The notes beneath the pieces were generated by a model, which was given only the letters and a program-made list of their open reading frames with translations, searched no databases and was not told the DNA's origin. From Ferrovibrio terrae (GTDB lineage: Bacteria > Pseudomonadota > Alphaproteobacteria > Ferrovibrionales > Ferrovibrionaceae), in the NCBI RefSeq assembly GCF_007197755.1, contig NZ_CP041636.1, positions 1,524,001 to 1,588,000 of the forward strand: a stretch of DNA of 64,000 nt, read 5' to 3'. This document shows positions 1 to 64,000 of the stretch, piece after piece; the stretch's first letter is position 1; each line of letters begins with the position of its first letter. The translations under genes were made by a program, and so were the position numbers.

Positions 1-575
1 CCGGCGCGGCCTACGACCCGCCGATGGGACGGCCGGTCTACGAACGCACTGTCACGCCCTATCGCCGGCCCTACAAGACACGCGACGGTTATCTCTCAGT
101 GCTGGTCTATAATGACAAACAGTGGACGCGGTTTGCCGAACTGATCGACCGGCCGGATCTGGCGGCCGATCCACGCTTCCGCAGCCAGGCGGCGCGGAGC
201 CAGAACATGGCGGCTTTCTGCACCATGGTGGCGGAAATCCTGGCCGGCCGGACCTCGGTGGAGTGGATCGCTCTGCTGGAACGTGCCGAAATTCCGGTCG
301 CCCGCCTCAATACTACCCAGGATCTCTACACCGATCCGCACCTGGCCGATGTCGGTTTCTTCAAGTCCATCGACGATCCGCATGACGGGACGCTGCGTCT
401 GCCGGACTATCCGGTCCGCTTCTCGCAGACGCCGGGCCATTTCGAGCGCGGCGGGCCGATGCTGGGCGAACATACGGCCGAAGTGCTGCACGAACTCGGC
501 ATGGATGATGCCGAGTTGGAAGGACTGGAAAACCGTGGCGCCATCCGGCGCTGGCAGGGGAAGGCCGGAGCATGA
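1..575 (+). CDS. CaiB/BaiF family (class III) CoA-transferase, 5' end missing
   Basis: The reading frame is open from the window edge, so only about 190 C-terminal residues of a family that usually has about 400 are present. The visible part has the class III CoA-transferase C-terminal pattern: a PYRRPYKTRDGYL segment, a LIDRPDLAADPRF segment, an IPVARLNT segment where the chain rewraps, and a final LGEHTAEVL motif. Such enzymes move CoA between carboxylic acids through aspartyl-CoA intermediates; the catalytic Asp would lie upstream of the window. The stop overlaps the next start (ATGA), so it is coupled to the crotonase. The substrate cannot be read from this fragment. Confidence 0.9.
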   Translation, partial: GAAYDPPMGRPVYERTVTPYRRPYKTRDGYLSVLVYNDKQWTRFAELIDRPDLAADPRFRSQAARSQNMAAFCTMVAEILAGRTSVEWIALLERAEIPVARLNTTQDLYTDPHLADVGFFKSIDDPHDGTLRLPDYPVRFSQTPGHFERGGPMLGEHTAEVLHELGMDDAELEGLENRGAIRRWQGKAGA

Positions 576-1336
576 GCGAAGATATCCTGTTTGACCGCCG
601 CGGTGCCGTCGCGGTCATCACCATCAACCGGCCGGAGCAGCGCAACGCGATCAGTTCGGGCGTTCGCCGTGGCCTGCGCGATGCCTTCGAATGTTTCGAG
701 GCAGACGAATCCGCGCATGTCGCCATTCTGACCGGCACTGGTGAAAAGGCCTTCTGTGCCGGCATGGACCTGAAGGAGGCGGCCGATACCATGCTCGGCG
801 TGCCGCCGCGCGATTTCCTGCCGATCATCGGTGATACCGTTCAGGTGACCAAGCCGGTGATTGCCGCGGTGAACGGTGTTGCCTATGCCGGCGGCTGGCT
901 GCTGACGCAGATGTGTGATCTGTGCATCGCTGCCGAGCATGCCACTTTCGCGATCACCGAGGGCAAGGTCGGCCGGGGCATGCCCTGGGCGGCGCCACTC
1001 GGCCATATCATTCCGCAGCGGCTGATGATGGAATTGCTGCTGACCGGTGATCCGATCGATGCCCGGCGTGGCTATGAAATCGGCTTCGTCAACCGCGTGG
1101 TGCCGGCTGCGGATCTGATGCCGGCCGCCATGGCGATGGCGGAGAAGATCGCCGCCAATGCGCCGCTGACCGTGCGCGCCGCGCGGGAACTCGTCTATCT
1201 TTCGACTGAGATGGGCCGTTCCGCCGCCCTGCGTGCAGGTTATCATTTGTTCGAACGGGTCTACCGCAGTGAAGATGCGCAGGAAGGTCCGCGCGCATTC
1301 AAGGAAAAACGCAAGCCACAATGGCGCGGCCGGTGA
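572..1336 (+). CDS. Enoyl-CoA hydratase/isomerase (crotonase) family protein
   Basis: This 254-residue crotonase-fold protein has the first oxyanion-hole segment KAFCAGMDLKEA near residue 60, a second around NGVAYAGGWLL near residue 100, and the typical C-terminal helix ending in FKEKRKPQW. It probably hydrates, isomerises or cleaves an acyl-CoA made by the overlapping CoA-transferase. The region where a hydratase carries its second catalytic Glu reads EGKVGRGMPWAAP, which departs from the classical E-x-x-x-G-L pattern, so the reaction is open. Cotranscription with the CoA-transferase (ATGA overlap) and the TRAP genes downstream suggests uptake, CoA activation and breakdown of one carboxylic acid. 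Confidence 0.9.
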   Translation: MSEDILFDRRGAVAVITINRPEQRNAISSGVRRGLRDAFECFEADESAHVAILTGTGEKAFCAGMDLKEAADTMLGVPPRDFLPIIGDTVQVTKPVIAAVNGVAYAGGWLLTQMCDLCIAAEHATFAITEGKVGRGMPWAAPLGHIIPQRLMMELLLTGDPIDARRGYEIGFVNRVVPAADLMPAAMAMAEKIAANAPLTVRAARELVYLSTEMGRSAALRAGYHLFERVYRSEDAQEGPRAFKEKRKPQWRGR

Positions 1337-1373
1337 ATTCAACACCGGTGCAATCGGGGAAGCGGAGGGGTGC

Positions 1374-1919
1374 ATGCAGATGCTGGACAGATTGACGGCG
1401 GGTGTTGAAAAAGCATTCCTGTACCTGACCGGTCTTGGGTTGATGGCGATCATGCTGGTGATCGTGGTCGATGTAGTGATGCGCTATCTGTTCTCTGCAC
1501 CGCTGAGCTGGTCCTACGATCTGATCGGAATGTATCTCGTCACGTTGGTTTTCTTCCTCGCGCTGGCCGACACTTTCCGGCGTGGCGGCCACATCAAGGT
1601 CGACCTGTTCGAGAGCCTGCGCGGCAATCGCCTGTTCGCCGTCGCCGAAATACTCTGCTACTGCACCGCGCTGGTCTTCTTCGCGCTGATCCTGAAGCAG
1701 ATGATTGAGAGCGGCGTGGACGGGATGCTCGCCGGCGACGTGGTCGACGGCGCCATCCCATGGCCAACCTGGCCACCCTATCTGATGGCGGCGCTGGGCG
1801 TTGCCCTGCTGATGATCCGTGTCACGCTGAACACCATTCGCCGCATCGCCGCACTCGCTGCCGGCCGCGTTTATGAACAAGAAGGTGGCAACCACCTGCA
1901 TGTGGAGCATGTGGAATGA
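1374..1919 (+). CDS. TRAP transporter small permease subunit (DctQ family)
   Basis: The protein has about 181 residues and four predicted membrane segments, with the DctQ pattern VMRYLFSAPLSWSYDL near residue 40. The frame is open further upstream, but the ATG at 1374 follows a purine-rich AGCGGAGGGG and gives the usual family length; an ATG two codons later is equally possible. With DctM it forms the membrane part of a sodium-driven TRAP importer. The gene ends in an ATGA overlap with the large subunit. No DctP binding protein is in the window, so it may lie left of the edge or elsewhere. Confidence 0.88.
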   Translation: MQMLDRLTAGVEKAFLYLTGLGLMAIMLVIVVDVVMRYLFSAPLSWSYDLIGMYLVTLVFFLALADTFRRGGHIKVDLFESLRGNRLFAVAEILCYCTALVFFALILKQMIESGVDGMLAGDVVDGAIPWPTWPPYLMAALGVALLMIRVTLNTIRRIAALAAGRVYEQEGGNHLHVEHVE

Positions 1920-3205
1920 TTGTCGCGGCCGGACTGATCATGCTGCTGCTGCTACTGCTCTTCGGCATGCCGGTGGCGTTTGCACTGGGCGTCGCGGGTG
2001 TTGTCGGGCTCTACCTCAAGGGTGGCCTCGCCATGGTGCTCGGTGTTCTGAACACCACGCCGATTTCCGGCACATCGTCGTATGAACTGATTACCGTTCC
2101 GATGTTCATGTTGATGGCGGAATTCATCATCGTGAGCCGCATCGCCGATGAACTGTTCGACAGCGCCAAGGTCTGGCTCGGTCGCACGCCGGCCGGCCTG
2201 GCGATTTCCACCGCGCTGGCCGGTGCCGGTTTCGGGGCGATCTCGGGCTCCTCCACGGCATCCGCCGCTACTCTCTCAGGGACCAGCATTCCGGCAATGA
2301 TCCGCTACAAATACGATCCGCGTCTCGCCTCGGGCGTGGTGGCGATCTCCGGCACCCTGGCGATGCTGATCCCGCCCTCGATTGCCATCGTGCTGTACGG
2401 CCTGATCGCACAGGTCAGCATCAGCAAGCTGCTGATCGCGGGCATCATTCCTGGCCTTCTGGTCACACTGGTGATCATCCTGACCGTGCTGGTGCTGGCC
2501 GCGATCAATCCCTCGCATGCACCGGCTGGCTCGAGCTATACGATGCGCGAAAAACTCGCGTCTCTGCGCGTCGTCGGGCCGATGCTGGCGCTGATCATGC
2601 TGGTCACCGGTTGCATCTACCTGGGCATTGCCACGCCGACCGAAGCGGCGAGCCTGGGCGCCTTCGGCGCCATGGTGATCGCGATGATCCGCCGCCGGCT
2701 GACCTGGGCGACGCTGTGGCAGGCCCTGTTCAGTGCCTCGCGTACCACCTGCATGATCATCCTGATCATCATCTGTGCGCAGATCTTCGGGTATTACTTC
2801 ACCCTGACGGGCTTCACCCAGGGCCTGGTCAGCTATGTCGGTGGATTGGATGTGTCGCGCTGGGTGATATTCCTGCTGATCATCCTGATCTACCTCGCGC
2901 TGGGCTGCATCATGGACCAGATCGCCATCCTGTTCCTGACCGTGCCGGTTGTGCTTCCGGTGGTGACCGCGCTGGGCTTCGACCCCATCTGGTTCGGCAT
3001 CATCATCATCATCACCGCAGAGGTCGGCCTGGTGACGCCACCTGTCGGGCTCAACGTTTTCGTGGTCTCGGCCTATTCCAAGATTCCGGTGAAGGATATC
3101 TTCATCGGGGTGACGCCGCATGTGATTGCACATATGTTTGTCATCTTGATCCTGGCGATGTTCCCCGCCCTGGTAACGTGGCTGCCGTCAACCGTGCTGC
3201 AATAG
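1916..3205 (+). CDS. TRAP transporter large permease subunit (DctM family)
   Basis: At 429 residues this matches the DctM family length, with about a dozen hydrophobic segments. Visible hallmarks are the N-terminal LLFGMPVAFALGVAGVVGLY segment, the serine-rich FGAISGSSTASAATLSG region near residue 115, IPPSIAIVLYG near residue 155, and the C-terminal TPPVGLNVFVV segment near residue 370. It is the ion-coupled translocation subunit. It overlaps the small permease by four bases and is followed after seven bases by an MFS gene, so the block is probably one transcript. The substrate is unknown, but the CoA-transferase and crotonase upstream suggest a carboxylate. Confidence 0.93.
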   Translation: MIVAAGLIMLLLLLLFGMPVAFALGVAGVVGLYLKGGLAMVLGVLNTTPISGTSSYELITVPMFMLMAEFIIVSRIADELFDSAKVWLGRTPAGLAISTALAGAGFGAISGSSTASAATLSGTSIPAMIRYKYDPRLASGVVAISGTLAMLIPPSIAIVLYGLIAQVSISKLLIAGIIPGLLVTLVIILTVLVLAAINPSHAPAGSSYTMREKLASLRVVGPMLALIMLVTGCIYLGIATPTEAASLGAFGAMVIAMIRRRLTWATLWQALFSASRTTCMIILIIICAQIFGYYFTLTGFTQGLVSYVGGLDVSRWVIFLLIILIYLALGCIMDQIAILFLTVPVVLPVVTALGFDPIWFGIIIIITAEVGLVTPPVGLNVFVVSAYSKIPVKDIFIGVTPHVIAHMFVILILAMFPALVTWLPSTVLQ

Positions 3206-3212
3206 GCGTATC

Positions 3213-4463
3213 GTGAGTGAATCTGGATCAGGTGCAGCAGGGCAGGACAACAGTCGCCTCGCCCTGCTTGCCCTGACCATCGCCTTCGGCTTCATCTTCG
3301 TTTCCCGCGGCGTGGCCGACAGCTGGATGGTGTTCTTGCTGCCGGTCGAGCAGGAATTTGGTGTTTCTCGCCAGCAGACGGCGGGTGTTTATTCCACTTA
3401 CATGCTCAGCACCGGTCTGAGCGCGCCGCTGGCGGGTCTGATGCTGCGCCGCTTCGGCGCGCGGCTCAATTATGCGCTCGGCGTGCTGCTGATTGGCTGC
3501 GCCATGCTGCTGGCTGCGCAGGCGCATGTCATTGCGGAACTCTATATATATGTCGGCGTGCTAGCCAGCATGGGTATCTCGGCGATCGGCATCGTTCCGG
3601 CATCGGCGCTGATTGGCCACTGGTATCGCCATCGCATGTCGGTTGCCATGGGCGCGGCCTATGCCGGGCTTGGCTCGGGTTCACTGCTGATGGTGCCGCT
3701 GGCACAATGGTCGATCGAATGGCAGGGTTGGCGCGGCACCTATACGACGATGGGCTGGAGTCTCGCGGTTCTGCTGCTGCTGACACTGATATTGCCATGG
3801 CATCGCCTGCATGGCACCGGAAGAGCGCAAGGTGCATCGGGCGACAGCGCCGCAGGCGAAGCCGGCATCACTCTGCGCCGAGCCCTGCGGCGGCCGGAAT
3901 TCATCGGCCTCGCCGTCTCCTTCGCGTTCACCGGTTTCAGCATGTATATGGTGATCGTTCAGGTCGTGCCTTTCCTCGTCGACAGCGGCTATGCGCCGCT
4001 AAAGGCTGCCACCGCTTTCGGCCTTGCCGGCATGCTTTCGGTCTTCGGAGTGATATCCACCGGCTGGCTGTCGCATCGCTACGGCCTGCGCCCGATTGCG
4101 CTGCTGAGCTTTGCCTGCACCTTCACCGGAATCTTCTGCCTGCTGGGCCTAAGCTTTCGCAATTCCGAACTGCTGCTGGTCTGCTTCGTCGGAATTTTCG
4201 GCATCGCACAAGGCGCACGTGGACCGGTTGTGGCAACGATGTCGAACCGGCTGTTCCCTGGCCCGTCGGCGGCAGCAATCTATGGCGTGATCTTCGCCTG
4301 CAGTAATGTCGGCGCTGGCATCGGCGCGTGGATCTCCGGTTATCTTCACGACGCCAGCGACAGCTACCGTCCGGCGCTGCTGCTGGCGGCAGCGGGCATT
4401 GCTCTCGCCGCGGCGCCTTTCCTGCTGCAGCGCGCCTTCCGCTCGCCCACCGCCGTTGTCTGA
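3213..4463 (+). CDS. MFS transporter
   Basis: This 416-residue protein has about 12 membrane segments and starts with GTG seven bases after dctM. An MFS loop motif is seen around MLRRFGARLNYALG (residue 75) and a matching one in the second half (GWLSHRYGLRPIALL, residue 290). It resembles monocarboxylate-porter-like carriers (N-terminal SWMVFLLPVEQEFG). Having two unrelated carriers, TRAP and MFS, in one operon suggests that either the substrate and a product, or import and export, are handled separately. The solute cannot be assigned from sequence. Confidence 0.88.
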   Translation: MSESGSGAAGQDNSRLALLALTIAFGFIFVSRGVADSWMVFLLPVEQEFGVSRQQTAGVYSTYMLSTGLSAPLAGLMLRRFGARLNYALGVLLIGCAMLLAAQAHVIAELYIYVGVLASMGISAIGIVPASALIGHWYRHRMSVAMGAAYAGLGSGSLLMVPLAQWSIEWQGWRGTYTTMGWSLAVLLLLTLILPWHRLHGTGRAQGASGDSAAGEAGITLRRALRRPEFIGLAVSFAFTGFSMYMVIVQVVPFLVDSGYAPLKAATAFGLAGMLSVFGVISTGWLSHRYGLRPIALLSFACTFTGIFCLLGLSFRNSELLLVCFVGIFGIAQGARGPVVATMSNRLFPGPSAAAIYGVIFACSNVGAGIGAWISGYLHDASDSYRPALLLAAAGIALAAAPFLLQRAFRSPTAVV

Positions 4464-4478
4464 ACCGGGAGATTTTCG

Positions 4479-5192
4479 ATGACCGCAGTGATTGTCACAC
4501 CGCGACTGGCCGCTTCGCTGATCCTGCTGCGCGACGGTGCCCGGGGCCTCGAAGTCATGATGGTGGAACGTACCGGCTCGGCCAGCTACGCCGCCGGTAA
4601 GTTCGTGTTTCCCGGCGGCACCGTGGATGCCACGGATGCCGGGTTCGCCGGTACGGATGCACCGGATGCGGCACTGCGCGTGGCTGCGATCCGTGAAGCC
4701 TACGAGGAATGCGGTCTGCTGGTGGCAGAAACGATGCCGGCCGACAGCGGACAGGGTCAGGATTTCGCCCGGCTTCTGCAGGCCGGGTGCAGGCTGGCAA
4801 TGCAGTCGTTGGTGCCCTTCGCGCACTGGATCACCCCCCCGCATCTGCCCAAACGTTTCGACACGCATTTCTTCCTTGCGCCGGCACCGCTGAACCAGGT
4901 GGCGGCCGCGGATTTGCGTGAGGTGGTTTCGGCAGCCTGGCTGCAGCCGGGCGCGGTGGTCGCCGCGGCCGAGGCGGCCGAACTGAATCTGATGTTCGCG
5001 ACCTATATGAACCTGCGCTGGCTGGCCCGCTTTGAGTCGGTGGCGACGGCGCTTGCGGCAGCGCAGAACCGACCCATCATAACCGTGATCCCCGAACCGT
5101 CAGACAGCCCGGAAGGCCGGGTCTTCCTGATTCCTGAAGCCGCCGCCTATGGCGAAACGGCCGTTCTCGAACACCGTTTCCGCCGCACCTGA
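4479..5192 (+). CDS. Nudix hydrolase, NUDT19-like
   Basis: The protein has 237 residues. The Nudix box is visible as FPGGTVDA near residue 44 followed, after an insertion, by REAYEECGLL near residue 71 (the REUxEExGU core that binds magnesium). The long insertion between the glycine and the RE element and the LxPFAHWITPP segment near residue 110 are typical of the NUDT19-like branch, where acyl-CoA or CoA diphosphatase activity is known. An enzyme that cleaves CoA species fits the CoA-linked catabolic genes upstream. The start ATG follows CGGGAG closely. It ends the co-directional block. Confidence 0.85.
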   Translation: MTAVIVTPRLAASLILLRDGARGLEVMMVERTGSASYAAGKFVFPGGTVDATDAGFAGTDAPDAALRVAAIREAYEECGLLVAETMPADSGQGQDFARLLQAGCRLAMQSLVPFAHWITPPHLPKRFDTHFFLAPAPLNQVAAADLREVVSAAWLQPGAVVAAAEAAELNLMFATYMNLRWLARFESVATALAAAQNRPIITVIPEPSDSPEGRVFLIPEAAAYGETAVLEHRFRRT

Positions 5193-5422
5193 CCCCTGCG
5201 ATGGCCTTTGAAGCGGACCCCTGCTTACAGTGGCCGGATATTGTCTGGCGCGACTGCATTTCGCGCTCGTAGAGGCGGGTCTGCTTTGGGCAGTTCGGCC
5301 TGCATTCCGGGAACTCCTCTTCCAGGCCGATCTGAGAATGCTCGCATTCCTGATCTGAGTTGGCGCGAGTGTACCTGTGGACCGCTCGCAGGAAGCCGAG
5401 CAGGCGGTTATTCCAAGGCGAG
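5193..5422. other. Intergenic stretch without recognisable gene
   Basis: This segment between the Nudix gene and the GntR remnant has no convincing gene on either strand. It contains a short hairpin, GAATGC-TC-GCATTC near 5336, and two copies of GATCTGAG flanking it. A minus-strand frame runs through it but has no family resemblance that I can see. It may be worn-down insertion or regulator sequence. Confidence 0.5.
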
Positions 5423-5660
5423 CTAACGCGCTGTCCGCGGGTCAGATGCCGACAGGTCCTGCTCAAGGGTCTGCCAGTATGAACCTTCCTTGCGGACAAT
5501 ATGCTTCAGCACCATATCTATCGCCGCGTCGACCTCGTTCTTGCGCAGCAGGCGGGCAATTTCCTTATGCTCTCCCATCGATTTCTTCATATGATGTTCG
5601 TCGCGGCCGAGTTTGTTGCGCAACGCTGTCCTCGCCGACCATACCGCCTGGTACTCGGAA
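5423..5660 (-). pseudogene. GntR-family regulator remnant (C-terminal FCD part only)
   Basis: The minus-strand frame ending at 5423 encodes about 75 residues that read like the last helices of a FadR-type (FCD) ligand domain: a WSARTALRNKLG helix, then MGEHKEIARLLRKNEVDAA and a final VLKHIV helix. This is the usual EHxxIxxAxxxxDxxxAxxxMxxHL ending of GntR regulators. The N-terminal winged helix and most of the FCD domain are absent; further upstream the frame runs into the opposite-strand SDR gene. It is probably what is left of the regulator of the neighbouring catabolic genes. Resemblance judged by eye. Confidence 0.6.
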
Positions 5661-5718
5661 GCATCCGTGGCTGAACTGCAGACTAAAGCGGCGAGCGAGA
5701 TCTGCTTATGGGAGCACA

Positions 5719-6438
5719 ATGGGAATGACGCGTAAGGTCTTGGTATCGGGTGGTACGAGTGGAATTGGGGCGGGTATCGCGCAGGCTTTCCGCGACCACG
5801 GTGACAGCGTGATTGCCGTCGGCCTTGCCGGGCCGGAACTGGACACAGCCGCAAAGGATGGAGCCTTTCGGGGCATAACCTTGAAGGCACTCGATGTCTC
5901 CGACCAGCAGGCCGTGGATGATTTGGCCGGATCCTTGGGCGACCTGGATGTTCTGGTCAATTGCGCGGGGATGATCCGTCGCATGGCGGAATACGAAATG
6001 GCGACCTTTCTCAAGGTGCTGGATGTCAACCTGTCCGGCACGATGCGTCTGTGCATGGCGTGCAAGCCGCAGCTGGCGGCACGGCGCGGTGCCATCGTGA
6101 ACATGGCCTCCATGCTCAGCTTCTTCGGCGGTCCGGCAGTGCCGGCCTATTCGGCGAGCAAGGGCGGCGTGATGCAGTTGACCAAGTCGCTGGCCGTGGC
6201 CTGGGCCAAGGAAGGCATTCGGGTCAATGCTGTGGCGCCGGGCTGGATTGCCACACCGCTGACCCAGGCGCTGCAGGACGACGCGGCCCGCAGTCAGGTC
6301 ATACTCGACCGTACGCCGATGGCACGCTGGGGCACTCCGGCCGATGTGGCGAAGGCCGTGCTTTTCCTGGCGTCTGATAAGGCTGATTTCATCACGGGCG
6401 CGATTCTGCCGGTCGATGGCGGCTATGCCGCAATGTAA
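5719..6438 (+). CDS. Short-chain dehydrogenase/reductase (SDR)
   Basis: This is a 239-residue classical SDR: SGGTSGIG nucleotide-binding turn near residue 8, NCAG near residue 81, catalytic Ser in the NMASMLSF strand, and the YSASKGG active-site Tyr/Lys pair near residue 145, with a C-terminal ITGAILPVDGG. The acidic/neutral residue after the second strand does not clearly decide NAD or NADP. The frame is open upstream, but GGGAG just before the ATG at 5719 (or the in-frame ATG at 5725) and the family N-terminus set the start. It is 11 bases from the cupin gene, so the pair is an operon. Confidence 0.9.
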   Translation: MGMTRKVLVSGGTSGIGAGIAQAFRDHGDSVIAVGLAGPELDTAAKDGAFRGITLKALDVSDQQAVDDLAGSLGDLDVLVNCAGMIRRMAEYEMATFLKVLDVNLSGTMRLCMACKPQLAARRGAIVNMASMLSFFGGPAVPAYSASKGGVMQLTKSLAVAWAKEGIRVNAVAPGWIATPLTQALQDDAARSQVILDRTPMARWGTPADVAKAVLFLASDKADFITGAILPVDGGYAAM

Positions 6439-6449
6439 GGAGTGACCAG

Positions 6450-6962
6450 ATGACCGATACCAGCCGTATGCCCTACCAGCTGCCGTTTCCGCCCGAAGCG
6501 GCCGCCGAGATTGTGATTTCCTCACCCATCCCGGAGGATGAACGCGTCTGGGTGCCGCAGGCCGAGAATGTGTGGTTCCGGCCACTCTGCCTGCATGCGA
6601 GCCAGGGTTACTGGGTGAACCTGCTGCGCGTGCGTCGCTCCGGTGTACTCAGCCGCCATCGCCATCCGGCCCCGGTGCATGGCCATGTGCTGCGTGGCAA
6701 ATGGCATTACCTGGAGCATGACTGGGTGGCGACGACCGGATCGTATGTTTTCGAGCCGCCGGGTGAAACCCACACGCTGGTGGTGCCGGAAGACTGCCCG
6801 GAGATGATTACCCTGTTCCACATCACCGGCTCGATGATCTACGTCGATCCCTGGGGCAAGGTGACGGCTTACGAGGATGTCTTCAGCAAGATCGAGATGT
6901 GTCGCAAGCATTATGAATCCTGCGGTCTTGGGGGCGCTTATCTGGACCAGTTCATTCGATAA
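6450..6962 (+). CDS. Cupin, 2,4'-dihydroxyacetophenone dioxygenase-like
   Basis: The protein has 170 residues with one cupin barrel. HRHPAPVHGHV near residue 67 supplies metal-ligand histidines, followed by GKWHYLEHDW and the second motif PPGETHTLVV near residue 105. The overall layout, including the N-terminal WVPQAENVWFRPLCL, resembles 2,4'-dihydroxyacetophenone dioxygenases, iron enzymes that split a C-C bond next to a ketone. With the SDR immediately upstream, an oxidation followed by ring-side-chain cleavage can be imagined. Many relatives of this fold are uncharacterised, so the name is at family level only. Confidence 0.8.
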   Translation: MTDTSRMPYQLPFPPEAAAEIVISSPIPEDERVWVPQAENVWFRPLCLHASQGYWVNLLRVRRSGVLSRHRHPAPVHGHVLRGKWHYLEHDWVATTGSYVFEPPGETHTLVVPEDCPEMITLFHITGSMIYVDPWGKVTAYEDVFSKIEMCRKHYESCGLGGAYLDQFIR

Positions 6963-7024
6963 TCCACAAGTTTGAAGCCTGGTGCCTCTCTGGGGTTGAT
7001 CACCGGCTTGCTTTGCAAATCTGT

Positions 7025-7135
7025 TCAGTTGTTACGACAGTCCAGAATTTCCTGCTCACGCATGAGGTCAATTTTCTGATGCAGTAACTCGATCTCGAGT
7101 TCTGCCTTCACGTTGACGTCGTAGTCGTTGTCCCC
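7025..7135 (-). pseudogene. DUF1003 protein remnant (C-terminal tail)
   Basis: Translating the minus strand gives a 36-residue tail, DNDYDVNVKAELEIELLHQ followed by KIDLMREQEIL and a TGA stop. This is the signature C-terminus of DUF1003 membrane proteins (DYxVNLKAExEIxxLHxKxDxLR). An in-frame stop lies about six codons upstream, and the two-helix membrane part is missing. The rest of the 6963-7316 gap has no gene; an AT-rich patch near 7140-7165 (tattatatgctataaatcaat) may belong to a promoter for the cyclase. Confidence 0.65.
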
Positions 7136-7316
7136 GGTATTATATGCTATAAATCAATGACTTATTTCAAAGTCGAGCATCATTCCGGGCAATCCGGATT
7201 GGTGTTGGTCGTGACGAAGCTGTCCGCCCAGAGAGCTTTTCACGCTAAATCAATACTCCTGCGGTAATCTGCTGATCAATCTGGCCAAATTGGTCATCTG
7301 CGGGCGGGAAGAGCGA

Positions 7317-9521
7317 ATGGACTCTATGGATGACGGGCGGAGCGTGGCAGCCCAGGTCGGGTCTGATACGGCGAATATGCGCGGGCGCGTGCGGGTCTCG
7401 CTGAAAATCAGCCTTATCGTCATCTCCCTGCTGACGGTTTTCCTGACGGCCGCCGCGGTGCATCTGCCTTGGCTGTTCGTCAGCCGCGACAACGTCGCGG
7501 TGATGGCGCAGCAGCTGAATACCGAGATCGTCTCCGGCGTGAACCGGGAAGTCTCCAGCATTTTCGAATCCGCCACTGCCGCTCAGGCAGCCCTGCACGA
7601 TGCGCTGTATGACGGCGCGGTCGAACTGGAGGACAAGCGCAGCCGCGACCGGCTGTTCTTCTCCCTGCTCAAGGCGAACAAGCATTTCTCCTGGGTCAGC
7701 TTCGGAAAGCCGAATGGCGACTTCTATGGCGCGCAACGGATTGATGAGGTCAGCCTGCGCATTGCCGAGAGCCGCTGGTCGCCGGAGCGCCAGGAAGCTG
7801 AGCGCGTCGAGGACTCTTACGTCAACGACGGCGAGCAGATCACCTATACGAACACGAAATACCGGGCGTCCGACTATTACGCGCCGACCCGCTCCTGGTA
7901 TCGCCTGGCGGCGGCCAAGCCCGGCCAGCATATCTGGACGGACATTTATGTGTTCGACGTCAGCCGCAAGCCCGGCCTGAATACCGCAGTCACGCTGCAG
8001 AATCGCGGCGGAGATCTGCTGGGGGTGATCTCGGTTGCCATCGAGCTCGACCGCATCTCGCATTATCTGGCGAACCTGACATCGCTTCGTTCCGGTTCAG
8101 CCTTCATCATCAATCAGGCCGGCAACCTGGTGGCCTTCCCGGATGCACGCGAAGTCACGCAGCCGTCGCTGGTATCAAGCCTGCCGGAACTGAAGCCGCT
8201 GGCCAACAGCTATCACCCGATGCTGCAGATGGCCCATGCCGGCATTCAGCAGGCCGGGTTGAGTCTGGAATCACTCGGTGCCACGAAACAGCTGGTGACA
8301 CACGACGCGTCCGGCGCACGTTACTTCCTGACCCTGGCACCATCCGAACGCAGCGGCTGGGTGATCGGTACCATCATTCCTGAATCGGCTTTCATGGGTC
8401 CGATCGAGGAAAACTACTATCGCGTGATCCTGGCAGTGCTTGGCGCAGTTCTGCTGGTCAGCCTCATGTCCATCGTCGTTTCGCGCCACCTGTTCATCGG
8501 GCCGTTGCAGCGTCTGATCAACGAGACGCAAAAGATCGCGCGTTTCGATCTGGATCAGGTGCAGCGTGTCTCGAGTCCGCTGATCGAAATCGACGCCCTG
8601 TCGGCCTCGATCGAGCAGATGAGCCGCGGCCTTGGATCATTCCGGCGCTATCTGTCCGCCGATCTGGTGAAGACCCTGGTTGATCAGGGTGTCGTGGCCG
8701 AGCTGGGTGGCGAACGTCGCAACATGTCGGTCATGTTTATGGATCTCGAGGGGTTCACGGCGACATCCGAGCGTCTCGGGCACCGGATTGTGCCGCTGCT
8801 CGGCGAGTATTTCGGTGCCATGAGCAAAGCCATCGAGGGACAGCGCGGTACCATCGACAAATTCATCGGCGACGCCGTGATGGCCTTCTGGGGGGCGCCG
8901 AATTACGACGAGGATCACCCGACGCTGGTCTGCCGCGCGGCACTGGATTGCGCCGCAGGGATGGCGGCGTTGCGCGTCGACTGGGCGCGTCGCGGCCTGC
9001 CTGAACTGAAACTTCGGATCGGCCTTACCACCGGTCGCATGGTGGTCGGCAATATCGGCAGCGCCGAGCGCCTGAACTACACCGTGATCGGCGACCCGGT
9101 GAATCTGGCTTCCCGACTGGAGGGCATGAACAAGGAATTCGGCAGCACCATCCTGATCAGTCACAACACCTGGGAGCTGGCGCGGTACGATATTGTCACC
9201 CGGCGACTGGATGCGGTGAAGGTCAGGGGCCGTGAGACGGCTATCGCGGTCTACGAGCTGCTCGCCATGCGCGAGGAGAACGGCAATGTGCCGGCCGGCT
9301 TCGAGTGGATCGCGCTGTTCGAGAAAGGCCTGGATCTCTATGCGGAAGGCCGCTGGCATGAGGCGGCGCAGCAGTTCCGTCTGGTGATCCAGATGCGCGG
9401 CACCGATGCACCGTCGGAAGTCTTCCTGGCCCGGGCCGAGCAGCGGATTGCCGCCGAGCCGAAGCATCCTGTTCTTGCCGTCTCGCGTCCAGAGCAGGGC
9501 ACTGGTGGCGACGTTGGATAA
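7317..9521 (+). CDS. Membrane-bound class III adenylate/guanylate cyclase with extracytoplasmic sensor domain
   Basis: The ATG at 7317 with GGGAAGAG upstream gives 734 residues; a TTG nine codons earlier is possible. Order: membrane helix about 31-55, a large extracytoplasmic Cache-like domain about 56-368 (with SWYRLA and FIINQAGNLVAFP motifs), second helix about 370-390, a HAMP-like linker, then the cyclase domain about 465-650. Catalytic features are visible: MFMDLEGFT and FIGDAVMAFWG carry the two metal-binding Asp residues, and IGDPVNLASRLEG the transition-state region. A tail of about 90 residues follows. It should turn a periplasmic ligand signal into cAMP or cGMP. It converges on the SBP gene with a 15-base gap. 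Confidence 0.9.
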   Translation: MDSMDDGRSVAAQVGSDTANMRGRVRVSLKISLIVISLLTVFLTAAAVHLPWLFVSRDNVAVMAQQLNTEIVSGVNREVSSIFESATAAQAALHDALYDGAVELEDKRSRDRLFFSLLKANKHFSWVSFGKPNGDFYGAQRIDEVSLRIAESRWSPERQEAERVEDSYVNDGEQITYTNTKYRASDYYAPTRSWYRLAAAKPGQHIWTDIYVFDVSRKPGLNTAVTLQNRGGDLLGVISVAIELDRISHYLANLTSLRSGSAFIINQAGNLVAFPDAREVTQPSLVSSLPELKPLANSYHPMLQMAHAGIQQAGLSLESLGATKQLVTHDASGARYFLTLAPSERSGWVIGTIIPESAFMGPIEENYYRVILAVLGAVLLVSLMSIVVSRHLFIGPLQRLINETQKIARFDLDQVQRVSSPLIEIDALSASIEQMSRGLGSFRRYLSADLVKTLVDQGVVAELGGERRNMSVMFMDLEGFTATSERLGHRIVPLLGEYFGAMSKAIEGQRGTIDKFIGDAVMAFWGAPNYDEDHPTLVCRAALDCAAGMAALRVDWARRGLPELKLRIGLTTGRMVVGNIGSAERLNYTVIGDPVNLASRLEGMNKEFGSTILISHNTWELARYDIVTRRLDAVKVRGRETAIAVYELLAMREENGNVPAGFEWIALFEKGLDLYAEGRWHEAAQQFRLVIQMRGTDAPSEVFLARAEQRIAAEPKHPVLAVSRPEQGTGGDVG

Positions 9522-9536
9522 GCGTGCCGTCCGCCC

Positions 9537-10748
9537 TCAGCCGCCTGGCCGTTCAGATACCGTCTGACCGCGAATCCGCACCGGCCTGCCGCTGGCATCG
9601 AAGATGAACGTCGCGGCTTCAAAGAACGAGAACGGGATTTTCAGGCCGATCTCACGGGCACGCAGGAAGTTGATGGCGATATCCGGCGGCGAGACGACGC
9701 CGACTTTCATAGTGGCCGGGCGGCTTTTTCCCGCGAGGATGTCGGCGCCATACAGCGCCGCCAGCTGAGCATTTGATTCGAAGCTGACACCGATCGACAG
9801 CACTGCGCTGTCGCGACCGGCCTGCACCACTTCCGGTACCACGGCAAGGACCGGCACCGCGCCGCTATGCGCGTTGATCGTGGCGATTTCGGCGAAGACG
9901 CTGGTCGCGCCCGTGACCCAGAACACGCTCTGGTCAAGGCCGGGATCGGTGCGGCGCATCTGTTCAACCGCCGCCGGGACCAGCGCCGCCAGCTGGTCTT
10001 TCGCCTGCGCCGGTTCTGTCACCGCCACTTCGGAGACCTGGATACCCTGCCGCTGCAGGGCTTCGGCAATCGGGCGGGCCTGCGTCGTGACTGCACTCGT
10101 ATTCTTGTCATCAACCAGGATCGCAACATTCCGCAGTTTCGGCTTTAGCTCGCGCAGATAGCCGATCTGCACATCGAGCAGCACATTCAGCGAAGTGAAG
10201 GCAAAGTTGTTCCCGCTGCCGTGTTCGTAATCCGGCATCTGCCCGAGCTGTACAGGGTCCTTCGCGCAGATTGTCACCACGGGAATTCCAATGTCGCGAT
10301 GGTCCTGATACAGCCATTCCACTGTCTCCGATCCCATCGCATAGATCAGGGCATAGCCGTCGCGACGCGCTTGCGCGATCAGAGAGGCACCGCGCTGCGG
10401 GTTCACCGCGAAGTTGACTGCCAGGATTTCTGTATTGAGCGGCCGGTTGGAAAAGTCGTGCAGCATGGTCGACATTGCGACGTCATAGGCCGTGGATTTG
10501 CGCGGGTAGATCACCATCACGCGCTGCACAGGCCCTGCCGCCCCGACCTTGCGCCGCAGCAAGATGCGCTGATCGTCTGCGGCATCTGGTCTGGACGGCA
10601 GCCAGTGATCGAGCGATTTTTCGTCGATCGAGAACCACGACTCGACACTATGCAATGCATCATCGGATGCGGTTGCCACGGCGGGCATGGCCAGCACCAG
10701 TAGCGTGCCTATTGCCAGCAGGCGAATGAGGGAAGTGAGGCGGGTCAT
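9537..10748 (-). CDS. ABC-type substrate-binding protein (PF04392-like), orphan
   Basis: The ATG at 10748 overlaps the stop of the upstream MFS gene (ATGA) and gives 403 residues with a signal peptide (MTRLTSLIRLL, hydrophobic stretch, AVATA-SDD cleavage). The mature part resembles the ABC_sub_bind family: RVMVIYPRKS strand, ALIYAMGSETVEW, IPVVTICAKDP, VAILVDDKNTS, and the C-terminal FFEAATFIFDASG ending. Relatives usually work with a two-component ABC importer, or serve as sensor inputs. No ABC permease or ATPase is next to it; it is the third gene of a coupled trio with a sensor-MFS fusion and an ATP-grasp ligase. A ligand-sensing or delivery role is inferred. Confidence 0.82.
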   Translation of the reverse strand: MTRLTSLIRLLAIGTLLVLAMPAVATASDDALHSVESWFSIDEKSLDHWLPSRPDAADDQRILLRRKVGAAGPVQRVMVIYPRKSTAYDVAMSTMLHDFSNRPLNTEILAVNFAVNPQRGASLIAQARRDGYALIYAMGSETVEWLYQDHRDIGIPVVTICAKDPVQLGQMPDYEHGSGNNFAFTSLNVLLDVQIGYLRELKPKLRNVAILVDDKNTSAVTTQARPIAEALQRQGIQVSEVAVTEPAQAKDQLAALVPAAVEQMRRTDPGLDQSVFWVTGATSVFAEIATINAHSGAVPVLAVVPEVVQAGRDSAVLSIGVSFESNAQLAALYGADILAGKSRPATMKVGVVSPPDIAINFLRAREIGLKIPFSFFEAATFIFDASGRPVRIRGQTVSERPGG

Positions 10749-13051
10749 TTTCCTGCACCAGCTTGATGCGTACGGGTGGGAAGTGCGAACAGCAGGGTGC
10801 AGGCGAGCATGACGCCACCCATCCACAACCACGCCACCGGACTGTTTGATGTCACCAGCAGCAATTGTCCGGCAAGGATCGGCCCCATGGCATGTCCGAC
10901 CCGCTCCACCATGCGGTAGAGCGCTGTCGCGCCATTCACGCCCAGCTGCTCAGCCGCCCCGGTGGTACCGACATAGGTGATGATCGGCGCGTTGATACAG
11001 CCATGCGCCAGGCCGAGCAGGAAGACCCCGCCGACGATGACGCCAGCCTCGAGAAGTGGTGGCAGAAGCCAGAGTCCGATGCTGCCGAGTGCGAACAGGC
11101 TGATGGCGGAGACCAGACCGCCGGCCACCAGCGTCGCGCCGCTGCGGCCGGTGCGGTCGACAAAACGGGCAACCGGCCCGCTCGCGAGCAGCACACCACC
11201 GGCATACAGCATGATGACCTGCCCAATATCCTCGGCAGCCCAGCCGAGCCCGCTCAGCAGCAGCGGCGTGGCGAAGCCGATCGCACCGGTGAGCAAGGCC
11301 TTCGAGGGCGCGCCGATCAGCAGCAGTGCGCGCAGGAATCCCAGGCTGGCAAAGGCACGCGGGACATCCCGCAGCATCTGGCGAAAACCGGCGCCTGCGG
11401 TGGAACGGGCCGACACCACTGCCGCCGACCAGGCGGCATAGACAGCCAGAAGCCCCGCGGTGATGGCGCCGACCGCGAAGACGCCGTTTGCTGAAAGGTC
11501 ATTGACGAGCAGCGAGCCGATGGCGGCGCCCGCAATCATGCCGGCATTGAAGCCGAAGACGATGACGGCTGCGCCGCGGGTACGTTCATTCGCCGGAACG
11601 CTGGCCAGAACGGCGGCCTGCACGGAAATAAACAGGATGCCCTGGCCCAGCCCGGCGATGGCGCGTGCCATCAGCATGGTCGGAAAATCCGGAGACATTG
11701 CGGGCAGCAGGCTGGCCAGGCCGACCAGCAGGGCACCGCAGACAATGGCATTGCGGGGACCGTGCCGGCTGACCCAGGCGCTGGTCGGCAGCAGAGACAG
11801 CAGGAAAACCGCAAAATAGGTGGCAAACGCGAGCGAGGCCGCATTCCGGCCCAGGCTGTACTCCGCGGCCGCCGTCTGCAACAGCTGCGGCCAAAAGCTT
11901 GCCGGCAGGTATTCGCAGAAAACCGAAATGAAGAAGATCGGCCGGATCAGCGCCAGTTGGCGCGCGTCGGCATGATTGCTGCGCGATCCCAATGCCTGTG
12001 CCACGCCGAGCAGAAGTGTGGCGACCAGCACCGAGCCGACAAACAGCGCACCAAAGTTCCTGACGCCGCGCAGCACGGCGTTCGAAACGATGGCAACCGG
12101 CAGCGCGACGATTACACGAATCTCACTTGCACTGGCATCGTGCATGAGGGGCACGACATATTCGTAGGCTTCCTCATCGCTGCGCCATGTTTGTCCGGTT
12201 GTGGTCGGGTCGCTGCTGACCACGACCGTGCCGTTCAGGATCATGGACACGGCCTTGATATCTGGATTGAGCTGGCGGTAGCGCAGCAGCATCCTGTCCA
12301 GCCCCTCGAAATCCTCGATCGCCAGACCGTAAGTCAGCACCGGTTCGACTCTTTGGGCCAGTGATTTGGCCAGCGCCTGGGCTTTGGCCTGCGCGCCGTC
12401 CTCGTAAAGGGTCAGCAGGCCGATCACCACAACCACCGTGGTGATGACAAAGGTCAGCACGTAACCTGCGCCAATCCACAGGGTGGCGCTGCTGCTTGTT
12501 CGCCCGGCAACCCGGAAAGCGAACAGGCCAAACAGGAGTGCGAGGCTGGCCGCCACGGTCACGAGTTGGGGCAGGGTTGCATTGACGACTCCCGTCACGG
12601 CTTCGCGCGGCATGGTGATCCGTAACTCGCCGATGGTTTCGAAGCGGTTGCTCAGCGGCAATGCAACCTGCAGCCAGGACTCATTTTCGTACACCTGGAA
12701 GCGGTGTGTGCCCCTATGACCGGAGAGGTACGGCGTCGCCGTATTGCCCACCAGAAAGATCGCGCGGCCATTCAGGTCGTGGACGGCGATCGCGGCGATG
12801 GCGGGATCCGACTCACGGATCGAGTCTGCAATCTGGCGGAAGCCCGGAAACTGTCCCACCGGAAGCCCGGCGCGCAGGTAGGTGTCCATGGCGGTCAGGA
12901 CGAGCTCGCCCTGGGTGACCATCTTGTCGACCTGAAAGCGCGTGTATGTTCGCCTGGCTTCGCTCCATCCGATATAGACCAGCAGGCCAAGCGACAGGGC
13001 CGCCATGGCCAGCATGATCAAACCGTTGCGGGATCGATCCGCAAAATTCAC
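10745..13051 (-). CDS. Fusion of two extracytoplasmic sensor segments to an MFS transporter
   Basis: This 768-residue protein starts with GTG. Layout: helix about 11-28, first extracytoplasmic segment 30-158 (PAS/Cache-like, with IAAIAVHDLNGRAIFLVG), helices about 160-180 and 191-214, second extracytoplasmic segment 215-330 (RMLLRYRQLNPDIKAVSM, NGTVVVSSDP, as in histidine kinase and GGDEF sensors), helix about 333-354, then a full MFS carrier 365-768 (RAIAGLGQGILF, RGAAVIVFGFNAGMIAG, GPVARFVDRTGRSGA). Ordinary MFS proteins have about 400 residues, so the extra 360 are a sensory front end. The start overlaps the ATP-grasp stop (TAGTG) and the stop overlaps the SBP start, so all three proteins are coupled in translation. 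Confidence 0.88.
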   Translation of the reverse strand: MNFADRSRNGLIMLAMAALSLGLLVYIGWSEARRTYTRFQVDKMVTQGELVLTAMDTYLRAGLPVGQFPGFRQIADSIRESDPAIAAIAVHDLNGRAIFLVGNTATPYLSGHRGTHRFQVYENESWLQVALPLSNRFETIGELRITMPREAVTGVVNATLPQLVTVAASLALLFGLFAFRVAGRTSSSATLWIGAGYVLTFVITTVVVVIGLLTLYEDGAQAKAQALAKSLAQRVEPVLTYGLAIEDFEGLDRMLLRYRQLNPDIKAVSMILNGTVVVSSDPTTTGQTWRSDEEAYEYVVPLMHDASASEIRVIVALPVAIVSNAVLRGVRNFGALFVGSVLVATLLLGVAQALGSRSNHADARQLALIRPIFFISVFCEYLPASFWPQLLQTAAAEYSLGRNAASLAFATYFAVFLLSLLPTSAWVSRHGPRNAIVCGALLVGLASLLPAMSPDFPTMLMARAIAGLGQGILFISVQAAVLASVPANERTRGAAVIVFGFNAGMIAGAAIGSLLVNDLSANGVFAVGAITAGLLAVYAAWSAAVVSARSTAGAGFRQMLRDVPRAFASLGFLRALLLIGAPSKALLTGAIGFATPLLLSGLGWAAEDIGQVIMLYAGGVLLASGPVARFVDRTGRSGATLVAGGLVSAISLFALGSIGLWLLPPLLEAGVIVGGVFLLGLAHGCINAPIITYVGTTGAAEQLGVNGATALYRMVERVGHAMGPILAGQLLLVTSNSPVAWLWMGGVMLACTLLFALPTRTHQAGAGK

Positions 13052-14295
13052 TAAAGCCGTTCCGCGATGTGATGCACGGCCGCTGGCCGGTTTCGCAAGT
13101 AATGCTCAAGCCGGTCCATCAGCTGCGAGAGAATCAGATCTTCGTAACTCATGTCATGCACGCCGAGGCCGACGCAGACAAGGCTGGTCCGTTTGTCATC
13201 CGGTCGTTTCAGGTCCGGCTTGGGATTGGCCTCCAGAATATGGAGGCGGCCATCACTGTCGGCGCGGATATCCAGACGGACCAGGGCGCGCAACTGAAAC
13301 TCGCCGTGGACGGCCCGCGCCAGACGCACAAGTTCGTCATAAGTCTTACCATCAGCGGGACCCAGCAGGCGTGTGCGATCCTGCGTGATCGGGCGTATAT
13401 CCATCGAGGTGAAGATCGCCTCGTCCGGCTCCAGCAGGCGTTCCAGCGCCGAGAAGACGAGTGGTTGCGCCAGCTGCTCCAGTTTGCCGCCGCGGGAAAT
13501 CACCTTACCGCCGACCGCGACGCAGTATTCGGGCCCGCCGACAAATGTCTCCACCAGCACCTGGTTCAGTGTGCGGCGATACACCTCGTCGACGGCAGCT
13601 GTCAGGCCGGCATAATCCGGTACGAAATGCACATGCTGGGAGGCGCGTCCGGTGACCGGCTTGACGACGAATGGTCCCCGGTAGCCGCGGAAGGCAGTCT
13701 GGAAGCGCGGCTCGTTCTCCGGATCCAGTTTGCCCCATACGCCGTCCCAGACCATGAAAGCGGGCGTGGGCAAACCGAGGCCGGCGCATTCGCGCTTGAA
13801 GACCTGCTTGTTGTCCAGGGTGACGGCCAGCAGCGGGCGGTGGCCGACATAGGGAATGCCTGCCATCTCCAGCAGGGACGGCGTGTGCGCGACAGCATCA
13901 TAGCCTTGCACACCGGCGGTATTGAGCCATGCAATGTCGATGGACTCCTGACGCAGCCGTTCGGCCAGGGTCATGTCGTCAGGCAGCAGCATGACATGCC
14001 GGAAGCCGTTGTTCCGAAGGGCTTCGGCGATGTCCTCGGCGACCGGGCGATACGATTTTTCGGAGCGGGGATTGTGCGTCTGGTGGATCACGGCGCCGGG
14101 GCTCTGGCGATCGCCGTTGTAGAGGACGGCGATCCGCAACGTCTCGCGCAGTCGCGGCAGGCCTGCGGTCAGGCGTTCGAAAACGCTGCCGGTCAGCTTT
14201 GTCGTTTCAGCCAGCTTTTTCGCTTCAGATTGCGGCACAGCCCCGTCAATCCCCACCACAATGCCGTTCCCCAATGATCGCCCTGCCGAACGCAA
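13051..14295 (-). CDS. ATP-grasp ligase, D-Ala-D-Ala ligase-like
   Basis: The protein has up to 414 residues if a TTG at 14295 is used; the start is uncertain because no clear RBS is seen and a GTG lies about a dozen codons in. A Ddl-like N-terminal domain (VLYNGDRQSPG, then SIDIAWLNTAGVQGYD) leads into the ATP-grasp core: KQVFKRECAGLGLPTP, FVVKPVTGRAS, QVLVETFVGGPEYCVAVGG and a C-terminal VRLDIRADSDG...ILEANPKPDL that supplies metal ligands. Such enzymes join a carboxylate to an amine through an acyl phosphate. It is not near peptidoglycan genes and is the first gene of the trio with the sensor-MFS and the binding protein. Substrate unknown. Confidence 0.85.
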   Translation of the reverse strand: MRSAGRSLGNGIVVGIDGAVPQSEAKKLAETTKLTGSVFERLTAGLPRLRETLRIAVLYNGDRQSPGAVIHQTHNPRSEKSYRPVAEDIAEALRNNGFRHVMLLPDDMTLAERLRQESIDIAWLNTAGVQGYDAVAHTPSLLEMAGIPYVGHRPLLAVTLDNKQVFKRECAGLGLPTPAFMVWDGVWGKLDPENEPRFQTAFRGYRGPFVVKPVTGRASQHVHFVPDYAGLTAAVDEVYRRTLNQVLVETFVGGPEYCVAVGGKVISRGGKLEQLAQPLVFSALERLLEPDEAIFTSMDIRPITQDRTRLLGPADGKTYDELVRLARAVHGEFQLRALVRLDIRADSDGRLHILEANPKPDLKRPDDKRTSLVCVGLGVHDMSYEDLILSQLMDRLEHYLRNRPAAVHHIAERL

Positions 14296-14460
14296 ATCGT
14301 CGGCCGCTGGCCCGATGGAAAGCTGGTTAAAAAGCAGGCTCTGTAAATAGCAGAATTCGGGCCGTCATGCCATGGGCCGTGCGGGTCCGCAGACAGCAGT
14401 TAACCGCTGATCTGGCGCGCTGACGCTCAGCTCTCTGGACCGGCTTCCGGCCGTCGCTGT

Positions 14461-15211
14461 TCCGCAGCCGCCATCGCGGCGGCCATGCAGGCACAGCCGA
14501 TCGGCCTGCCCAAGCTGATGGTGTCGACGCTGGCGGCCGGCGATGTCTCGGCTTTTGTCGGTGTGCATGACATCGCCATGCTGTATCCGGTCACCGATAT
14601 TGCCGGGCTGAACAGATTATCTCGCGTGATCCTCGCCAATGCGGCGCATGCGCTGGCCGGTATGATGACACGCAGCATTCCGGCCTCGAGCGACACTCGC
14701 CCGGCGCTGGGCCTCAGCATGTTCGGCGTCACCATGCCCTGTATCCAGCGGCTCACCGCGCGGCCTCAATGCCGATTACGAATGCCAGGTCTTCCATGCC
14801 AATGGCCCTGGTGGCCGCTCGCTCGAGGCGATTGCCGGTTCCGGGCTGTTGCAGGGCATGGTCGATCTCACCACCACCGAAGCGGCCGACCATCTGCTCG
14901 GCGGCGTCTGCACGGCGGGGGCGGAACGTTTCGATGTGGTGGCCAAAACAGGCATTCCCTGGATCGCCGCCAAGCTGAATGCTTCAGCGGGTCCCGTGCG
15001 GCTCCTGCTGTCCGAAGGCGGCGTCTCGGCGCTGGATGCTCCGGGGCAGAAATTTCATGACCCGGCCGCCAACGCCGCGCTGTTCGCCGCCTTCGAAAAG
15101 CACTTCGCAGTGAGCGATACACATCGCATCCTGCGCGTGCCGCATCACATCAATGATGCCGGTCTCGTCGAAGTCGCCGAGCGGCATGTTCGTGAGCTGA
15201 TCCGGTCCTAG
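14461..15211 (+). pseudogene. Tm-1-like ATP-binding (UPF0261) gene, broken
   Basis: The frame around 14461-14760 encodes a recognisable Tm-1 family block ([45 protein letters not shown]). After about 14760 the family sequence continues in another frame ([19 protein letters not shown], then [17 protein letters not shown]), so a frameshift is present. Roughly the first 150 residues are missing, and an internal stretch between KTGIPW and IAAKLNA is shorter than in intact members by an estimated 50-60 residues. The end ([26 protein letters not shown]) is normal. The gene cannot make the full protein. Confidence 0.8.
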
Positions 15212-15215
15212 ACCG

Positions 15216-16619
15216 TCACGCCTTGTAGCAGACGCGCAAACCGCCCCACAGGCGGCCATCGATGCGGATCGGGGCCGAGGCGTCCTTCATCAGCACGAAC
15301 ACGCCGCCACCCATGTCGCGGCGATAGGTCTGCAGCAGGAAAGGCGCCGTGCTGCGTGCCACGGCCTGCGCGGTCTTGTCGAGATACTGGCGGCGGTTGC
15401 GGCAATGCGCGGCATTCCAGATCGGATCACTGCTGAGTGGTTGACGGAATTTTGGATTATGCGTCGGGATCAGCTGGTTGTGGTCGGTGGTGGCGCAGAA
15501 CACCATGCGCTCGTCCAGCGCCATGATCGGATCGTGCAGCTGCGGCAGCACGCGATCGAGGAACGGGATGTAGCGTGTCATATACTGCACCGGATCGCTG
15601 CCCTGGATTGGCTGCAGCTGCTTGTCGAACAGGTCGTCGACGCGGATCTCGCCACGCACCACGGCGTCAGCGAAGACCTGCTCGATCTGCCGGGCGACCT
15701 CGACCGCAGCGGCGATGAACTTGCTGTCGGCCGTCTCGAAACCCGAAGTAGCGGTCAGCATCATGATCGATTCCGCGCCCGTCAGCGTACGGTCGATGCG
15801 GGTCGAGGCCGCTTTCAAAGCGGCATTCGACTGATCCACCCCGGCATTCAGGTCCTGTACAGTCTGGCCGAAGCTGCCGGCCTGCTGGCCGATGGTTTCG
15901 GTCATGCGCGCAATCGAATCGGCATTCTGGTCCACGCGGGTGACGGCTTCTCCCACCGTCTGCATCGCGGTGCTGATCGTGGTGGCGCTCTGGCGTACGC
16001 GTTCGGTGCTCTGCATGCCGGCGGACATGCGCTCGCCAAGTTGCTTCATCTGCGTGGTCAGCGCCGCCAGCGTGCGTGCGATCTCGTCGGTGGCGCCGCT
16101 GGTCTGCTTGGCCAACGCCTTCACTTCATGCGCGACCACGGCAAAACCGCGTCCGGCTTCGCCGGCGCGTGCGGCTTCAATCGTTGCGTTCAGCGACAGG
16201 ATATTGGTGTGGCGCGCGATCTGGCCGATCTCGGCCGACACCTTCGCCACGCTTTGCATTGCGGTTTCAAATGCAGCGAGCTGGTCGCCGATGGCCTTCA
16301 CGGCTTCCACGAGTTCGCCGATATCGGTGAGCGATTTTGTCAGCTCGCCATGCGAGGCATCGACATCGTGATGCGCCTGTTTCGCCATGCGCTGCGTTTC
16401 CGCGGCCATGCCGGCAATCTGCAAATTGCTGGCGACGATTTCCTTCGTCGCATCGGCGATGACGTGAAACTGTTCAGTCTGGCTGTCGATCAGGCGACTC
16501 ACCTGCTGCACGTCACCAACCACATCAGCGATATCGACGCTGAGCCTGCCGATTTCATCTGAGATACGCCAGGCCAGTTCGCCCGCATCTGCATTCGATA
16601 GCTCGGCATGTGCAGTCAT
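15216..16619 (-). CDS. Soluble methyl-accepting chemotaxis protein
   Basis: The protein has 467 residues and no membrane helix. A long coiled coil (about 20-290) contains the MCP hairpin tip [20 protein letters not shown] near residue 140 and the following [15 protein letters not shown]. The C-terminal 170 residues form a separate globular domain ([20 protein letters not shown], ending [16 protein letters not shown]) that resembles Cache/PAS-like sensor modules placed after the signalling domain in alphaproteobacterial receptors. It should pass an intracellular signal to CheA. GGGGGAAA lies before the ATG. It is convergent with the Tm-1 remnant and divergent from the LysR gene, with no chemotaxis operon nearby. 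Confidence 0.92.
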
Positions 16620-16831
16620 GCGACTGAATTTCCCCCGCGTGATGATTCGCTTTTTTCTTTTTTTCAGTCATAGCGCAGGCCCAGTCGCGAAGACCAGCAC
16701 TCATATTCGTCGGCGGTGTGTGTAAACTTCGCATAAAATTTTCGGTAATCGCACGTACGGGCAGTGCTTCCTGTGCACCTGCGAAGAAGAATTCTGAATC
16801 CTTGCGACGAAAAAGCAGCTAAGAAGACTCC

Positions 16832-17728
16832 ATGATCGACAAGCTCGAGTTTCTTCTCGCCCTCGCGCGTGAAAAGAACTTTCGCAAGGCAGCGGATGAA
16901 TGTGGCGTGACACAACCCACGTTTTCCGCGGCAATCAAGCAGCTTGAAGACATTCTGGGCGTGCTGCTGGTGCAGCGCAGCTCACGCTTTCTCGGCTTCA
17001 CCGCTGAGGGTGAACGCGTGCTCGACTGGGCGCGGCGCATCGTTGCCGATTCGCGCGCGATGCGTCAGGAGGTGCAGGCACTCAAACGCGGTCTCGTCGG
17101 ACATCTAAAAATTGCAGCCATTCCAACGGCTTTGGGTATGGTTTCGGAACTCACCACGCCCTATCGCGAGAAGCATCCGCAGGTGAAATTCACCATCTAC
17201 TCGCGCACCTCGGTCGAGGTGCTGTCGATGCTGTCGAATCTCGAAGTCGATGCAGGCATCACCTACATCGACAACGAGCCACTCGGCAAGGCACGCTCGA
17301 TCCCGCTTTATTCCGAGCAGTATCGGTTGGTTACATCGGAGAACAGCCCACTCGGGGATCGCCAGTCCGTCACCTGGGCGGAAGTTGGCAAGATCCCGCT
17401 CTGCCTGCTGACGCCCGACATGCAGAACCGTCGGATCATCAACCGGCTGTTGCAGACGGCGGGTAGTGGCGAGCTTGAATCGACGCTGGAATCCAACTCG
17501 ATGATCGTGCTGTTTTCACATGTACGTACCGGACGCTGGGCCAGCGTTATGCCGGAAAAACTCGCAAATACGCTGGGTCTTACCGAACGGCTGCGCTCGA
17601 TTCCCATCGTCGAACCCGAGGCCGTGCACATGATTGGCCTGGTCGTGCCGAACCGCGAGCCGATGACGCCACTGACAGTGGCGTTGGTCGCCGAAGCCAA
17701 GCTGCTGGCCGAGCGCCTGCGCGACTGA
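16832..17728 (+). CDS. LysR-family regulator, probably of the formate dehydrogenase locus
   Basis: This is a full-length LTTR of 298 residues: winged helix in residues 1-60 (FRKAADECGVTQPTFSAAIKQLED) and a two-lobed inducer domain starting around AIPTALGMVSEL near residue 95. It lies just upstream of, and in the same direction as, the OFA carrier and the formate dehydrogenase genes. Tandem LTTR-like dyads occur in the gap that follows it. Control of formate use is inferred from position. Its last part contains a perfect DNA palindrome at 17666-17684. Confidence 0.9.
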   Translation: MIDKLEFLLALAREKNFRKAADECGVTQPTFSAAIKQLEDILGVLLVQRSSRFLGFTAEGERVLDWARRIVADSRAMRQEVQALKRGLVGHLKIAAIPTALGMVSELTTPYREKHPQVKFTIYSRTSVEVLSMLSNLEVDAGITYIDNEPLGKARSIPLYSEQYRLVTSENSPLGDRQSVTWAEVGKIPLCLLTPDMQNRRIINRLLQTAGSGELESTLESNSMIVLFSHVRTGRWASVMPEKLANTLGLTERLRSIPIVEPEAVHMIGLVVPNREPMTPLTVALVAEAKLLAERLRD

Positions 17729-17789
17729 ATCGGCATTATAGGAATAGCTGATCACCCGATTGGGCGAAGCATAGTAATGCCTGCGCGTT

Positions 17790-17848
17790 GATAGCTTTGT
17801 TCTATCGCAGCATACGACTGCTGTATTGATCGGCTCTGCCTAATCAAT
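17790..17848. promoter_or_regulatory. Tandem LysR-type operator candidates upstream of the OFA carrier
   Basis: Three dyads lie in the 137-base gap before the carrier. GATAG-N7-CTATC is at 17790-17806. ATAC-N7-GTAT is at 17812-17826, its centre 21 bases from the first, which is two helical turns. ATTGAT-N12-ATCAAT is at 17825-17848. The first two have the short-arm, N7-spaced form (T-N11-A) of LTTR sites and the same-face spacing of recognition and activation sites. Assignment to the adjacent LysR protein is inferred. Confidence 0.5.
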
Positions 17849-17961
17849 CACTAAAACATCCATGCATGGGTCGGAGCGGTCCATGCGGCATGCCACGCCG
17901 AGATGCAGAACACCACTGCAGCGGCGCGGCAGCAGAAAATTTCATGGGAGGGGACGGCAAA

Positions 17962-19620
17962 ATGGCCGCTGCGCAGGATACTGCAGGACTAATGCCCGGA
18001 ATCGGGCTGTTGGATCGCGAACGCATCATCGCGAAGCCTGGATTCAATCGTTGGCTTGTGCCGCCTGCGGCGCTCGCAATCCATCTCTGCATCGGCATGG
18101 CCTATGGCTTCAGCGTGTTCTGGCTGCCGCTGTCGCGGGCCATCGGCATCACTTCTGCCAAGGCCTGCCCGCCGGACATGAGCCTGATGGCAGCGCTGTT
18201 CACCACGTCATGCGACTGGAAGGTCAGCGACCTCGGCTGGATGTACACGCTGTTCTTCGTGCTGCTCGGTTCGGCCGCCGCCATCTGGGGTGGCTGGCTG
18301 GAACGCGCCGGCCCGCGCAAGGCCGGCTTCGTCGCAGCGTTGTGCTGGTGCGGCGGCCTGCTGATCTCGGCGGTCGGCGTCTATACCCATCAGCTCTGGC
18401 TGATGTGGCTGGGCTCGGGCGTGATCGGCGGCATCGGCCTCGGTCTGGGCTACATCTCGCCGGTATCGACCCTGATCAAATGGTTCCCCGACCGTCGTGG
18501 CATGGCGACCGGCATGGCCATCATGGGCTTTGGTGGCGGCGCCATGATTGGCGCACCGCTGGCCGACCTGCTGATGAACACCTTCCGCACGGCCACCTCG
18601 GTCGGCGTCTGGCAAACCTTTGTCGCCATGGGCGTGATCTATTTCGTCTTCATGGTTGGCGGCGCCTTCGGCTACCGCATTCCGCCGGCGGGCTGGCGTC
18701 CTGACGGCTGGACTCCGCCGCCGGAAAACGCCAAGTCGATGATCACCAAGCATCATGTGCACCTGAAGAATGCACACAAGACTCCGCAGTTCTGGCTGGT
18801 CTGGTGGGTGCTCTGCCTGAACGTGAGCGCAGGTATCGGTGTGATCGGCATGGCCTCGCCAATGCTGCAGGAAATTTTCGCCGGTGGCCTGATCGGCCTG
18901 CCGGACGTTTCCTTCACGCAGCTTGATCCGGATCAGCGCAGGACGGTGGCGGCAATTGCCGCAGGCTTCACCGGCCTGTTGTCGCTGTTCAACATCGGCG
19001 GCCGGTTCTTCTGGGCCTCGCTGTCCGACAAACTTGGCCGCAAGCTGACCTACTATACGTTCTTCGCGCTGGGCATCGCCCTTTACGCCGCCGCTCCCTG
19101 GGCAGCCAGTATCGGCAGCAAGGCGATGTTCGTACTGTTCTTCGGCATCATCCTGTCGATGTATGGCGGCGGTTTTGCCACCGTGCCGGCCTATCTGGCT
19201 GACCTGTTCGGCACGCAGTTCGTCGGCGCGATCCACGGCCGCCTGCTGACCGCATGGTCGACGGCGGGCATCATCGGCCCGGTGGTGGTGAACTATATCC
19301 GCGAAGCCCAGATTGCCGCCGGCATTCCGCGCGCGCAGGTGTATGATTTCACCATGTACATCCTGGCCGGCATGCTGCTGGTGGGCTTCATCTGCAACCT
19401 CTTCGTCAAGCCGGTCGATTCGAAATGGCATATGAGCGAAGAGGAAGTGGCGGCGATGCAGGCCAAGACCGCGCTGGTCTCGGCCGGTCCGACCGGGGCC
19501 TTCGGCATCGGCAAGGGCGGCCTCGACGGCAAGGCGGTTGTCGCCTGGGCCATCGTGGGTATCCCGATCCTCTGGGGTATCTGGATCACCCTGTCGAAGT
19601 CCTTCGTGCTGTTCCGTTAA
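17962..19620 (+). CDS. OFA-family MFS transporter (oxalate/formate antiporter-like)
   Basis: The ATG at 17962, eight bases after GGGAGGGG, gives 552 residues; the frame is open further upstream but those residues do not look like protein. Family features include CIGMAYGFSVFWLPLSRAIG in the first helix, the FPDRRGMATGMAIMGFGGGA motif near residue 180, and the FWASLSDKLGRKLTYY loop near residue 355. Large loops (about residues 45-75 and 240-310) make it longer than OxlT. It directly precedes the formate dehydrogenase genes, so formate or another small carboxylate is the probable cargo. A rho-independent terminator follows it. Confidence 0.88.
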   Translation: MAAAQDTAGLMPGIGLLDRERIIAKPGFNRWLVPPAALAIHLCIGMAYGFSVFWLPLSRAIGITSAKACPPDMSLMAALFTTSCDWKVSDLGWMYTLFFVLLGSAAAIWGGWLERAGPRKAGFVAALCWCGGLLISAVGVYTHQLWLMWLGSGVIGGIGLGLGYISPVSTLIKWFPDRRGMATGMAIMGFGGGAMIGAPLADLLMNTFRTATSVGVWQTFVAMGVIYFVFMVGGAFGYRIPPAGWRPDGWTPPPENAKSMITKHHVHLKNAHKTPQFWLVWWVLCLNVSAGIGVIGMASPMLQEIFAGGLIGLPDVSFTQLDPDQRRTVAAIAAGFTGLLSLFNIGGRFFWASLSDKLGRKLTYYTFFALGIALYAAAPWAASIGSKAMFVLFFGIILSMYGGGFATVPAYLADLFGTQFVGAIHGRLLTAWSTAGIIGPVVVNYIREAQIAAGIPRAQVYDFTMYILAGMLLVGFICNLFVKPVDSKWHMSEEEVAAMQAKTALVSAGPTGAFGIGKGGLDGKAVVAWAIVGIPILWGIWITLSKSFVLFR

Positions 19621-19651
19621 AGCAGACGCAACCAGGACTGTTATAAGATTG

Positions 19652-19690
19652 CTCTCTGGCGTTTGCCCCGGACGCCGGAGAGTTCTTTTT
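19652..19690 (+). terminator. Rho-independent terminator after the OFA carrier
   Basis: CTCTCTGGCGT pairs with ACGCCGGAGAG (11 base pairs, one G-U) around a nine-base loop, followed by TTCTTTTT. It lies between the carrier stop and the formate dehydrogenase beta gene, so the two may be transcribed separately or the terminator may only attenuate read-through. Confidence 0.8.
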
Positions 19691-19726
19691 ACCTTTATGC
19701 AGTAAATTCCAGTCGGTACCAGCGGC

Positions 19727-21397
19727 ATGAACGTCAACGCCAACATGAGCATCCGCAATAACCGGAAGGGCCGGGCCACTCCGCGCGGCCGTCAGGCCTC
19801 CGACGCTGACCATGAGGCGCTGCGCGCCATCGTGCGGCCGGATTTTGCCCGCCGCGACCTGCTGATCGAATACCTGCATCTGATCAACGACGCGAAGGGC
19901 TTCCTGCCCGCTCCGCTGCTGACTGCCCTGGCCGAAGCGATGCGCCTGCCGCTGGCGGACGTATTCGAGACCGCCACCTTCTATGCCCATTTCAAGGTCG
20001 TCGATGCCGATGAGGTGCAGCCCGCGCCGGTCACGCTGCGCATCTGCGACAGCTTGAGCTGCGTCATGGCCGGTGCCGATGCGCTGGCCGAAAGCCTGGA
20101 TAACATGAGCCCGGATGTGCGCGTCGAGCGCGCGCCCTGCATGGGCCAGTGTGACCGCGCGCCCTGCGCGGTCTACGGCAAGAACGTGATCGCGCCGGCG
20201 GCGGTCGAAACCGTGCTGGATGCTCATGTGCAGAAGGCCGTCGCGCCGGTGCTGCCGAACTACAAGGGCCTGGCAGCCTATCGCGCCCAGGGCGGTTACG
20301 GCGTACTGCAGAAGCTGCGCAACGGCGAGATGACGCGTGACGCGCTGATCGCCGAGGTCGAAGCCGCCGGCCTGCGCGGCATGGGCGGTGCTGGTTTCCC
20401 CACGGCGCGCAAATGGAAAGCATTGCTGGAGCAGCCTAAGCCGCGGCTGCTCGCCGTCAATGGCGACGAGGGCGAGCCGGGCACGCTGAAGGATCGCTGG
20501 TTCCTCGAAACCGATCCGCATGGTTTCCTCGAAGGTGTGCTGATCGCAGCCCATCTGATTGAAGCCGAGACGGCCTATATCTATCTGCGCGACGAATATC
20601 CCGCGCTTCATCTCGTGATCGCCGAAGAGCTGAAGGCGCTGAAGGCCGCCGGATTCCTAGGCAATGTGAAGATCGAACTGCGGCGCGGCGCCGGCGCATA
20701 TATCTGCGGTGAAGAGTCAGCGATGCTGGAAAGCATCGAGGGCAAACGCGGCCTGCCGCGCCAGAAGCCGCCATTTCCCTTCCAGGTCGGCCTCTGGGGT
20801 CGGCCAACGTTGATCAACAATGTCGAGACGCTCTACTGGATTCCGCAGATCGTGGATAAGGGCGCGGCCTGGTGGCAGGGCCACGGCCGCAACGGCGGCA
20901 AGGGTCTGCGCAGCTACTCGGTTTCGGGCCGCGTGCGCAATCCGGGCGTGAAGCTGGCCCCGGCCGGCGTCACCATCACCGAGCTGATCGAGGAATATTG
21001 CGGTGGCATGCTGCCGGGCCATACCTTCACGGCCTATCTGCCGGGCGGCGCCTCCGGCGGCATACTGCCGGCCAGCATGAACGATATCCCGCTCGATTTC
21101 GGCCAGCTCGAGAAATACGGCTGTTTCATCGGGTCGGCCGCTGTGATCGTGTTGTCTGATCAGGACAACGTGAAGGACGCGGCGCTCAATCTGATGAAGT
21201 TCTTCCGCCATGAAAGCTGCGGCCAGTGCACGCCCTGTCGCGTCGGCACCGAAAAGGCCGCCGACCTGATGGCGCAGCCGAAATGGGATGAACCGCTTTT
21301 ACGCGATCTGGCGCAGGTGATGCGTGATGCCTCGATCTGCGGCCTGGGCCAGGCCGCGCCGAATCCACTTCTTTCTGTGCTGGAGCGCTTCAAATGA
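19727..21397 (+). CDS. NAD-dependent formate dehydrogenase beta subunit (NuoE-NuoF fusion)
   Basis: This 556-residue protein joins a NuoE-like thioredoxin-fold [2Fe-2S] domain (about 25-180; Cys pairs in ICDSLSC near 106 and CMGQCDRAPC near 138) to a NuoF-like FMN/NADH domain (GLRGMGGAGFPTARKW near 215, NGDEGEPGTLKDR near 245, GAGAYICGEESA near 325) with a C-terminal [4Fe-4S] motif ESCGQCTPCRVG near 496. In FdsGBA enzymes these are two proteins; the fused form is known from the two-subunit FDH1 of Methylorubrum. It passes electrons from the alpha subunit to NAD. The ATG has a weak RBS; an ATG six codons later is an alternative. The stop overlaps the alpha start. Confidence 0.93.
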   Translation: MNVNANMSIRNNRKGRATPRGRQASDADHEALRAIVRPDFARRDLLIEYLHLINDAKGFLPAPLLTALAEAMRLPLADVFETATFYAHFKVVDADEVQPAPVTLRICDSLSCVMAGADALAESLDNMSPDVRVERAPCMGQCDRAPCAVYGKNVIAPAAVETVLDAHVQKAVAPVLPNYKGLAAYRAQGGYGVLQKLRNGEMTRDALIAEVEAAGLRGMGGAGFPTARKWKALLEQPKPRLLAVNGDEGEPGTLKDRWFLETDPHGFLEGVLIAAHLIEAETAYIYLRDEYPALHLVIAEELKALKAAGFLGNVKIELRRGAGAYICGEESAMLESIEGKRGLPRQKPPFPFQVGLWGRPTLINNVETLYWIPQIVDKGAAWWQGHGRNGGKGLRSYSVSGRVRNPGVKLAPAGVTITELIEEYCGGMLPGHTFTAYLPGGASGGILPASMNDIPLDFGQLEKYGCFIGSAAVIVLSDQDNVKDAALNLMKFFRHESCGQCTPCRVGTEKAADLMAQPKWDEPLLRDLAQVMRDASICGLGQAAPNPLLSVLERFK

Positions 21398-24156
21398 TCC
21401 GCTTCCATCTCGATGGCAAACCTGTCGACGCCCTGCCGGGTGAAACCATATGGCAGGTCGCCAAGCGCGAAGGTACCGATATTCCGCATCTGTGCTACAC
21501 GCCACAGCCCGGCTTCCGTGCCGATGGCAACTGCCGCGCCTGCATGGTCGAGATCGAGGGCGAGCGCGTGCTGGCGCCGAGCTGCAAGCGCATGCCGATC
21601 GACGGAATGAAAGTCTTATCGGCCAGCGCGCGCGCGACGCGCGCGCGCGAACTGGTGATGGAGCTTCTGGTCGCGGATCAACCCAAACGCGCTGAAGCGC
21701 ATGACGGCGAGTCCAAATTCTGGCACTGGGCCGAAGCGCTCAATGTCACCGAAAGCCGCTTCCCGGCACGCGAGCATATGCCGGCGCCGGATCGCAGCCA
21801 TGGCGCGATGGCGGTCAACCTGGATGCCTGCATCCAGTGCAATCTCTGCGTCCGCGCCTGCCGTGAAGTGCAGGGCAATGACGTGATCGGTATGGCCTTC
21901 CGCGGCCATCATTCCGAGATCGTGTTCGATTTTAACGATCCGATGGGCAACAGCACCTGCGTCGCCTGCGGTGAATGCGTGCAGGCCTGCCCGACCGGTG
22001 CGCTGCTGCCGTCCACGCTGGTCGACGAGCATAACCATGCCGTCGAGAAGGCTACCACGGCGGTCGACAGCCTCTGCCCCTTCTGCGGCGTCGGCTGCCA
22101 GCTCACCTACCACGTCAAGGACGACAAGATTCAATATGTCACCGGCAAGGATGGCCCGGCCAATCGCGGCCGGCTCTGCGTCAAGGGCCGCTTCGGTTTC
22201 GACTATATCAACCACCCGCATCGCCTTACCAAGCCGCTGGTGCGCAAGGATGGCATCCCCAAGCATGGCGAGGATTTTGTCGATCCGGCCAATCCGTGGA
22301 CGCATTTCCGTGAGGCGACCTGGGAAGAGGCGATGGAGCGTGCTGCCCGGGGCCTGGTGAAGGTGCGTGACGAGGTAGGTCCGCAGGCGATGGCCGGCTT
22401 CGGGTCTGCCAAGGGCTCGAATGAAGAGGCCTATCTGTTCCAGAAGCTGGTGCGCATGGGCTTCGGCACCAACAATGTTGATCACTGCACCCGCCTGTGC
22501 CACGCCTCGTCGGTGGCGGCGTTGATGGAAGGTGTTGGCTCGGCCGCCGTGACGGCGCCGTTTGCCGCCGCCATGGATGCCGAAGTGATCATCGTGATCG
22601 GTGCCAATCCCGCCGTGAATCATCCGGTGGCGGCCACCTTCATCAAGAATGCCGTGCGCCAGAAGAATGCCAAACTGATCGTGATGGATCCGCGCGGCCA
22701 GGCGCTGACCAAATTCGCCACCCATCACCTGCGTTTCAAGCCGGGTTCCGATGTGGCAATGCTGAACGCGCTGCTCAACGTGATCATCGAGGAAGGGTTG
22801 ACCAATCCGGCCTATATCCAGCGTTTCGTGGATGGCTTCCCTGACCTGGAGCAGGCGGTGAAGGACGCGACACCAGAAGCGATGTCGCCGCTCTGCGGCA
22901 TCGCACCCGATGTGCTGCGCGATGTGGCGCGCATGTATGCGACGTCTAAAGCCTCGATCATCTTCTGGGGCATGGGTGTGTCGCAGCATGTGCATGGCAC
23001 CGATAACGCCCGCTGTCTGATCGCACTCGGGCTGATCACCGGCCAGGTCGGCAAGCCCGGCGCGGGCCTGCATCCGCTGCGCGGCCAGAACAATGTGCAG
23101 GGCGCCTCCGATGCCGGCCTGATCCCGATGGTGTTGCCCGACTATCAGTCGGTGGAGGATGCCGCCAAGCGTCAGGCCTTCGAGGCGATCTGGGGCCCGG
23201 GCGTGAAAAACGAGCATATCGCCGCCAAGCGTGGCCTGACGGTCGTCGAGATCATGAACGCGATCATGAAGGGCGAGATTCACGCCATGTATATCATGGG
23301 CGAGAATCCGGCCATGTCCGATCCCGATGCCAGCCATGCCCGCGAGGCGTTGGCGAAGCTCGATCATCTCGTGGTGCAGGATATCTTCCTCACCGAAACC
23401 GCCTTCCATGCCGATGTGGTGTTGCCAGCCTCGGCCTTTGCCGAAAAGGACGGCAGCTTCACCAACACCGATCGCCGCGTGCAGATCGGCCGTGCCGCGC
23501 TCAAGCCGCCGGGCGAGGCGCGCCAGGATTGGGAACTGGTGCAGGATATCGCCCAGCGCATGGGTCTGCCGTGGAACTACGCGCATCCGCGCGAGGTCTA
23601 TGCCGAAATGGCCTCCGTGATGCCATCGCTCGCTGGCATCACCTGGCCGCGCCTGGAAGACGAAGAGGCCGTCACCTATCCGGGTGGTCGCGAAATCATC
23701 TTCACGGACGGTTTCCCCACCGCGACCGGTCGCGCCAGGATCGTTACCACCAAGGTCACGCCGCCGGCCGAACTGCCCGATACGGAATATCCGATGGTAC
23801 TCAGCACCGGTCGCCTGCTGGAACACTGGCATACCGGCGCGATGACGCGCCGCGCCACCCAGCTGGATGCGCTGGAACCGGAAGCCACCGCGCAGCTGCA
23901 CCCGCGCGATGCGGCAAAGCTGGGCGTCACGGCCGGCCAGCAGATCCGTGTTTCCACCCGGCGCGGTTCGATCCAGCTCAAGGCCCGCATCGACCGCGAC
24001 GTGGCGGAAAATATGGTGTTCATCCCGTTTGCATTCTACGAGGCGGCGGCGAACCTGCTGACCAACCCGCAGCTCGATCCCTTCGGCAAGATCCCGGAGT
24101 TCAAGTTCTGCGCAGCAAAAGTCGAAGCGGTCGAGGCCGCAGTGGCGGCCGAATAA
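21394..24156 (+). CDS. Formate dehydrogenase alpha subunit (Mo/W-bis-MGD, NAD-dependent type)
   Basis: The protein has 920 residues. Domains in order: N-terminal [2Fe-2S] ferredoxin (1-80, CYTPQPGFRADGNCRACMVE), NuoG-like Fe-S region, two [4Fe-4S] motifs (CIQCNLCVRAC near 147, CVACGECVQAC near 189), a further cluster in CPFCGVGCQL near 228, and the molybdopterin catalytic part. The presumed metal-ligand Cys is about residue 365 in VDHCTRLCHASS, so it is a Cys, not a selenocysteine, enzyme. The C-terminal cap begins near 790 (LSTGRLLEHWHTGAMTRR). It oxidises formate to CO2. No fdsC/fdhD sulfurtransferase or fdsD follows: the next gene is convergent with a three-base gap. Confidence 0.95.
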   Translation: MIRFHLDGKPVDALPGETIWQVAKREGTDIPHLCYTPQPGFRADGNCRACMVEIEGERVLAPSCKRMPIDGMKVLSASARATRARELVMELLVADQPKRAEAHDGESKFWHWAEALNVTESRFPAREHMPAPDRSHGAMAVNLDACIQCNLCVRACREVQGNDVIGMAFRGHHSEIVFDFNDPMGNSTCVACGECVQACPTGALLPSTLVDEHNHAVEKATTAVDSLCPFCGVGCQLTYHVKDDKIQYVTGKDGPANRGRLCVKGRFGFDYINHPHRLTKPLVRKDGIPKHGEDFVDPANPWTHFREATWEEAMERAARGLVKVRDEVGPQAMAGFGSAKGSNEEAYLFQKLVRMGFGTNNVDHCTRLCHASSVAALMEGVGSAAVTAPFAAAMDAEVIIVIGANPAVNHPVAATFIKNAVRQKNAKLIVMDPRGQALTKFATHHLRFKPGSDVAMLNALLNVIIEEGLTNPAYIQRFVDGFPDLEQAVKDATPEAMSPLCGIAPDVLRDVARMYATSKASIIFWGMGVSQHVHGTDNARCLIALGLITGQVGKPGAGLHPLRGQNNVQGASDAGLIPMVLPDYQSVEDAAKRQAFEAIWGPGVKNEHIAAKRGLTVVEIMNAIMKGEIHAMYIMGENPAMSDPDASHAREALAKLDHLVVQDIFLTETAFHADVVLPASAFAEKDGSFTNTDRRVQIGRAALKPPGEARQDWELVQDIAQRMGLPWNYAHPREVYAEMASVMPSLAGITWPRLEDEEAVTYPGGREIIFTDGFPTATGRARIVTTKVTPPAELPDTEYPMVLSTGRLLEHWHTGAMTRRATQLDALEPEATAQLHPRDAAKLGVTAGQQIRVSTRRGSIQLKARIDRDVAENMVFIPFAFYEAAANLLTNPQLDPFGKIPEFKFCAAKVEAVEAAVAAE

Positions 24157-24159
24157 GCC

Positions 24160-25002
24160 TCAGCTCTTTTTCACCCGCGTGACCAGCTGGGTCGGATTGA
24201 CGAAGCGCAGCGCGATCAGCAGCCAGATCATCGTCGTGGCCATATAGATCACCGCCATGGCGTCGATGGATTGCGGCGCGCGCACGCCGGCGGCATAGAC
24301 GGCGTAATACAGCGCCACCACCAGCGTCTGGCTGCTCGGTCCCGCGGTGAAGAAGGTCAGTTCGAACATCGCGATGGTGCGCACCAGCACCATCAGCAGC
24401 GCCGCAAGAATGCCCGGCGCCAGCAGCGGCACCAGCACATGCACGAACATCTGCCGCGAATTGGCGCCAAAGACGCGGGCGGCGGCTTCCACGCGCGGAT
24501 CGATCTGTTCGATGAAGGGAATCATCACCAGCACGACGAAGGGCACGGTCGGCACCAGATTGGCCAGCACCACGCCGAAGATAGATCCGCCGACGCCGAA
24601 CTGGTACAGCACGGTGGCGAGCGGAATGCCGAAGGTCAGTGGCGGCACCAGCAGCGGCAGCAGGATCAGCAGCATCACCAGCCGTTTGCCGGGAAACTCG
24701 CGGCGCGCCAGCGCATAGGCGCCCAGCACGCCAAGAATGCCCGACAACAGCACGACCGCGCCGACGACCTGGAAAGTGACGATCAGCACGTCGTCGAGCT
24801 GGAATTCTGCCCAGGCCGAGAAATACCATTTGGTGGTGAAGCCGGACGGCAGCCAGGTGTTGAACCAGCGCGTGCCAAACGAATTCACCAGCACGCTGGC
24901 GATCATGGCCAGCAGATTGAGCACGAAGAAGCCGACCAGCACCCAGATGGCGGTATTCCAGGCGCGCAGGGCGAGGGGATGGCGGTCCAGAGCAAGCCTC
25001 AT
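24160..25002 (-). CDS. ABC transporter permease (PotC/PhnV-like)
   Basis: This 280-residue inner-membrane protein has six predicted helices and the ATPase-contact EAA loop AAARVFGANSRQMFVHVLVPLL near residue 190. It is the second permease of the importer; its start overlaps the stop of the first permease (ATGA). The family moves polyamines, iron, thiamine or phosphonates. It ends three bases from the convergent formate dehydrogenase gene, with no visible terminator, so the two transcripts probably overlap. Confidence 0.92.
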   Translation of the reverse strand: MRLALDRHPLALRAWNTAIWVLVGFFVLNLLAMIASVLVNSFGTRWFNTWLPSGFTTKWYFSAWAEFQLDDVLIVTFQVVGAVVLLSGILGVLGAYALARREFPGKRLVMLLILLPLLVPPLTFGIPLATVLYQFGVGGSIFGVVLANLVPTVPFVVLVMIPFIEQIDPRVEAAARVFGANSRQMFVHVLVPLLAPGILAALLMVLVRTIAMFELTFFTAGPSSQTLVVALYYAVYAAGVRAPQSIDAMAVIYMATTMIWLLIALRFVNPTQLVTRVKKS

Positions 25003-25892
25003 CCCTTGGCACCTCCCATCGGGCCGCGATAGAGCAGGCCGCGTGCCGACAGCAGGCCGGCCACGATCAGCAGCTGAACGCCGGCCATGATCATCGCGAT
25101 GGTCGAGGCCAGGGAATAATCGTAAGCCTCGTAGGCGGCGGTGTAGGCGGCAATCGAGATCACGCGCGTCGAGCCCGCCGGCGAGCCCAGCAGAACGGCG
25201 GTGGGAAACACCGAGAAAGCCTGCACAAAGGACAGGCAGAAATTGACCGTCAGTCCCTGCGCCAGCAGCGGCAGCAGGATATGGCGGAAGCGGGCCCAGG
25301 GCCGCGCGCCCAGCGTAGACGCCGCCTGCTCTAGCGCCGGGTCGATGCCAGTGACGTAAGACAGCGTCAGCAGGAAGGTGAAGGGGAAGATCGCGATCAG
25401 CAGGCCGAGGAAGGCGCCCCAGTAATTGTGTACCAGCTGCAGCGGACCGCCGATCAGGCCGATGGTGATCAGCGTGCGGTTCAGCCAGCCCTGGGGGCCG
25501 AGATAGTTGAGCAGGCCTTCGGCGATCAGCACAGTGCCCAGCGTGATGGGCAGCACGAGAATCGTGGTCAGCAGACGCTGGTTGCGCATATGCCGCACGC
25601 GCAGCGCAATCGGGATCGACAGGAAGACACAGAGCAGAGTGACGGGCACGGCCAGTCGCAGCGTCTTGCCGATGGTGTCGTACAGGAACGGGTCGGTGAA
25701 GAAGGCCCGGTAATTGGCATACCAGACGGCGTTGTCTTTCGGCTCGATCGACAGCACCAGGCCGTAGAAGAAGGGATAGACGAACAGCGCCAGTACGAAC
25801 AGCACGGCCGGCAGGGCCAGCAGCGTGACATTGTCGACGCCCATCGCGGCCAGCTGCAGACGCAGCGGCGGTTTTTCCGGCACCGCTGCCAT
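24999..25892 (-). CDS. ABC transporter permease (PotB-like)
   Basis: The protein has 297 residues with about six membrane helices and the EAA loop EQAASTLGARPWARFRHILL near residue 190. It pairs with the following permease and shares a base overlap with the ATPase gene stop (both at 25892). An N-terminal cytoplasmic stretch (EKPPLRLQLAAMG) precedes the first helix, as in PotB-like permeases. It belongs to the same importer as the Tat-signal binding protein upstream. Confidence 0.92.
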   Translation of the reverse strand: MAAVPEKPPLRLQLAAMGVDNVTLLALPAVLFVLALFVYPFFYGLVLSIEPKDNAVWYANYRAFFTDPFLYDTIGKTLRLAVPVTLLCVFLSIPIALRVRHMRNQRLLTTILVLPITLGTVLIAEGLLNYLGPQGWLNRTLITIGLIGGPLQLVHNYWGAFLGLLIAIFPFTFLLTLSYVTGIDPALEQAASTLGARPWARFRHILLPLLAQGLTVNFCLSFVQAFSVFPTAVLLGSPAGSTRVISIAAYTAAYEAYDYSLASTIAMIMAGVQLLIVAGLLSARGLLYRGPMGGAKG

Positions 25893-26974
25893 TACGATTT
25901 CACCGGCGGCGCTTCATCCGGATAGATCAGCACGCGGACCTGATCGGCGCCCAGCATCAGCTCTTCGTTGGCCTCTACTTTTCTGTCAGAGCGGAAGAAC
26001 AGTTCCTGGCCGCCGGCAGTCGCGGCAATGCCATAAAAATCGCGACCGCGATACTCAGCCGACACCACGCGGGCGCGGATCGGGCCGTGGCTGCGCGGCG
26101 TCAGGTCGTCGGGACGGATCGCCACCACGGCAACATCGCCAGGTATGGTCTTGCCCAGCAACGACCCCTGCAGCGGCGCGGTCTCGATACTTACCTCGGC
26201 CACGCCATTGGCGACGGCGGTCACCGGCAGGCGCAGCAGGTTGCGATAGCCCATGAATTCGGCGACATCGGCATGGCTCGGCCGGGCATAGAGCTCATCC
26301 GGACGGCCGATCTGGCGCACCTGGCCGTCGCGCATCACCACGATACGGTCGGCCAGCGACAGCGCCTCATCCTGGTCATGCGTCACATAGATGGTGGTCG
26401 AGCCGACCAGGTTATGGATGCGGCGGATTTCGGCGCGCATCTCCAGCCGCAGCTTGGCGTCGAGATTCGACAGCGGCTCGTCCATCAGCACCAGCGGCGG
26501 CTCGATCACGATGGCGCGGGCAATCGCCACGCGCTGCTGCTGGCCGCCCGACATCTGGCCGGGCAGCTTGTGTCTCTGTTCGTCGAGACGGACGAGCGCC
26601 ATGGCTTTCGCCACGCGCTCGTCGATCTCCGCTTTAGGCCGGCCCTGCATGCGCAGGCCGAAACCGACATTCTTCTCAGCGGTCATATGCGGGAACAGCG
26701 CATAATTCTGGAACACCATGCCAAAGCCGCGTTCCTCGGGCTTCAGCTGGTCGATCCTGCGTTCGTCCAGCCAGATGCTGCCGCCGGTCAGCGGCAGCAG
26801 TCCGGCAAGGCAGTTCAGTGCGGTCGACTTGCCGCAGCCCGACGGGCCGAGCAGGGCGATGAATTCTCCGCGCGACGCCTCCAGTGACACGTCACGCAAC
26901 GCATTATGCTGGCCGAAGCTGCGGCTCACGCGATCGAGCCGCAGCTTCCGGAAATCATGCGACATACCGGCCAT
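25892..26974 (-). CDS. ABC transporter ATP-binding protein (PotA-like)
   Basis: The ATG at 26974 gives 360 residues; a frame open further upstream would overlap the binding-protein gene and lacks family similarity. Motifs: Walker A GPSGCGKST near residue 42, Q-loop FQNYALFPH, signature MSGGQQQRVAIARA near 137, Walker B VLMDEPLSNLDAKL, H-loop VTHDQDEAL, then a TOBE-type C-terminal domain (residues 245-360, ending VRVLIYPDEAPP). It powers the importer encoded on both sides. Confidence 0.93.
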   Translation of the reverse strand: MAGMSHDFRKLRLDRVSRSFGQHNALRDVSLEASRGEFIALLGPSGCGKSTALNCLAGLLPLTGGSIWLDERRIDQLKPEERGFGMVFQNYALFPHMTAEKNVGFGLRMQGRPKAEIDERVAKAMALVRLDEQRHKLPGQMSGGQQQRVAIARAIVIEPPLVLMDEPLSNLDAKLRLEMRAEIRRIHNLVGSTTIYVTHDQDEALSLADRIVVMRDGQVRQIGRPDELYARPSHADVAEFMGYRNLLRLPVTAVANGVAEVSIETAPLQGSLLGKTIPGDVAVVAIRPDDLTPRSHGPIRARVVSAEYRGRDFYGIAATAGGQELFFRSDRKVEANEELMLGADQVRVLIYPDEAPPVKS

Positions 26975-27005
26975 CAGATGATGTCTCTTCCCTCGTAACT
27001 CACGA

Positions 27006-28196
27006 TCACTTGGTCTTGGCGGCGCCGACTTCCTGGTCCCAACGCGCGAAGGCATAGACCAGCTGGTCGGGCAGCAGCGGAATTTCCTGCGGCCGTTCGG
27101 CGATCAGCTTGGCGTATTCGGGGCGGCCGTATTCCTCGATCACCTTCTGGCTCTCCGGCGGCGCCATCGACAGCGGCACGTCCTTCACTGCCGGGCCCGG
27201 ATAGAAATAGCCCTCGTCATAGGTGGTGGCCTGCGCCGGCTTGCTCAGCAGATAGGCCAGCAGGTCGACGATCACCGCCTGCTTCTCGGCGGACACGCCC
27301 TTGGGGATGCAGAGATAATGCGCATCGAGAATCCAGTGGAAACCATCGAGTGCGGCCACCTTGGCTTCCTTTGGCACCACGCCCAACGCACGCGGGTTGA
27401 TGTCCCAGCCCATCTGCGTCGGCACCATGTCGCGTGAACCATCGCCCAGCGCCTTGAACACCGGGCCGGTACCCGACGGGTAATACTCGATGTACTGGCC
27501 GAGCTCCTTCAGATACGCCCAGGTCTTGTCCCAGCCGTTCTTCGGATCCTTCGGGTCCTTGTCGCCCAGCAGATACGGCAGGCCCATCATGAACACGCGG
27601 CCCGGACCGGAATTGGCCGGACGGGCATACATGAAGCGGTTCGGATTGGCCTTGGCATAAGCCAGCAGCTCGGCGGCAGTCTTCGGCACCGTCTTCACGC
27701 GGTCAGGCATGTATTCCAGCAGCGGACCGGCCTGGCAGAACACGACGCAGACACCCTGGTTCGACGCCAGTGCCTGCATCTGCTTGGCGCCCGAGAGATA
27801 AATGTCATCCAGCTTCGGGATCTTGTCGGAGAAGTCAGGCAGCATAGGCTGCCACAGCTTCTGCTCCACGCCGGCCGACAGTGCATCGATGCCGGTCAGC
27901 ACGATGTCGATATCGACGCGGTTGGCGGCTTGTTGTGCCTTGATTTTCCCGGGCAGTTCGGGCGACGGCGCCTTGGTGAAGGTGACGCGCGAGACCAGCT
28001 TCGGATTGTTGTTGCGATAGGTCTCGATCGCTTTCTGGGTCAGCGCCAGGTTGCCGGCGACATCCACCACATTCAGCACCACCGGCGATTTCGGCAGGGC
28101 AGGTGTGGCGGCCAGCAGATCGGGTGCAAGGCCGGCGGCGGCGAGGCCGACGGCACTGCCGAGCAGGCCACGGCGGGTGAACTGGAATTCACTCAT
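27006..28196 (-). CDS. Extracellular solute-binding protein with Tat-type signal
   Basis: The ATG at 28196 follows GGGAGGAAAAACA and gives 396 residues. The N-terminus carries a twin-arginine signal (FTRRGLLGSAVGLAAAGLA), so it is probably exported folded. The rest is a two-lobed class II periplasmic binding protein of the spermidine/iron/thiamine type (VVLNVVDVAG start, IDIVLTGIDAL, YYPSGTGPVFKALGDGSRDM, a C-terminal PLLPDQLVYAFARWD). Ligand unknown: the importer type suggests a polyamine, metal or phosphonate-like solute, while the epimerase gene upstream suggests a sugar. Confidence 0.9.
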   Translation of the reverse strand: MSEFQFTRRGLLGSAVGLAAAGLAPDLLAATPALPKSPVVLNVVDVAGNLALTQKAIETYRNNNPKLVSRVTFTKAPSPELPGKIKAQQAANRVDIDIVLTGIDALSAGVEQKLWQPMLPDFSDKIPKLDDIYLSGAKQMQALASNQGVCVVFCQAGPLLEYMPDRVKTVPKTAAELLAYAKANPNRFMYARPANSGPGRVFMMGLPYLLGDKDPKDPKNGWDKTWAYLKELGQYIEYYPSGTGPVFKALGDGSRDMVPTQMGWDINPRALGVVPKEAKVAALDGFHWILDAHYLCIPKGVSAEKQAVIVDLLAYLLSKPAQATTYDEGYFYPGPAVKDVPLSMAPPESQKVIEEYGRPEYAKLIAERPQEIPLLPDQLVYAFARWDQEVGAAKTK

Positions 28197-28259
28197 TGTT
28201 TTTCCTCCCAAGGATTGTGACCAGTGGAACGTTACATATGCGGACAGAAACTCCTGGAC

Positions 28260-28979
28260 TCAGCGCCGTGCGCCGCTGCGGCTGCGCTGCGGCGGCGTGA
28301 CGTCGGATTCGGTGGCGAAATAGCTTTCATTCTCGGCGACCAGCACCTGTACCGACTGGAACACGCCGCGCAGATGCGTGCGCAGGGCTTCCACGGCACC
28401 GGGCGCGTCGCGGTTCAGCACGCGGTCGATGATCGCCTGGTGTTCGGTCAGCACGGCGTTGCGCTTCAGCGGCCGCCGCACGGTGAGGTGGCGCACGCGG
28501 TCCATCTGCGCCTTGGCGCTCTGCACCTGGCGCCAGACCTGGGCATGGCCGGCAATCGCCATCAGCGTGGCATGCATCTCCTCGTCGGCATCGAAGAAAC
28601 GGTCGTTGTCTTCCACCTTGTGGAAGGCACTCTGGCGATCCAGCACGGCGCGCAGCTGGCGAGACTGCTCGGCATCGATTTTCTCCGCTGCCAGCGAAAT
28701 CGCCGAGCATTCCAGAGACTCGCGCACGAACTGCGCATCATAAACGTCGGTCAGGCGGATCGGCGATACGAAGGAGCCATGCTGCGGATAGATGTCGACC
28801 AGGCCTTCTTCGGCCAGCTTCAGCAGCGCTTCGCGGATCGGCGTACGCGACACGCCGAACCGCGCGGTCAGCTCCTGCTCCGACAGCGGCGACCGCGGCG
28901 CCAGCTGCGCCGTGACGATCTCCTGCCGCAGCTGGTCATGCACCTGCATCGCGGCGGTCTGGGCGCGAATGTGGCTCAT
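28260..28979 (-). CDS. GntR-family regulator (FadR/FCD subfamily)
   Basis: This 239-residue protein begins at the ATG overlapping the aldose epimerase stop (ATGA). The N-terminal winged helix (SEQELTARFGVSRTPIREALLKLAEEGLV, written here only as its key SRTPIREAL motif near residue 40) is followed by an all-helical FCD domain with candidate metal-binding Asp/His residues (FFDADEEMHATLM near 105, LTEHQAIIDRVL near 170). It probably controls its own operon by binding the palindrome at the epimerase promoter, released by the imported substrate or a product of it. Confidence 0.92.
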   Translation of the reverse strand: MSHIRAQTAAMQVHDQLRQEIVTAQLAPRSPLSEQELTARFGVSRTPIREALLKLAEEGLVDIYPQHGSFVSPIRLTDVYDAQFVRESLECSAISLAAEKIDAEQSRQLRAVLDRQSAFHKVEDNDRFFDADEEMHATLMAIAGHAQVWRQVQSAKAQMDRVRHLTVRRPLKRNAVLTEHQAIIDRVLNRDAPGAVEALRTHLRGVFQSVQVLVAENESYFATESDVTPPQRSRSGARR

Positions 28980-30103
28980 GCGCCGGTCCTGTCGGTGGGG
29001 GCCCTGTCGATGCCAAAGCGATAGACGATGCGGCCGGTATAGCGCTGGCCCGGTCGCAGCAGCGTGCTGGGGAAATGCGGATGGTTGGGCGAATCCGGGA
29101 AATGCTGCGGCTCCAGGCATAGGCCATCGCGGCGTCCGTAGAGCCTGCCGCTCTTGCCGCGATCGCGCGGCACGGCGCCCGACAGCCTGTTGCCGGAATA
29201 AAACTGCAGGCCCGGGGCGGTGGTCAGGATGTCCATCACCCGGCCGCTCTGGGGATCGGCTAGTCGCGCCACGGCTGCCACAGCCTCGTTGCGCGGGCGC
29301 AGCACATAGTTGATGTCATAGCCATCGGCCTGCACCAGTTGCGTGTCATCTTCATCTATCCGTGTGCCCACGCCCATCGGCACCGTGAAGTCGAAGGCCG
29401 TGCCGCGCACCGGGCGGATTTCGCCGGTTGGCAGCATGGTGCCATCCACCGGCGTGATCGCATCGGCATGAATGGTCAGGCGATGATCGAGGATGTCGCC
29501 ATCATCGCCGCGCAGGTTGAAAAAGACATGGCTGGTGAAGTTCACCACCGTCGAACGGTCGCTCTGCGCGCTGTAGCTGATCACCAGCTCGTTCGCCGCG
29601 CTGACATGGTATTCGACCTCGGAGTCGAGGTTGCCGGGATAGCCTTCCTCGCCATCGGCATAGCGATAGCGCAGACGCAGGGTGGCACCATCGACCTGCT
29701 CGGCGTCGAACACGCGAAACCGGCTGCCTTTGGTGCCGCCATGCAGGTGATGCGGGCCGTCATTGCGGCTCAGCGGGTAGCGCTGCCCATCGAGGCAGAA
29801 CTGCCCGGCGGCAATGCGATTGGCATAGCGGCCGATGAAGGCGCCCATCGAGGGCTGCCCGGTTTGCGCGTCGCCTAAGCTGTCGTAGCCCAGCGCCACG
29901 TCGCCGAATCGACCATGCCGGTCGGGCACCAGGATCTGCATGATTTTCGCGCCCCAGTTGGTGGCGCGCACGGTCATGCCGGCGGCATTGGCGATGGTGA
30001 AGAGGTCGACCGGCTTGCCGTCGATATGGCCCTGCCAGCGTTCGCGCAGCAGCGGCTGCGGCGCGTCCGTGGCAGGCCTGTCGGCAACTCCGATCCGGCT
30101 CAT
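28976..30103 (-). CDS. galM: Aldose 1-epimerase (galactose mutarotase)
   Basis: The protein has 375 residues. The catalytic histidine is in NDGPHHLHGGTKG near residue 105, a second conserved one in NFTSHVFFNL near 185, and the catalytic Glu in CLEPQHFPDSPNHP near 335. It interconverts alpha and beta anomers of an aldose. The ATG follows GGGAGGA. It is first in a minus-strand run with the GntR regulator and the ABC importer, which is the only hint that the importer may carry a sugar derivative. A short N-terminal extension (about 20 residues) precedes the galactose mutarotase fold. Confidence 0.9.
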   Translation of the reverse strand: MSRIGVADRPATDAPQPLLRERWQGHIDGKPVDLFTIANAAGMTVRATNWGAKIMQILVPDRHGRFGDVALGYDSLGDAQTGQPSMGAFIGRYANRIAAGQFCLDGQRYPLSRNDGPHHLHGGTKGSRFRVFDAEQVDGATLRLRYRYADGEEGYPGNLDSEVEYHVSAANELVISYSAQSDRSTVVNFTSHVFFNLRGDDGDILDHRLTIHADAITPVDGTMLPTGEIRPVRGTAFDFTVPMGVGTRIDEDDTQLVQADGYDINYVLRPRNEAVAAVARLADPQSGRVMDILTTAPGLQFYSGNRLSGAVPRDRGKSGRLYGRRDGLCLEPQHFPDSPNHPHFPSTLLRPGQRYTGRIVYRFGIDRAPTDRTGA

Positions 30104-30144
30104 GAATCCTCCCGAGGCAGGGTTATTCCCCGTCCGCTCCGAGC

Positions 30145-30171
30145 ATTAGAATACTAATATACTAGCGTCAA
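30145..30171 (-). promoter_or_regulatory. Promoter and palindromic operator of the galM-gntR-ABC run
   Basis: On the minus strand, -35 TTGACG (30166-30171) and -10 TCTAAT (30145-30150) are 15 bases apart. The perfect palindrome ATTAG-AATA-CTAAT (30145-30158) covers the -10, and TAGTAT is repeated on the minus strand next to it. The whole 30145-30214 stretch is strikingly AT-rich. A GntR repressor bound here would block RNA polymerase. Site assignment is inferred. Confidence 0.55.
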
Positions 30172-30214
30172 CCCATATCTGATGTATTCTATTAATATAT
30201 TGATTTCATTACAT

Positions 30215-31420
30215 TTAGTTCGAATTCAGCCAGTGAATCGCGCCATGCCCGGCGGCCAGACCAGTGGCAAAACAGGCTTGCAGCAGATAGCCCCCGGTCG
30301 GGGCTTCCCAGTCCAGCATTTCGCCGGCGACGAAGATGCCCGGCCGCTTGTGCAGCATCAGGCCGTCATCCAGTTCCGTCAGCGCGATGCCGCCGGCGGT
30401 CGAGATCGCGCGCGCCAGACCAAAAGGCGCAGTCAGCCGCAGCGGGATGGCTTTCACCAGCGCTGACAGCTTCACGCTGTCCGCGCCGCTATGCAGCGCC
30501 TCCTGCATCAGGCCGATGCTAACCGGCGGCAGGTTGGCGCTTTTGCGCAGGAAGTTGCTCAGCGTCGCGCCGCGTCGCGGGCCATCCACCTTTTCCGACA
30601 GTTCGTCCAGCGTCATGTCGGGCCGCAGATCGATGAACACCTTCGCCTCGCCGGCGCGCGCAATCGCCTCGCGCAGTTTCGCCGACAGTGCATAGATCGC
30701 GCCGCCTTCAATGCCTTCCGAGGTGATCACCGCTTCACCGCGTAAAACCTCGCCGTTGAATTTCAGCGCGATGCGTTTCAACGGCGCGCCGGCATGCTGC
30801 TTGCGGAAAATCTCGGACCAGCCGACGCGAAAGCCGCAATTGGCGGGCCTCAGCGGCACGATGTCGATGCCGGGCAGCAAAGCCGTCCAGCCGCCATCGG
30901 CGCCGAGACGCGGCCAGGAGGCGCCGCCCAGTGCCAGCACGGTCGCATCAGCCCTGAACGTGTTGCCATTGGCAAATGTCAGCGCGCCATCGGCGTCCCA
31001 GCCGTGCCAGTCGCTGCGCAGCGACACACGCACGCCGAGGCCATCGAGGCGATTGAGCCAGGCGCGCAGCAGCGGGCTGGCCTTCATCGCTTTCGGAAAT
31101 ACGCGGCCGCTGCTGCCGACAAAGGTTTCCTGTCCCAGCGCGGCGCACCAGTCCACCAGCGCAGAGGGCGGAAAGGCCTTAAGATGCGGCGCGAGCCAGT
31201 CGGCGGCATCGCCATAGCGCGCGCAAAACGTCCCCGGCGGTTCGGAATGCGTGATGTTCAGCCCGCCGCGTCCGGCCATCAGCAGCTTGCGAGCGACGCT
31301 CGGCATGCGCTCGAAGACATGCACGCGCAGACCGGCCCGCGCCATCGTTTCGGCAGCGATAAGCCCGGCTGGGCCGCCGCCAATCACGGCAACCTGCTTG
31401 CTGGAAAGCGTGCTGTTCAT
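30215..31420 (-). CDS. FAD-dependent flavoprotein, HI0933/TIGR03862-like
   Basis: This 401-residue flavoprotein has an N-terminal FAD dinucleotide fold (VIGGGPAGLIAAETMA near residue 11), the family block ARKLLMAGRGGLNITHSEP near 45, VLALGGASWPRLGADG near 160 and a C-terminal FVAGEMLDWEAPTGGYLLQ with a second FAD contact. The family is widely conserved but its substrate is not established; some members (BaiN) reduce steroid double bonds. It is separated from galM by an AT-rich promoter region and is probably a single-gene transcript or read through from the stress protein gene. Confidence 0.9.
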   Translation of the reverse strand: MNSTLSSKQVAVIGGGPAGLIAAETMARAGLRVHVFERMPSVARKLLMAGRGGLNITHSEPPGTFCARYGDAADWLAPHLKAFPPSALVDWCAALGQETFVGSSGRVFPKAMKASPLLRAWLNRLDGLGVRVSLRSDWHGWDADGALTFANGNTFRADATVLALGGASWPRLGADGGWTALLPGIDIVPLRPANCGFRVGWSEIFRKQHAGAPLKRIALKFNGEVLRGEAVITSEGIEGGAIYALSAKLREAIARAGEAKVFIDLRPDMTLDELSEKVDGPRRGATLSNFLRKSANLPPVSIGLMQEALHSGADSVKLSALVKAIPLRLTAPFGLARAISTAGGIALTELDDGLMLHKRPGIFVAGEMLDWEAPTGGYLLQACFATGLAAGHGAIHWLNSN

Positions 31421-31460
31421 CCCCGGTGTTATGGACCGGGGCGCGGCCTATCGCCAGTCT

Positions 31461-32294
31461 TTAGCGCGACATGAGAACAGGTACCGGTGGTGCCTGCAGC
31501 AGACTGTGCGTGGCGCCGCCGAAGACCAGTTCGCGCAGGCGCGAATGGCCATAGGCGCCCATCACGATCAGGTCAGCCTGCATGGCGCGGGCCTGATCCA
31601 GGATCGCTGCGCCGGCCGAGATGTCGGGCGTCAGCACCGGCATCACCGTCACCTTCACACCATGACGGGCCAGATGGGTGGCAAGGTCGAAGCCCGGGTT
31701 GTGTGCCGGTTCTTCCGGATCGGGATTGGCGCGCATCACGGTAACGGCCTTGGCCCGCTGCAACAGCGGCAATGCGTCATGCACCGCCCGCGTGGCTTCC
31801 GCCGAGGGTTTCCACGCCACCAGCACATGCCGGCCGATTGCCGCACCCTTATAGTCCTTCGGCACGATCAGCACCGGGCGGCCCGCCGCCATGACGATGC
31901 TGCCGGCGGCCGGACCGGCGGGCGCGTCAAGATCGGTCAGGGGCGTATCCTGCGACAGAACGATCAGGTCGGCGTAGCGGCTCTGGTCGACCAGTGCATC
32001 GTCGATCACGCCGTCCAACTTGCGCCATTCGATGCTCAGGCCGTGGCGCTGTTCGGCGGCCAGAACGACGTTGCGCGCCGCGTCGGCCTGGGCCTGGCGC
32101 TGCTGCATCTGCCATTCGATCAGGTCTACGCTCACGCCGGTGCCGAGCAGGTCGACCGGTATGAAGGGCGGGATACCGACATGCAGGGCGACGAGATGCG
32201 CGTCCTGCGCCTTGGCCAGCAAGACGGCGGCATCGAGCCGCGCGGCGGCGGCCGGCGCAGCATCGGCATAGACCAGGATATCCTTGTAGGCCAT
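31461..32294 (-). CDS. Universal stress protein, tandem UspA domains
   Basis: The protein has 277 residues and two Usp folds. The second ends in the ATP-binding pattern GAYGHSRLRELVFGGATHSLL (G-x2-G-x9-G-S/T; shown split here as GAYGH...FGGATHS near 250). The first lacks a complete motif, so only one nucleotide site is likely. GGAG lies before the ATG. A near-consensus FNR box is centred 61 bases upstream of the ATG and the FNR gene is directly upstream, so induction at low oxygen is probable, as for Usp proteins in other proteobacteria. Confidence 0.92.
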   Translation of the reverse strand: MAYKDILVYADAAPAAAARLDAAVLLAKAQDAHLVALHVGIPPFIPVDLLGTGVSVDLIEWQMQQRQAQADAARNVVLAAEQRHGLSIEWRKLDGVIDDALVDQSRYADLIVLSQDTPLTDLDAPAGPAAGSIVMAAGRPVLIVPKDYKGAAIGRHVLVAWKPSAEATRAVHDALPLLQRAKAVTVMRANPDPEEPAHNPGFDLATHLARHGVKVTVMPVLTPDISAGAAILDQARAMQADLIVMGAYGHSRLRELVFGGATHSLLQAPPVPVLMSR

Positions 32295-32348
32295 CGTGCT
32301 CTCCTTCGTGGCAGGCAGCCAGTAAGGCGCAGTGCGGCCGGTCAGGCC

Positions 32349-32362
32349 TTGATCGAAGTCAA
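32349..32362 (-). promoter_or_regulatory. FNR box upstream of the universal stress gene
   Basis: TTGAT-CGAA-GTCAA differs from the FNR consensus TTGAT-N4-ATCAA by one base. For a class II promoter with the box at -41.5, transcription would start near 32314, leaving about 20 bases before the ATG; TTACTG near 32321-32326 could be the -10. The site lies between the FNR and Usp genes. Confidence 0.65.
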
Positions 32363-32379
32363 TTCGCAGCGAAGAAGAG

Positions 32380-33117
32380 TCAGGCGGCTTCCGACAGCCG
32401 GCGCAGCCGGTCGATCTGCCGGATCTGCACGCGATCGGGCGCGGGCAGGCCGATCACGTCGAGTTTGCGCAGCCTGGTGAAACAGCGGCTGACGGTTTCG
32501 ATGGTGAGGCCGAGATAGTCACCCATCTCCGCGCGCGTCATCGGCAGCAGCACCGGATTGTCGGGCATGCCGCGCGCCTTCATGCGGGACGCCTGCAACA
32601 GCAGGAAGGAGGCGATGCGCTCCATCGCGGTCTTGCGGCCGAGCAGCAGGATCTGCTCCTGCGCGGCGGCGATCTCATTCTCCGCCACCGCCAGCAGGCG
32701 CTGTTCCAGGCAGGGCATGTCGGCCAGCAGCCGGCGGAAGGTGGCGCGCGGGAAGCGGCAGAGATGCGCCTCGGCCAGGGCTTCGGCGCTCACGGTATAG
32801 TCGGCCCTGGTGCTGGCGCCGAGAAAGTCGCCGGCACCCAGGAAGCCGGCGATCTGGCGGCGGCCATCGGGCATCGACTTGGCGACCGACATGCTGCCGC
32901 TGGTGATGTTGAAGACATGCTCGGCGCTGTCGCCTTCGCTGAACAGCATCTGGCCGGGCTGCAGGGTCACAGTGGTGACATGAGAAGCCATCTTCGCCTG
33001 GTCGTCGGGCGTCAGCGACGCGCAGATCGTCAGGCTGCGTGCCGTGCAGGTGCTGCAGGGACTGGGCGCGGCATTCTGACGCGGCAAGGCATGACGCAAG
33101 GCAATGATCTGAGCCAT
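32380..33117 (-). CDS. FNR-type oxygen-sensing Crp/Fnr regulator
   Basis: Starting at the ATG at 33117 (a GTG lies one codon before), the protein has 245 residues. Cysteines at 21, 24 and 32 (PCSTCTARSLTIC) and 120 (AHLCRFPR) match the spacing of the [4Fe-4S] ligands of E. coli FNR, so it should dimerise and bind DNA only without oxygen. A cyclic-nucleotide-type beta barrel spans about 45-150, and the recognition helix holds ETVSR near 200, the E-x-x-S-R motif that reads TTGAT. Targets probably include the stress protein gene next to it. No FNR box is seen before its own start. Confidence 0.92.
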   Translation of the reverse strand: MAQIIALRHALPRQNAAPSPCSTCTARSLTICASLTPDDQAKMASHVTTVTLQPGQMLFSEGDSAEHVFNITSGSMSVAKSMPDGRRQIAGFLGAGDFLGASTRADYTVSAEALAEAHLCRFPRATFRRLLADMPCLEQRLLAVAENEIAAAQEQILLLGRKTAMERIASFLLLQASRMKARGMPDNPVLLPMTRAEMGDYLGLTIETVSRCFTRLRKLDVIGLPAPDRVQIRQIDRLRRLSEAA

Positions 33118-33348
33118 CACAAGTCTTTCTGCCGAAGCCGTTGGCAGCAGGGGCGAGATTCAAAGGAAAATCGCTTACCTGCGGCCCGCATCCGGCACCT
33201 AAATCATCCTCCCGCCGGTGCCCGCTTGCGATAGGTAAAATTGTCGCATCGCTACGGACATCGACGAACAGGAAGCGGCAGCAGTCGTAATGGTATCGAG
33301 TCACGACTGATGACCCGTCTCCGTAAAGCGGTTATCCATGGCGGCAGG

Positions 33349-34497
33349 ATGACCGACGACGCTGACCAGGGCCCGCCTGAAACCACCGCCATACCGGCCG
33401 CGGAAGCGGCGCGCGTGCGCAAGATCATCCATGTCGATATGGATGCCTTCTACGCCTCGGTCGAGCAGCGCGACCATCCGGAGCTGCGCGGCAAGCCGGT
33501 GGCGGTCGGTGGCTCGGCAGCGCGCGGCGTGGTGGCGGCGGCCAGCTACGAGGCGCGCAAATTCGGCGTGCGCTCGGCGATGCCCTCGGTGACGGCGAAG
33601 CGCAAATGCCCGGAGCTGATCTTCGTGCGGCATCGTTTCGATGTGTATCGCCAGGTGTCGCAGCAGATCCGCGATATTTTCGCCGAATACACGCCGCTGA
33701 TCGAACCGCTGTCGCTTGATGAAGCCTATCTCGATGTCACCGAGAATCTGAAGGGCATCGAATCCGCTACGCAGATCGCCGAAGAAATCCGCGCGAAGAT
33801 CAAGGCCGTAACGCAGCTCACCGCCTCGGCCGGTGTGTCCTACAACAAATTCCTCGCCAAGCTGGCCTCGGACCAGAACAAGCCCGACGGACTGTTCGTG
33901 ATCACACCGAAGATGGGCGCGGCTTTCGTGGCGGATCTTCCGGTCGGGCGCTTCCATGGCATCGGGCCGGCGACCTCGGCCAAGATGAACCGGCTCGGCA
34001 TCGAGACCGGCCGTGACCTGCGGGCACAAACCCTGCCATTCCTGCAGCAGGCGTTCGGCAAGTCTGGCACGTATTACTACTGGATTTCGCGCGGCATCGA
34101 TCATCGCCAGGTGCGCCCGGATCGCATCCGAAAATCGGTCGGCGCCGAGAACACGTTTTCCGAAGACCTGTTCAACAGCGGCATGGCCGAGATCGAGCTG
34201 CAGCCGATCATCGCCAAGGTCTGGCGCTACTGCGAAAAGTCCGGCATCCGCGGCCGCACTGTCACATTAAAAGTGAAATTCTCCGACTTCCAGATCATCA
34301 CCCGCAGCCGCACCCTGCCGCAGCCGGTGGCCTCGGAAGCAGAGATAGCACAGGTGGTCGAAACCCTGATGCAGCCGCTCTTCCCGGTGCTGAAAGGCAT
34401 CCGTCTGCTCGGCGTCACGCTGTCGTCGCTCGGCGAAGACGAGAATGAGGCAGCGGATTCTGTTGCCGAAACACCGCAGCTGCGGCTGACATTATAG
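33349..34497 (+). CDS. dinB: DNA polymerase IV (Y family)
   Basis: From the ATG at 33349 the protein has 382 residues; an in-frame ATG at 33310 would add 13 and the frame is open still further up, so the start is uncertain. Catalytic motifs: IHVDMDAFYASVEQRD (metal Asp), YEARKFGVRSAMPS, SLDEAYLDVT (second Asp/Glu pair) and YNKFLAKLASDQNKPDG with the helix-hairpin-helix GIGPATSAKMNRLGI. The little-finger domain follows from about residue 260. It carries out error-prone translesion synthesis. No LexA box is evident upstream. Confidence 0.92.
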   Translation: MTDDADQGPPETTAIPAAEAARVRKIIHVDMDAFYASVEQRDHPELRGKPVAVGGSAARGVVAAASYEARKFGVRSAMPSVTAKRKCPELIFVRHRFDVYRQVSQQIRDIFAEYTPLIEPLSLDEAYLDVTENLKGIESATQIAEEIRAKIKAVTQLTASAGVSYNKFLAKLASDQNKPDGLFVITPKMGAAFVADLPVGRFHGIGPATSAKMNRLGIETGRDLRAQTLPFLQQAFGKSGTYYYWISRGIDHRQVRPDRIRKSVGAENTFSEDLFNSGMAEIELQPIIAKVWRYCEKSGIRGRTVTLKVKFSDFQIITRSRTLPQPVASEAEIAQVVETLMQPLFPVLKGIRLLGVTLSSLGEDENEAADSVAETPQLRLTL

Positions 34498-34504
34498 GAT
34501 CACC

Positions 34505-34992
34505 ATGGCGCGCAAACTCTATCTCGCCGGCCCGGATGTCTTTGCTCCCGATGCGGCGGCGCGTTTCGATGCGATGCGCGAGGCCTGCAGCAAAGCGGTT
34601 TCGCGCCGCTCACGCCGGTCGACACTGCGCTGCCTGAACATCTGCAGGGCAGGGCGCTGGCCGCCTTCATCAAGCAGGCCAATGTCGGGCTGATCCGGCG
34701 CTGCGATGCGGTGGTGGCGAATGTCTCGCCGTTCCGTGGCCCCAACATGGATCCGGGCACCGCCTGGGAGATCGGTTTCGCCGAGGCGCTGGGCAAGCCG
34801 GTGCTGCTGTGGAGCGAGACGCCGGTGCTGCTGGCCGAGCGTACGCCAGGGAATGGCAATACCGATCCGGACGGCTGGATGGTGGAGAATTTCGGCCTGG
34901 CCGAGAATCTGATGATCGCGGTCAACCCGCAGGATGTCGCGCCCGATTTCACCACCGCGCTGCAGCGGGCCGCTGCAGCTTTGGCTGGCTAG
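34505..34992 (+). pseudogene. Nucleoside 2-deoxyribosyltransferase gene with a frameshift
   Basis: The first frame gives MARKLYLAGPDVFAPDAAARF and continues to about CSKA, then leaves the family pattern. From about 34597 the pattern continues in another frame: GFAPLTPVDTALPEHLQG, QANVGLIRRCDAVVANVS, FRGPNMDPGTAWEIGFAEAL and so on to the stop at 34992. Restoring one base near 34595-34600 (in GCGG) would give a normal protein of about 162 residues. The deoxyribose-contact Asp and the catalytic Glu (GTAWEIGFAEA) are kept. It is either a recent inactivation or a sequencing error. It starts seven bases after dinB. Confidence 0.8.
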
Positions 34993-35076
34993 GTCGCTTT
35001 CCCGTTTGCTTCGCAGCTCCCCGGTGGCAGACTGAGTCCACGCGGTCGCAAAAGCCGCAAGCAAAGGGAGAACAGC

Positions 35077-36009
35077 ATGCGTCTCGATCACACTGCCGCC
35101 GGCGTCTTTCCGATTGCCCCCACCGCTTTCCATGCGGACGGCCGCATCGACGAGGCCTCGACCGACAGGCTGATCGAGGCCTATCTGGCGGCGGGTTCGA
35201 CCGGCGTCACCGTGCTCGGCATCATGGGCGAGGCGCCCAAGCTGGAACCCGAAGAGTCGCTCGGCATCGCCACGCGCTTCATCAAGGGCATGAAAAACCT
35301 GCCGGTGATCGTTGGCGTCTCGGCGCCGGGTTTTGCCGCGATGCGTTCGCTGGCGCGCGCCAGCATGGATCGCGGTGCGGCCGGCGTGATGATCGCGCCG
35401 GTACCGTCTCTGCGCACCGACGACCAGATCACCGGCTATTACCGCCAGGCGATCGAGGCGATCGGCGACGACATTCCCTTCGTCATCCAGGATTATCCGC
35501 TCACTTTGAGCGTGCAGATGACGCCGAAGGTGATCCGCCAGATCGTGCAGGACCATCCCTCCTGCGTGATGCTGAAACACGAGGACTGGCCGGGGCTGGA
35601 AAAGATCACGGCTTTGCGTGGCTTCCAGGCCGAAGGCGCGATGCGCGAGATTTCCATTCTCACCGGCAACGGTGGCCTGTTCCTCGATTTCGAGATGGAG
35701 CGCGGCGCTGATGGCGCGATGACCGGCTATGCCTTCCCGGAAATGCTGGTCGATGTCGTGCGCTTTCAGAAGGAAGGCAAACGCGATGCCGCGCATGATC
35801 TGTTCGACGCGCATCTGCCGCTGCTGCGCTACGAGCAGCAGCAGGGCGTCGGGCTGGCCGTGCGCAAATACACGCTGATGAAACGCGGTATTCTCGCGAG
35901 TGACGCGCAGCGCAAGCCGGGTGCGGGTCTGAGCGCCAAGGCGAAGGCCGAGGTCGATTACCTGCTGGCCCGTCTGGCGCGCACCGACCGGCGGGCACTG
36001 GCAGCGTAA
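35077..36009 (+). CDS. Dihydrodipicolinate synthase/N-acetylneuraminate lyase family protein
   Basis: This is a 310-residue class I aldolase fold. The Schiff-base Lys is in SCVMLKHEDWPGL near residue 167 and the general Tyr in FVIQDYPLTLSVQM near 140; the TGVTVLGIMGEAPKL loop near 47 replaces the usual GTTGE with GIMGE, so the pyruvate-carboxylate contact differs from true DapA. It is probably a catabolic lyase or dehydratase acting on a 2-keto acid, not the lysine pathway enzyme. GGGAG lies before the ATG. No partner genes are adjacent, so the substrate is open. Confidence 0.88.
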   Translation: MRLDHTAAGVFPIAPTAFHADGRIDEASTDRLIEAYLAAGSTGVTVLGIMGEAPKLEPEESLGIATRFIKGMKNLPVIVGVSAPGFAAMRSLARASMDRGAAGVMIAPVPSLRTDDQITGYYRQAIEAIGDDIPFVIQDYPLTLSVQMTPKVIRQIVQDHPSCVMLKHEDWPGLEKITALRGFQAEGAMREISILTGNGGLFLDFEMERGADGAMTGYAFPEMLVDVVRFQKEGKRDAAHDLFDAHLPLLRYEQQQGVGLAVRKYTLMKRGILASDAQRKPGAGLSAKAKAEVDYLLARLARTDRRALAA

Positions 36010-36230
36010 GCAAGCGCCCGTTGCGGCCTGTTTCGTCCCGTTCGGGAGCCAGTCAAGACCAGTTCCGTGACGCCTAAACCCCTGGCATTCTGTGCCAAGG
36101 CATTGATTTCCCGATCCACGATGTCCAAGAGCGGCGGTAAACAGCCCTTCGCCCCAGTCTGTACGCATATCCCGATAAGCGGACGGGCAGCCTCATAGTT
36201 AGGAATATTAGCATATATCTCAATGGACAT
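35958..36230 (-). CDS. Possible small protein of unknown function
   Basis: A minus-strand frame of 90 codons starts at an ATG ten bases after AGGAGA. The first 35 codons (MSIEIYANIPNYEAA and on) are AT-rich, unlike the window; the last 17 lie inside the 3' end of the opposite aldolase gene. I recognise no family. It may be a transferred or decayed gene or a chance frame. Confidence 0.3.
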   Translation of the reverse strand: MSIEIYANIPNYEAARPLIGICVQTGAKGCLPPLLDIVDREINALAQNARGLGVTELVLTGSRTGRNRPQRALAYAASARRSVRARRASR

Positions 36231-36370
36231 CAAGAGAATATCTCCTGGATTGACCCGTAATTCTCTGGAAATCCGGGAATAATGCGAAAGTCCAAATTAG
36301 GAATACGAACATATGGCGTACTATAGGGATCGGAAGTAGAACATACGGGTCATCCCAAAGGAGCCCGTCG
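36231..36370 (+). promoter_or_regulatory. AT-rich leader of imuA with a degenerate LexA-like site
   Basis: The stretch before imuA is AT-rich. GAAC-N7-GTAC at 36307-36321 matches the alphaproteobacterial LexA box GAAC-N7-GAAC except for one base. A second GAAC at 36340 has no partner. Since imuA genes are usually under LexA, the site is plausible but not strong. GGAG at 36360-36363 is the RBS. Confidence 0.35.
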
Positions 36371-37048
36371 ATGTCGCGTTTTGCCCCGCTTCCCGCCGTC
36401 CAGCCCCGTTCAGCGTCCTATATCGCACCCTCTTCGCGGCGCGGCCTCGCCGCGTTGCGCCGCTCCTTTGGCCTTGGCTCCTCGGCGCTGACCTTCGGCA
36501 TTCCGCAGATCGACGCGCTCACCGACGGCTTCGCCCGTGGCGCGCTGCACGAGATCATCGGCGAGCAGGCCGCGGTCAGCGGTTTCCTCGCAGCATTACT
36601 CGGTCGTGACCGCCGCCGTGCGCAGATTCTCTGGGTCACGGCCGGCGGCAGCCTGCATGCGCCGACGCTGGGCCAGCTCGGCCTCGATCATCGCCGCCTG
36701 ACGGTGGTCAGCACGCCGCGCGTGTCCGACCGCTGCGCGGCAGCCGAGCAGGCGATGAGTCCGCTCGGTTATGGCGCCGTGGTGGCCGAAATCGAATATG
36801 CCGACAGCGAGATCGCGCAGCGCCTGCAGGATGCAGCATCGCGTCACAGCGCCATTGCTTTTCTGGTCCGTCAGGATCGCCCGCAGCCGTCGCTGGCCGC
36901 TACGCGCTGGTCGGTGCAGTCAGCCTCGAGCGACGGCTTCCGTCCCTGCTGGCAGGTCACGCTCGAAGCATTCGACGGCAGCGCCGTGCATGGCGCGTGG
37001 CTGGTGGAGTGGGATCACAGCACCGGCAGTTTCCGCCTCGTCGCATAA
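36371..37048 (+). CDS. imuA: ImuA, inducible mutagenesis protein (orphan copy)
   Basis: The protein has 225 residues and is RecA-like in its core but lacks a normal Walker A: FGIPQIDALTDGFARGALHEIIG near residue 45 (key parts FGIPQID and GALHEI), then ILWVTAGGSLHAP near 85 and a C-terminal WQVTLEAFDG. This is the ImuA pattern. In most alphaproteobacteria imuA is followed by imuB and dnaE2, forming a LexA-controlled mutasome. Here the next gene is a LysR regulator on the other strand six bases away, so the copy is alone. It may work with imuB-dnaE2 elsewhere, or be left over. Confidence 0.85.
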   Translation: MSRFAPLPAVQPRSASYIAPSSRRGLAALRRSFGLGSSALTFGIPQIDALTDGFARGALHEIIGEQAAVSGFLAALLGRDRRRAQILWVTAGGSLHAPTLGQLGLDHRRLTVVSTPRVSDRCAAAEQAMSPLGYGAVVAEIEYADSEIAQRLQDAASRHSAIAFLVRQDRPQPSLAATRWSVQSASSDGFRPCWQVTLEAFDGSAVHGAWLVEWDHSTGSFRLVA

Positions 37049-37054
37049 GCGGCG

Positions 37055-37990
37055 CTAGACTTTCAATGCCCGGTCCCAGCTGGGCGCATCGCCATAGATC
37101 GCCCGCAGGTGATCGACGAAGGCGCGCACGCCGGCAGTGACGAAGTTGGTCACCGGATGCACGGCGAAGATATTCACATCGGCCGCGCCCGGGTGATCGG
37201 GCAGCACGACCTGCAGCACGCCGCTGCGCAGTTCGTTGCCGACATCCCAGGTCGAGCGTAGTGCAATGCCAAGGCCGGCAATTGCCAGTTCGCGCACCAC
37301 TTCGCTTGAATTGGTGCGCACAGCGCTTTCGCCCGGCACAGTCACGATCTGACCACCCTTGCCCTGCAGCCGCCAGGGCAACTGCCTTTCGGCGGCCAGC
37401 AGGCGATGCCGGCGCAGGTCCTGCACGCGCGCTGGCGCGCCATGCTGTTTCAGATAGGCCGGGCTGGCGCAGAGCAGGCGGCGGTTCGGCGCCAGGCGAT
37501 GACCGGTCAGGCCGGCCTCGACGCCCGGTGCGATGCGGATCGCAAGGTCGATGCGTTCGCCCAGCAGGTCGACATAGCCATCGGATAAATCCAGTTCGAT
37601 CTCCAGCCGTGGCCAGCGGTCGAGAAAGGCTTTCAGGTGCGGCGCCACATGCAGGCGGCCGAACGACGTCGGGGCGGTCAGCCTCAGGCGGCCGGTCGGT
37701 TCGCCGGCCGCGCCGGTCACCAGGCTTTCGGCTTCGCGCGAGGCCGCGAGAATCTCGCTGACGCGCTCGTAAAACCGCTGCCCCGCTTCGGTGGTGGCCA
37801 GCTTGCGCGTGGTCCGGTGCAGCAGTCGCGCACCCAGCCGCTCTTCCAGCGCCGCGATCCGCTTCGAGACCATCGCCGGCGACAGGTTCAGGCTGCGCCC
37901 GGCGGCGGCCAGGCTGCCGGTCTCGATCACCCGGGCATAAAGCTCGTATTCGCGGTCCATAAGACTGTTTCCCACAGAGAACGACTGCAT
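37055..37990 (-). CDS. LysR-family transcriptional regulator
   Basis: The protein has 311 residues from the ATG at 37990; a second ATG ([13 protein letters not shown]) 11 codons later matches the usual start of this branch. The winged helix spans the first 65 residues ([25 protein letters not shown], key SPAMVSKRI). The ligand domain has the [22 protein letters not shown] pattern typical of the large CrgA-like branch. It is divergent from malate synthase with about 78 bases between, so it could control glcB, but members of this branch have many roles. Confidence 0.9.
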
Positions 37991-38068
37991 TCAATTCTTT
38001 TCATCTACAGAATGAATGCCCGGTGGGTTAGAGTGCCGCCTGTTTCAGAAAACGCTTCAGGGAATGAC

Positions 38069-40207
38069 ATGACCAAGATCGTCGATCGCGCCGGCCTCAA
38101 GGTGGCCGAAGAGCTTGCCGTTTTCATCGAGCAGAAGGCCCTGCCGGGCACCGGCCTCGAGGCCGCGAAATTCTGGACCGGCGTGGCGTCGATCTTCGCA
38201 AAATTCGCCCCCGAGAACCGCGTGCTGCTGAAAAAGCGCGATGACCTGCAGGCCAAGATCGATGCCTGGCATGCTGCGCGCAAAGGCCAGCCGCAGGATG
38301 CCGCCGCCTACCAGGCTTTCCTGAAGGAGATCGGCTATCTGGTGGCCGAGCCGGCGCCGTTCAAAATCGATAGCATGAATGTGGATGACGAACTGGCGCG
38401 CATGGCCGGGCCGCAGCTGGTGGTGCCGGTGCTGAATGCGCGCTTCCTGCTCAATGCCGCCAATGCGCGCTGGGGCAGCCTGTACGATGCCTATTACGGC
38501 ACCGACGCCATCCCGCACGAGGCCAACGAGAAGAAGGGTTACGATCCGGCGCGTGGCGCCAGGGTGATCGCGAAAGCCAAGACCTTCCTTGACGCTGCCG
38601 TGCCTCTCAGCAGCGGCAGCCATACGGACGTGAAAGGCTGGAGCATCACGGATGGCGCACTGTCGCCGGCATTGAAAGACGCTGGTGCGTTCGTCGGCTA
38701 TCGTGGCGATGCCGCCGCGCCATCAGCGGTGCTGCTGAAGCATAACGGCCTGCATATCGAACTCGTCATCGACCGCGCGCATCCGATTGGAAAAGACGAT
38801 GCCGCCGGCCTGGCCGATGTGATCCTGGAATCCGCGCTCACCACCATTGTCGATCTGGAAGATTCGGTTGCCGCGGTGGATGCCGAAGACAAGGTCGAGG
38901 CCTATGCCAACTGGCTCGGCCTGATGAAGGGCGACCTCGAAGCCACCTTCGACAAGGGCGGCAAGACGATGACGCGCGCCCTGGAACCTGACCGCGACTA
39001 TACCTCAGCCAAGGGCGGCAAGCTGACGCTGGCCGGCCGTTCGGTGTTGCTGGTGCGCAATGTCGGTCATCTGATGACCAATCCGGCCATCCAGCTGACC
39101 GACGGTCATGAAGCGCCGGAAGGCATCCTGGATGCGATCGTCACCAGCCTGATCGCGATGCACGACCTGCAGAAGAAGGGCCGCTTCACCAACAGCCGCG
39201 CCGGCTCGGTCTATATCGTCAAGCCGAAGATGCACGGGCCGGAGGAGGCCGGCTTCACCAACCGCCTGTTCGATGCGGTGGAAGACCTGCTCGGTCTCGC
39301 GCGTCACACCATCAAGGTCGGCGTGATGGACGAGGAGCGCCGCACCTCGGCCAATCTCGCCGCCTGTATCGAAGCCGTGCAGCATCGCATCATCTTCATC
39401 AATACCGGTTTCCTCGACCGCACCGGCGACGAGATGCACACCTCGATGCAGGCCGGCCCTATGGTGCGCAAGGCCGACATGAAGGCGTCGAGCTGGATCA
39501 AGGCCTACGAAGAGCGCAACGTCGCCATCGGTCTCGCCTGCGGCCTGTCAGGTAAGGCGCAGATCGGCAAGGGCATGTGGGCGGCGCCCGACCGCATGGC
39601 CGACATGCTGGAGCAGAAGGTCGGCCATCCGAAAACCGGCGCCAACACCGCCTGGGTGCCGAGCCCGACGGCCGCGACGCTGCATGCCACGCATTATCAT
39701 GCTGTCGACGTATTCGGCCGGCAGGCCGAGGTGGCGAAGCAGCCGCTGCCGCCGCTCGACGCACTGCTCAGCATTCCGCTCAGCATCGGGCAGAATTTCT
39801 CCGAACAGGATGTGAAGGACGAGCTCGACAACAACGCGCAGGGCATTCTCGGTTATGTCGTGCGCTGGGTCGATCAGGGTGTTGGCTGTTCCAAGGTGCC
39901 CGATATCCACGATATCGGCCTGATGGAAGATCGCGCCACCTTGCGCATCTCGTCGCAGCATATGGCCAACTGGCTGCTGCACGGCATCTGCACGAAGGAA
40001 CAGGCTGAAGCAGCCTTCCAGCGCATGGCCGCCAAGGTGGATGCGCAGAATGCGGGTGATCCGCTGTATCAGCCGATGGCGACCAATCCCGACAGCCTGG
40101 CCTATCAGGCGGCACGTGCGCTGGTGTTTGAAGGCATCGCGCAGCCGAACGGCTATACCGAGCCGCTGCTGCATGCCTTCCGCCAGAAGGTGAAGGCCGG
40201 AAAGTAA
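38069..40207 (+). CDS. glcB: Malate synthase G
   Basis: The ATG at 38069, after CAGGGA, gives 712 residues, close to the 720 of known malate synthase G; the frame is open upstream but that part lies over the LysR gene. Recognisable blocks are [19 protein letters not shown] near 130, [17 protein letters not shown] near 265, [13 protein letters not shown] near 328, [16 protein letters not shown] near 380 and [15 protein letters not shown] near 418 with the catalytic acidic residues. It condenses glyoxylate with acetyl-CoA to malate, supporting growth on C2 compounds or glycolate. No isocitrate lyase or glycolate oxidase is nearby. Confidence 0.96.
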
Positions 40208-40212
40208 AGTGG

Positions 40213-40671
40213 TTACGGTGCCGCCTTGCGCGGCACCGGCATCTTCACGGTGAAGGACTGCACCAGCTCGTCCTTCTGGTTCTTCGTCTCGATGCGCATG
40301 GTGATCATGCCGCGGTCGGGCCGCGACTTCGACGGCGTGATGTCGAGCACTTCCGCTTCCACGCGCAGCACGTCGCCCGGCCGGGTCGGTCGCGGCCAGG
40401 CCAGTTCGCCGCTGGCGCCGATGATGCCGCCGGCAATCGGTATGCCGCCATCGGTCACCAGCTTCATGGTCATCGCCGCCGTATGCCAGCCGCTGGCGGC
40501 CAGGCCGCCGAACAGGGTCGGTTTCGCCGCCTCGTGATCGAGGTGGAAGGGCTGCGGATCGAATTCGGCGGCAAAGCTCTTGATGCGCTCTTCGGTCACC
40601 GTCACCGATGTCCTGCTGGCAAAGCGCTGGCCGATGCTGAGATCGTCCAGGTCATAAAGCGTGTCGGCCAT
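40213..40671 (-). CDS. MaoC-family (R)-hydratase
   Basis: This 152-residue hotdog-fold protein has the hydratase-2 motif: the catalytic Asp/His pair in FDPQPFHLDHEAA near residue 37, followed by GLAASGWHTAAM. The start TxRTVTVTEE-like segment (SRTSVTVTEERIKSFAAEF) and a C-terminal MRIETKNQKDELVQ strand fit. It probably hydrates a trans-2-enoyl-CoA. It is convergent with malate synthase, five bases apart, and separate from the fab genes. Confidence 0.9.
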   Translation of the reverse strand: MADTLYDLDDLSIGQRFASRTSVTVTEERIKSFAAEFDPQPFHLDHEAAKPTLFGGLAASGWHTAAMTMKLVTDGGIPIAGGIIGASGELAWPRPTRPGDVLRVEAEVLDITPSKSRPDRGMITMRIETKNQKDELVQSFTVKMPVPRKAAP

Positions 40672-40757
40672 GTCGAAACTCCGGGCTGGACCTCAGCTAT
40701 ATCCGATCCGCCGGCCGTGTGCCTCAGCGAAAGCCGTCGCTGTTCTAAAATGAAACC

Positions 40758-41387
40758 TCAGGCCGCCAGTTCCGCGGCGATGGCGCGCATCACGGCCGGG
40801 CGGTCGGCGACGCGGCGGCGATGTTCGGCCACGCGCGGCAGGCGGGCCGGGTCAACGCCATCGGCCTCCAGCCATTGCGCCAGGGTGAAGAGATAGGCGT
40901 CGCAGATCGTGTAAGACTCGCCCAGCACCCAGGGTCCGGCCAGCATATGCTGTTCGACCAGCGCGAAACCGTCATAGACGCTCTGCGGCACTTTCTTCTT
41001 CATTGCCTCGATCGCATGCGTGTCGTCCGCCTCGACCCAGCGATAGCCGCGCATGCGATGGGCATGCGCCACATGCAGGCTGGAACAGAGATAGCTATTG
41101 AAGGCCTGCGCCTGCGCGAAGGCAAACGGATCCTGCAGCGGCGCCAGCTTCGCCTGCGGATAGCTTTGCGCGATATAGGCCAGCATGGCCGGCGTTTCGG
41201 TCAGCACGCCGCGGTCGGTCACCAGCGCCGGCACGCGACCCTTGGGGTTGATCTTGAGATAGTCCGGCTTGCGCTGGTCGGCGCCGGCAAAGCTGATCCG
41301 CGTCAGCGTGTAATCCGCGCCGGCTTCTTCCAGCGCGATATGCGAGGCGAGCGCGCAGGTATGGGCGGCATAGAACAGGTTGAGCAT
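40758..41387 (-). CDS. Glutathione S-transferase family protein
   Basis: The ATG at 41387 gives 209 residues starting MLNLFYAAHTCALASHIALEE, the thioredoxin-fold beta-alpha start of a GST; Cys10 or Ser14 could be the catalytic contact. The glutathione-binding segment is NPKGRVPALVTDRGVLTETPA (key VPAL and TETPA) near 50. The helical C-terminal domain has a WVLGESYTICDAYLF block near 150, the N-cap motif. It is probably a beta-like GST for detoxification; the substrate is unknown. Confidence 0.9.
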   Translation of the reverse strand: MLNLFYAAHTCALASHIALEEAGADYTLTRISFAGADQRKPDYLKINPKGRVPALVTDRGVLTETPAMLAYIAQSYPQAKLAPLQDPFAFAQAQAFNSYLCSSLHVAHAHRMRGYRWVEADDTHAIEAMKKKVPQSVYDGFALVEQHMLAGPWVLGESYTICDAYLFTLAQWLEADGVDPARLPRVAEHRRRVADRPAVMRAIAAELAA

Positions 41388-41405
41388 GGCGTCCCCGCAG
41401 ACAGG

Positions 41406-41439
41406 AAAAGGCCCGGGCAGCATAGCCGTCCGGGCCTTT
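41406..41439 (-). terminator. Rho-independent terminator after fabI
   Basis: AAAGGCCCGG and CCGGGCCTTT form a perfect ten-base-pair stem around a 13-base loop; on the minus strand it runs into TTTTCC. It lies between the fabI stop and the GST start, both on the minus strand, and should end the fabA-fabB-fabI transcript. Confidence 0.8.
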
Positions 41440-41468
41440 GGTCTTAAGCGGAGAATTGTGCCGCTACA

Positions 41469-42284
41469 TTATGCGTCGCTGCCGTTCAGGTCGGCCGGAT
41501 TGGGAATGCCGATTGTGTGGAAGCCGCTGTCGACATGGATGATCTCGCCGGTGACGCCGGCGCCGAGATCGGACAGCAGGAACAGTGCGGCGCCGCCGAC
41601 TTCCTCAAGCGAGGCATTGCGGCGCAGCGGGCTGTGCTGGGCGGTGAACTTGAAGGTGGCGCGGGCCGAGCCGATGGCCGAGCCGGCCAGTGTGCGCATC
41701 GGGCCGGGCGACACGGCATTGACGCGGATCTTCTGCGGACCCAGATCGACGGCGAGATACCGCACGCTCGCTTCGAGTGCAGCCTTGGCCACACCCATCA
41801 CGTTGTAGTTCGGCATCACGCGCGTGCTGCCTTCATAGGTCAGCGTGATCAGCGAGCCGCCCTGCGCCATATAGGGCTGCGCCAGGCGCGCCACTTCGGT
41901 GAAGGAATAGCAGCTGATCAGCATCGAGCGGCTGAAGTTGCCGCGCGTGGTGTTGAGGTAGCGACCCTTCAGCTCTTCCTTGTCGGAATAGGCGATGGCA
42001 TGCACCACGAAATCGATCTGGCCACCAAACGCCTTGGCCACCGTGTCGAAGGTGTTGCGCATCGAGGCTTCGTCCTCGACATCGCAGGGCACCACGGCTT
42101 TTGCATTCACGCTCTCGGCCAGCGGGCGGACGCGGCGTTCGAAGGCCTCGCCCTGGTAAGTGAAGGCCAGCTCGGCGCCATGCTGGTGCAGCATCGAGGC
42201 GATGCCCCATGCGATCGAGTGGTCGTTGGCAACTCCCATGATGAGGCCGCGCTTGCCGCTCATCAGTGCGCGCGTATCGGTCAT
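41469..42284 (-). CDS. fabI: Enoyl-[acyl-carrier-protein] reductase (NADH)
   Basis: This 271-residue protein is an atypical SDR: GVANDHSIAWGIA near residue 18 binds NADH, IDFVVHAIAYSDK near 90, and the catalytic YNVMGVAK (Tyr-x6-Lys) is near 160. The C-terminal THVDSG-like stretch reads EIIHVDSGFHTIGI. It performs the last reduction in each round of type II fatty acid synthesis. It is the third gene after fabA and fabB, 45 bases behind fabB, and is followed by a terminator. Triclosan would be expected to inhibit it. Confidence 0.95.
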   Translation of the reverse strand: MTDTRALMSGKRGLIMGVANDHSIAWGIASMLHQHGAELAFTYQGEAFERRVRPLAESVNAKAVVPCDVEDEASMRNTFDTVAKAFGGQIDFVVHAIAYSDKEELKGRYLNTTRGNFSRSMLISCYSFTEVARLAQPYMAQGGSLITLTYEGSTRVMPNYNVMGVAKAALEASVRYLAVDLGPQKIRVNAVSPGPMRTLAGSAIGSARATFKFTAQHSPLRRNASLEEVGGAALFLLSDLGAGVTGEIIHVDSGFHTIGIPNPADLNGSDA

Positions 42285-42329
42285 GTCAAATCCGGCTTTA
42301 TCGTTCTGTATGGGGCAGGGCAGGTGGGA

Positions 42330-43565
42330 TCAGGCAGCGTAGCGCTGGAAGATCAGGGAGGCATTGGTGCCGCCGAAGCCGAAGGAATTCGACATCACGC
42401 GGTTGAGCGTCACGTTGTCACGACGGGTCCGCACGATATCGAAGCCTTCCGCGCCGGGATCGAGGTTCTCGATATTGGCGCTTGCTGCGATGAAGTTGTC
42501 GCGCATCATCAGGATCGAGTAGATCGATTCCTGCACGCCGGCGGCGCCGAGCGAATGGCCGGTCAGTGACTTTGTCGAGCTGATCGCCGGCACCTTGTCG
42601 CCGAACACTTCGCGGATCGCCTTCAGCTCGGTGATGTCGCCGGCCGGAGTAGATGTGCCATGCGTGTTGATATAGTCGATCGGCGCGTTGTGACCGTGGC
42701 CGCCGGCTTCACTCAGCGCCTGCTGCATGCAGCGCACGGCGCCTTCGCCCGAGGGGGCCACCATGTCGGCGCCGTCCGACGTCGCGCCATAGCCAACCAG
42801 TTCGGCATAGATCCTGGCGCCACGCGCCTTGGCATGTTCCAGTTCTTCCACCACGACGATGCCACCGCCGCCGGCAATGACAAAACCGTCGCGGTCCTTG
42901 TCATAGGCGCGGCTGGCGCGGTCAGGCGTGGCATTGTAGCTGCTGCTCATCGCCGGCATGGCGTCGAACAGGTTGCTTAAGGTCCAGTCCAGTTCCTCGC
43001 CGCCGCCAGCGAAGATGACGTCCTGCTTGCCGAGCTGGATCAGTTCGGCGGCGTTGCCGATGCAATGCGCCGAGGTCGAACAGGCCGACGAGATCGAGTA
43101 GTTCACGCCCTTGATCTTGAAGGCGGTGCTCAGCACGGCCGAGCAGGTGCTCGACATGGCGCGCGGCACGAAGAAGGGGCCGATCCGCTTCGGGCCGCCC
43201 TTTTCGCGGGTGATGTCGGCGGCCTGCACGATATTGCGCGTACTGGCGCCGCCCGAACCGACGATCAGTCCGGTGCGCGGATTGATGATGTCGCCGGCTT
43301 CAAGTCCGCTGTCGGCAATCGCCTGTTCCATGGCGAGATAGGCATAGGCCGCGCCATCGCCCATGAAGCGCTTCTGGCGGCGGTCGACTGCGGCTTCGAG
43401 GTCGATCTTCACCGTGCCATGCACCTGGCTGCGGAAACCGAGCTTGGCATATTCCTCGGAGAAGACGATACCGGAGCGTCCGGCTTTCAGGCTGTCCGCC
43501 ACTTCCTCGGTATTGTTGCCGATGGAGGAGGTGATGCCGAGACCGGTGACGACGACACGACGCAT
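42330..43565 (-). CDS. fabB: Beta-ketoacyl-ACP synthase I
   Basis: The protein has 411 residues with the KAS catalytic triad: Cys in [13 protein letters not shown] near 163, His in [14 protein letters not shown] near 298 and His in [15 protein letters not shown] near 333. The [10 protein letters not shown] form and pairing with fabA identify KAS I (FabB) over FabF. With FabA it makes unsaturated fatty acids by elongating cis-3-decenoyl-ACP. It lies 89 bases after fabA on the minus strand. Confidence 0.95.
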
Positions 43566-43654
43566 GGGCGTGAGACTCCTTAAATGCGGGCCGGAACCTG
43601 TGTCCGGGCCGCAATCATAACGCTAGGACGTTACAGTTCGCTGCCGCGGATCAC

Positions 43655-44194
43655 TCAGGCAGCAGCGGGGGCCAGGCCGTCGGGGAACACGCCAACGCGC
43701 ATGTCCTTGCATTCATAGGCCGGCTTGCCATCGATAAACATCGTGCCATCGGCAATCGCGATACCGAACTTGCGCAGCAGCAGCTTCTTGATGTCGATCT
43801 TGTAGGTGATCTTCTGGGCCGTCGGCGTCACCATGTTGGAGAACTTCACTTCCCCGACGCTGAGCGCGCGGCCGCGGCCCGGCGCCTTGGTCCAGCCGAG
43901 GAAGAAGCCGATCAGCTGCCACATGCCATCCAGCCCCAGGCAGCCCGGCATGATCGGGTCGTTTTCGAAATGGCAGGGGAAGAACCAGAGGTTCGGCTTG
44001 ATGTCGAGTTCGGCTTCGATCTCGCCCTTGCCGTACTTGCCGCCATCGGCGACGATTTTCACGATCCGGTCGATCATCAGCATCGGGGGCAGCGGCAGGC
44101 GGGCATTGCCCTCGCCGAACAGCTTGCCATGTGCGCAAGCCAGCAGATCCTCGTAGCTGTAACTGTTCTTCTGTTCCACGATCTTCTGTTCCAC
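43655..44194 (-). CDS. fabA: 3-hydroxydecanoyl-ACP dehydratase/isomerase
   Basis: This 179-residue hotdog protein has the FabA active site: His in [20 protein letters not shown] near residue 73 and the partner Asp in [10 protein letters not shown] near 87. It dehydrates 3-hydroxydecanoyl-ACP and isomerises the product to cis-3, the branch point to unsaturated fatty acids. It is first in the fabA-fabB-fabI run and divergent from irr across about 350 bases. Confidence 0.95.
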
Positions 44195-44547
44195 TGGCGT
44201 GAAATCCTCAAAACCCCGTTTTCGACGCCGGCACTGCCGCGTTTTTCAGCGGCCCTGCCGGTGCGGCATCGACATTTCCCCCTGCGCAGCCTGCGCGCCC
44301 GGCTGCGGGCCTGACGGTCGGAAACCGTTTAAGTAGCGGAACTGCCTTTGCCTTCCGGGACAATGTAGTGATCCGGGGCCCAGTCGCAACAGTTTCGTTG
44401 CATCTTGTTACAAAGACGCGAGCGGCCGCGCCCCCGGCCGATTGCCACCTGATCGGGCAGAGGCTCAAGTATTTGTGAATACAAGTAGAATCGGCCCAGA
44501 TGACATTCCTGTGGCCCTCTTTCACGCTCTGCTATATATCGAAATCA
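44195..44547. promoter_or_regulatory. Divergent fabA/irr control region
   Basis: A possible fabA promoter on the minus strand has -35 TTGCGA (44384-44389) and -10 TACATT (44362-44367), 16 bases apart. Toward irr, GTATT-TGTG-AATAC at 44469-44482 is a perfect five-base-arm palindrome and could be an autoregulatory site. Both are weak assignments. The rest of this gap shows no gene or RNA that I recognise. Confidence 0.35.
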
Positions 44548-44967
44548 ATGGTAAAGACGATCGAACCCCGTTTCGAGGCTGCCGCCGAGCAGCTCCGGAC
44601 AGCCGGGCTGCGCACGACGCGGCAGCGGCTGGTGCTGGCCGAAATCCTGTTCGGTCAGGGTCATCGTCATGTGACGGCCGAGAGCCTGTTCACCGAGGCC
44701 GCCGAGCGCGGCGCCCGGCTGTCGCTCGCGACCGTTTACAACTGCCTGCACCAGTTCACCGCCGCGGGCCTGCTGCGCATCGTGACGGTGGATGCGGGCC
44801 GCGCCTATTTCGACACGAATCTCTCGCCGCACCATCATTTCTATTACGAGCGCAGCGGCGAATTGCGCGACATCCCGGAGGCGGAAGTCGCCGTCTCGCG
44901 TCTGCCGGCCGCGCCGGCCGGGGCGAAGATCGCCCGCGTCGACGTCATCCTCCGCCTGGAAGACTGA
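44548..44967 (+). CDS. irr: Irr, heme/iron-responsive Fur-family regulator
   Basis: From the ATG at 44548 the protein has 139 residues (an ATG at 44500 would add 16). The N-terminal winged helix has LRTTRQRLVLAEILF and LSLATVYNCLHQFTAAGLL near residues 20-70. The HHH run in LSPHHHFYYE near 95 is the heme-binding motif that separates Irr from Fur; the metal-binding Cys pairs of Fur are missing. In alphaproteobacteria Irr is stable at low iron and represses heme and iron-storage genes. A matching box lies upstream of the rubrerythrin gene some 350 bases downstream. Confidence 0.9.
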   Translation: MVKTIEPRFEAAAEQLRTAGLRTTRQRLVLAEILFGQGHRHVTAESLFTEAAERGARLSLATVYNCLHQFTAAGLLRIVTVDAGRAYFDTNLSPHHHFYYERSGELRDIPEAEVAVSRLPAAPAGAKIARVDVILRLED

Positions 44968-44968
44968 G

Positions 44969-45289
44969 CAATCTTTAAAGCCGGTGCGCGGTCATATCTC
45001 TATCGTGGCAAAGGCGCCGCAGGAGAGTGGCCGGATCGTCATCGAGGTGCTCGACGATGGGCCGGGCGTGAAAGAGACGACGTTGGCCCGTCTGGGCAAG
45101 CCCTTCGTGCAGGACCGCGATTCCTGTACCTCGGATAATTCCGCCACCGGCCTGGGTCTCGCCATCGTGGTGGAGCTGGCCGCCGCCCATCGCGGCAGCG
45201 TCAGTTTCCGCAACCGCCTGGAGGGCGGCTTCTGCGCCGCGCTCGACCTGCCAGCCGCCGTCGCGGCCGCTTCCTCCCAGGCCGCATGA
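44969..45289 (+). pseudogene. Histidine kinase remnant (half of a catalytic domain)
   Basis: The frame that starts inside irr contains, after the irr stop, a strand VRGHISIVAKAP, then VIEVLDDGPGV (G1 box), LARLGKPFVQ (F-box region) and GLGLAIVVELAAAHRGSV (G2 box), ending in LPAA. These are the C-terminal half of a PleC/DivJ-like HATPase. The dimerisation helices, phospho-acceptor His and N-box are missing, and no RBS or start fits. It is almost surely the leftover of a kinase gene cut by a deletion next to irr. Confidence 0.7.
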
Positions 45290-45315
45290 CGTGCTATCTG
45301 CGAGCCATTCTCAGA

Positions 45316-45365
45316 TTTAGAACTATTCCAAACAACCTTGACTGATCGTCGCGCGGGTTCATAAT
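45316..45365 (+). promoter_or_regulatory. Irr-box-like palindrome and sigma-70 promoter of the rubrerythrin operon
   Basis: TTTAGAA-CTA-TTCCAAA (45316-45332) is a palindrome with one mismatch, close to the iron control element described for Irr (TTTAGAA...TTCTAAA type). It ends five bases before a -35 TTGACT (45338-45343), which is paired with -10 CATAAT (45360-45365) at 16 bases. Irr binding here would touch RNA polymerase directly. The target assignment is inferred. Confidence 0.6.
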
Positions 45366-45507
45366 CCCCGCGTTCCGAATCTCTGTCCCGCTGCTCCCCC
45401 CGTCCTTAATCAGATACCGGGCAGTTGGGGGGGCAGGGCGGGACGATCCGTTGCGGGGCTCCCCATGGCCCGCGCAGCGGCAAGCGACAGCCAAGGAGGA
45501 CCACACT

Positions 45508-45927
45508 ATGGCCGCACTCAAAGGTACCAAGACCCACGGCAATCTGAAGGATGCCTTCGCCGGCGAGAGCCAGGCGAACCGCCGCTATCTCTACTTCGCC
45601 CAGAAGGCCGATGTGGAAGGCTACAACGACGTCGCTGCCGTGTTCCGCTCGACGGCGGAAGGCGAGACCGGCCATGCCCATGGCCATCTCGAATTCATGG
45701 CCGAAGTGGGCGATCCGGCCACCGATCTGCCGATCGGCCCGACCGCGTCGAACCTGAAGGCCGCCGTCGCCGGCGAGACCCACGAGTACACCGACATGTA
45801 TCCCGGCATGGCGAAGACCGCCCGCGAGGAAGGCTTCGACGAGATCGCCGAATGGTTCGAGACGCTGGCCAAGGCTGAAAAGAGCCATGCCGGCCGTTTC
45901 CAGAAGGCCCTCGACACGCTGGGCTGA
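45508..45927 (+). CDS. Rubrerythrin-family diiron protein without rubredoxin domain
   Basis: The ATG at 45508 follows AAGGAGGA and gives 139 residues. It is a four-helix ferritin-like protein: [15 protein letters not shown] (first Glu), [15 protein letters not shown] (E-x-x-H), [15 protein letters not shown] and [15 protein letters not shown] (second E-x-x-H) supply the diiron ligands. The usual C-terminal rubredoxin Fe(Cys)4 domain is missing, so electrons must come from a partner, perhaps the Fe-S protein downstream. It probably reduces peroxide. It is the first gene of a conserved trio with that Fe-S protein and DUF3501. Confidence 0.92.
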
Positions 45928-45952
45928 GTTCCCTGTACCGGTGACGTAAACG

Positions 45953-45990
45953 ATCCGCGGGGCGCGTGCCCCACACGGCGCCCCGCGGAT
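45953..45990 (+). other. Strong hairpin between rubrerythrin and the Fe-S protein gene
   Basis: ATCCGCGGGGCGC and GCGCCCCGCGGAT form a perfect 13-base-pair stem with a 12-base loop. No T-run follows, so it is not a classical terminator. It may protect the rubrerythrin mRNA end or cause partial termination, making rubrerythrin more abundant than its partners. Confidence 0.75.
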
Positions 45991-46025
45991 GACCAGCACG
46001 TTTAAGCACCCGTTAGGGGACGACC

Positions 46026-47390
46026 ATGCGCGAAGGCAGCCTGGACGCGCCAACCCGGCATCCGCTGGATTGGAACAATCCTGATTTCTATGATCTGGAA
46101 AAGCTCGACGCCGAAATGCGGCGCGTGCTCGACATCTGTCACGGCTGCCGCCGCTGCTTCAATCTCTGCGACTCATTTCCGCGCCTGTTCGACCTGGTCG
46201 ATGCTTCGCCGACCGGCGAGCTGGATGAAGTCGATTCCAAGGATTTCAAGCCGATCGTAGACGCCTGCACGCTCTGCGACCTGTGCTACATGACCAAGTG
46301 CCCCTATGTGCCGCCGCACGAGTTCAATCTCGATTTCCCGCATCTGATGCTGCGCTACCGCGCGGCCGAGCGGCATCACGGCCACAAGGACGCCATTGGC
46401 GACCAGCTCTCGCAGACCGATCGCAACGGCAAGCTGGCCGGACTGGTTGCGCCGATCGCCAACTGGGCCTCGGAGCGCGGCAACGCGCTGACGCGGCCGG
46501 TGATGGAAGCGGTGATGGATGTCCATCGCGACGCCGAGCTGCCGAAATTCAATTCAAAGACGCTGGTGGCGCGCGCCAAATCCGAGCCTTCCGCTGTGAA
46601 CCGTGCAGCGCCCGCGTTCGGCAAGCGCAAGGCGGCGATCTATGCCACCTGCTTCGGCAACTACAACAATCCCGATATCGGCATCGCCGCCCAGAAGATC
46701 TTGGCGCATAACGGCGTCGAGCTGCGCGTGGAATATCCCGGCTGCTGCGGCATGCCGCGGCTGGAACAGGGCGATATCGCAGACGTGGCGAAAAAGGCGC
46801 GAGTGGTGGCGGAAGCCTTCTCGCCGCTGATCGACCAGGGCTATGACATCGTGGCGCTGGTGCCGAGCTGCGCGCTGATGCTGAAATTCGAATGGCCGCT
46901 GATTTTGCCGAATGATCCGCTGGTGAAGAAGCTGGCGCAGGCGACCTTCGATATCTCGGAATACATCGTCGACATCGCGAAGAAAGACGGCCTCGCGCCA
47001 GGGCTGAAACCGCTCGAAGGCGGCGTCACGCTGCATCTCGCCTGCCATGCCCGCGCGCAGAATATGGGCGCGAAAGCCACCGAGATGATGAAGCTGATTC
47101 CTGACATGAAGCAGGGCGAAAGCCTTGCCGTGATCGAACGCTGCGCCGGCCATGGCGGCAGCTGGGGCGTGCGGAAAGAGTTCTTCGAGGTCGGCATGAA
47201 GGTCGGCAAGCCGGTCATGCGCGCCGCCGTGAAGGAAAACAAGGCGCATATCGCGTCCGAATGTCCGCTGGCCGGACTCCATATCCGCCAGGGCATGGAA
47301 CGTGAGGGCAAGGATAAAGACGGCTTTGTCCTGCCGCCCAAGGCCGAGCATCCGGTCGAGCTGTTCGCCAAGGCTTACGGATTGCTGTAA
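46026..47390 (+). CDS. GlpC/HdrD-like Fe-S oxidoreductase of the rubrerythrin cluster
   Basis: The protein has 454 residues. Two [4Fe-4S] motifs lie near the N-terminus: CHGCRRCFNLC near residue 39 and CTLCDLCYMTKCP near 82. The C-terminal half has the Cys-rich CCG-type domains: YPGCCGMPRLEQGD near 240, VPSCALMLKFEWP near 280, LACHARAQNMG near 340 and ERCAGHGGSWG near 375, where the canonical second CCG reads CAG. It looks like a soluble electron carrier. Because it always follows a rubrerythrin in such clusters, it probably feeds electrons to that diiron protein, but this is not shown for this family here. Confidence 0.88.
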   Translation: MREGSLDAPTRHPLDWNNPDFYDLEKLDAEMRRVLDICHGCRRCFNLCDSFPRLFDLVDASPTGELDEVDSKDFKPIVDACTLCDLCYMTKCPYVPPHEFNLDFPHLMLRYRAAERHHGHKDAIGDQLSQTDRNGKLAGLVAPIANWASERGNALTRPVMEAVMDVHRDAELPKFNSKTLVARAKSEPSAVNRAAPAFGKRKAAIYATCFGNYNNPDIGIAAQKILAHNGVELRVEYPGCCGMPRLEQGDIADVAKKARVVAEAFSPLIDQGYDIVALVPSCALMLKFEWPLILPNDPLVKKLAQATFDISEYIVDIAKKDGLAPGLKPLEGGVTLHLACHARAQNMGAKATEMMKLIPDMKQGESLAVIERCAGHGGSWGVRKEFFEVGMKVGKPVMRAAVKENKAHIASECPLAGLHIRQGMEREGKDKDGFVLPPKAEHPVELFAKAYGLL

Positions 47391-47435
47391 AGCATTTCCG
47401 GTGACGGAGGGGCATCCGGCACACAGGAGAGCGTC

Positions 47436-48026
47436 ATGAGTTTGAAGACCACCATCACCCGCGCCGACATTCTGTCGATGGACGAGTTCATCAAGGTACG
47501 CAAGGACAAGCGTAGCGAGATCGTCGCCATCAAGAAAAACCGCCGTGTCGGCGTCGGTCCGTTCTGCACCTTCTATTTCGAGAATTACGCCACCATGTGG
47601 TGGCAGATTCACGAGATGCTGTTCATCGAGAAGGGTGGGGAGGAGCAGATCAAGGACGAACTGCATGCCTATGCGCCGCTGATCCCCAAGGGCAGCGAAC
47701 TGGTCTGCACCTTCATGATCGAGGTCGACGATCCGGTGCGACGTCCGGCCGTACTGGGGCAGCTGACCAATGTCGACCAGATGGTGGTGCTGGAATTCGG
47801 CAGCCATAAGGTGAAGTCGGTGCCCGAGGATGACGCCGAGCGCAACCGCGAGGACGGCAAGACCTCCTCGGTGCATTTCCTGCGTTTTCCCTTCACGGCC
47901 GAGCAGGTGGCTGCCTTCAAGGTCGCCGGCACGCGCGTGCTGCTGGCCGTCGAGCATCCCAATTACGGCCATATTGCCGTGATGCCGGAAACGGTGCGCG
48001 AAAGCCTGGCCGGGGATTTCGCCTAG
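47436..48026 (+). CDS. DUF3501 family protein
   Basis: This 196-residue protein is recognised by its N-terminal ITRADILSMDEFIKVRKDKR, the FENYATMWWQIHEMLFIEKGG block near residue 48 (key WWQIHEML) and a C-terminal EHPNYGHIAVM. No cofactor motif or membrane segment is visible. It is the third member of the rubrerythrin and Fe-S trio, 45 bases after the Fe-S gene, and has no established function. A chaperone or accessory role for the redox pair is possible. GGAG lies upstream of the ATG. Confidence 0.88.
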   Translation: MSLKTTITRADILSMDEFIKVRKDKRSEIVAIKKNRRVGVGPFCTFYFENYATMWWQIHEMLFIEKGGEEQIKDELHAYAPLIPKGSELVCTFMIEVDDPVRRPAVLGQLTNVDQMVVLEFGSHKVKSVPEDDAERNREDGKTSSVHFLRFPFTAEQVAAFKVAGTRVLLAVEHPNYGHIAVMPETVRESLAGDFA

Positions 48027-48103
48027 ATACGCCTTTTCTCCCCGGATCAAAGCGCGGCGCTGTGGGTTACACGCAGGCGCTTTACGATCCGGAGGAGAGA
48101 CAT

Positions 48104-48535
48104 ATGCGGCTTCATCGCGGCCGGCTGATCGACCATGTGCAACTGGTGGTGAAAGACCTTGCCACCGCGCGGCGGTTCTACGAGGCCGCCTTCGAGGCGC
48201 TCGGCCTCAAAGTCGAGGGCGAAGGTCCCGGTTTCTTTTTCTGCGACGAGTTCTTCGTCAGCAGCCCTGAGGCGCACGAGGATTTCCACCTCACCGGCCG
48301 TGCTCACCTGGCGTTCCAGGCCCAGGACCAGACCATGGTGCACCGGTTTCACGCCGCCGTGCTGGCGGCCGGCGGCAAGGACAATGGCGCGCCGGGCTTC
48401 CGCGACAAATATCATCCCGGCTATTACGCCGCCTTTGCCATCGATCCCGATGGCAACAATATCGAGGCAGTGTTCCATGGCCTGGCCACCCGCTCGGCCC
48501 CCAGCATCGTGATCGTGCCGCATCCCAAGGCGTAA
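48104..48535 (+). CDS. VOC family protein (glyoxalase/dioxygenase superfamily)
   Basis: The ATG at 48104, right after GGAGGAGAGACAT, gives 143 residues with one pair of betaalphabetabetabeta modules. The possible metal ligands are His in LIDHVQLVV near residue 11, His in GRAHLAFQA near 65 and Glu in GNNIEAVFHG near 125. This resembles small glyoxalase-like proteins; the reaction is unknown. It follows DUF3501 with a 77-base gap and may or may not be in the same transcript. Confidence 0.85.
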   Translation: MRLHRGRLIDHVQLVVKDLATARRFYEAAFEALGLKVEGEGPGFFFCDEFFVSSPEAHEDFHLTGRAHLAFQAQDQTMVHRFHAAVLAAGGKDNGAPGFRDKYHPGYYAAFAIDPDGNNIEAVFHGLATRSAPSIVIVPHPKA

Positions 48536-48670
48536 TTACTGGGCTTAGATATCTGGGCCAGTCCCGCGTAGTCTGGTGGTGCGGGCGCCGGCTTTCGACC
48601 TTGGCCAATATTGTACGGCCTGGGCTGGAGCCATATGCTGGTGTCGGCCTCAGCGACCCGAGGTGGACCC

Positions 48671-49087
48671 ATGACGCCCCATTCCTACGTCCTTCTCACC
48701 ACCATCCTGCTGCTCTTCCCGCTGGGCTACCTGTTCCTGGCCTGTCCGGCATTTTTGCTGGTGCGGCTCAGTATCCCCAAGGTGTCGGTGCTGCTGCGCG
48801 CAATGTTCCGCGGCTATTTCTGGATGCTGCTGATTGTCAGTCCGCTGGCGATGCTGGCTTATGCGGTGGCCGGCAAGCTGGGCCCGGCCTTCGGCATGGG
48901 CGTGCTGACGACGGCTGCGTTCTTTGCGCATCGCTGGTTCCTGCGCAATTTCGACATCGCCCTGCAGGCCCGCGATTCCGGCGATGCCGGCGCGGTGCGG
49001 AAGCTGCGCCGCCTGCATGTCTCGGCCATGCTGGTCAACTCCGTGGTGCTCGCCGGCGTGATCCTCGGCATCCCCTACATCATCTGA
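48671..49087 (+). CDS. Small integral membrane protein of unknown function
   Basis: The ATG at 48671 gives 138 residues with four hydrophobic segments (about 7-29, 48-68, 70-86 and 114-134) and a charged loop (ALQARDSGDAGAVRKLRRLH) before the last. I recognise no family. An ATG at 48635 would add a non-hydrophobic leader. It ends 65 bases before the flavin-fold gene. Confidence 0.7.
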   Translation: MTPHSYVLLTTILLLFPLGYLFLACPAFLLVRLSIPKVSVLLRAMFRGYFWMLLIVSPLAMLAYAVAGKLGPAFGMGVLTTAAFFAHRWFLRNFDIALQARDSGDAGAVRKLRRLHVSAMLVNSVVLAGVILGIPYII

Positions 49088-49151
49088 CGCTTCCTGCATC
49101 GCGCATCGCCGGTATACTGGGCCGGTGATATCCTGGCGCCCGGAGCCGGCC

Positions 49152-49760
49152 ATGACCGTTCTCGACACCGAAGCTTCCTTACGCGACTGCTACGACCAGC
49201 CCAACGAGATGGTGCAGAAGAAAATCCTGCACCGGCTGGATAAACATGCGCGCGCCTTCATTGCGCTGTCGCCCTTCGCGGTGCTGGCGACGCATGGCCC
49301 GGACGGCAGCGATGCTTCGCCGCGCGGCGATGCGCCGGGCTTTGTGCGTGTCGAGGATGACACGACCCTGCTGCTGCCGGACCGGCGCGGCAACAACCTG
49401 ATCGATTCACTTCGCAATGTCGTGGCGTCGCCCGATGTCGGGCTGCTTTTTATGGTACCGGGCATCAACGAAACGCTGCGCGTCAACGGCACGGCAAGGG
49501 TGATCACCGATGCGGCACGGCTGCAGCCGATGAGCGCGCAGGGCAAGGTGCCGGCCTCGGCGCTGGAGATCAGCGTGCGCGAAGTCTATTTCCATTGCGG
49601 CAAGGCGATGATCCGTTCGGATCTGTGGAATGCCGAGAAGCATGTGCCGCGTTCCAGTTTCCCCACGCTGGGCCGCGTGATCGCCGATCAGGTCGCCGGC
49701 GTGGATGCCGAGGCGGCGGACGTCAATCTGGCGGAGAGTTACAAGAGCCGGCTCTATTAG
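49152..49760 (+). CDS. Pyridoxamine 5'-phosphate oxidase-like FMN protein (MSMEG_1061 type)
   Basis: From the ATG at 49152 the protein has 202 residues. The split-barrel flavin fold shows FVLATHGPDG-type (AVLATHGPDGSDASPRGD) near residue 42, LLLPDRRGNNLIDSLRNV near 75, VGLLFMVPGINETLRVNG near 95 and YFHCGKAMIRSDLW near 145. This matches the branch that lacks a known substrate and may bind FMN or F420. Its stop codon overlaps the stop of the convergent globin gene (TTAG). Confidence 0.88.
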   Translation: MTVLDTEASLRDCYDQPNEMVQKKILHRLDKHARAFIALSPFAVLATHGPDGSDASPRGDAPGFVRVEDDTTLLLPDRRGNNLIDSLRNVVASPDVGLLFMVPGINETLRVNGTARVITDAARLQPMSAQGKVPASALEISVREVYFHCGKAMIRSDLWNAEKHVPRSSFPTLGRVIADQVAGVDAEAADVNLAESYKSRLY

Positions 49761-50266
49761 GCCGGTTCGCTTTTTACCGGCCCGAGCCAGTCGGGCATCT
49801 CGCCACGGTTGAAGCGGATGCCGTGCACGAAGGACTGCGCGATCTTTTCGGCACGGTTGACGAACAGGGCCGCCGCCTGCGGCGGGCAGACCTCGGCGGC
49901 GGTGGCACGGAACAGTTCGAGCCAGCGGTCAAAATGCGGCTGGTCCAGTCGCGGCATGCCCTGTTCGCCGCGCCTGGCGTCCAGGATCAGATGCGCCGCC
50001 ATCGGCCGGCCGGAATAACGCCCGGTCATCAGCACCACCGACGACCAGAAATCCACCATGTTGGCCAGATGCCTGTCCCAGCGGTCTTCGATGGCGCCAT
50101 TGAAGATCGGGCCGAGCACCTCGTCCTCGCGGATGCGGGCATAGAAGCCATGCACCATCCTGTGCACCATCGCCTCGTCGATGCCGACCTGCGCGCCGGG
50201 CGCAAGGGCGGCGCGGCGGGCCTGGCGTTCGGCGAGCGTGCTGTCGGTTTCGTCCTGGTGGGCCAT
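49757..50266 (-). CDS. Group III truncated hemoglobin
   Basis: The protein has 169 residues. The truncated globin core runs from about 30 to 150: VHRMVHGFYARIREDEVLGPIF, then NMVDFWSSVVLMTGRYSGRP and HLILDARRGEQGMPRLDQPHFDRW (only key parts given: WSSVVL, GRPMAAH, FDRWLELF), which fits the group III (Ctb-like) pattern, with the proximal His probably in RPMAAHL. Such globins bind oxygen or NO. It is convergent with the flavin-fold gene, sharing stop-codon bases; no FNR or NnrR box is seen upstream. Confidence 0.88.
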   Translation of the reverse strand: MAHQDETDSTLAERQARRAALAPGAQVGIDEAMVHRMVHGFYARIREDEVLGPIFNGAIEDRWDRHLANMVDFWSSVVLMTGRYSGRPMAAHLILDARRGEQGMPRLDQPHFDRWLELFRATAAEVCPPQAAALFVNRAEKIAQSFVHGIRFNRGEMPDWLGPVKSEPA

Positions 50267-50335
50267 CGGAGCGATGATAGGACGGCCCGGGGCGATGCAT
50301 AGGGGGAGCTGCCGGGCCGCGACCGGTTGCCGCAG

Positions 50336-50998
50336 TCAGTCGAACACTTCGGCGGGATACAGGCCCCAGAGATAACTGCGCGGCATCCAGCCTTTGGTAC
50401 CGGCGATCTCCACCTGGCACCACATCGCATCGGGGCATTTGCGCAGGCGCGCCTGCACGCCGGTTTCGGCGGTCAGCAGCACGTCCGTATCCGCGTCCGG
50501 TTTGCGATACAGGGATCGCATGCCGCCTTCGACCACGGCATAGCGTTTGCCCGAGGTCAGGTTCTTGTGTACCCAGGTCTCGGTGCCGTCATGGTCGCGG
50601 ATGCGGCGCCAGTATTCGTACTCGGCCACCACTTCCACCGGCAGGCCACGACGCTGGTACTGCCAGGCGATCGGGTAGCGCGAGCCCGGGCCGGTGCGCG
50701 CATTCACCTTCTCGGCGGCGAGGCTGACGAAGCGTGGCAGTGGCAGGCCGGAATCGATGCCCTTCTCGGGCAGGTCGGCCGGTTGCGTGCTGGCCTGCAG
50801 CGCGGGCGTGGTGGCGATGACGGGCAGAGCTGCCGGCATGACGGTGGCGGGCGCGGTCACAGGCACAGCGCCCGGACTGGCGGAAACCGGGGTCGGCTTC
50901 TGGGCCGGCGTCGGCGTCTTCGCCTGGGCCAGCGCTGGCCACGGGGCGAACGACGGGACGAGCAGAGCGGCCAGAACGAAGGCGAAGCGCGACAACAT
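50336..50998 (-). CDS. Exported SH3-like domain protein
   Basis: This 220-residue protein starts with a signal peptide (MLSRFAFVLAALLVPSFAPW, cleavage after ALA-QA). A Pro/Ala/Thr-rich linker (25-85) precedes two bacterial SH3-like repeats: VNARTGPGSRYPIAWQYQ near 99 and VQARLRKCPDAMWCQVEIAG near 185, ending WMPRSYLWGLYP. It is of the kind annotated as alphaproteobacterial SH3_4 proteins, presumed to bind the cell wall. It stands alone on the minus strand. Confidence 0.88.
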   Translation of the reverse strand: MLSRFAFVLAALLVPSFAPWPALAQAKTPTPAQKPTPVSASPGAVPVTAPATVMPAALPVIATTPALQASTQPADLPEKGIDSGLPLPRFVSLAAEKVNARTGPGSRYPIAWQYQRRGLPVEVVAEYEYWRRIRDHDGTETWVHKNLTSGKRYAVVEGGMRSLYRKPDADTDVLLTAETGVQARLRKCPDAMWCQVEIAGTKGWMPRSYLWGLYPAEVFD

Positions 50999-51108
50999 GA
51001 AAGCGGTGACTAGCCCAGAACTGGCAAAGGAAGGGTTAAGACCGAATCGGAACTCAGCAGGCGGATGGTAGCAGGGGCGAGTCAGGCTGCAAGCAAATGA
51101 TACGCCCC

Positions 51109-51915
51109 TCAGGTCTGGGCGGGCGCCACCACGAAGCCGTCGCCATCACGATAGATCGCCAGTGTCACGGCCTCCATCGGCAGCTGCATGTCGCGCCGGC
51201 CGGACTTCAGCATTGCCTCGGTCGACCAGGCCTCTTCCGGCAGTCCGAGCGCCGTGGTCAGTTCGATGCCAGGATCGGGCCAGCTGGGACAGATGGCGGC
51301 AAAGGCGTCGTTGAAGAAGGTGAGTTCGCCATGTGCGTTCAGCAGCGCCAGCGGATCGGGGACAGCCTGCATCGCTGCCTCGCAGCGCTCGGCCAGGCTG
51401 CGGCTGACATCCAGGTCCTGGCGCAGCGCGCGGACGGTGATGGCGGTGAGCGCCAGCTTGGCCAGCTGCGCCAGCCTGCCACGTTCGCCGTCATCGAAGC
51501 TGCTGCGTGGTTCCGGGCCCAGAATGCAGACTGTGCCGATGGTATAGCCGCTCGGCAGCATGATGGGCGCGCCGGCATAAAAGCGGATGAAGGGCGGTCC
51601 GGTCACCAGCGGATTGTCATGAAAACGCTCATCCTGGCTGGCGTCCAGAATGACGAAGACATCTTCCTGCAGGATGGCATGGCCGCAAAAGGATACCGAG
51701 CGGGGTGTTTCGAACGCTTCAAGGCCGATGCGGGCCTTGAACCACTGGCGTTCGGCATCGACCAGGGTGACCAGACAGGTCGGTATGTCGAACAGCGTCT
51801 GGCCGATCTGCACGATGGCGTCGAAATCCGGTTCGGCGATGGTATCCAGCAGAGGCAGGGCATGCAGGGCCGCGAGGCGGAACGGCTCGTCGCCGGGTTT
51901 GCGTGGCGGGATCAT
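51109..51915 (-). CDS. GAF and PAS-like sensor protein without output domain
   Basis: The protein has 268 residues. An N-terminal GAF domain (residues 15-165: ALPLLDTIAEPDFDAIVQI, FCGHAILQEDVFVI, FYAGAPIMLPSGYTIGTVCI) is followed by a PAS-like segment (AMQAVPDPLALLNAHGELTFFN near 180). There is no kinase, GGDEF or DNA-binding output, so it probably acts by contact with another protein. It is coupled to the PAS protein gene upstream by an ATGA overlap. Confidence 0.85.
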   Translation of the reverse strand: MIPPRKPGDEPFRLAALHALPLLDTIAEPDFDAIVQIGQTLFDIPTCLVTLVDAERQWFKARIGLEAFETPRSVSFCGHAILQEDVFVILDASQDERFHDNPLVTGPPFIRFYAGAPIMLPSGYTIGTVCILGPEPRSSFDDGERGRLAQLAKLALTAITVRALRQDLDVSRSLAERCEAAMQAVPDPLALLNAHGELTFFNDAFAAICPSWPDPGIELTTALGLPEEAWSTEAMLKSGRRDMQLPMEAVTLAIYRDGDGFVVAPAQT

Positions 51916-52379
51916 TTGAAAGCCCTTTTCCAGTCGATGCCGGCGAGGTCATAGATGGTATGGATGATACGGACGTGCAGCCTGGCATCGCAGAACGGCA
52001 GCATCAGCATCTCGAAATCCGGGGCGCCGTGGCTGCCGCGGTTGCGCCGCACTTCCGGCTGCCGGGCGGTGACGATGCGATGATAAGGCGCCGTCACGGC
52101 CGCGCGCGTCACCGGCGAGCGCAGTTCGGCAAAGCGCATGCCCGGCTTGCAGTCGGGGATGATGTTGGTCAGGTGCAGGCCGATATGCTTGAACACCGGG
52201 CCGCCCTCGGCCGGCAGCAGTACGGCGGCGGAACTGGCACTGGACTCTTCGACCGTCTCGACGCTGGCGAAGGCGTTGTAGTCGGTGACGCTCGGCATCA
52301 GAAAGTTGCCGCGATAATGAATCCAGTCCTGGTGCAGCTGGCGCAGTTTCGGCGAGAGGATGTCGATCCAGTTGATCAT
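51912..52379 (-). CDS. PAS-fold protein (PAS_5 type)
   Basis: This 155-residue protein matches the single-domain PAS_5 family common in alphaproteobacteria: IDILSPKLRQLHQDWIHYRGNF-type start (key HQDWIHYRGN), LMPSVTDYNAF, and GMRFAELRSPV near 82, then FEMLMLPFCDA near 125. No output domain is present. Its stop overlaps the start of the GAF/PAS gene, so the pair is made together. Confidence 0.85.
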   Translation of the reverse strand: MINWIDILSPKLRQLHQDWIHYRGNFLMPSVTDYNAFASVETVEESSASSAAVLLPAEGGPVFKHIGLHLTNIIPDCKPGMRFAELRSPVTRAAVTAPYHRIVTARQPEVRRNRGSHGAPDFEMLMLPFCDARLHVRIIHTIYDLAGIDWKRAFK

Positions 52380-52456
52380 CTGACCCGTGGTGAGACTCGG
52401 ACTGACGGGAGTTTAGCGCGACGGAGTCCCTCGGCAAGCCCAGGTTTCCCGGAGGT

Positions 52457-53767
52457 TCATTCCCGGTCGATCAGATGCAGGTAGCTGCCGAACACGTTGC
52501 CCTTGCGGCAACCGGACGGGCCGAGTGCTGTGCCGGTGGCATCCTCGGCGCTGAATAGCGGCATGGTGTTGCTGCTGTCACCGATCTGCATCGAATAGTG
52601 GAATTCGTGGCCGCGAAAACGACTGCCCTTTGCGCCCAGCGGCGAATCGGCCAATGCCGTGATACGGCGATAGCCCAGCTGGCGTTTGCGCTGCGCGAAG
52701 CTGGTCGCCACCGGCAGCAGCCCGGCCATGGCATGTTCATGGCCGTCCGCATCGGTCAGGCTGCGGCCCAGCAGCATGAAGCCGCCGCATTCGCCATAGA
52801 TCGCGACGTTACGCATGGCGGCGGCGCGCAAGGCTTGCAGCAAAGCTGCGTTGCCGGCCAGCCGCCCGGCGTGCAGTTCGGGATAGCCGCCGGGCAGGAA
52901 AATCGCATCGCAGTCCTGCGCCGGCGCTTCATCCTGCAACGGCGAGAAGAAACTGAGCTCGGCGCCCTGGCTGCGCCAGCCCTGCAGCAGATGCGGATAG
53001 CTGAAGGCAAAGGCGGTGTCGCGTGCCACGGCGATATGCTGGCCCAGTGGCGGCAGCGGACACAACACGGTCTCCGCCTGCACGGCCAGTGGCCGGACGA
53101 TGTGTTCGAGCATCGCGCGATCGAGATGACGGTGCAGCCAGTCCGCCGCCGTGTCGAGGAAGAAATCGAGATCGGTATGCTCGCCGGCCTGCACCAGGCC
53201 AAGATGCCGGCCGGGCAGCGCGAGATCGCCCTGTGGCGGCAATGCCGCCAGCACCGGCATGTCGATCTGCTGCAGCGCCGCGCGCAGCAACGCCTCATGC
53301 CGCGGTGACGCGACGCGGTTGAGGATCACGCCGGCGACGGTCACATCCTGGCGCAGGCTGCGGAAGCCATGCGCCAATGCTGCCACCGACTGGCTCTGGC
53401 GCGCGGCATCGATCACCAGGATCACCGGCAGGCCCAGCATGGCGGCGAGGTCGGCGGTCGAGCCCGTGCCGCTGGCGGCGCCATCGAATAATCCCATCAC
53501 GCCTTCGATGATCGCAAGATCCACATCCTGCGCGCCGGTGGTGATCGCAGCCGCGATGGTGTCGGGCCGCATGGCGAAAGGGTCGAGATTGTAGCAGGGG
53601 CGGCCGGCGCCGGCGGCACGATGGAAGGCGCCGTCGATATAGTCGGGTCCGGTCTTGAACGGCGCGACGATGCGGCCTTCGCGCGCCAGCAGGCGCAGCA
53701 GCGCCAGGGTCACGGTGGTTTTGCCGCTGCCCGAAGCGGGCGCGCCGATTACGAGGCCGCCTGGCAT
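52457..53767 (-). CDS. cobB: Cobyrinate/hydrogenobyrinate a,c-diamide synthase
   Basis: The protein has 436 residues. An N-terminal P-loop (GAPASGSGKTTVTLALL near residue 8) activates the corrin carboxylates with ATP. The C-terminal type-1-like glutamine amidotransferase has the nucleophile Cys in IYGECGGFMLLG near 327 and LPGGYPELHAGRL near 290. It amidates the a and c side chains. It overlaps the 3' end of cobA by 19 bases and is last in the minus-strand cobA-cobB pair. Confidence 0.95.
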   Translation of the reverse strand: MPGGLVIGAPASGSGKTTVTLALLRLLAREGRIVAPFKTGPDYIDGAFHRAAGAGRPCYNLDPFAMRPDTIAAAITTGAQDVDLAIIEGVMGLFDGAASGTGSTADLAAMLGLPVILVIDAARQSQSVAALAHGFRSLRQDVTVAGVILNRVASPRHEALLRAALQQIDMPVLAALPPQGDLALPGRHLGLVQAGEHTDLDFFLDTAADWLHRHLDRAMLEHIVRPLAVQAETVLCPLPPLGQHIAVARDTAFAFSYPHLLQGWRSQGAELSFFSPLQDEAPAQDCDAIFLPGGYPELHAGRLAGNAALLQALRAAAMRNVAIYGECGGFMLLGRSLTDADGHEHAMAGLLPVATSFAQRKRQLGYRRITALADSPLGAKGSRFRGHEFHYSMQIGDSSNTMPLFSAEDATGTALGPSGCRKGNVFGSYLHLIDRE

Positions 53768-54564
53768 GACGAGTTCAGGGTTGCCTGCAGGTCGCTGCGG
53801 CCGAAGGCGGCGTGCAGATCGACCACCTCGCCGACCACCAGCAAGGCTGGCGGCGCGATGCCGGCGGCCTGCGCATCGGCACAGATGCGGCCGAGTGTGC
53901 TGGTCAGCACGCGCATCTGCGGCAGCGTGGCATCCTGCACCAGGGCGGCGGGGCGGTCGCCGCTCAAGCCCGCATGGCGAAGCTTGGCGACCAGGAGGTC
54001 GAGATGCTTCATCGCCATATAGATCACCAGCACCGGCGAGGCGCGCACCATCGCCGCCCAGTCGAGGCTGTCGGGTACTTCACCACTCGCGTTATGCCCG
54101 GTCAGGAAGGTGACGCAGGAATTGGTGTCGCGATGGGTCAGCGGGATGCCGGCATAGGCCAGGCCGCCGATGCCGGCGGAAATGCCGGGGATGATGCGAA
54201 AGGGAATGCCTGACTCATGCAAGGCCAGCGCCTCTTCCGCGCCACGGCCGAACACGAAGGGATCGCCGCCCTTCAGCCGCAGCACGCGCTTGCCGGCCTG
54301 CGCCAGTTCCACCAGCCGCAGCGAGATGTCGCGCTGTTTCGGCGACGGCTTGCCGCCACGCTTGCCGGCATATTCGAGGATGGCATTGGGTCGCGCACAG
54401 CGCAGGATCGCCTCGCCCACCAGCGCGTCGTAGATCACCACATCGGCCTGGTTCAGCGCATTCACGGCATGCAGGGTCAGCAGGCCCGGATCACCGGGGC
54501 CGGCACCGGCCAGCCAGACCCAGCCGGGCTGGAAAACGGGCATATCGAGGGCGGGCAGCTGCAT
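53749..54564 (-). CDS. cobA: Uroporphyrinogen-III C-methyltransferase
   Basis: From the ATG at 54564 the protein has 271 residues. It has the SUMT motifs: GAGPGDPGLLTLHAV near 20 (SAM binding), RLKGGDPFVFGRGAEE near 95 and ISAGIGGLAYAGIPLTHRD near 125. It makes precorrin-2, the branch point to siroheme and cobalamin. The frame is open far upstream over cobK, but SUMT similarity starts here. It is divergent from cobK, 61 bases apart, so a bidirectional promoter must sit in that short gap. Confidence 0.94.
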   Translation of the reverse strand: MQLPALDMPVFQPGWVWLAGAGPGDPGLLTLHAVNALNQADVVIYDALVGEAILRCARPNAILEYAGKRGGKPSPKQRDISLRLVELAQAGKRVLRLKGGDPFVFGRGAEEALALHESGIPFRIIPGISAGIGGLAYAGIPLTHRDTNSCVTFLTGHNASGEVPDSLDWAAMVRASPVLVIYMAMKHLDLLVAKLRHAGLSGDRPAALVQDATLPQMRVLTSTLGRICADAQAAGIAPPALLVVGEVVDLHAAFGRSDLQATLNSSCQAAS

Positions 54565-54625
54565 GCGGCGCAGGGTACAGCAGGTTGCCAGACGTGTATA
54601 CTTGGGCGGTCTGAACGGAGGTGAC

Positions 54626-55390
54626 ATGGCGCGGCTGCGCAACCTGCTGCTGCTCGGCGGTACCGGCGAGGCGCTGCGTCTGGCGCGCGAGCTGTATGGC
54701 CATGGCCGCGTGCGCTGCATCTCCTCGCTGGCCGGCCGCACAGAGTCTCCGGAAAAGCCGCCGGGCGATCTGCGCATCGGCGGCTTCGGCGGCCTCGATG
54801 GCCTGAGCGAGTATCTTGCCACCGAGAAGATCGACCTGGTGCTGGATGCCACGCATCCCTTCGCGTCGCAGATGGCGCGGCATGCGCATGAGGCCTGCAG
54901 GCTGCTCGGCATTCCGCGCGCCAAGCTGGTGCGCCCGGCCTGGGTTGCAGCGCCAGGCGACCGCTGGAGCATGATGCCCAGTATCGCGGCAGCGGCGGTG
55001 TTCCTGCGTTTCCATCCGGCGCAGCGAATCTTTCTCGCGCTCGGCCGGCAGGATCTCGGCGCTTTCGTGCCGCTGAGCGAAGAGGAAACGCGACCACGCT
55101 GGTTTCTGACCCGCAGCATCGATCCGCCCGGTGAGGGCGTCGCGCTGCCGAAGGGCGAACATCTGCTGGCACGCGGGCCGTTCACGCCCGATGACGAAAA
55201 GGCACTGATGCAGCAGCATCGCATCGACCTGCTGGTGACGCGCAATTCCGGCGGTTCGGCCGCCAAGATCGCGGCAGCGGCCGAACTGCATCTGCCAGTG
55301 CTGATGATCGAACGCCCGCCGCTGCCGCCGGGCGAGAGGCTTGACTCGGTCGGCGCCGCGCTGAGCTGGATCAATCTCCACGCGGTTTAA
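54626..55390 (+). CDS. cobK: Precorrin-6A reductase
   Basis: The ATG at 54626 follows CGGAGGTGAC and gives 254 residues. It starts with a nucleotide fold (LLLLGGTGEALRLAREL near residue 6), then VLDATHPFASQMARHA near 75 and VTRNSGGSAAKIAAAAEL near 212, the CobK/CbiJ signature. It reduces precorrin-6A with NADPH. It is the only plus-strand gene of the cobalamin cluster and converges on cobM across a palindromic repeat. Confidence 0.93.
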   Translation: MARLRNLLLLGGTGEALRLARELYGHGRVRCISSLAGRTESPEKPPGDLRIGGFGGLDGLSEYLATEKIDLVLDATHPFASQMARHAHEACRLLGIPRAKLVRPAWVAAPGDRWSMMPSIAAAAVFLRFHPAQRIFLALGRQDLGAFVPLSEEETRPRWFLTRSIDPPGEGVALPKGEHLLARGPFTPDDEKALMQQHRIDLLVTRNSGGSAAKIAAAAELHLPVLMIERPPLPPGERLDSVGAALSWINLHAV

Positions 55391-55399
55391 CCCACTATC

Positions 55400-55460
55400 G
55401 TCATACCGGGCTTGACCCGGCATCCCATTTACTGGGACCCCGGCTCAAGGCCGGGGTGAC
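55400..55460. repeat. Alphaproteobacterial REP-like palindromic repeat
   Basis: The 61 bases between cobK and cobM form an imperfect long palindrome. It begins GTCATACCGGGCTTGACCCGG, here given as its arms GTCA-ACCGGG and CCCGG-TGAC, with an inner stem CCCA...TGGG. This is the form of intergenic repeats scattered through many alphaproteobacterial genomes (GTCAT..CCGGGCTTGACCCGG type). As it lies between convergent genes it could serve as a two-way terminator. I see no second copy in the window. Confidence 0.75.
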
Positions 55461-55464
55461 AAGG

Positions 55465-56244
55465 TTATTTTGAGGGTTTCTTCTTCTTCCCCGGTCGCAG
55501 CACATGCACATGCCTGGGGTCATACAGCGCGCTGTCGCGGAACTCGGCCGCCTCGTCCAGCACGCGGCCGACCAGGATCAGCGCCGTGCGGGTGATCTTG
55601 GCCGCGCGGACTTTCGCTGCAATCGTCGACAGCGTTCCGCGGATGATCTCCTGGTCGGGCCAGGTGGCGCGCACGACGACGGCCACAGGGCAGTCCGCGC
55701 CGTAATACGGCGTCAGTTCCTCCACCACATGTTTCATGTTGCGGATCGACAGGTGGATCGCCAGGGTCGCATTCGTCCTGCCGAAATTGGCCAGCGTCTC
55801 GCCCTTGGGCATGTCCGACGACTTCATCGTCGTGCGGGTCAGGATCACACTCTGCGCTATATCGGGCAGCGTGAGTTCGGTCTGCAAGGCGGCGGCTGCG
55901 GCCGCGAAAGCAGGCACGCCGGGCGTGATCGTGTAGGGGATGCCGAGCGCCTTCAGGCGTCTGATCTGTTCGGCAATGGCGCCATACAGGGACGGATCGC
56001 CGGAATGCACCCGCGCGACATCCTGTTTTTTCAGATGCGCCGCTTCGATCTCGGCCATGATCTCGTTCAGGTCCAGCGGCGCGGTGTCGATCACGCGCGC
56101 AGCCCTGGGCGCCAGCGCGACGACCTCCTTCGGCACCAGCGAGCCGGCGTAGAGACAGACCTTGCACTTCCTTATGAGTGCCGCACCACGCAGGGTGATC
56201 AGGTCCGGTGCGCCGGGGCCGGCGCCGATGAAATGCACGGTCAT
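55465..56244 (-). CDS. cobM: Precorrin-4 C11-methyltransferase
   Basis: This 259-residue tetrapyrrole methyltransferase starts TVHFIGAGPGAPDLITLRG, has VARVHSGDPSLYGAIAEQI near 80, and PYTITPGVPAFAAAAA near 100, the CobM/CbiF pattern. It methylates C11 of precorrin-4. The Lys-rich tail (RPGKKKKPSK) is short. Its start overlaps the stop of the cbiG-cobJ fusion (ATGA). Confidence 0.93.
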   Translation of the reverse strand: MTVHFIGAGPGAPDLITLRGAALIRKCKVCLYAGSLVPKEVVALAPRAARVIDTAPLDLNEIMAEIEAAHLKKQDVARVHSGDPSLYGAIAEQIRRLKALGIPYTITPGVPAFAAAAAALQTELTLPDIAQSVILTRTTMKSSDMPKGETLANFGRTNATLAIHLSIRNMKHVVEELTPYYGADCPVAVVVRATWPDQEIIRGTLSTIAAKVRAAKITRTALILVGRVLDEAAEFRDSALYDPRHVHVLRPGKKKKPSK

Positions 56245-58046
56245 TCGGTGAACTTCTTCTCGTAACCGCGCGGCGTATAGGCGAAGCGGCGGCCGTCGGG
56301 CAGTTCGATGGCGCGGCTGACCGACGAGCCCACCAGCACCACAGTCAGCATGTCGACCTTGTCGATGTCGAGTTCGTTGAGCGTGGTCAGGGTCACGCGT
56401 TCGCCTTCGCGTCCGAGGTTGCGCGCCAGCACGACTGGCGTTTCGGCGGGGCGGTGCTGCAGCAGGATGTCTTTTGCCATTTCCAGCTGGTGGCGGCGGC
56501 GCTGCGACACCGGATTGTAGAAGGCGATCACGAAGTCGGCTTCGGCCGCTGCTTTGATACGTTCGAGAATCGCCTCCAGCGGCGTCAGCAGGTCTGACAG
56601 CGAGATCGTGCAGAAATCGTGGCCGAGCAGCGCGCCCGAACGTGCCGCGGCCGCCTGCAATGCGGAAATGCCGGGCGCGATCTGCACAGCGACACGCGCC
56701 CAGTCTTTGCGCTCTGGCTCTTTCTCCAGCAGGGCAAAGACCAGCGTTGCCATCGCATAGATGCCGGGATCGCCCGAGCAGACCAGCGCCACGCGCTTAC
56801 CCGTTGCCGCGAGATCAAGTGCCGCGCGCACGCGCACTTCCTCCTCGCCCAGTTCATAGCGATGCAGCACCTTGCCGGCTTGCAACTGCGGATAGAGATC
56901 GAGATAGAGGCCATAACCGACCCAGTCGGTCGCCTCAGCCAGTGCGATGCGTGCTTCCGGCGTCAGCCACATCGCATCGCCCGGCCCGGTGCCGACGACA
57001 TGCAGTTCGCCGCGCGGATTGCCACGCGTGGCACCGTCGAAGGGTGCGGGTGCCAGGGCAAAAGCGCAGGTGGCGTGGTCTGATTTGCGTTTCGGCACGA
57101 TCAGTTCGGCCTCGGGCCCGGCGGCCGCCAGCGCGGCGCCCTCGGCGACACCATGGGTGCCGACTTCGGCAAACACCACATCGGAGGGGGTCTGCATGCG
57201 CGGAGTCTCAGAGTCCAGCGTCGCGGCATCGAAGACGCGGAACGGCACGCCGAACCATTTCGCCAGTTCCTGCATGGCCGGTTCGTCGGCCTTGAGGTCG
57301 AGTGAATAAATGCCACTGATGCTGTCGCGTGCGATGCCTTCGGCGTCGATCACGCCCTGCACCAGGCGGATCAGTTCGACGGGTTTGGTGTTGCGTTCGC
57401 AGCCGACGCCGATGGCGATGCTGCGCGGATGATAGACCAGATGTTCCGGGCTGCCGTCTTCGCTGCGATGGGTCACCTCGATCAGCAGGGCGCCGTCGTC
57501 GTTGCGGATCGGCAGGTTGCTGCCAGCCAGCCAGGGCGCGTTGCCCTTGATGCGGATGCCGCCGCCCCGCAGCAGCGTTGCCATCACGCCTTTCGCATCC
57601 TGCGGATTGGCCAGCGTGTAGCCGTCGGGCGGTTCATCCAGCCCGAGGCCGAAGGCAAGATCGCCGGCCGTGGTGATGGCGGGAATGCCCTGCAGCACGG
57701 TGGCGATGCGGCGGCTGAGCAGATTGGCGCCGTGATGCCCGCCCAGCAGCGGCACAACGCTGGAGCCATCGGATGCCACCGCGATCAGCGGCGGCTCGGT
57801 CTGCTTGTCGGCCAGATGCGGCGCCACGGCGCGGATCAGAATCCCGGCGGCGCAGATGCCGATCACCGGCCGGCCAGACTGGAACAGCTGCGCAATCGTC
57901 TCGGTGACCTTGCCGAGCGGCAGGGCATGCTGGAGCGCGGCCTCGTCGGGCGCATAGACCTCCCAGGCCGGGAAGGCGGTCATCAGCGCCTGCGCAGCAT
58001 TGCGCGCATGCGGCGTCAGCAGAACAAGGGCGGGTTTCCCACTCAA
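56241..58046 (-). CDS. cobJ: CbiG-CobJ fusion: cobalamin biosynthesis protein/precorrin-3B C17-methyltransferase
   Basis: This 601-residue protein joins a CbiG-like N-terminal part (1-340; GICAAGILIRAVAPHLADK near 65, LLGGHHGANLLSRRIA near 100, IGVGCERNT near 213) to a complete CobJ methyltransferase (347-601; VVGTGPGDAMWLTPEARIAL, LVCSGDPGIYAMATLVF, APGISALQAAAARSGA). CbiG opens the ring lactone in the anaerobic route; CobJ contracts the ring. The fusion would hand the intermediate straight over. Aerobic pathways usually have CobG or CobZ for the oxygenation step, and neither is in the window. It overlaps cobI and cobM. Confidence 0.92.
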   Translation of the reverse strand: MSGKPALVLLTPHARNAAQALMTAFPAWEVYAPDEAALQHALPLGKVTETIAQLFQSGRPVIGICAAGILIRAVAPHLADKQTEPPLIAVASDGSSVVPLLGGHHGANLLSRRIATVLQGIPAITTAGDLAFGLGLDEPPDGYTLANPQDAKGVMATLLRGGGIRIKGNAPWLAGSNLPIRNDDGALLIEVTHRSEDGSPEHLVYHPRSIAIGVGCERNTKPVELIRLVQGVIDAEGIARDSISGIYSLDLKADEPAMQELAKWFGVPFRVFDAATLDSETPRMQTPSDVVFAEVGTHGVAEGAALAAAGPEAELIVPKRKSDHATCAFALAPAPFDGATRGNPRGELHVVGTGPGDAMWLTPEARIALAEATDWVGYGLYLDLYPQLQAGKVLHRYELGEEEVRVRAALDLAATGKRVALVCSGDPGIYAMATLVFALLEKEPERKDWARVAVQIAPGISALQAAAARSGALLGHDFCTISLSDLLTPLEAILERIKAAAEADFVIAFYNPVSQRRRHQLEMAKDILLQHRPAETPVVLARNLGREGERVTLTTLNELDIDKVDMLTVVLVGSSVSRAIELPDGRRFAYTPRGYEKKFTE

Positions 58047-58762
58047 CTCTGAAACTCCATGAAATGCTGCTCACCCCGACGATGCACCAGGATCATGGCG
58101 AAATAGGGAATGCTGGCCGGATCGACCTCGGCCAGTGGCAGGATGCGCTGCTCAGGCATGGTGGCGCGTTCGATATAATGCGCATTGCCGGCCAGTCCGA
58201 GTTCCTTCAGCAGCGCGACGATACGCGGGCCATGGCGGCCGAGTTTGATGATGGCGGCGGCATCGGTGTGCAGCAGCTTGGCGCCGATGGTCTCGTCGTC
58301 GAGCGGTGCGGGGATCACGGTCAGCACATCGTTGCGCGACACCAGCGGATGTTTCAGCGCGGCAGCGCAGGCGGTCAGCGATGACACGCCGGGCACCACC
58401 TCGACCGGGAAGTCTTCCGCCAGCCGGCCGAACAGATACATGAAGGAGCCATAGAGGAACGGATCGCCCTCGCAGAGCACGGCAATGCTGCGCCCGGCGG
58501 CCAGATGCGCAGCAAGGTCCTCGGCGGCCTGCTCATACACGGCCTGCGCCGGAAAGCGCGCCACGGTCAGCGGCATGCGGATGGCGATCTCGGTCTGGCC
58601 ACCTTTCAGATGCGGGGCCACGATGCGCCGCGCCAGGCTGTCGCCGGCTTCCGGCGCCGGATAGGCCACCACATCGGCAGCCTGCAGAATCCGCAGCGCC
58701 TTCAGCGTGATCAGTTCCGGATCGCCCGGACCGATGCCGAGGCCATACAATGTCCCGCTCAT
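58043..58762 (-). CDS. cobI: Precorrin-2 C20-methyltransferase
   Basis: The ATG at 58762 overlaps the cobL stop and gives 239 residues. Motifs: LYGLGIGPGDPELITLKAL near residue 5, VLCEGDPFLYGSFMYLFGRL near 98 and VVPGVSSLTACAAAL near 124, typical of CobI/CbiL. It adds the C20 methyl to precorrin-2 or to the cobalt form. It is translationally coupled on both sides. Confidence 0.93.
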   Translation of the reverse strand: MSGTLYGLGIGPGDPELITLKALRILQAADVVAYPAPEAGDSLARRIVAPHLKGGQTEIAIRMPLTVARFPAQAVYEQAAEDLAAHLAAGRSIAVLCEGDPFLYGSFMYLFGRLAEDFPVEVVPGVSSLTACAAALKHPLVSRNDVLTVIPAPLDDETIGAKLLHTDAAAIIKLGRHGPRIVALLKELGLAGNAHYIERATMPEQRILPLAEVDPASIPYFAMILVHRRGEQHFMEFQS

Positions 58763-59964
58763 TCTTTCGTTACGCTCCACTGGGTCACCGGCATCATGGC
58801 ATGCCAGCCATGAAAACGGCCCACGGGCTCGGCGCGTTGCACGGAAAAGCGCGCGAGATCGCCGCCATGGTCGCGGCGCGCCTGTTCCAGCACGCTTTCG
58901 CCTTCCAGCGTGACGACATTGGCGACCAGCCGTCCGCCGGGTTTCAGGGCCTGCCAGCAGCGCTCGATCAGGCCCTCGGTGGTGATGCCGCCGCCGATGA
59001 ATACCGCGTCGGGGTCTGGCAGGCCGTTCAGCGCATCGGGCACGCTGCCGGATTTTATCTCGAGCTGCGGCACGCCGAGCGCCAGTGCATTCTGCGCGAT
59101 CATGCTGCGGCGCGCGTCCTTGTTCTCGATGGCAATCGCGCGGTTGCGACGGTCGGCGCGCAGCCATTCGATCGAGATCGAGCCCGAACCAGCCCCGACA
59201 TCCCAGAGCAGGTCGCCCGGGAATGGTGACAGGCGCGCGAGCGTGACGGCGCGGATCTCGCGCTTGGTGATGTTGCCGTCATGCAGATAGAGATCGTCTT
59301 CCAGCCCCGCCAGCCGCGTCAGGCCGGGACCGTCGCGCACTTCGACCGCCAGCAGGTTGAGATCGGCGCAAGTCTTGTGCGGCCAGTCTTTCGCCGTGCC
59401 GGTCAGGCTGTTGTCCTGCGCGCCACCCAGATGTTCGAGAAGGGTGAGCTGCGCGCTGCCGAAGCCGCGCCTGACCAGATAGTCGGCGATCTTCGCCGGC
59501 GCCGCGCCGTTTTCCGTCAGCAGCAGCAGGCGCGCGCCAGGTGTCAGAAACGGCGCCAGCAGATCAAGCGGGCGCCCATGTAATGAAAGGCAGTCAACGG
59601 CATCGAGCGGCCAGAGCAGGCGTGCCGCCGCCAGCGAAAACGCGCCCGGATGCGGCACCACGGTGATCTCGGCGGCGGGAATGCGTTTGGCCAGCGTCGC
59701 GCCGATGCCGAACCACATCGGATCGCCGCTCGCCAGCACGCAGGTGCGCCGGCCCTTGTACTGCTGCGCGAGACCATCGGCCTGCGCCAGCAGCTGCGAC
59801 GCGGCCCAGGCGATGCGTTCCTGATCCTGTTGCTGCGGGATCATGGCAAGATGCCGCTCACCACCGATCAGCAGATCGGCGCTTTGCACCAGCGTTCGCG
59901 CGGCGGCAGACAGGCCATCCAGCCCGTCCTCGCCAATACCGATAATGCTGAGCCATTTCTGCAT
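58759..59964 (-). CDS. cobL: Precorrin-6Y C5,15-methyltransferase (decarboxylating), CbiE-CbiT type
   Basis: From the ATG at 59964 (overlapping the cobH stop as TAATG) the protein has 401 residues. The N-terminal CbiE methyltransferase has LSIIGIGEDGLDGLSAAARTL, with VLASGDPMWFGIGATLA near 85; the C-terminal CbiT half has LLWDVGAGSGSISIEWL near 245 (class I SAM motif). It methylates C5 and C15 and removes the acetate carboxyl. Confidence 0.93.
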   Translation of the reverse strand: MQKWLSIIGIGEDGLDGLSAAARTLVQSADLLIGGERHLAMIPQQQDQERIAWAASQLLAQADGLAQQYKGRRTCVLASGDPMWFGIGATLAKRIPAAEITVVPHPGAFSLAAARLLWPLDAVDCLSLHGRPLDLLAPFLTPGARLLLLTENGAAPAKIADYLVRRGFGSAQLTLLEHLGGAQDNSLTGTAKDWPHKTCADLNLLAVEVRDGPGLTRLAGLEDDLYLHDGNITKREIRAVTLARLSPFPGDLLWDVGAGSGSISIEWLRADRRNRAIAIENKDARRSMIAQNALALGVPQLEIKSGSVPDALNGLPDPDAVFIGGGITTEGLIERCWQALKPGGRLVANVVTLEGESVLEQARRDHGGDLARFSVQRAEPVGRFHGWHAMMPVTQWSVTKE

Positions 59965-60617
59965 TAGGCCGGCTCCCAGGTGGCCAGCGCATTGATCGCG
60001 GCCGCGGCAATGGCGCTGCCGCCACGCCGGCCTTTCAGCGTCGCGTAAGCCACGCCCGCGGGTGCGCTGTCGATCAGCGCCTGTTTCGATTCTGCCGCGC
60101 CGACATAGCCGACCGGGAAACCAAGAATGGCGGCCGGTTTTGGTGCGCCTTCGTTGTTGAGCAGTTCGAGCAGGCGGAACAAAGCGGTCGGCGCATTGCC
60201 GATCACCACCACGGCTCCCTCGAGATGGGGAAGCCATAACTCAACAGCTGCAGCCGAACGGGTGATCTGCTTTGTCTGGCCGATAGCACGCGCTTCGGGC
60301 GTGTTGAGGAAGCTCAGCACCTTGTTGTCGGCAGGCAGGCGCGAGCGGATCACGCCATAGGCCACCATATCGACATCACTCAGGATCGGCTTGCCGCTCT
60401 GTAAAGCGCGATGCACTGCATGGGGCAAGTCCGGCGTCCAGGCAATGTCGGAGAGAATCTCGGGCATGGCGCAGGCATGAATCAGACGCAGCGCCATTTC
60501 ATCGATGCCGGGCGGCAGGCCGGACAGGTCAACCTCGGCGCGGATCATCTCGAAGCTCCGGCGATAGATCGCATCGGGATCGCGCAGGTAGTCGTATGTT
60601 ACCGCCGGTTCCGTCAT
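59964..60617 (-). CDS. cobH: Precorrin-8X methylmutase
   Basis: The protein has 217 residues. The catalytic His is in ALRLIHACAMPEILSDI near residue 48. Other family blocks are AVVIGNAPTALFRLLELL near 133 and ILGFPVGYVGAAESKQAL near 163, ending in KGRRGGSAIAAAAINAL. It moves the C11 methyl to C12 to give hydrogenobyrinate. It is seven bases downstream of cbiX. Confidence 0.95.
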   Translation of the reverse strand: MTEPAVTYDYLRDPDAIYRRSFEMIRAEVDLSGLPPGIDEMALRLIHACAMPEILSDIAWTPDLPHAVHRALQSGKPILSDVDMVAYGVIRSRLPADNKVLSFLNTPEARAIGQTKQITRSAAAVELWLPHLEGAVVVIGNAPTALFRLLELLNNEGAPKPAAILGFPVGYVGAAESKQALIDSAPAGVAYATLKGRRGGSAIAAAAINALATWEPA

Positions 60618-60624
60618 CGCCGCA

Positions 60625-61662
60625 TCACTTGCCGTTCAGCGTGCGCGGACCAAGCGGATGGTCGGCATGCGGATAAGGGTGATGGCCGTGCCCGTCATGA
60701 TCATGACCGTGATGGGCGTGGTCGTGCCCGTGATCATGGTTGTGCCCGGTGCCGATGCCCTCGACATGGTGGTGGTGGCTTTCCTGCGCCAGGCCGACCT
60801 CGTCCTCGAAGCCGAGCACCTGGGCGCGGTATTTGCACATCTGGCAGTTCATGTTGTTGCTGCCGGCGAGAATCTCCTGCAGCCGGTCCTCGAACACCTC
60901 CAGCACCAGCGGATGGTCATTCAGGTAGCCGGCCTTGATGAATTCGATCTCCGGATGCCGGGCTGCCACATGATCGGTCGCCTCATAGATGCGTTCGACC
61001 AGGATGCCGGTGAACAGGAAATACGGGAAGATGATGACGCGCTTGTAGCCCAGCCTGGCGACATGCTCGAGCGAGGGCTGCACCAGCGGGAAGGTGACGC
61101 CGGAATAGGCGGTCTCGCCCCAGCCGAAACCGAAGCCCTCCCACAGCATCCGCATCACCTTGGCGATGTTGGAATTGGCATCCGGATCCGACGTGCCGCG
61201 ACCGACCACCACCAGGCATGTCTCGTGCCGGCCGATGCCTTCGCCGGCGGTGTTCAGCGCCTGCTGAACCCGGTCGCCGGCGGCGCGCAGCATCTTGAGG
61301 TCGAGGCCGAGATCGCGGCCATAGGAAATACTGACGTCAGTGTGCTCGGTCTGATAGCGGTTCAGCACGCTCGGGATGTCGTTCTTGGCATGGCCGGCCG
61401 CCATCAGCATGCCGGGCAGCGCGAGAATGCGGCTGTTGCCCCTGGCCCGCAGATTGTCCAGTCCGGTGCGGATGATCGGCGTGGCGAATTCCAGGAAGCC
61501 GAAATCGACATCGTATTGCGGCAGGCGGCGCTTCATATGGGCGGCGAGCGCGGTGAATTCGGCCACGGCGCGCGCGTCGCGGCTGCCATGGCCGCAGAGC
61601 ATCACGCCGGTTTTCTGGAACGGATTGTCGATCGGGGGCTTCTGGAACATGGGGCTGGTCAT
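60625..61662 (-). CDS. cbiX: Sirohydrochlorin cobaltochelatase CbiX, long form with His-rich tail
   Basis: From the ATG at 61662 the protein has 345 residues with two chelatase repeats: GVMLCGHGSRDARAVAEF near residue 18 and CLVVVGRGTSDPDANSNIAK near 150, and FPYFLFTGILVERIY near 210. After them comes M-x-C-x-x-C (NMNCQMCKYR near 280), the Fe-S motif of long CbiX enzymes, then a His-rich tail (HHHHVEGIG, repeated HDH/HGH) that probably stores or delivers cobalt. It inserts cobalt early, as in the anaerobic pathway, although the late chelatase CobN is also present. Confidence 0.93.
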   Translation of the reverse strand: MTSPMFQKPPIDNPFQKTGVMLCGHGSRDARAVAEFTALAAHMKRRLPQYDVDFGFLEFATPIIRTGLDNLRARGNSRILALPGMLMAAGHAKNDIPSVLNRYQTEHTDVSISYGRDLGLDLKMLRAAGDRVQQALNTAGEGIGRHETCLVVVGRGTSDPDANSNIAKVMRMLWEGFGFGWGETAYSGVTFPLVQPSLEHVARLGYKRVIIFPYFLFTGILVERIYEATDHVAARHPEIEFIKAGYLNDHPLVLEVFEDRLQEILAGSNNMNCQMCKYRAQVLGFEDEVGLAQESHHHHVEGIGTGHNHDHGHDHAHHGHDHDGHGHHPYPHADHPLGPRTLNGK

Positions 61663-61670
61663 GGGGCGGA

Positions 61671-62054
61671 CTATGCCATCGCTATGGCTTCGATTTCCAG
61701 CAGCCAGTCGCTGACCAGCGTCTGGGTCACAATTCCGCTGGAGGCGCATTTGCGGTCGCCGAGGATTTCGTTGCGGATCTTGCGGTTCGGTATCAACTGG
61801 CTGTGATCGGTCAGGAAACTGGTGGTCTTGACCAGGTTGTCGAAACTCATGCCGGCCTCTGCCAGCACCGCCTCGATGTTGCGCCAGCAGTTGCGCGCCT
61901 GGCTCTCGAAATCCGGCGGCAGGCTGCCGTCGGGCGCAACGCCGATCTGCCCGCTGATGAACAGGATGCGCTGGCCTTCGGTGACCAGGCAGCCATGGGC
62001 ATACTGGCCGACCGGAGCGGCGATGGATTTCGGATCGAGCAACTCGCGTTTCAA
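61671..62054 (-). CDS. RidA-family protein inside the cobalamin operon
   Basis: This 127-residue YjgF/YER057c fold has the start ISGQIGVAPDGSLPPDFESQA (key ISGQIGVAPDG) and NLVKTTSFLTDHSQL near 75. The family Arg that binds the carboxylate of enamine intermediates, normally in the R-x-x-V/L segment near 105, is not clearly present: the region reads CASSGIVTQTLVSD. It sits between cbiX (eight bases) and cobO (ATGA overlap), so it is part of the operon. A role in clearing reactive imines or in corrin synthesis is not established. Confidence 0.9.
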   Translation of the reverse strand: MKRELLDPKSIAAPVGQYAHGCLVTEGQRILFISGQIGVAPDGSLPPDFESQARNCWRNIEAVLAEAGMSFDNLVKTTSFLTDHSQLIPNRKIRNEILGDRKCASSGIVTQTLVSDWLLEIEAIAMA

Positions 62055-62677
62055 AACTCGATTCCTTTCTGGGCTTTCACGCCGGCCTGGAAGGGATGCT
62101 TCACTTCCGTCATCTCGGTCACCAGGTCGGCGGCCTCGATCAGTTCCGGCTTGGCGTTACGTCCGGTCACCACGATATGCAGGTTCGGCGGACGGTTTTT
62201 CAGCACCTCTACCACCTCGCCCAAATCGAGATAGTCGTAGCGCAGCACGATGTTCAGTTCATCGAGGACCAGCAGGTCGAAGTCCGGCGGGTCTTTTCTG
62301 GCGGCCTCGATCATGCGTTTGGCTTCGGTCCAGGCAGCAGTGGCGGCGGCGATGTCGCGCGCGCGATCCTGCGTATTCCAGGTGAAGCCTTCGCCCATCG
62401 CCTTGATCTCGACCTGGTCGGGAAACATCTCCAGCACCGGGCGTTCGCCGGTCTGCCACGCGCCTTTCACGAACTGCACGATGCCGATGCGGAAACCATT
62501 ACCGATGGCGCGCATCGCCAGGCCGAAGGCAGCCGTCGATTTGCCCTTGCCCTTGCCGGTATGCACCATGAGAAGGCCCTTCTCGATGGTCTTGCCGGCC
62601 ATGATCTTCGCCTTGGCTTCCTGGCGCTTCCTGGCCTTTTCATTGGCGCGCGTGTTTTCGTCTTCAGCTTCGCTCAT
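62051..62677 (-). CDS. cobO: Cob(I)yrinic acid a,c-diamide adenosyltransferase
   Basis: The ATG at 62677 overlaps the cobN stop (ATGA) and gives 208 residues. A charged N-terminal helix (residues 1-30) precedes the P-loop LLMVHTGKGKGKSTAAFGL near 35, then VQFVKGAWQTGER near 67, and LLVLDELNIVLRYDYLDL near 130 with the Walker B acidic residues. This is the CobO/BtuR type. It adds the adenosyl group to reduced cobalt. Confidence 0.95.
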   Translation of the reverse strand: MSEAEDENTRANEKARKRQEAKAKIMAGKTIEKGLLMVHTGKGKGKSTAAFGLAMRAIGNGFRIGIVQFVKGAWQTGERPVLEMFPDQVEIKAMGEGFTWNTQDRARDIAAATAAWTEAKRMIEAARKDPPDFDLLVLDELNIVLRYDYLDLGEVVEVLKNRPPNLHIVVTGRNAKPELIEAADLVTEMTEVKHPFQAGVKAQKGIEF

Positions 62678-64000
62678 GCTGCCAGCATCCTGTCCAGAGT
62701 GTCCGCTGTTGAATTCGCCCTGGGCCGCCATAACCCGCGGCGGATGGCCTCGCGGAAGCGTGCGGCGATCTCGCGTGCGCCGGCCGGGTTGTTGGTTTCG
62801 AGAAATGCGCGCGTGTCCGCATCGGCCAGATAGGCATCATACAGCGCGTCGAACTGGTGATCGCGCACCAGGCCTGTCGTGGCGGCAAACGCAAAGAGAT
62901 AATCCACCGTGGCGGCGATCTCGAAGGCGCCCTTGTAGCCATGACGCTTCACGCCGGCGATCCATTTCGGATTGGCGGCACGGCCGCGCACGACGCGGGC
63001 GATCTCTTCTTCCAGCCGGAGGATGCGCGGCGCCTCGGGGCGCGAATGGTCGTTGTGATACGCGGCCGGCGCGGCGCCTGAGGCATACTGAACAGCCGCC
63101 ACCGCGCCACCCTCGAACTGGTAATAGTCATCCGAGTCGAGCAGGTCATGCTCGCGGTTATCCTGGTTCTGCACCACCGTATCGATGCCGCTCAGGCGCT
63201 GGGTGAACACTTCCGCATCGGCGATGCCTTCCGCGTTCCCGCCATAGGCATAGCCGCCCCAGGCGATATAGGCCCTGGCCAGATCGGCGGTATCAGTCCA
63301 GCCGCCTTCATCGATGATCGCCTGCAGGCCCGCGCCATAGGCACCGGGCTGCGCACCGAACACGCGGTAGCCGGCGCGGCGCATGGCCTCTTCCGCGGTC
63401 AGGCCGCGGCCGATCATCACGGCGGCCTCGTCCTTCACGCGCTCGGCCAGCGGATTGACTTCCGGCGGTTCGTCCAGCGCCTGCACGGCGCGGCTGGCGG
63501 CGTCGAACAGCGCCAGCTGCGCGGGGAAGGCATCGCGGAAAAAGCCGCTGATCTTCAGGGTCACGTCGATGCGCGGACGGTCCAGCAGATCCGGCGGCAC
63601 GATCTCGAAACCGGTGACGCGGCCAGAGGCCGGCTCCCAGGTCGGGCGCGCGCCGATGAGGGCCAGCGCCTGCGCGATATCGTCGCCGCCGGTGCGCATG
63701 TTGGCGGTGCCCCAGGCGTTGAGAAGGATCGCGCGCGGCCATTCGCCATGGTCCTGGCGATGGCGTTGCAGCAGTGCATCGGCCGACTGCCAGCCCAGTG
63801 TCCAGGCCGTCGGCGTCGGCAGGCTGCGCGCATCCAGCGAGTAGAAGTTGCGCCCGGTCGGCAGCACTTCCGGCCGGCCGCGCGTCGGTGCGCCGCTCGG
63901 GCCCGGCGGCACGAAACGGCTGTCCAGTCCGCGCAGCAGGTTTTCGATCTCGGCGCGGCCGCAGCCCAGCACCGCGCCGCGCAGGTTATAGTCGATGTCC
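62674..64000 (-). CDS. cobN: Cobaltochelatase subunit CobN, N-terminal part beyond the window
   Basis: The frame stays open to the window edge, so only about 440 C-terminal residues of a protein of roughly 1,100-1,400 are visible. The CobN/magnesium chelatase H pattern is clear: GRNFYSLDARSLPTPTAW near the start, PRAILLNAWGTANMRTGGDD, VTLKISGFFRDAFPAQLAL, RVFGAQPGAYGAGLQA and EDTDDYYQF-like DSDDYYQFEGG. With CobS and CobT it inserts cobalt late into hydrogenobyrinate diamide with ATP. CobS/T are not in the window. It overlaps cobO. Confidence 0.95.
   Translation of the reverse strand, partial: DIDYNLRGAVLGCGRAEIENLLRGLDSRFVPPGPSGAPTRGRPEVLPTGRNFYSLDARSLPTPTAWTLGWQSADALLQRHRQDHGEWPRAILLNAWGTANMRTGGDDIAQALALIGARPTWEPASGRVTGFEIVPPDLLDRPRIDVTLKISGFFRDAFPAQLALFDAASRAVQALDEPPEVNPLAERVKDEAAVMIGRGLTAEEAMRRAGYRVFGAQPGAYGAGLQAIIDEGGWTDTADLARAYIAWGGYAYGGNAEGIADAEVFTQRLSGIDTVVQNQDNREHDLLDSDDYYQFEGGAVAAVQYASGAAPAAYHNDHSRPEAPRILRLEEEIARVVRGRAANPKWIAGVKRHGYKGAFEIAATVDYLFAFAATTGLVRDHQFDALYDAYLADADTRAFLETNNPAGAREIAARFREAIRRGLWRPRANSTADTLDRMLAA

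Follow-up and report, generated by a model that had tools for sequence, protein, structure and literature searches.

The window analysed here is a 64,000-nucleotide stretch of the Ferrovibrio terrae contig NZ_CP041636.1 (positions 1,524,001 to 1,588,000). It holds three consecutive genes that encode a Ddl-like ATP-grasp ligase, a carrier of the major facilitator superfamily (MFS) preceded by two putative sensor domains, and a periplasmic binding protein (Table 1). The longest ligase reading frame extends to a TTG at 14295, and the probable start is the in-frame TTG at 14274, to which the ATG of L037:7383, the closest relative, aligns. The closest named relative, from a Ferrovibrio MAG, is 92% identical in the ligase. 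For the binding protein the most likely start is the ATG at 10748 and not the GTG at 10832 of the longest reading frame, since a signal-peptide-like stretch comes directly after the former. The genes flanking the binding-protein gene encode a cyclase, the MFS carrier, the ligase, a UPF0261 protein, an MCP, a cupin and an SDR; the cyclase gene is convergent and not co-transcribed with the trio.

Table 1. Features of the ligase, carrier and binding-protein locus, in window coordinates
Feature	Position	Strand	Basis
Ddl-like ATP-grasp amide ligase	13051..14274	-	Pfam Dala_Dala_lig_C 3.1e-7; longest ORF 14295-13051
Sensor-MFS fusion, 768 aa	10745..13051	-	Pfam MFS_1 1.4e-38, residues 374-698
First extracytoplasmic PDC/Cache-like domain (putative), residues about 31-160	12572..12961	-	AlphaFold model
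Second extracytoplasmic PDC/Cache-like domain (putative), residues about 216-320	12092..12406	-	AlphaFold model
MFS carrier domain, residues about 360-760	10772..11974	-	Structure comparisons
PF04392 periplasmic binding protein	9537..10748	-	Pfam PF04392 1.7e-11; N-terminal hydrophobic segment
TAGTG stop/start overlap, ligase/MFS	13049..13053	-	Sequence
ATGA start/stop overlap, MFS/binding protein	10745..10748	-	Sequence
dCache-HAMP-adenylate/guanylate cyclase, convergent, proposed output	7290..9521	+	Pfam

Both junctions carry the overlaps named in the original prediction, TAGTG and ATGA. That prediction had also taken the overlaps to fix the proportion of the three proteins, a claim that is not supported: of 49 trio loci, 10 allow a 1- or 4-base overlap between the ligase and MFS genes and 28 allow one between the MFS and binding-protein genes.

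The trio is a real conserved module. A ligase profile search of a named genome collection returned 171 relatives, and the best 80 of these, 52 non-cyanobacterial and 28 cyanobacterial, were kept as loci. All three genes occur in the same order and on the same strand in 46 of the 80, or 46 of the 52 non-cyanobacterial loci. Five of the remaining non-cyanobacterial loci end at a contig edge after the carrier begins, either inside it (L078, L091, L106, L120) or further on, within the binding-protein gene (L128); in the sixth (L126) only 0.8 kb is left beyond the ligase, and no trio partner was seen there. An even sample of 385 alphaproteobacterial genomes gave a ligase match in ten at E <= 1e-25, and eight of these have the full trio; in the other two the match is a distant paralogue of 96 bits (G371) or consists of two copies at contig ends with no space for a carrier (G140). 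The two collections overlap (L108 and L138 are one contig), and their counts are not summed. Among 72,556 plasmid records, six, all from Vibrio, carry relatives of all three proteins at full or near-full length, with ligases 42-45% identical to that of the window; a binding-protein match and a near-full-length carrier were found only in those same six. The pairwise distances of the three proteins correlate across 48 loci (r = 0.86, 0.85 and 0.90, against maxima of 0.20, 0.23 and 0.30 in 999 permutations). Chance adjacency was rejected on the strength of this ordered co-occurrence and of the correlated distance matrices. The original prediction had proposed ordered co-occurrence as the check on a module and rare adjacency as the outcome that would speak against one; homologues proved to be nearly always adjacent.

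The AlphaFold model of the ligase (pLDDT 88.8) has the Ddl fold, matching Pseudomonas aeruginosa DdlA (8evv) with Z 30.6 and 2.5 Å over 303 residues; many other Ddl structures lie within a few Z units of 8evv in this comparison. R340, D342, E355 and N357 are invariant among 44 aligned sequences and fall at what we take to be the Mg/oxyanion residues of Ddl, their roles being those of established Ddl knowledge. The likeness to D-Ala-D-Ala ligases thus comprises the fold and the Mg/ATP/oxyanion residues. In contrast, the trio ligase lies below every listed NCBI curated Ddl cut-off (68.3 bits against NF002378, cut-off 243; 59.8 bits against TIGR01205, cut-off 245.65), has an NPRSxKSY-type motif in its N-terminal part that is common to most relatives, and stands outside a cell-wall cluster. 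A canonical Ddl is encoded elsewhere in the genome (G000:C1:2732767) and scores 161.7 bits to PF07478, versus 29.9 for the trio ligase. Identity as the cell-wall Ddl was rejected, because the protein misses the Ddl cut-offs and a true Ddl exists elsewhere in the genome. The initial description, Ddl-like and far from cell-wall genes, agrees with these data, and the natural reading of fold and sequence is that the ligase would be an amide-forming enzyme with a specificity other than that of Ddl.

The carrier model (mean pLDDT 85.4, pTM 0.82) begins with a transmembrane helix, an alpha/beta domain and a second transmembrane helix, repeats this arrangement once and then continues into the MFS bundle. 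The first sensor-like domain, modelled as helices and five strands, lies between two transmembrane helices. The model favours the two extracytoplasmic sensor-like segments proposed from the sequence, and by topology both look like PDC/Cache domains. Pfam Cache families were matched in a few of 24 N-terminal regions (sCache_3_2 in three, dCache_1 in two, sCache_3_3 in one), and the window carrier's own N-terminal region matched none. Fold searches with the whole model returned lists filled by matches to the MFS part, for which VMAT, G6PT and NorA gave VIA Z up to 40; the best Foldseek matches were MdfA, VMAT2 and NorA, and SotB was also among the matches to this part. MdfA, NorA and VMAT stand near the top of the fold lists, with other carriers close behind that include importers (PepT, galactonate). 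The MFS fold leaves the direction of transport unfixed, and we infer export. A GP within TM5 is part of the usual antiporter motif; by eye, TM5 of the carrier is glycine-rich and without this GP. No relative of the carrier was found among the viral contigs searched.

The solved relatives of the binding protein are TrpX (3lft), 6hni and 3lkv, and in its own genome a protein search with it matched only itself. As first noted from the sequence, an ABC permease or ATPase is missing from the genes beside it in the window; nor was any ABC component recognised at the binding-protein position among the recurring, partly annotated gene families of the 80 loci. The protein scores 41.6 bits against a TrpX cut-off that requires 390. 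In the passages cited from PMC9382623, T108, A127, T129, D152 and N233 are the ligand-binding residues of TrpX, common to the proteins compared, with Asn at D152 in S. pyogenes. We aligned 24 chosen cassette binding proteins, some of them trimmed, to a 3lft fragment that excludes N233. The window protein has S, C, K and L at T108, A127, T129 and D152, and the D152 position is not Asp in any of the 24. Membership of PF04392 is the likeness to TrpXYZ-type ABC importers, from which the cassette differs in having no adjoining permease or ATPase and in the change of T129 and D152 to Lys and Leu; a role as part of an ABC importer was rejected on these two grounds. The T129/D152 pair varies with the enzyme of the cassette: it is Lys/Leu in four ligase-trio proteins (window, L114, L134, L033), Lys/Ile with TauD, Ser/Glu with GCS2, Thr/His with ATP-grasp_4, and Ser/Tyr or Ser/His with GNAT-type enzymes. 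Such enzyme-dependent residues would fit a receptor tuned to the product of its own cassette, and shared descent by enzyme type would yield the same pattern.

The carrier itself reaches beyond the ligase trios. Its profile matched 33 of the 385 alphaproteobacterial genomes at E <= 1e-20, over the full length in ten (the eight ligase trios, G393 and G226). In the other carriers the match falls mainly in the MFS part; most of their reading frames are longer, with front halves that are weakly sensor-like, and one carrier of 459 aa (G362) has no space for a sensor part. A PF04392 protein, in many cases confirmed by Pfam, lies within 3 kb of the carrier in 31 of the 33, the two exceptions being on contigs of 3.5 and 5.0 kb. 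In 16 of the 33 a separate gene of about 250 aa for a sensor lies beside the carrier, as if the fused carrier were the sum of two partners.

A recognised enzyme gene accompanies carrier and binding protein in 25 of the 33 genomes, 16 of them with amide ligases: Ddl-like ATP-grasp enzymes of the window type in eight, GCS2 in four, a GNAT-like protein plus ATP-grasp_4 in two, and other Ddl-like ligases in two (two genes in G303, at least one in G380). The rest have GNAT or GNAT-like plus alanine racemase (two), GNAT or GNAT-like alone (three), TauD (two), a formyltransferase (one) or an HMGL-like protein (one), where 'GNAT-like' for L184, L186, L188 and L189 denotes similarity to the weak GNAT match of L195, not a Pfam match. 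No enzyme was recognised in eight, three of which are on contigs under 6 kb. Sister species reduce the number of independent cases behind these counts (G050, G178 and G275 are of one genus; G180/G277 and G303/G380 are pairs), and the one yardstick for them, the density of PF07478 hits in the window's genome (about 1% per locus), is limited to PF07478 and counts the ligase of the trio as well.

Signalling genes vary likewise. A SpoIIE-type gene lies near the carrier in 15 of the 33 genomes (weakly matched in G362), frequently accompanied by RsbW/STAS genes; four have a cyclase gene. Among the 46 ligase trios, 37 have a histidine kinase, GGDEF-EAL or cyclase gene within 4.5 kb; nine, five of which have short flanks, have none there. 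These counts, made with a handful of query domains, are lower bounds. Three Vibrio loci likewise lack a nearby gene of these three kinds. The convergent dCache-HAMP-adenylate cyclase accompanies the module in near relatives, and 8 of 46 trios have a cyclase relative downstream of the binding-protein gene, at a distance of up to 4 kb (L056-L058, L060-L062, L098, L134); in the last, from a Spirochaete, it is on the same strand and overlaps the binding-protein gene by four bases. The constant core is thus the carrier and the binding protein, and the enzyme and signalling output are exchangeable.

In a quick tree from a less careful search the cyanobacterial ligases group together (SH-aLRT 99), and neither a sensor-MFS nor a trio-type binding protein is found beside them. 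Instead, the gene upstream of the ligase belongs to one family in 25 of 28 loci, EamA-type by Pfam on one representative, and the two genes abut in L072 and others.

From the observed gene content, order, distribution and folds we propose that the cassette is a self-contained system in which the three proteins act as synthase, exporter and receptor for an extracellular compound that the cell makes itself, a reading to which we give about an even chance. The ligase, with ATP, would link an amino acid to another small acid or to an amine and so produce a dipeptide-like amide other than D-Ala-D-Ala; this step is suggested by the fold and the conserved catalytic residues. The MFS domain would export the amide, a task that would fall to the EamA-type carrier in Cyanobacteria. 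In the periplasm the PF04392 protein would bind the product or a competitor and dock on the two Cache-like domains of the carrier, gating export. Occupancy may then be passed to the neighbouring output, here the dCache-HAMP-adenylate cyclase (cAMP) and elsewhere a histidine kinase, a GGDEF-EAL protein or a SpoIIE/RsbW/STAS switch; the output genes of many relatives, which show only cytoplasmic PAS/GAF domains, count against periplasmic input to them. Further points against the scheme are the trio loci with no output gene nearby, the carriers matched mainly in the MFS part, the carrier loci where no enzyme was recognised and the convergent placement of the window's cyclase gene. Taken together, the proposed steps would yield a secreted compound that acts like an autoinducer or is under feedback control. 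We favour this scheme because it is the sole idea that covers the pairing with MFS or EamA carriers, the recurring core and the exchangeable enzyme and output. Of the system first predicted, one that makes, senses and moves a small amide or peptide, the module and an amide ligase by fold have stood, and the fixed protein ratio has not.

The same parts could serve uptake. On this account the binding protein and sensor-MFS would import an amino-acid derivative, the ligase would conjugate it for use or storage, and the cyclase would report its availability. S. suis TrpX, a PF04392-family relative, does work in tryptophan uptake in the passages cited (PMC9382623), yet the TrpX ligand residues are changed in the cassette proteins. 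The enzyme could act after import, but the nearest carrier folds include drug exporters, though importers are also listed, and in Cyanobacteria an EamA-type carrier mostly replaces the MFS. Nor are we aware of any MFS carrier supplied by a PF04392 protein, and on balance we regard scavenging as unlikely.

Type VI secretion (T6SS) genes bring in a second alternative, that the product is a secreted antimetabolite or metal chelator whose release is regulated by the binding protein and Cache domains, with the T6SS marking a competition island. On V. tubiashii p251 the trio sits between tssH and an FHA gene inside a full T6SS operon, and after it comes a fourth gene, which encodes a small substrate-binding protein of the transporter type; plasmids of V. 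crassostreae and V. gigantis have the trio in a T6SS operon as well, a placement seen in three gene tables of the six plasmids. Three alphaproteobacterial cassettes lie near TssF and other Tss genes: a GCS2-type cassette (G032, TssF 15.8 kb from the carrier), one without a recognised enzyme (G289, 16.3 kb) and a GNAT-type cassette (G057, 18.7 kb, with unrelated genes between). Carrier and TssF are at most 20 kb apart in three of the eight genomes that have both, against 0.07 expected (P about 4e-5 if positions were random, for a 20-kb limit that was set once the distances were in view). Of the 385 genomes, 68 have TssF, and T6SS presence is not enriched in carrier genomes (8/33 versus 60/352, Fisher p = 0.21); in the window's genome TssF was sought and is absent. 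A general role as a T6SS accessory was rejected because the window genome lacks TssF and presence is not enriched, the link being physical only.

A weapon or metallophore would accord with these cassettes in or near T6SS loci, and with apparent TonB receptor and Fe/B12-type importer genes, named by eye, near the ligase in two cyanobacterial loci. Opine metallophores, too, leave the cell through carriers of the MFS and EamA families (CntE and CntI). However, most cassettes are not near T6SS genes, whose presence is unenriched; we recognised neither an immunity gene nor a larger biosynthetic cluster; and the same core carries single-step modifying enzymes. We judge this alternative unlikely. A purely sensory system, in which the sensor-MFS would be a transceptor, the enzyme would supply or remove a cytoplasmic co-signal and nothing would be exported, matches a cassette dominated by a binding protein, two Cache-like domains and outputs of the second-messenger or phosphatase kind but is improbable given the many invariant residues retained by the MFS part (44 aligned sequences) and a cyanobacterial ligase paired with a different exporter family, without sensor-MFS or trio-type binding protein beside it.

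The make-export-sense reading has a close parallel in LuxS-LuxP-LuxQ, which senses AI-2 through a synthase, a soluble periplasmic receptor, a membrane partner with periplasmic PAS/Cache-type domains and a signalling output. The cassette would have the same four elements, a synthase, a periplasmic binding protein, a membrane partner with putative sensor domains and an output. In contrast to LuxPQ, its membrane partner is an MFS carrier without a kinase domain, so that docking would not be on a sensor kinase; its enzyme is an amide ligase or amino-acid-modifying enzyme, its binding protein is of PF04392 and its outputs vary. Opine metallophore systems resemble it in having a small synthase gene beside an MFS or EamA exporter, whereas the cassette adds a binding protein without an ABC partner and putative sensor domains on the carrier. 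In passing, we noticed no opine- or nicotianamine-type synthase near the cassette. Clusters for graspetides and other ATP-grasp products place a ligase near an exporter, with MFS mentioned, and modify ribosomal peptides; the sensor-MFS and PF04392 protein of the cassette go unmentioned in the passages cited (PMC8939145). The original statement that no system of such composition is described agrees with our literature search, conducted mostly at listing level, in which the combination was undescribed; earlier amidoligase work might predict part of it. As far as the literature searched goes, the architecture is categorically new, and its function is what we infer.

A wider proposal, which we advance only tentatively, is that a large class of bacterial self-signalling systems, as yet undescribed, is built around carrier and binding protein. 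Every cassette would make a modified amino acid or dipeptide, export it through a Cache-gated MFS carrier, perceive it with a dedicated periplasmic receptor and feed a chosen output, be it cAMP, c-di-GMP, a phosphorelay, a SpoIIE partner switch or a T6SS; a different enzyme would then alter the 'word', and a different output its 'meaning'. If true, this would be a new way of coupling small-molecule synthesis, export and perception, in which a soluble binding protein regulates a transporter and no ABC machinery takes part. The proposal would also offer concrete targets for finding extracellular signals, some tied to interbacterial weapons. The related cassettes that swap enzyme and signalling partner hint that bacteria have a family of chemical signals not yet described.

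Full-length carriers occur in only three of ten genomes of the genus (G000, G001 and G002), a patchiness that resembles that of accessory functions. A phylum survey found the ligase in 4 of 398 genomes at E <= 1e-60, and this survey and a pilot survey of 78 genomes both gave a patchy occurrence of the module. The Ddl-like branch is also present in Vibrio, Spirochaetes and Chloroflexi, and in Cyanobacteria as the ligase only.

A single PAS type, recognized by eye from the pattern LPGVVYQR..PDG.IRYTYISEG, is common to histidine kinases and GGDEF-EAL proteins encoded adjacent to the trio (loci L105, L117, L121, L084 and L113), and the output domains of these proteins differ from one another. A sensor region resembling the carrier N terminus is found without an MFS portion at L182 and L183 (genomes G393 and G226 of the alphaproteobacterial sample), where it adjoins PF04392-type and SpoIIE genes. 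In the window, the trio lies near the gene for an MCP signalling protein of 467 aa, for which no transmembrane helices were predicted. Immediately upstream of the ligase is a broken UPF0261 gene that lacks its front part, with matches to the N- and C-terminal families falling in different frames.

Features near the cassettes, with positions in the window or in the local coordinates of each locus
Feature	Sequence	Positions	Strand
Broken UPF0261 gene	Window	14427-15211	
UPF0261 N-terminal family match	Window	14485-15060	+
UPF0261 C-terminal family match	Window	14849-15211	+
MCP signalling protein	Window	15216-16619	
GCS2-type cassette	L043	7580-11644	
Second binding-protein relative	L115	7405-8553	
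Second binding-protein relative	L106	5184-6281	

A sensor-MFS gene adjoins a GCS2-family ligase gene at L043, L150, L193, L204 and L044, with PF04392 and dCache-SpoIIE genes oriented toward this pair. A T6SS cluster adjoins the GCS2-type cassette of genome G032.

At L116 and L113, a contig from Chloroflexota MAG IP29b_bin.19, assigned to Anaerolineae, and one from an alphaproteobacterial MAG have almost identical ligases and the same layout of neighbours, which probably reflects a binning error. The Spirochaete loci L115 and L106 each have, ahead of the ligase gene, an additional relative of the binding protein that is more divergent.

Among cyanobacterial loci, an EamA-type gene precedes the ligase in 25 of 28 (L064, L066 and L072 among those named) and is absent from L076 and L110 (Picosynechococcus and Limnothrix). 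At these two loci (local coordinates ~11.6-16.8 kb) the ligase is followed by genes identified by eye as a putative TonB receptor, phosphodiesterase, Fe/B12-type binding protein and FecCD permease. A gene for an MntP-like manganese exporter, also named by eye, lies near the ligase at five cyanobacterial loci (L064, L100, L104, L112 and L119).
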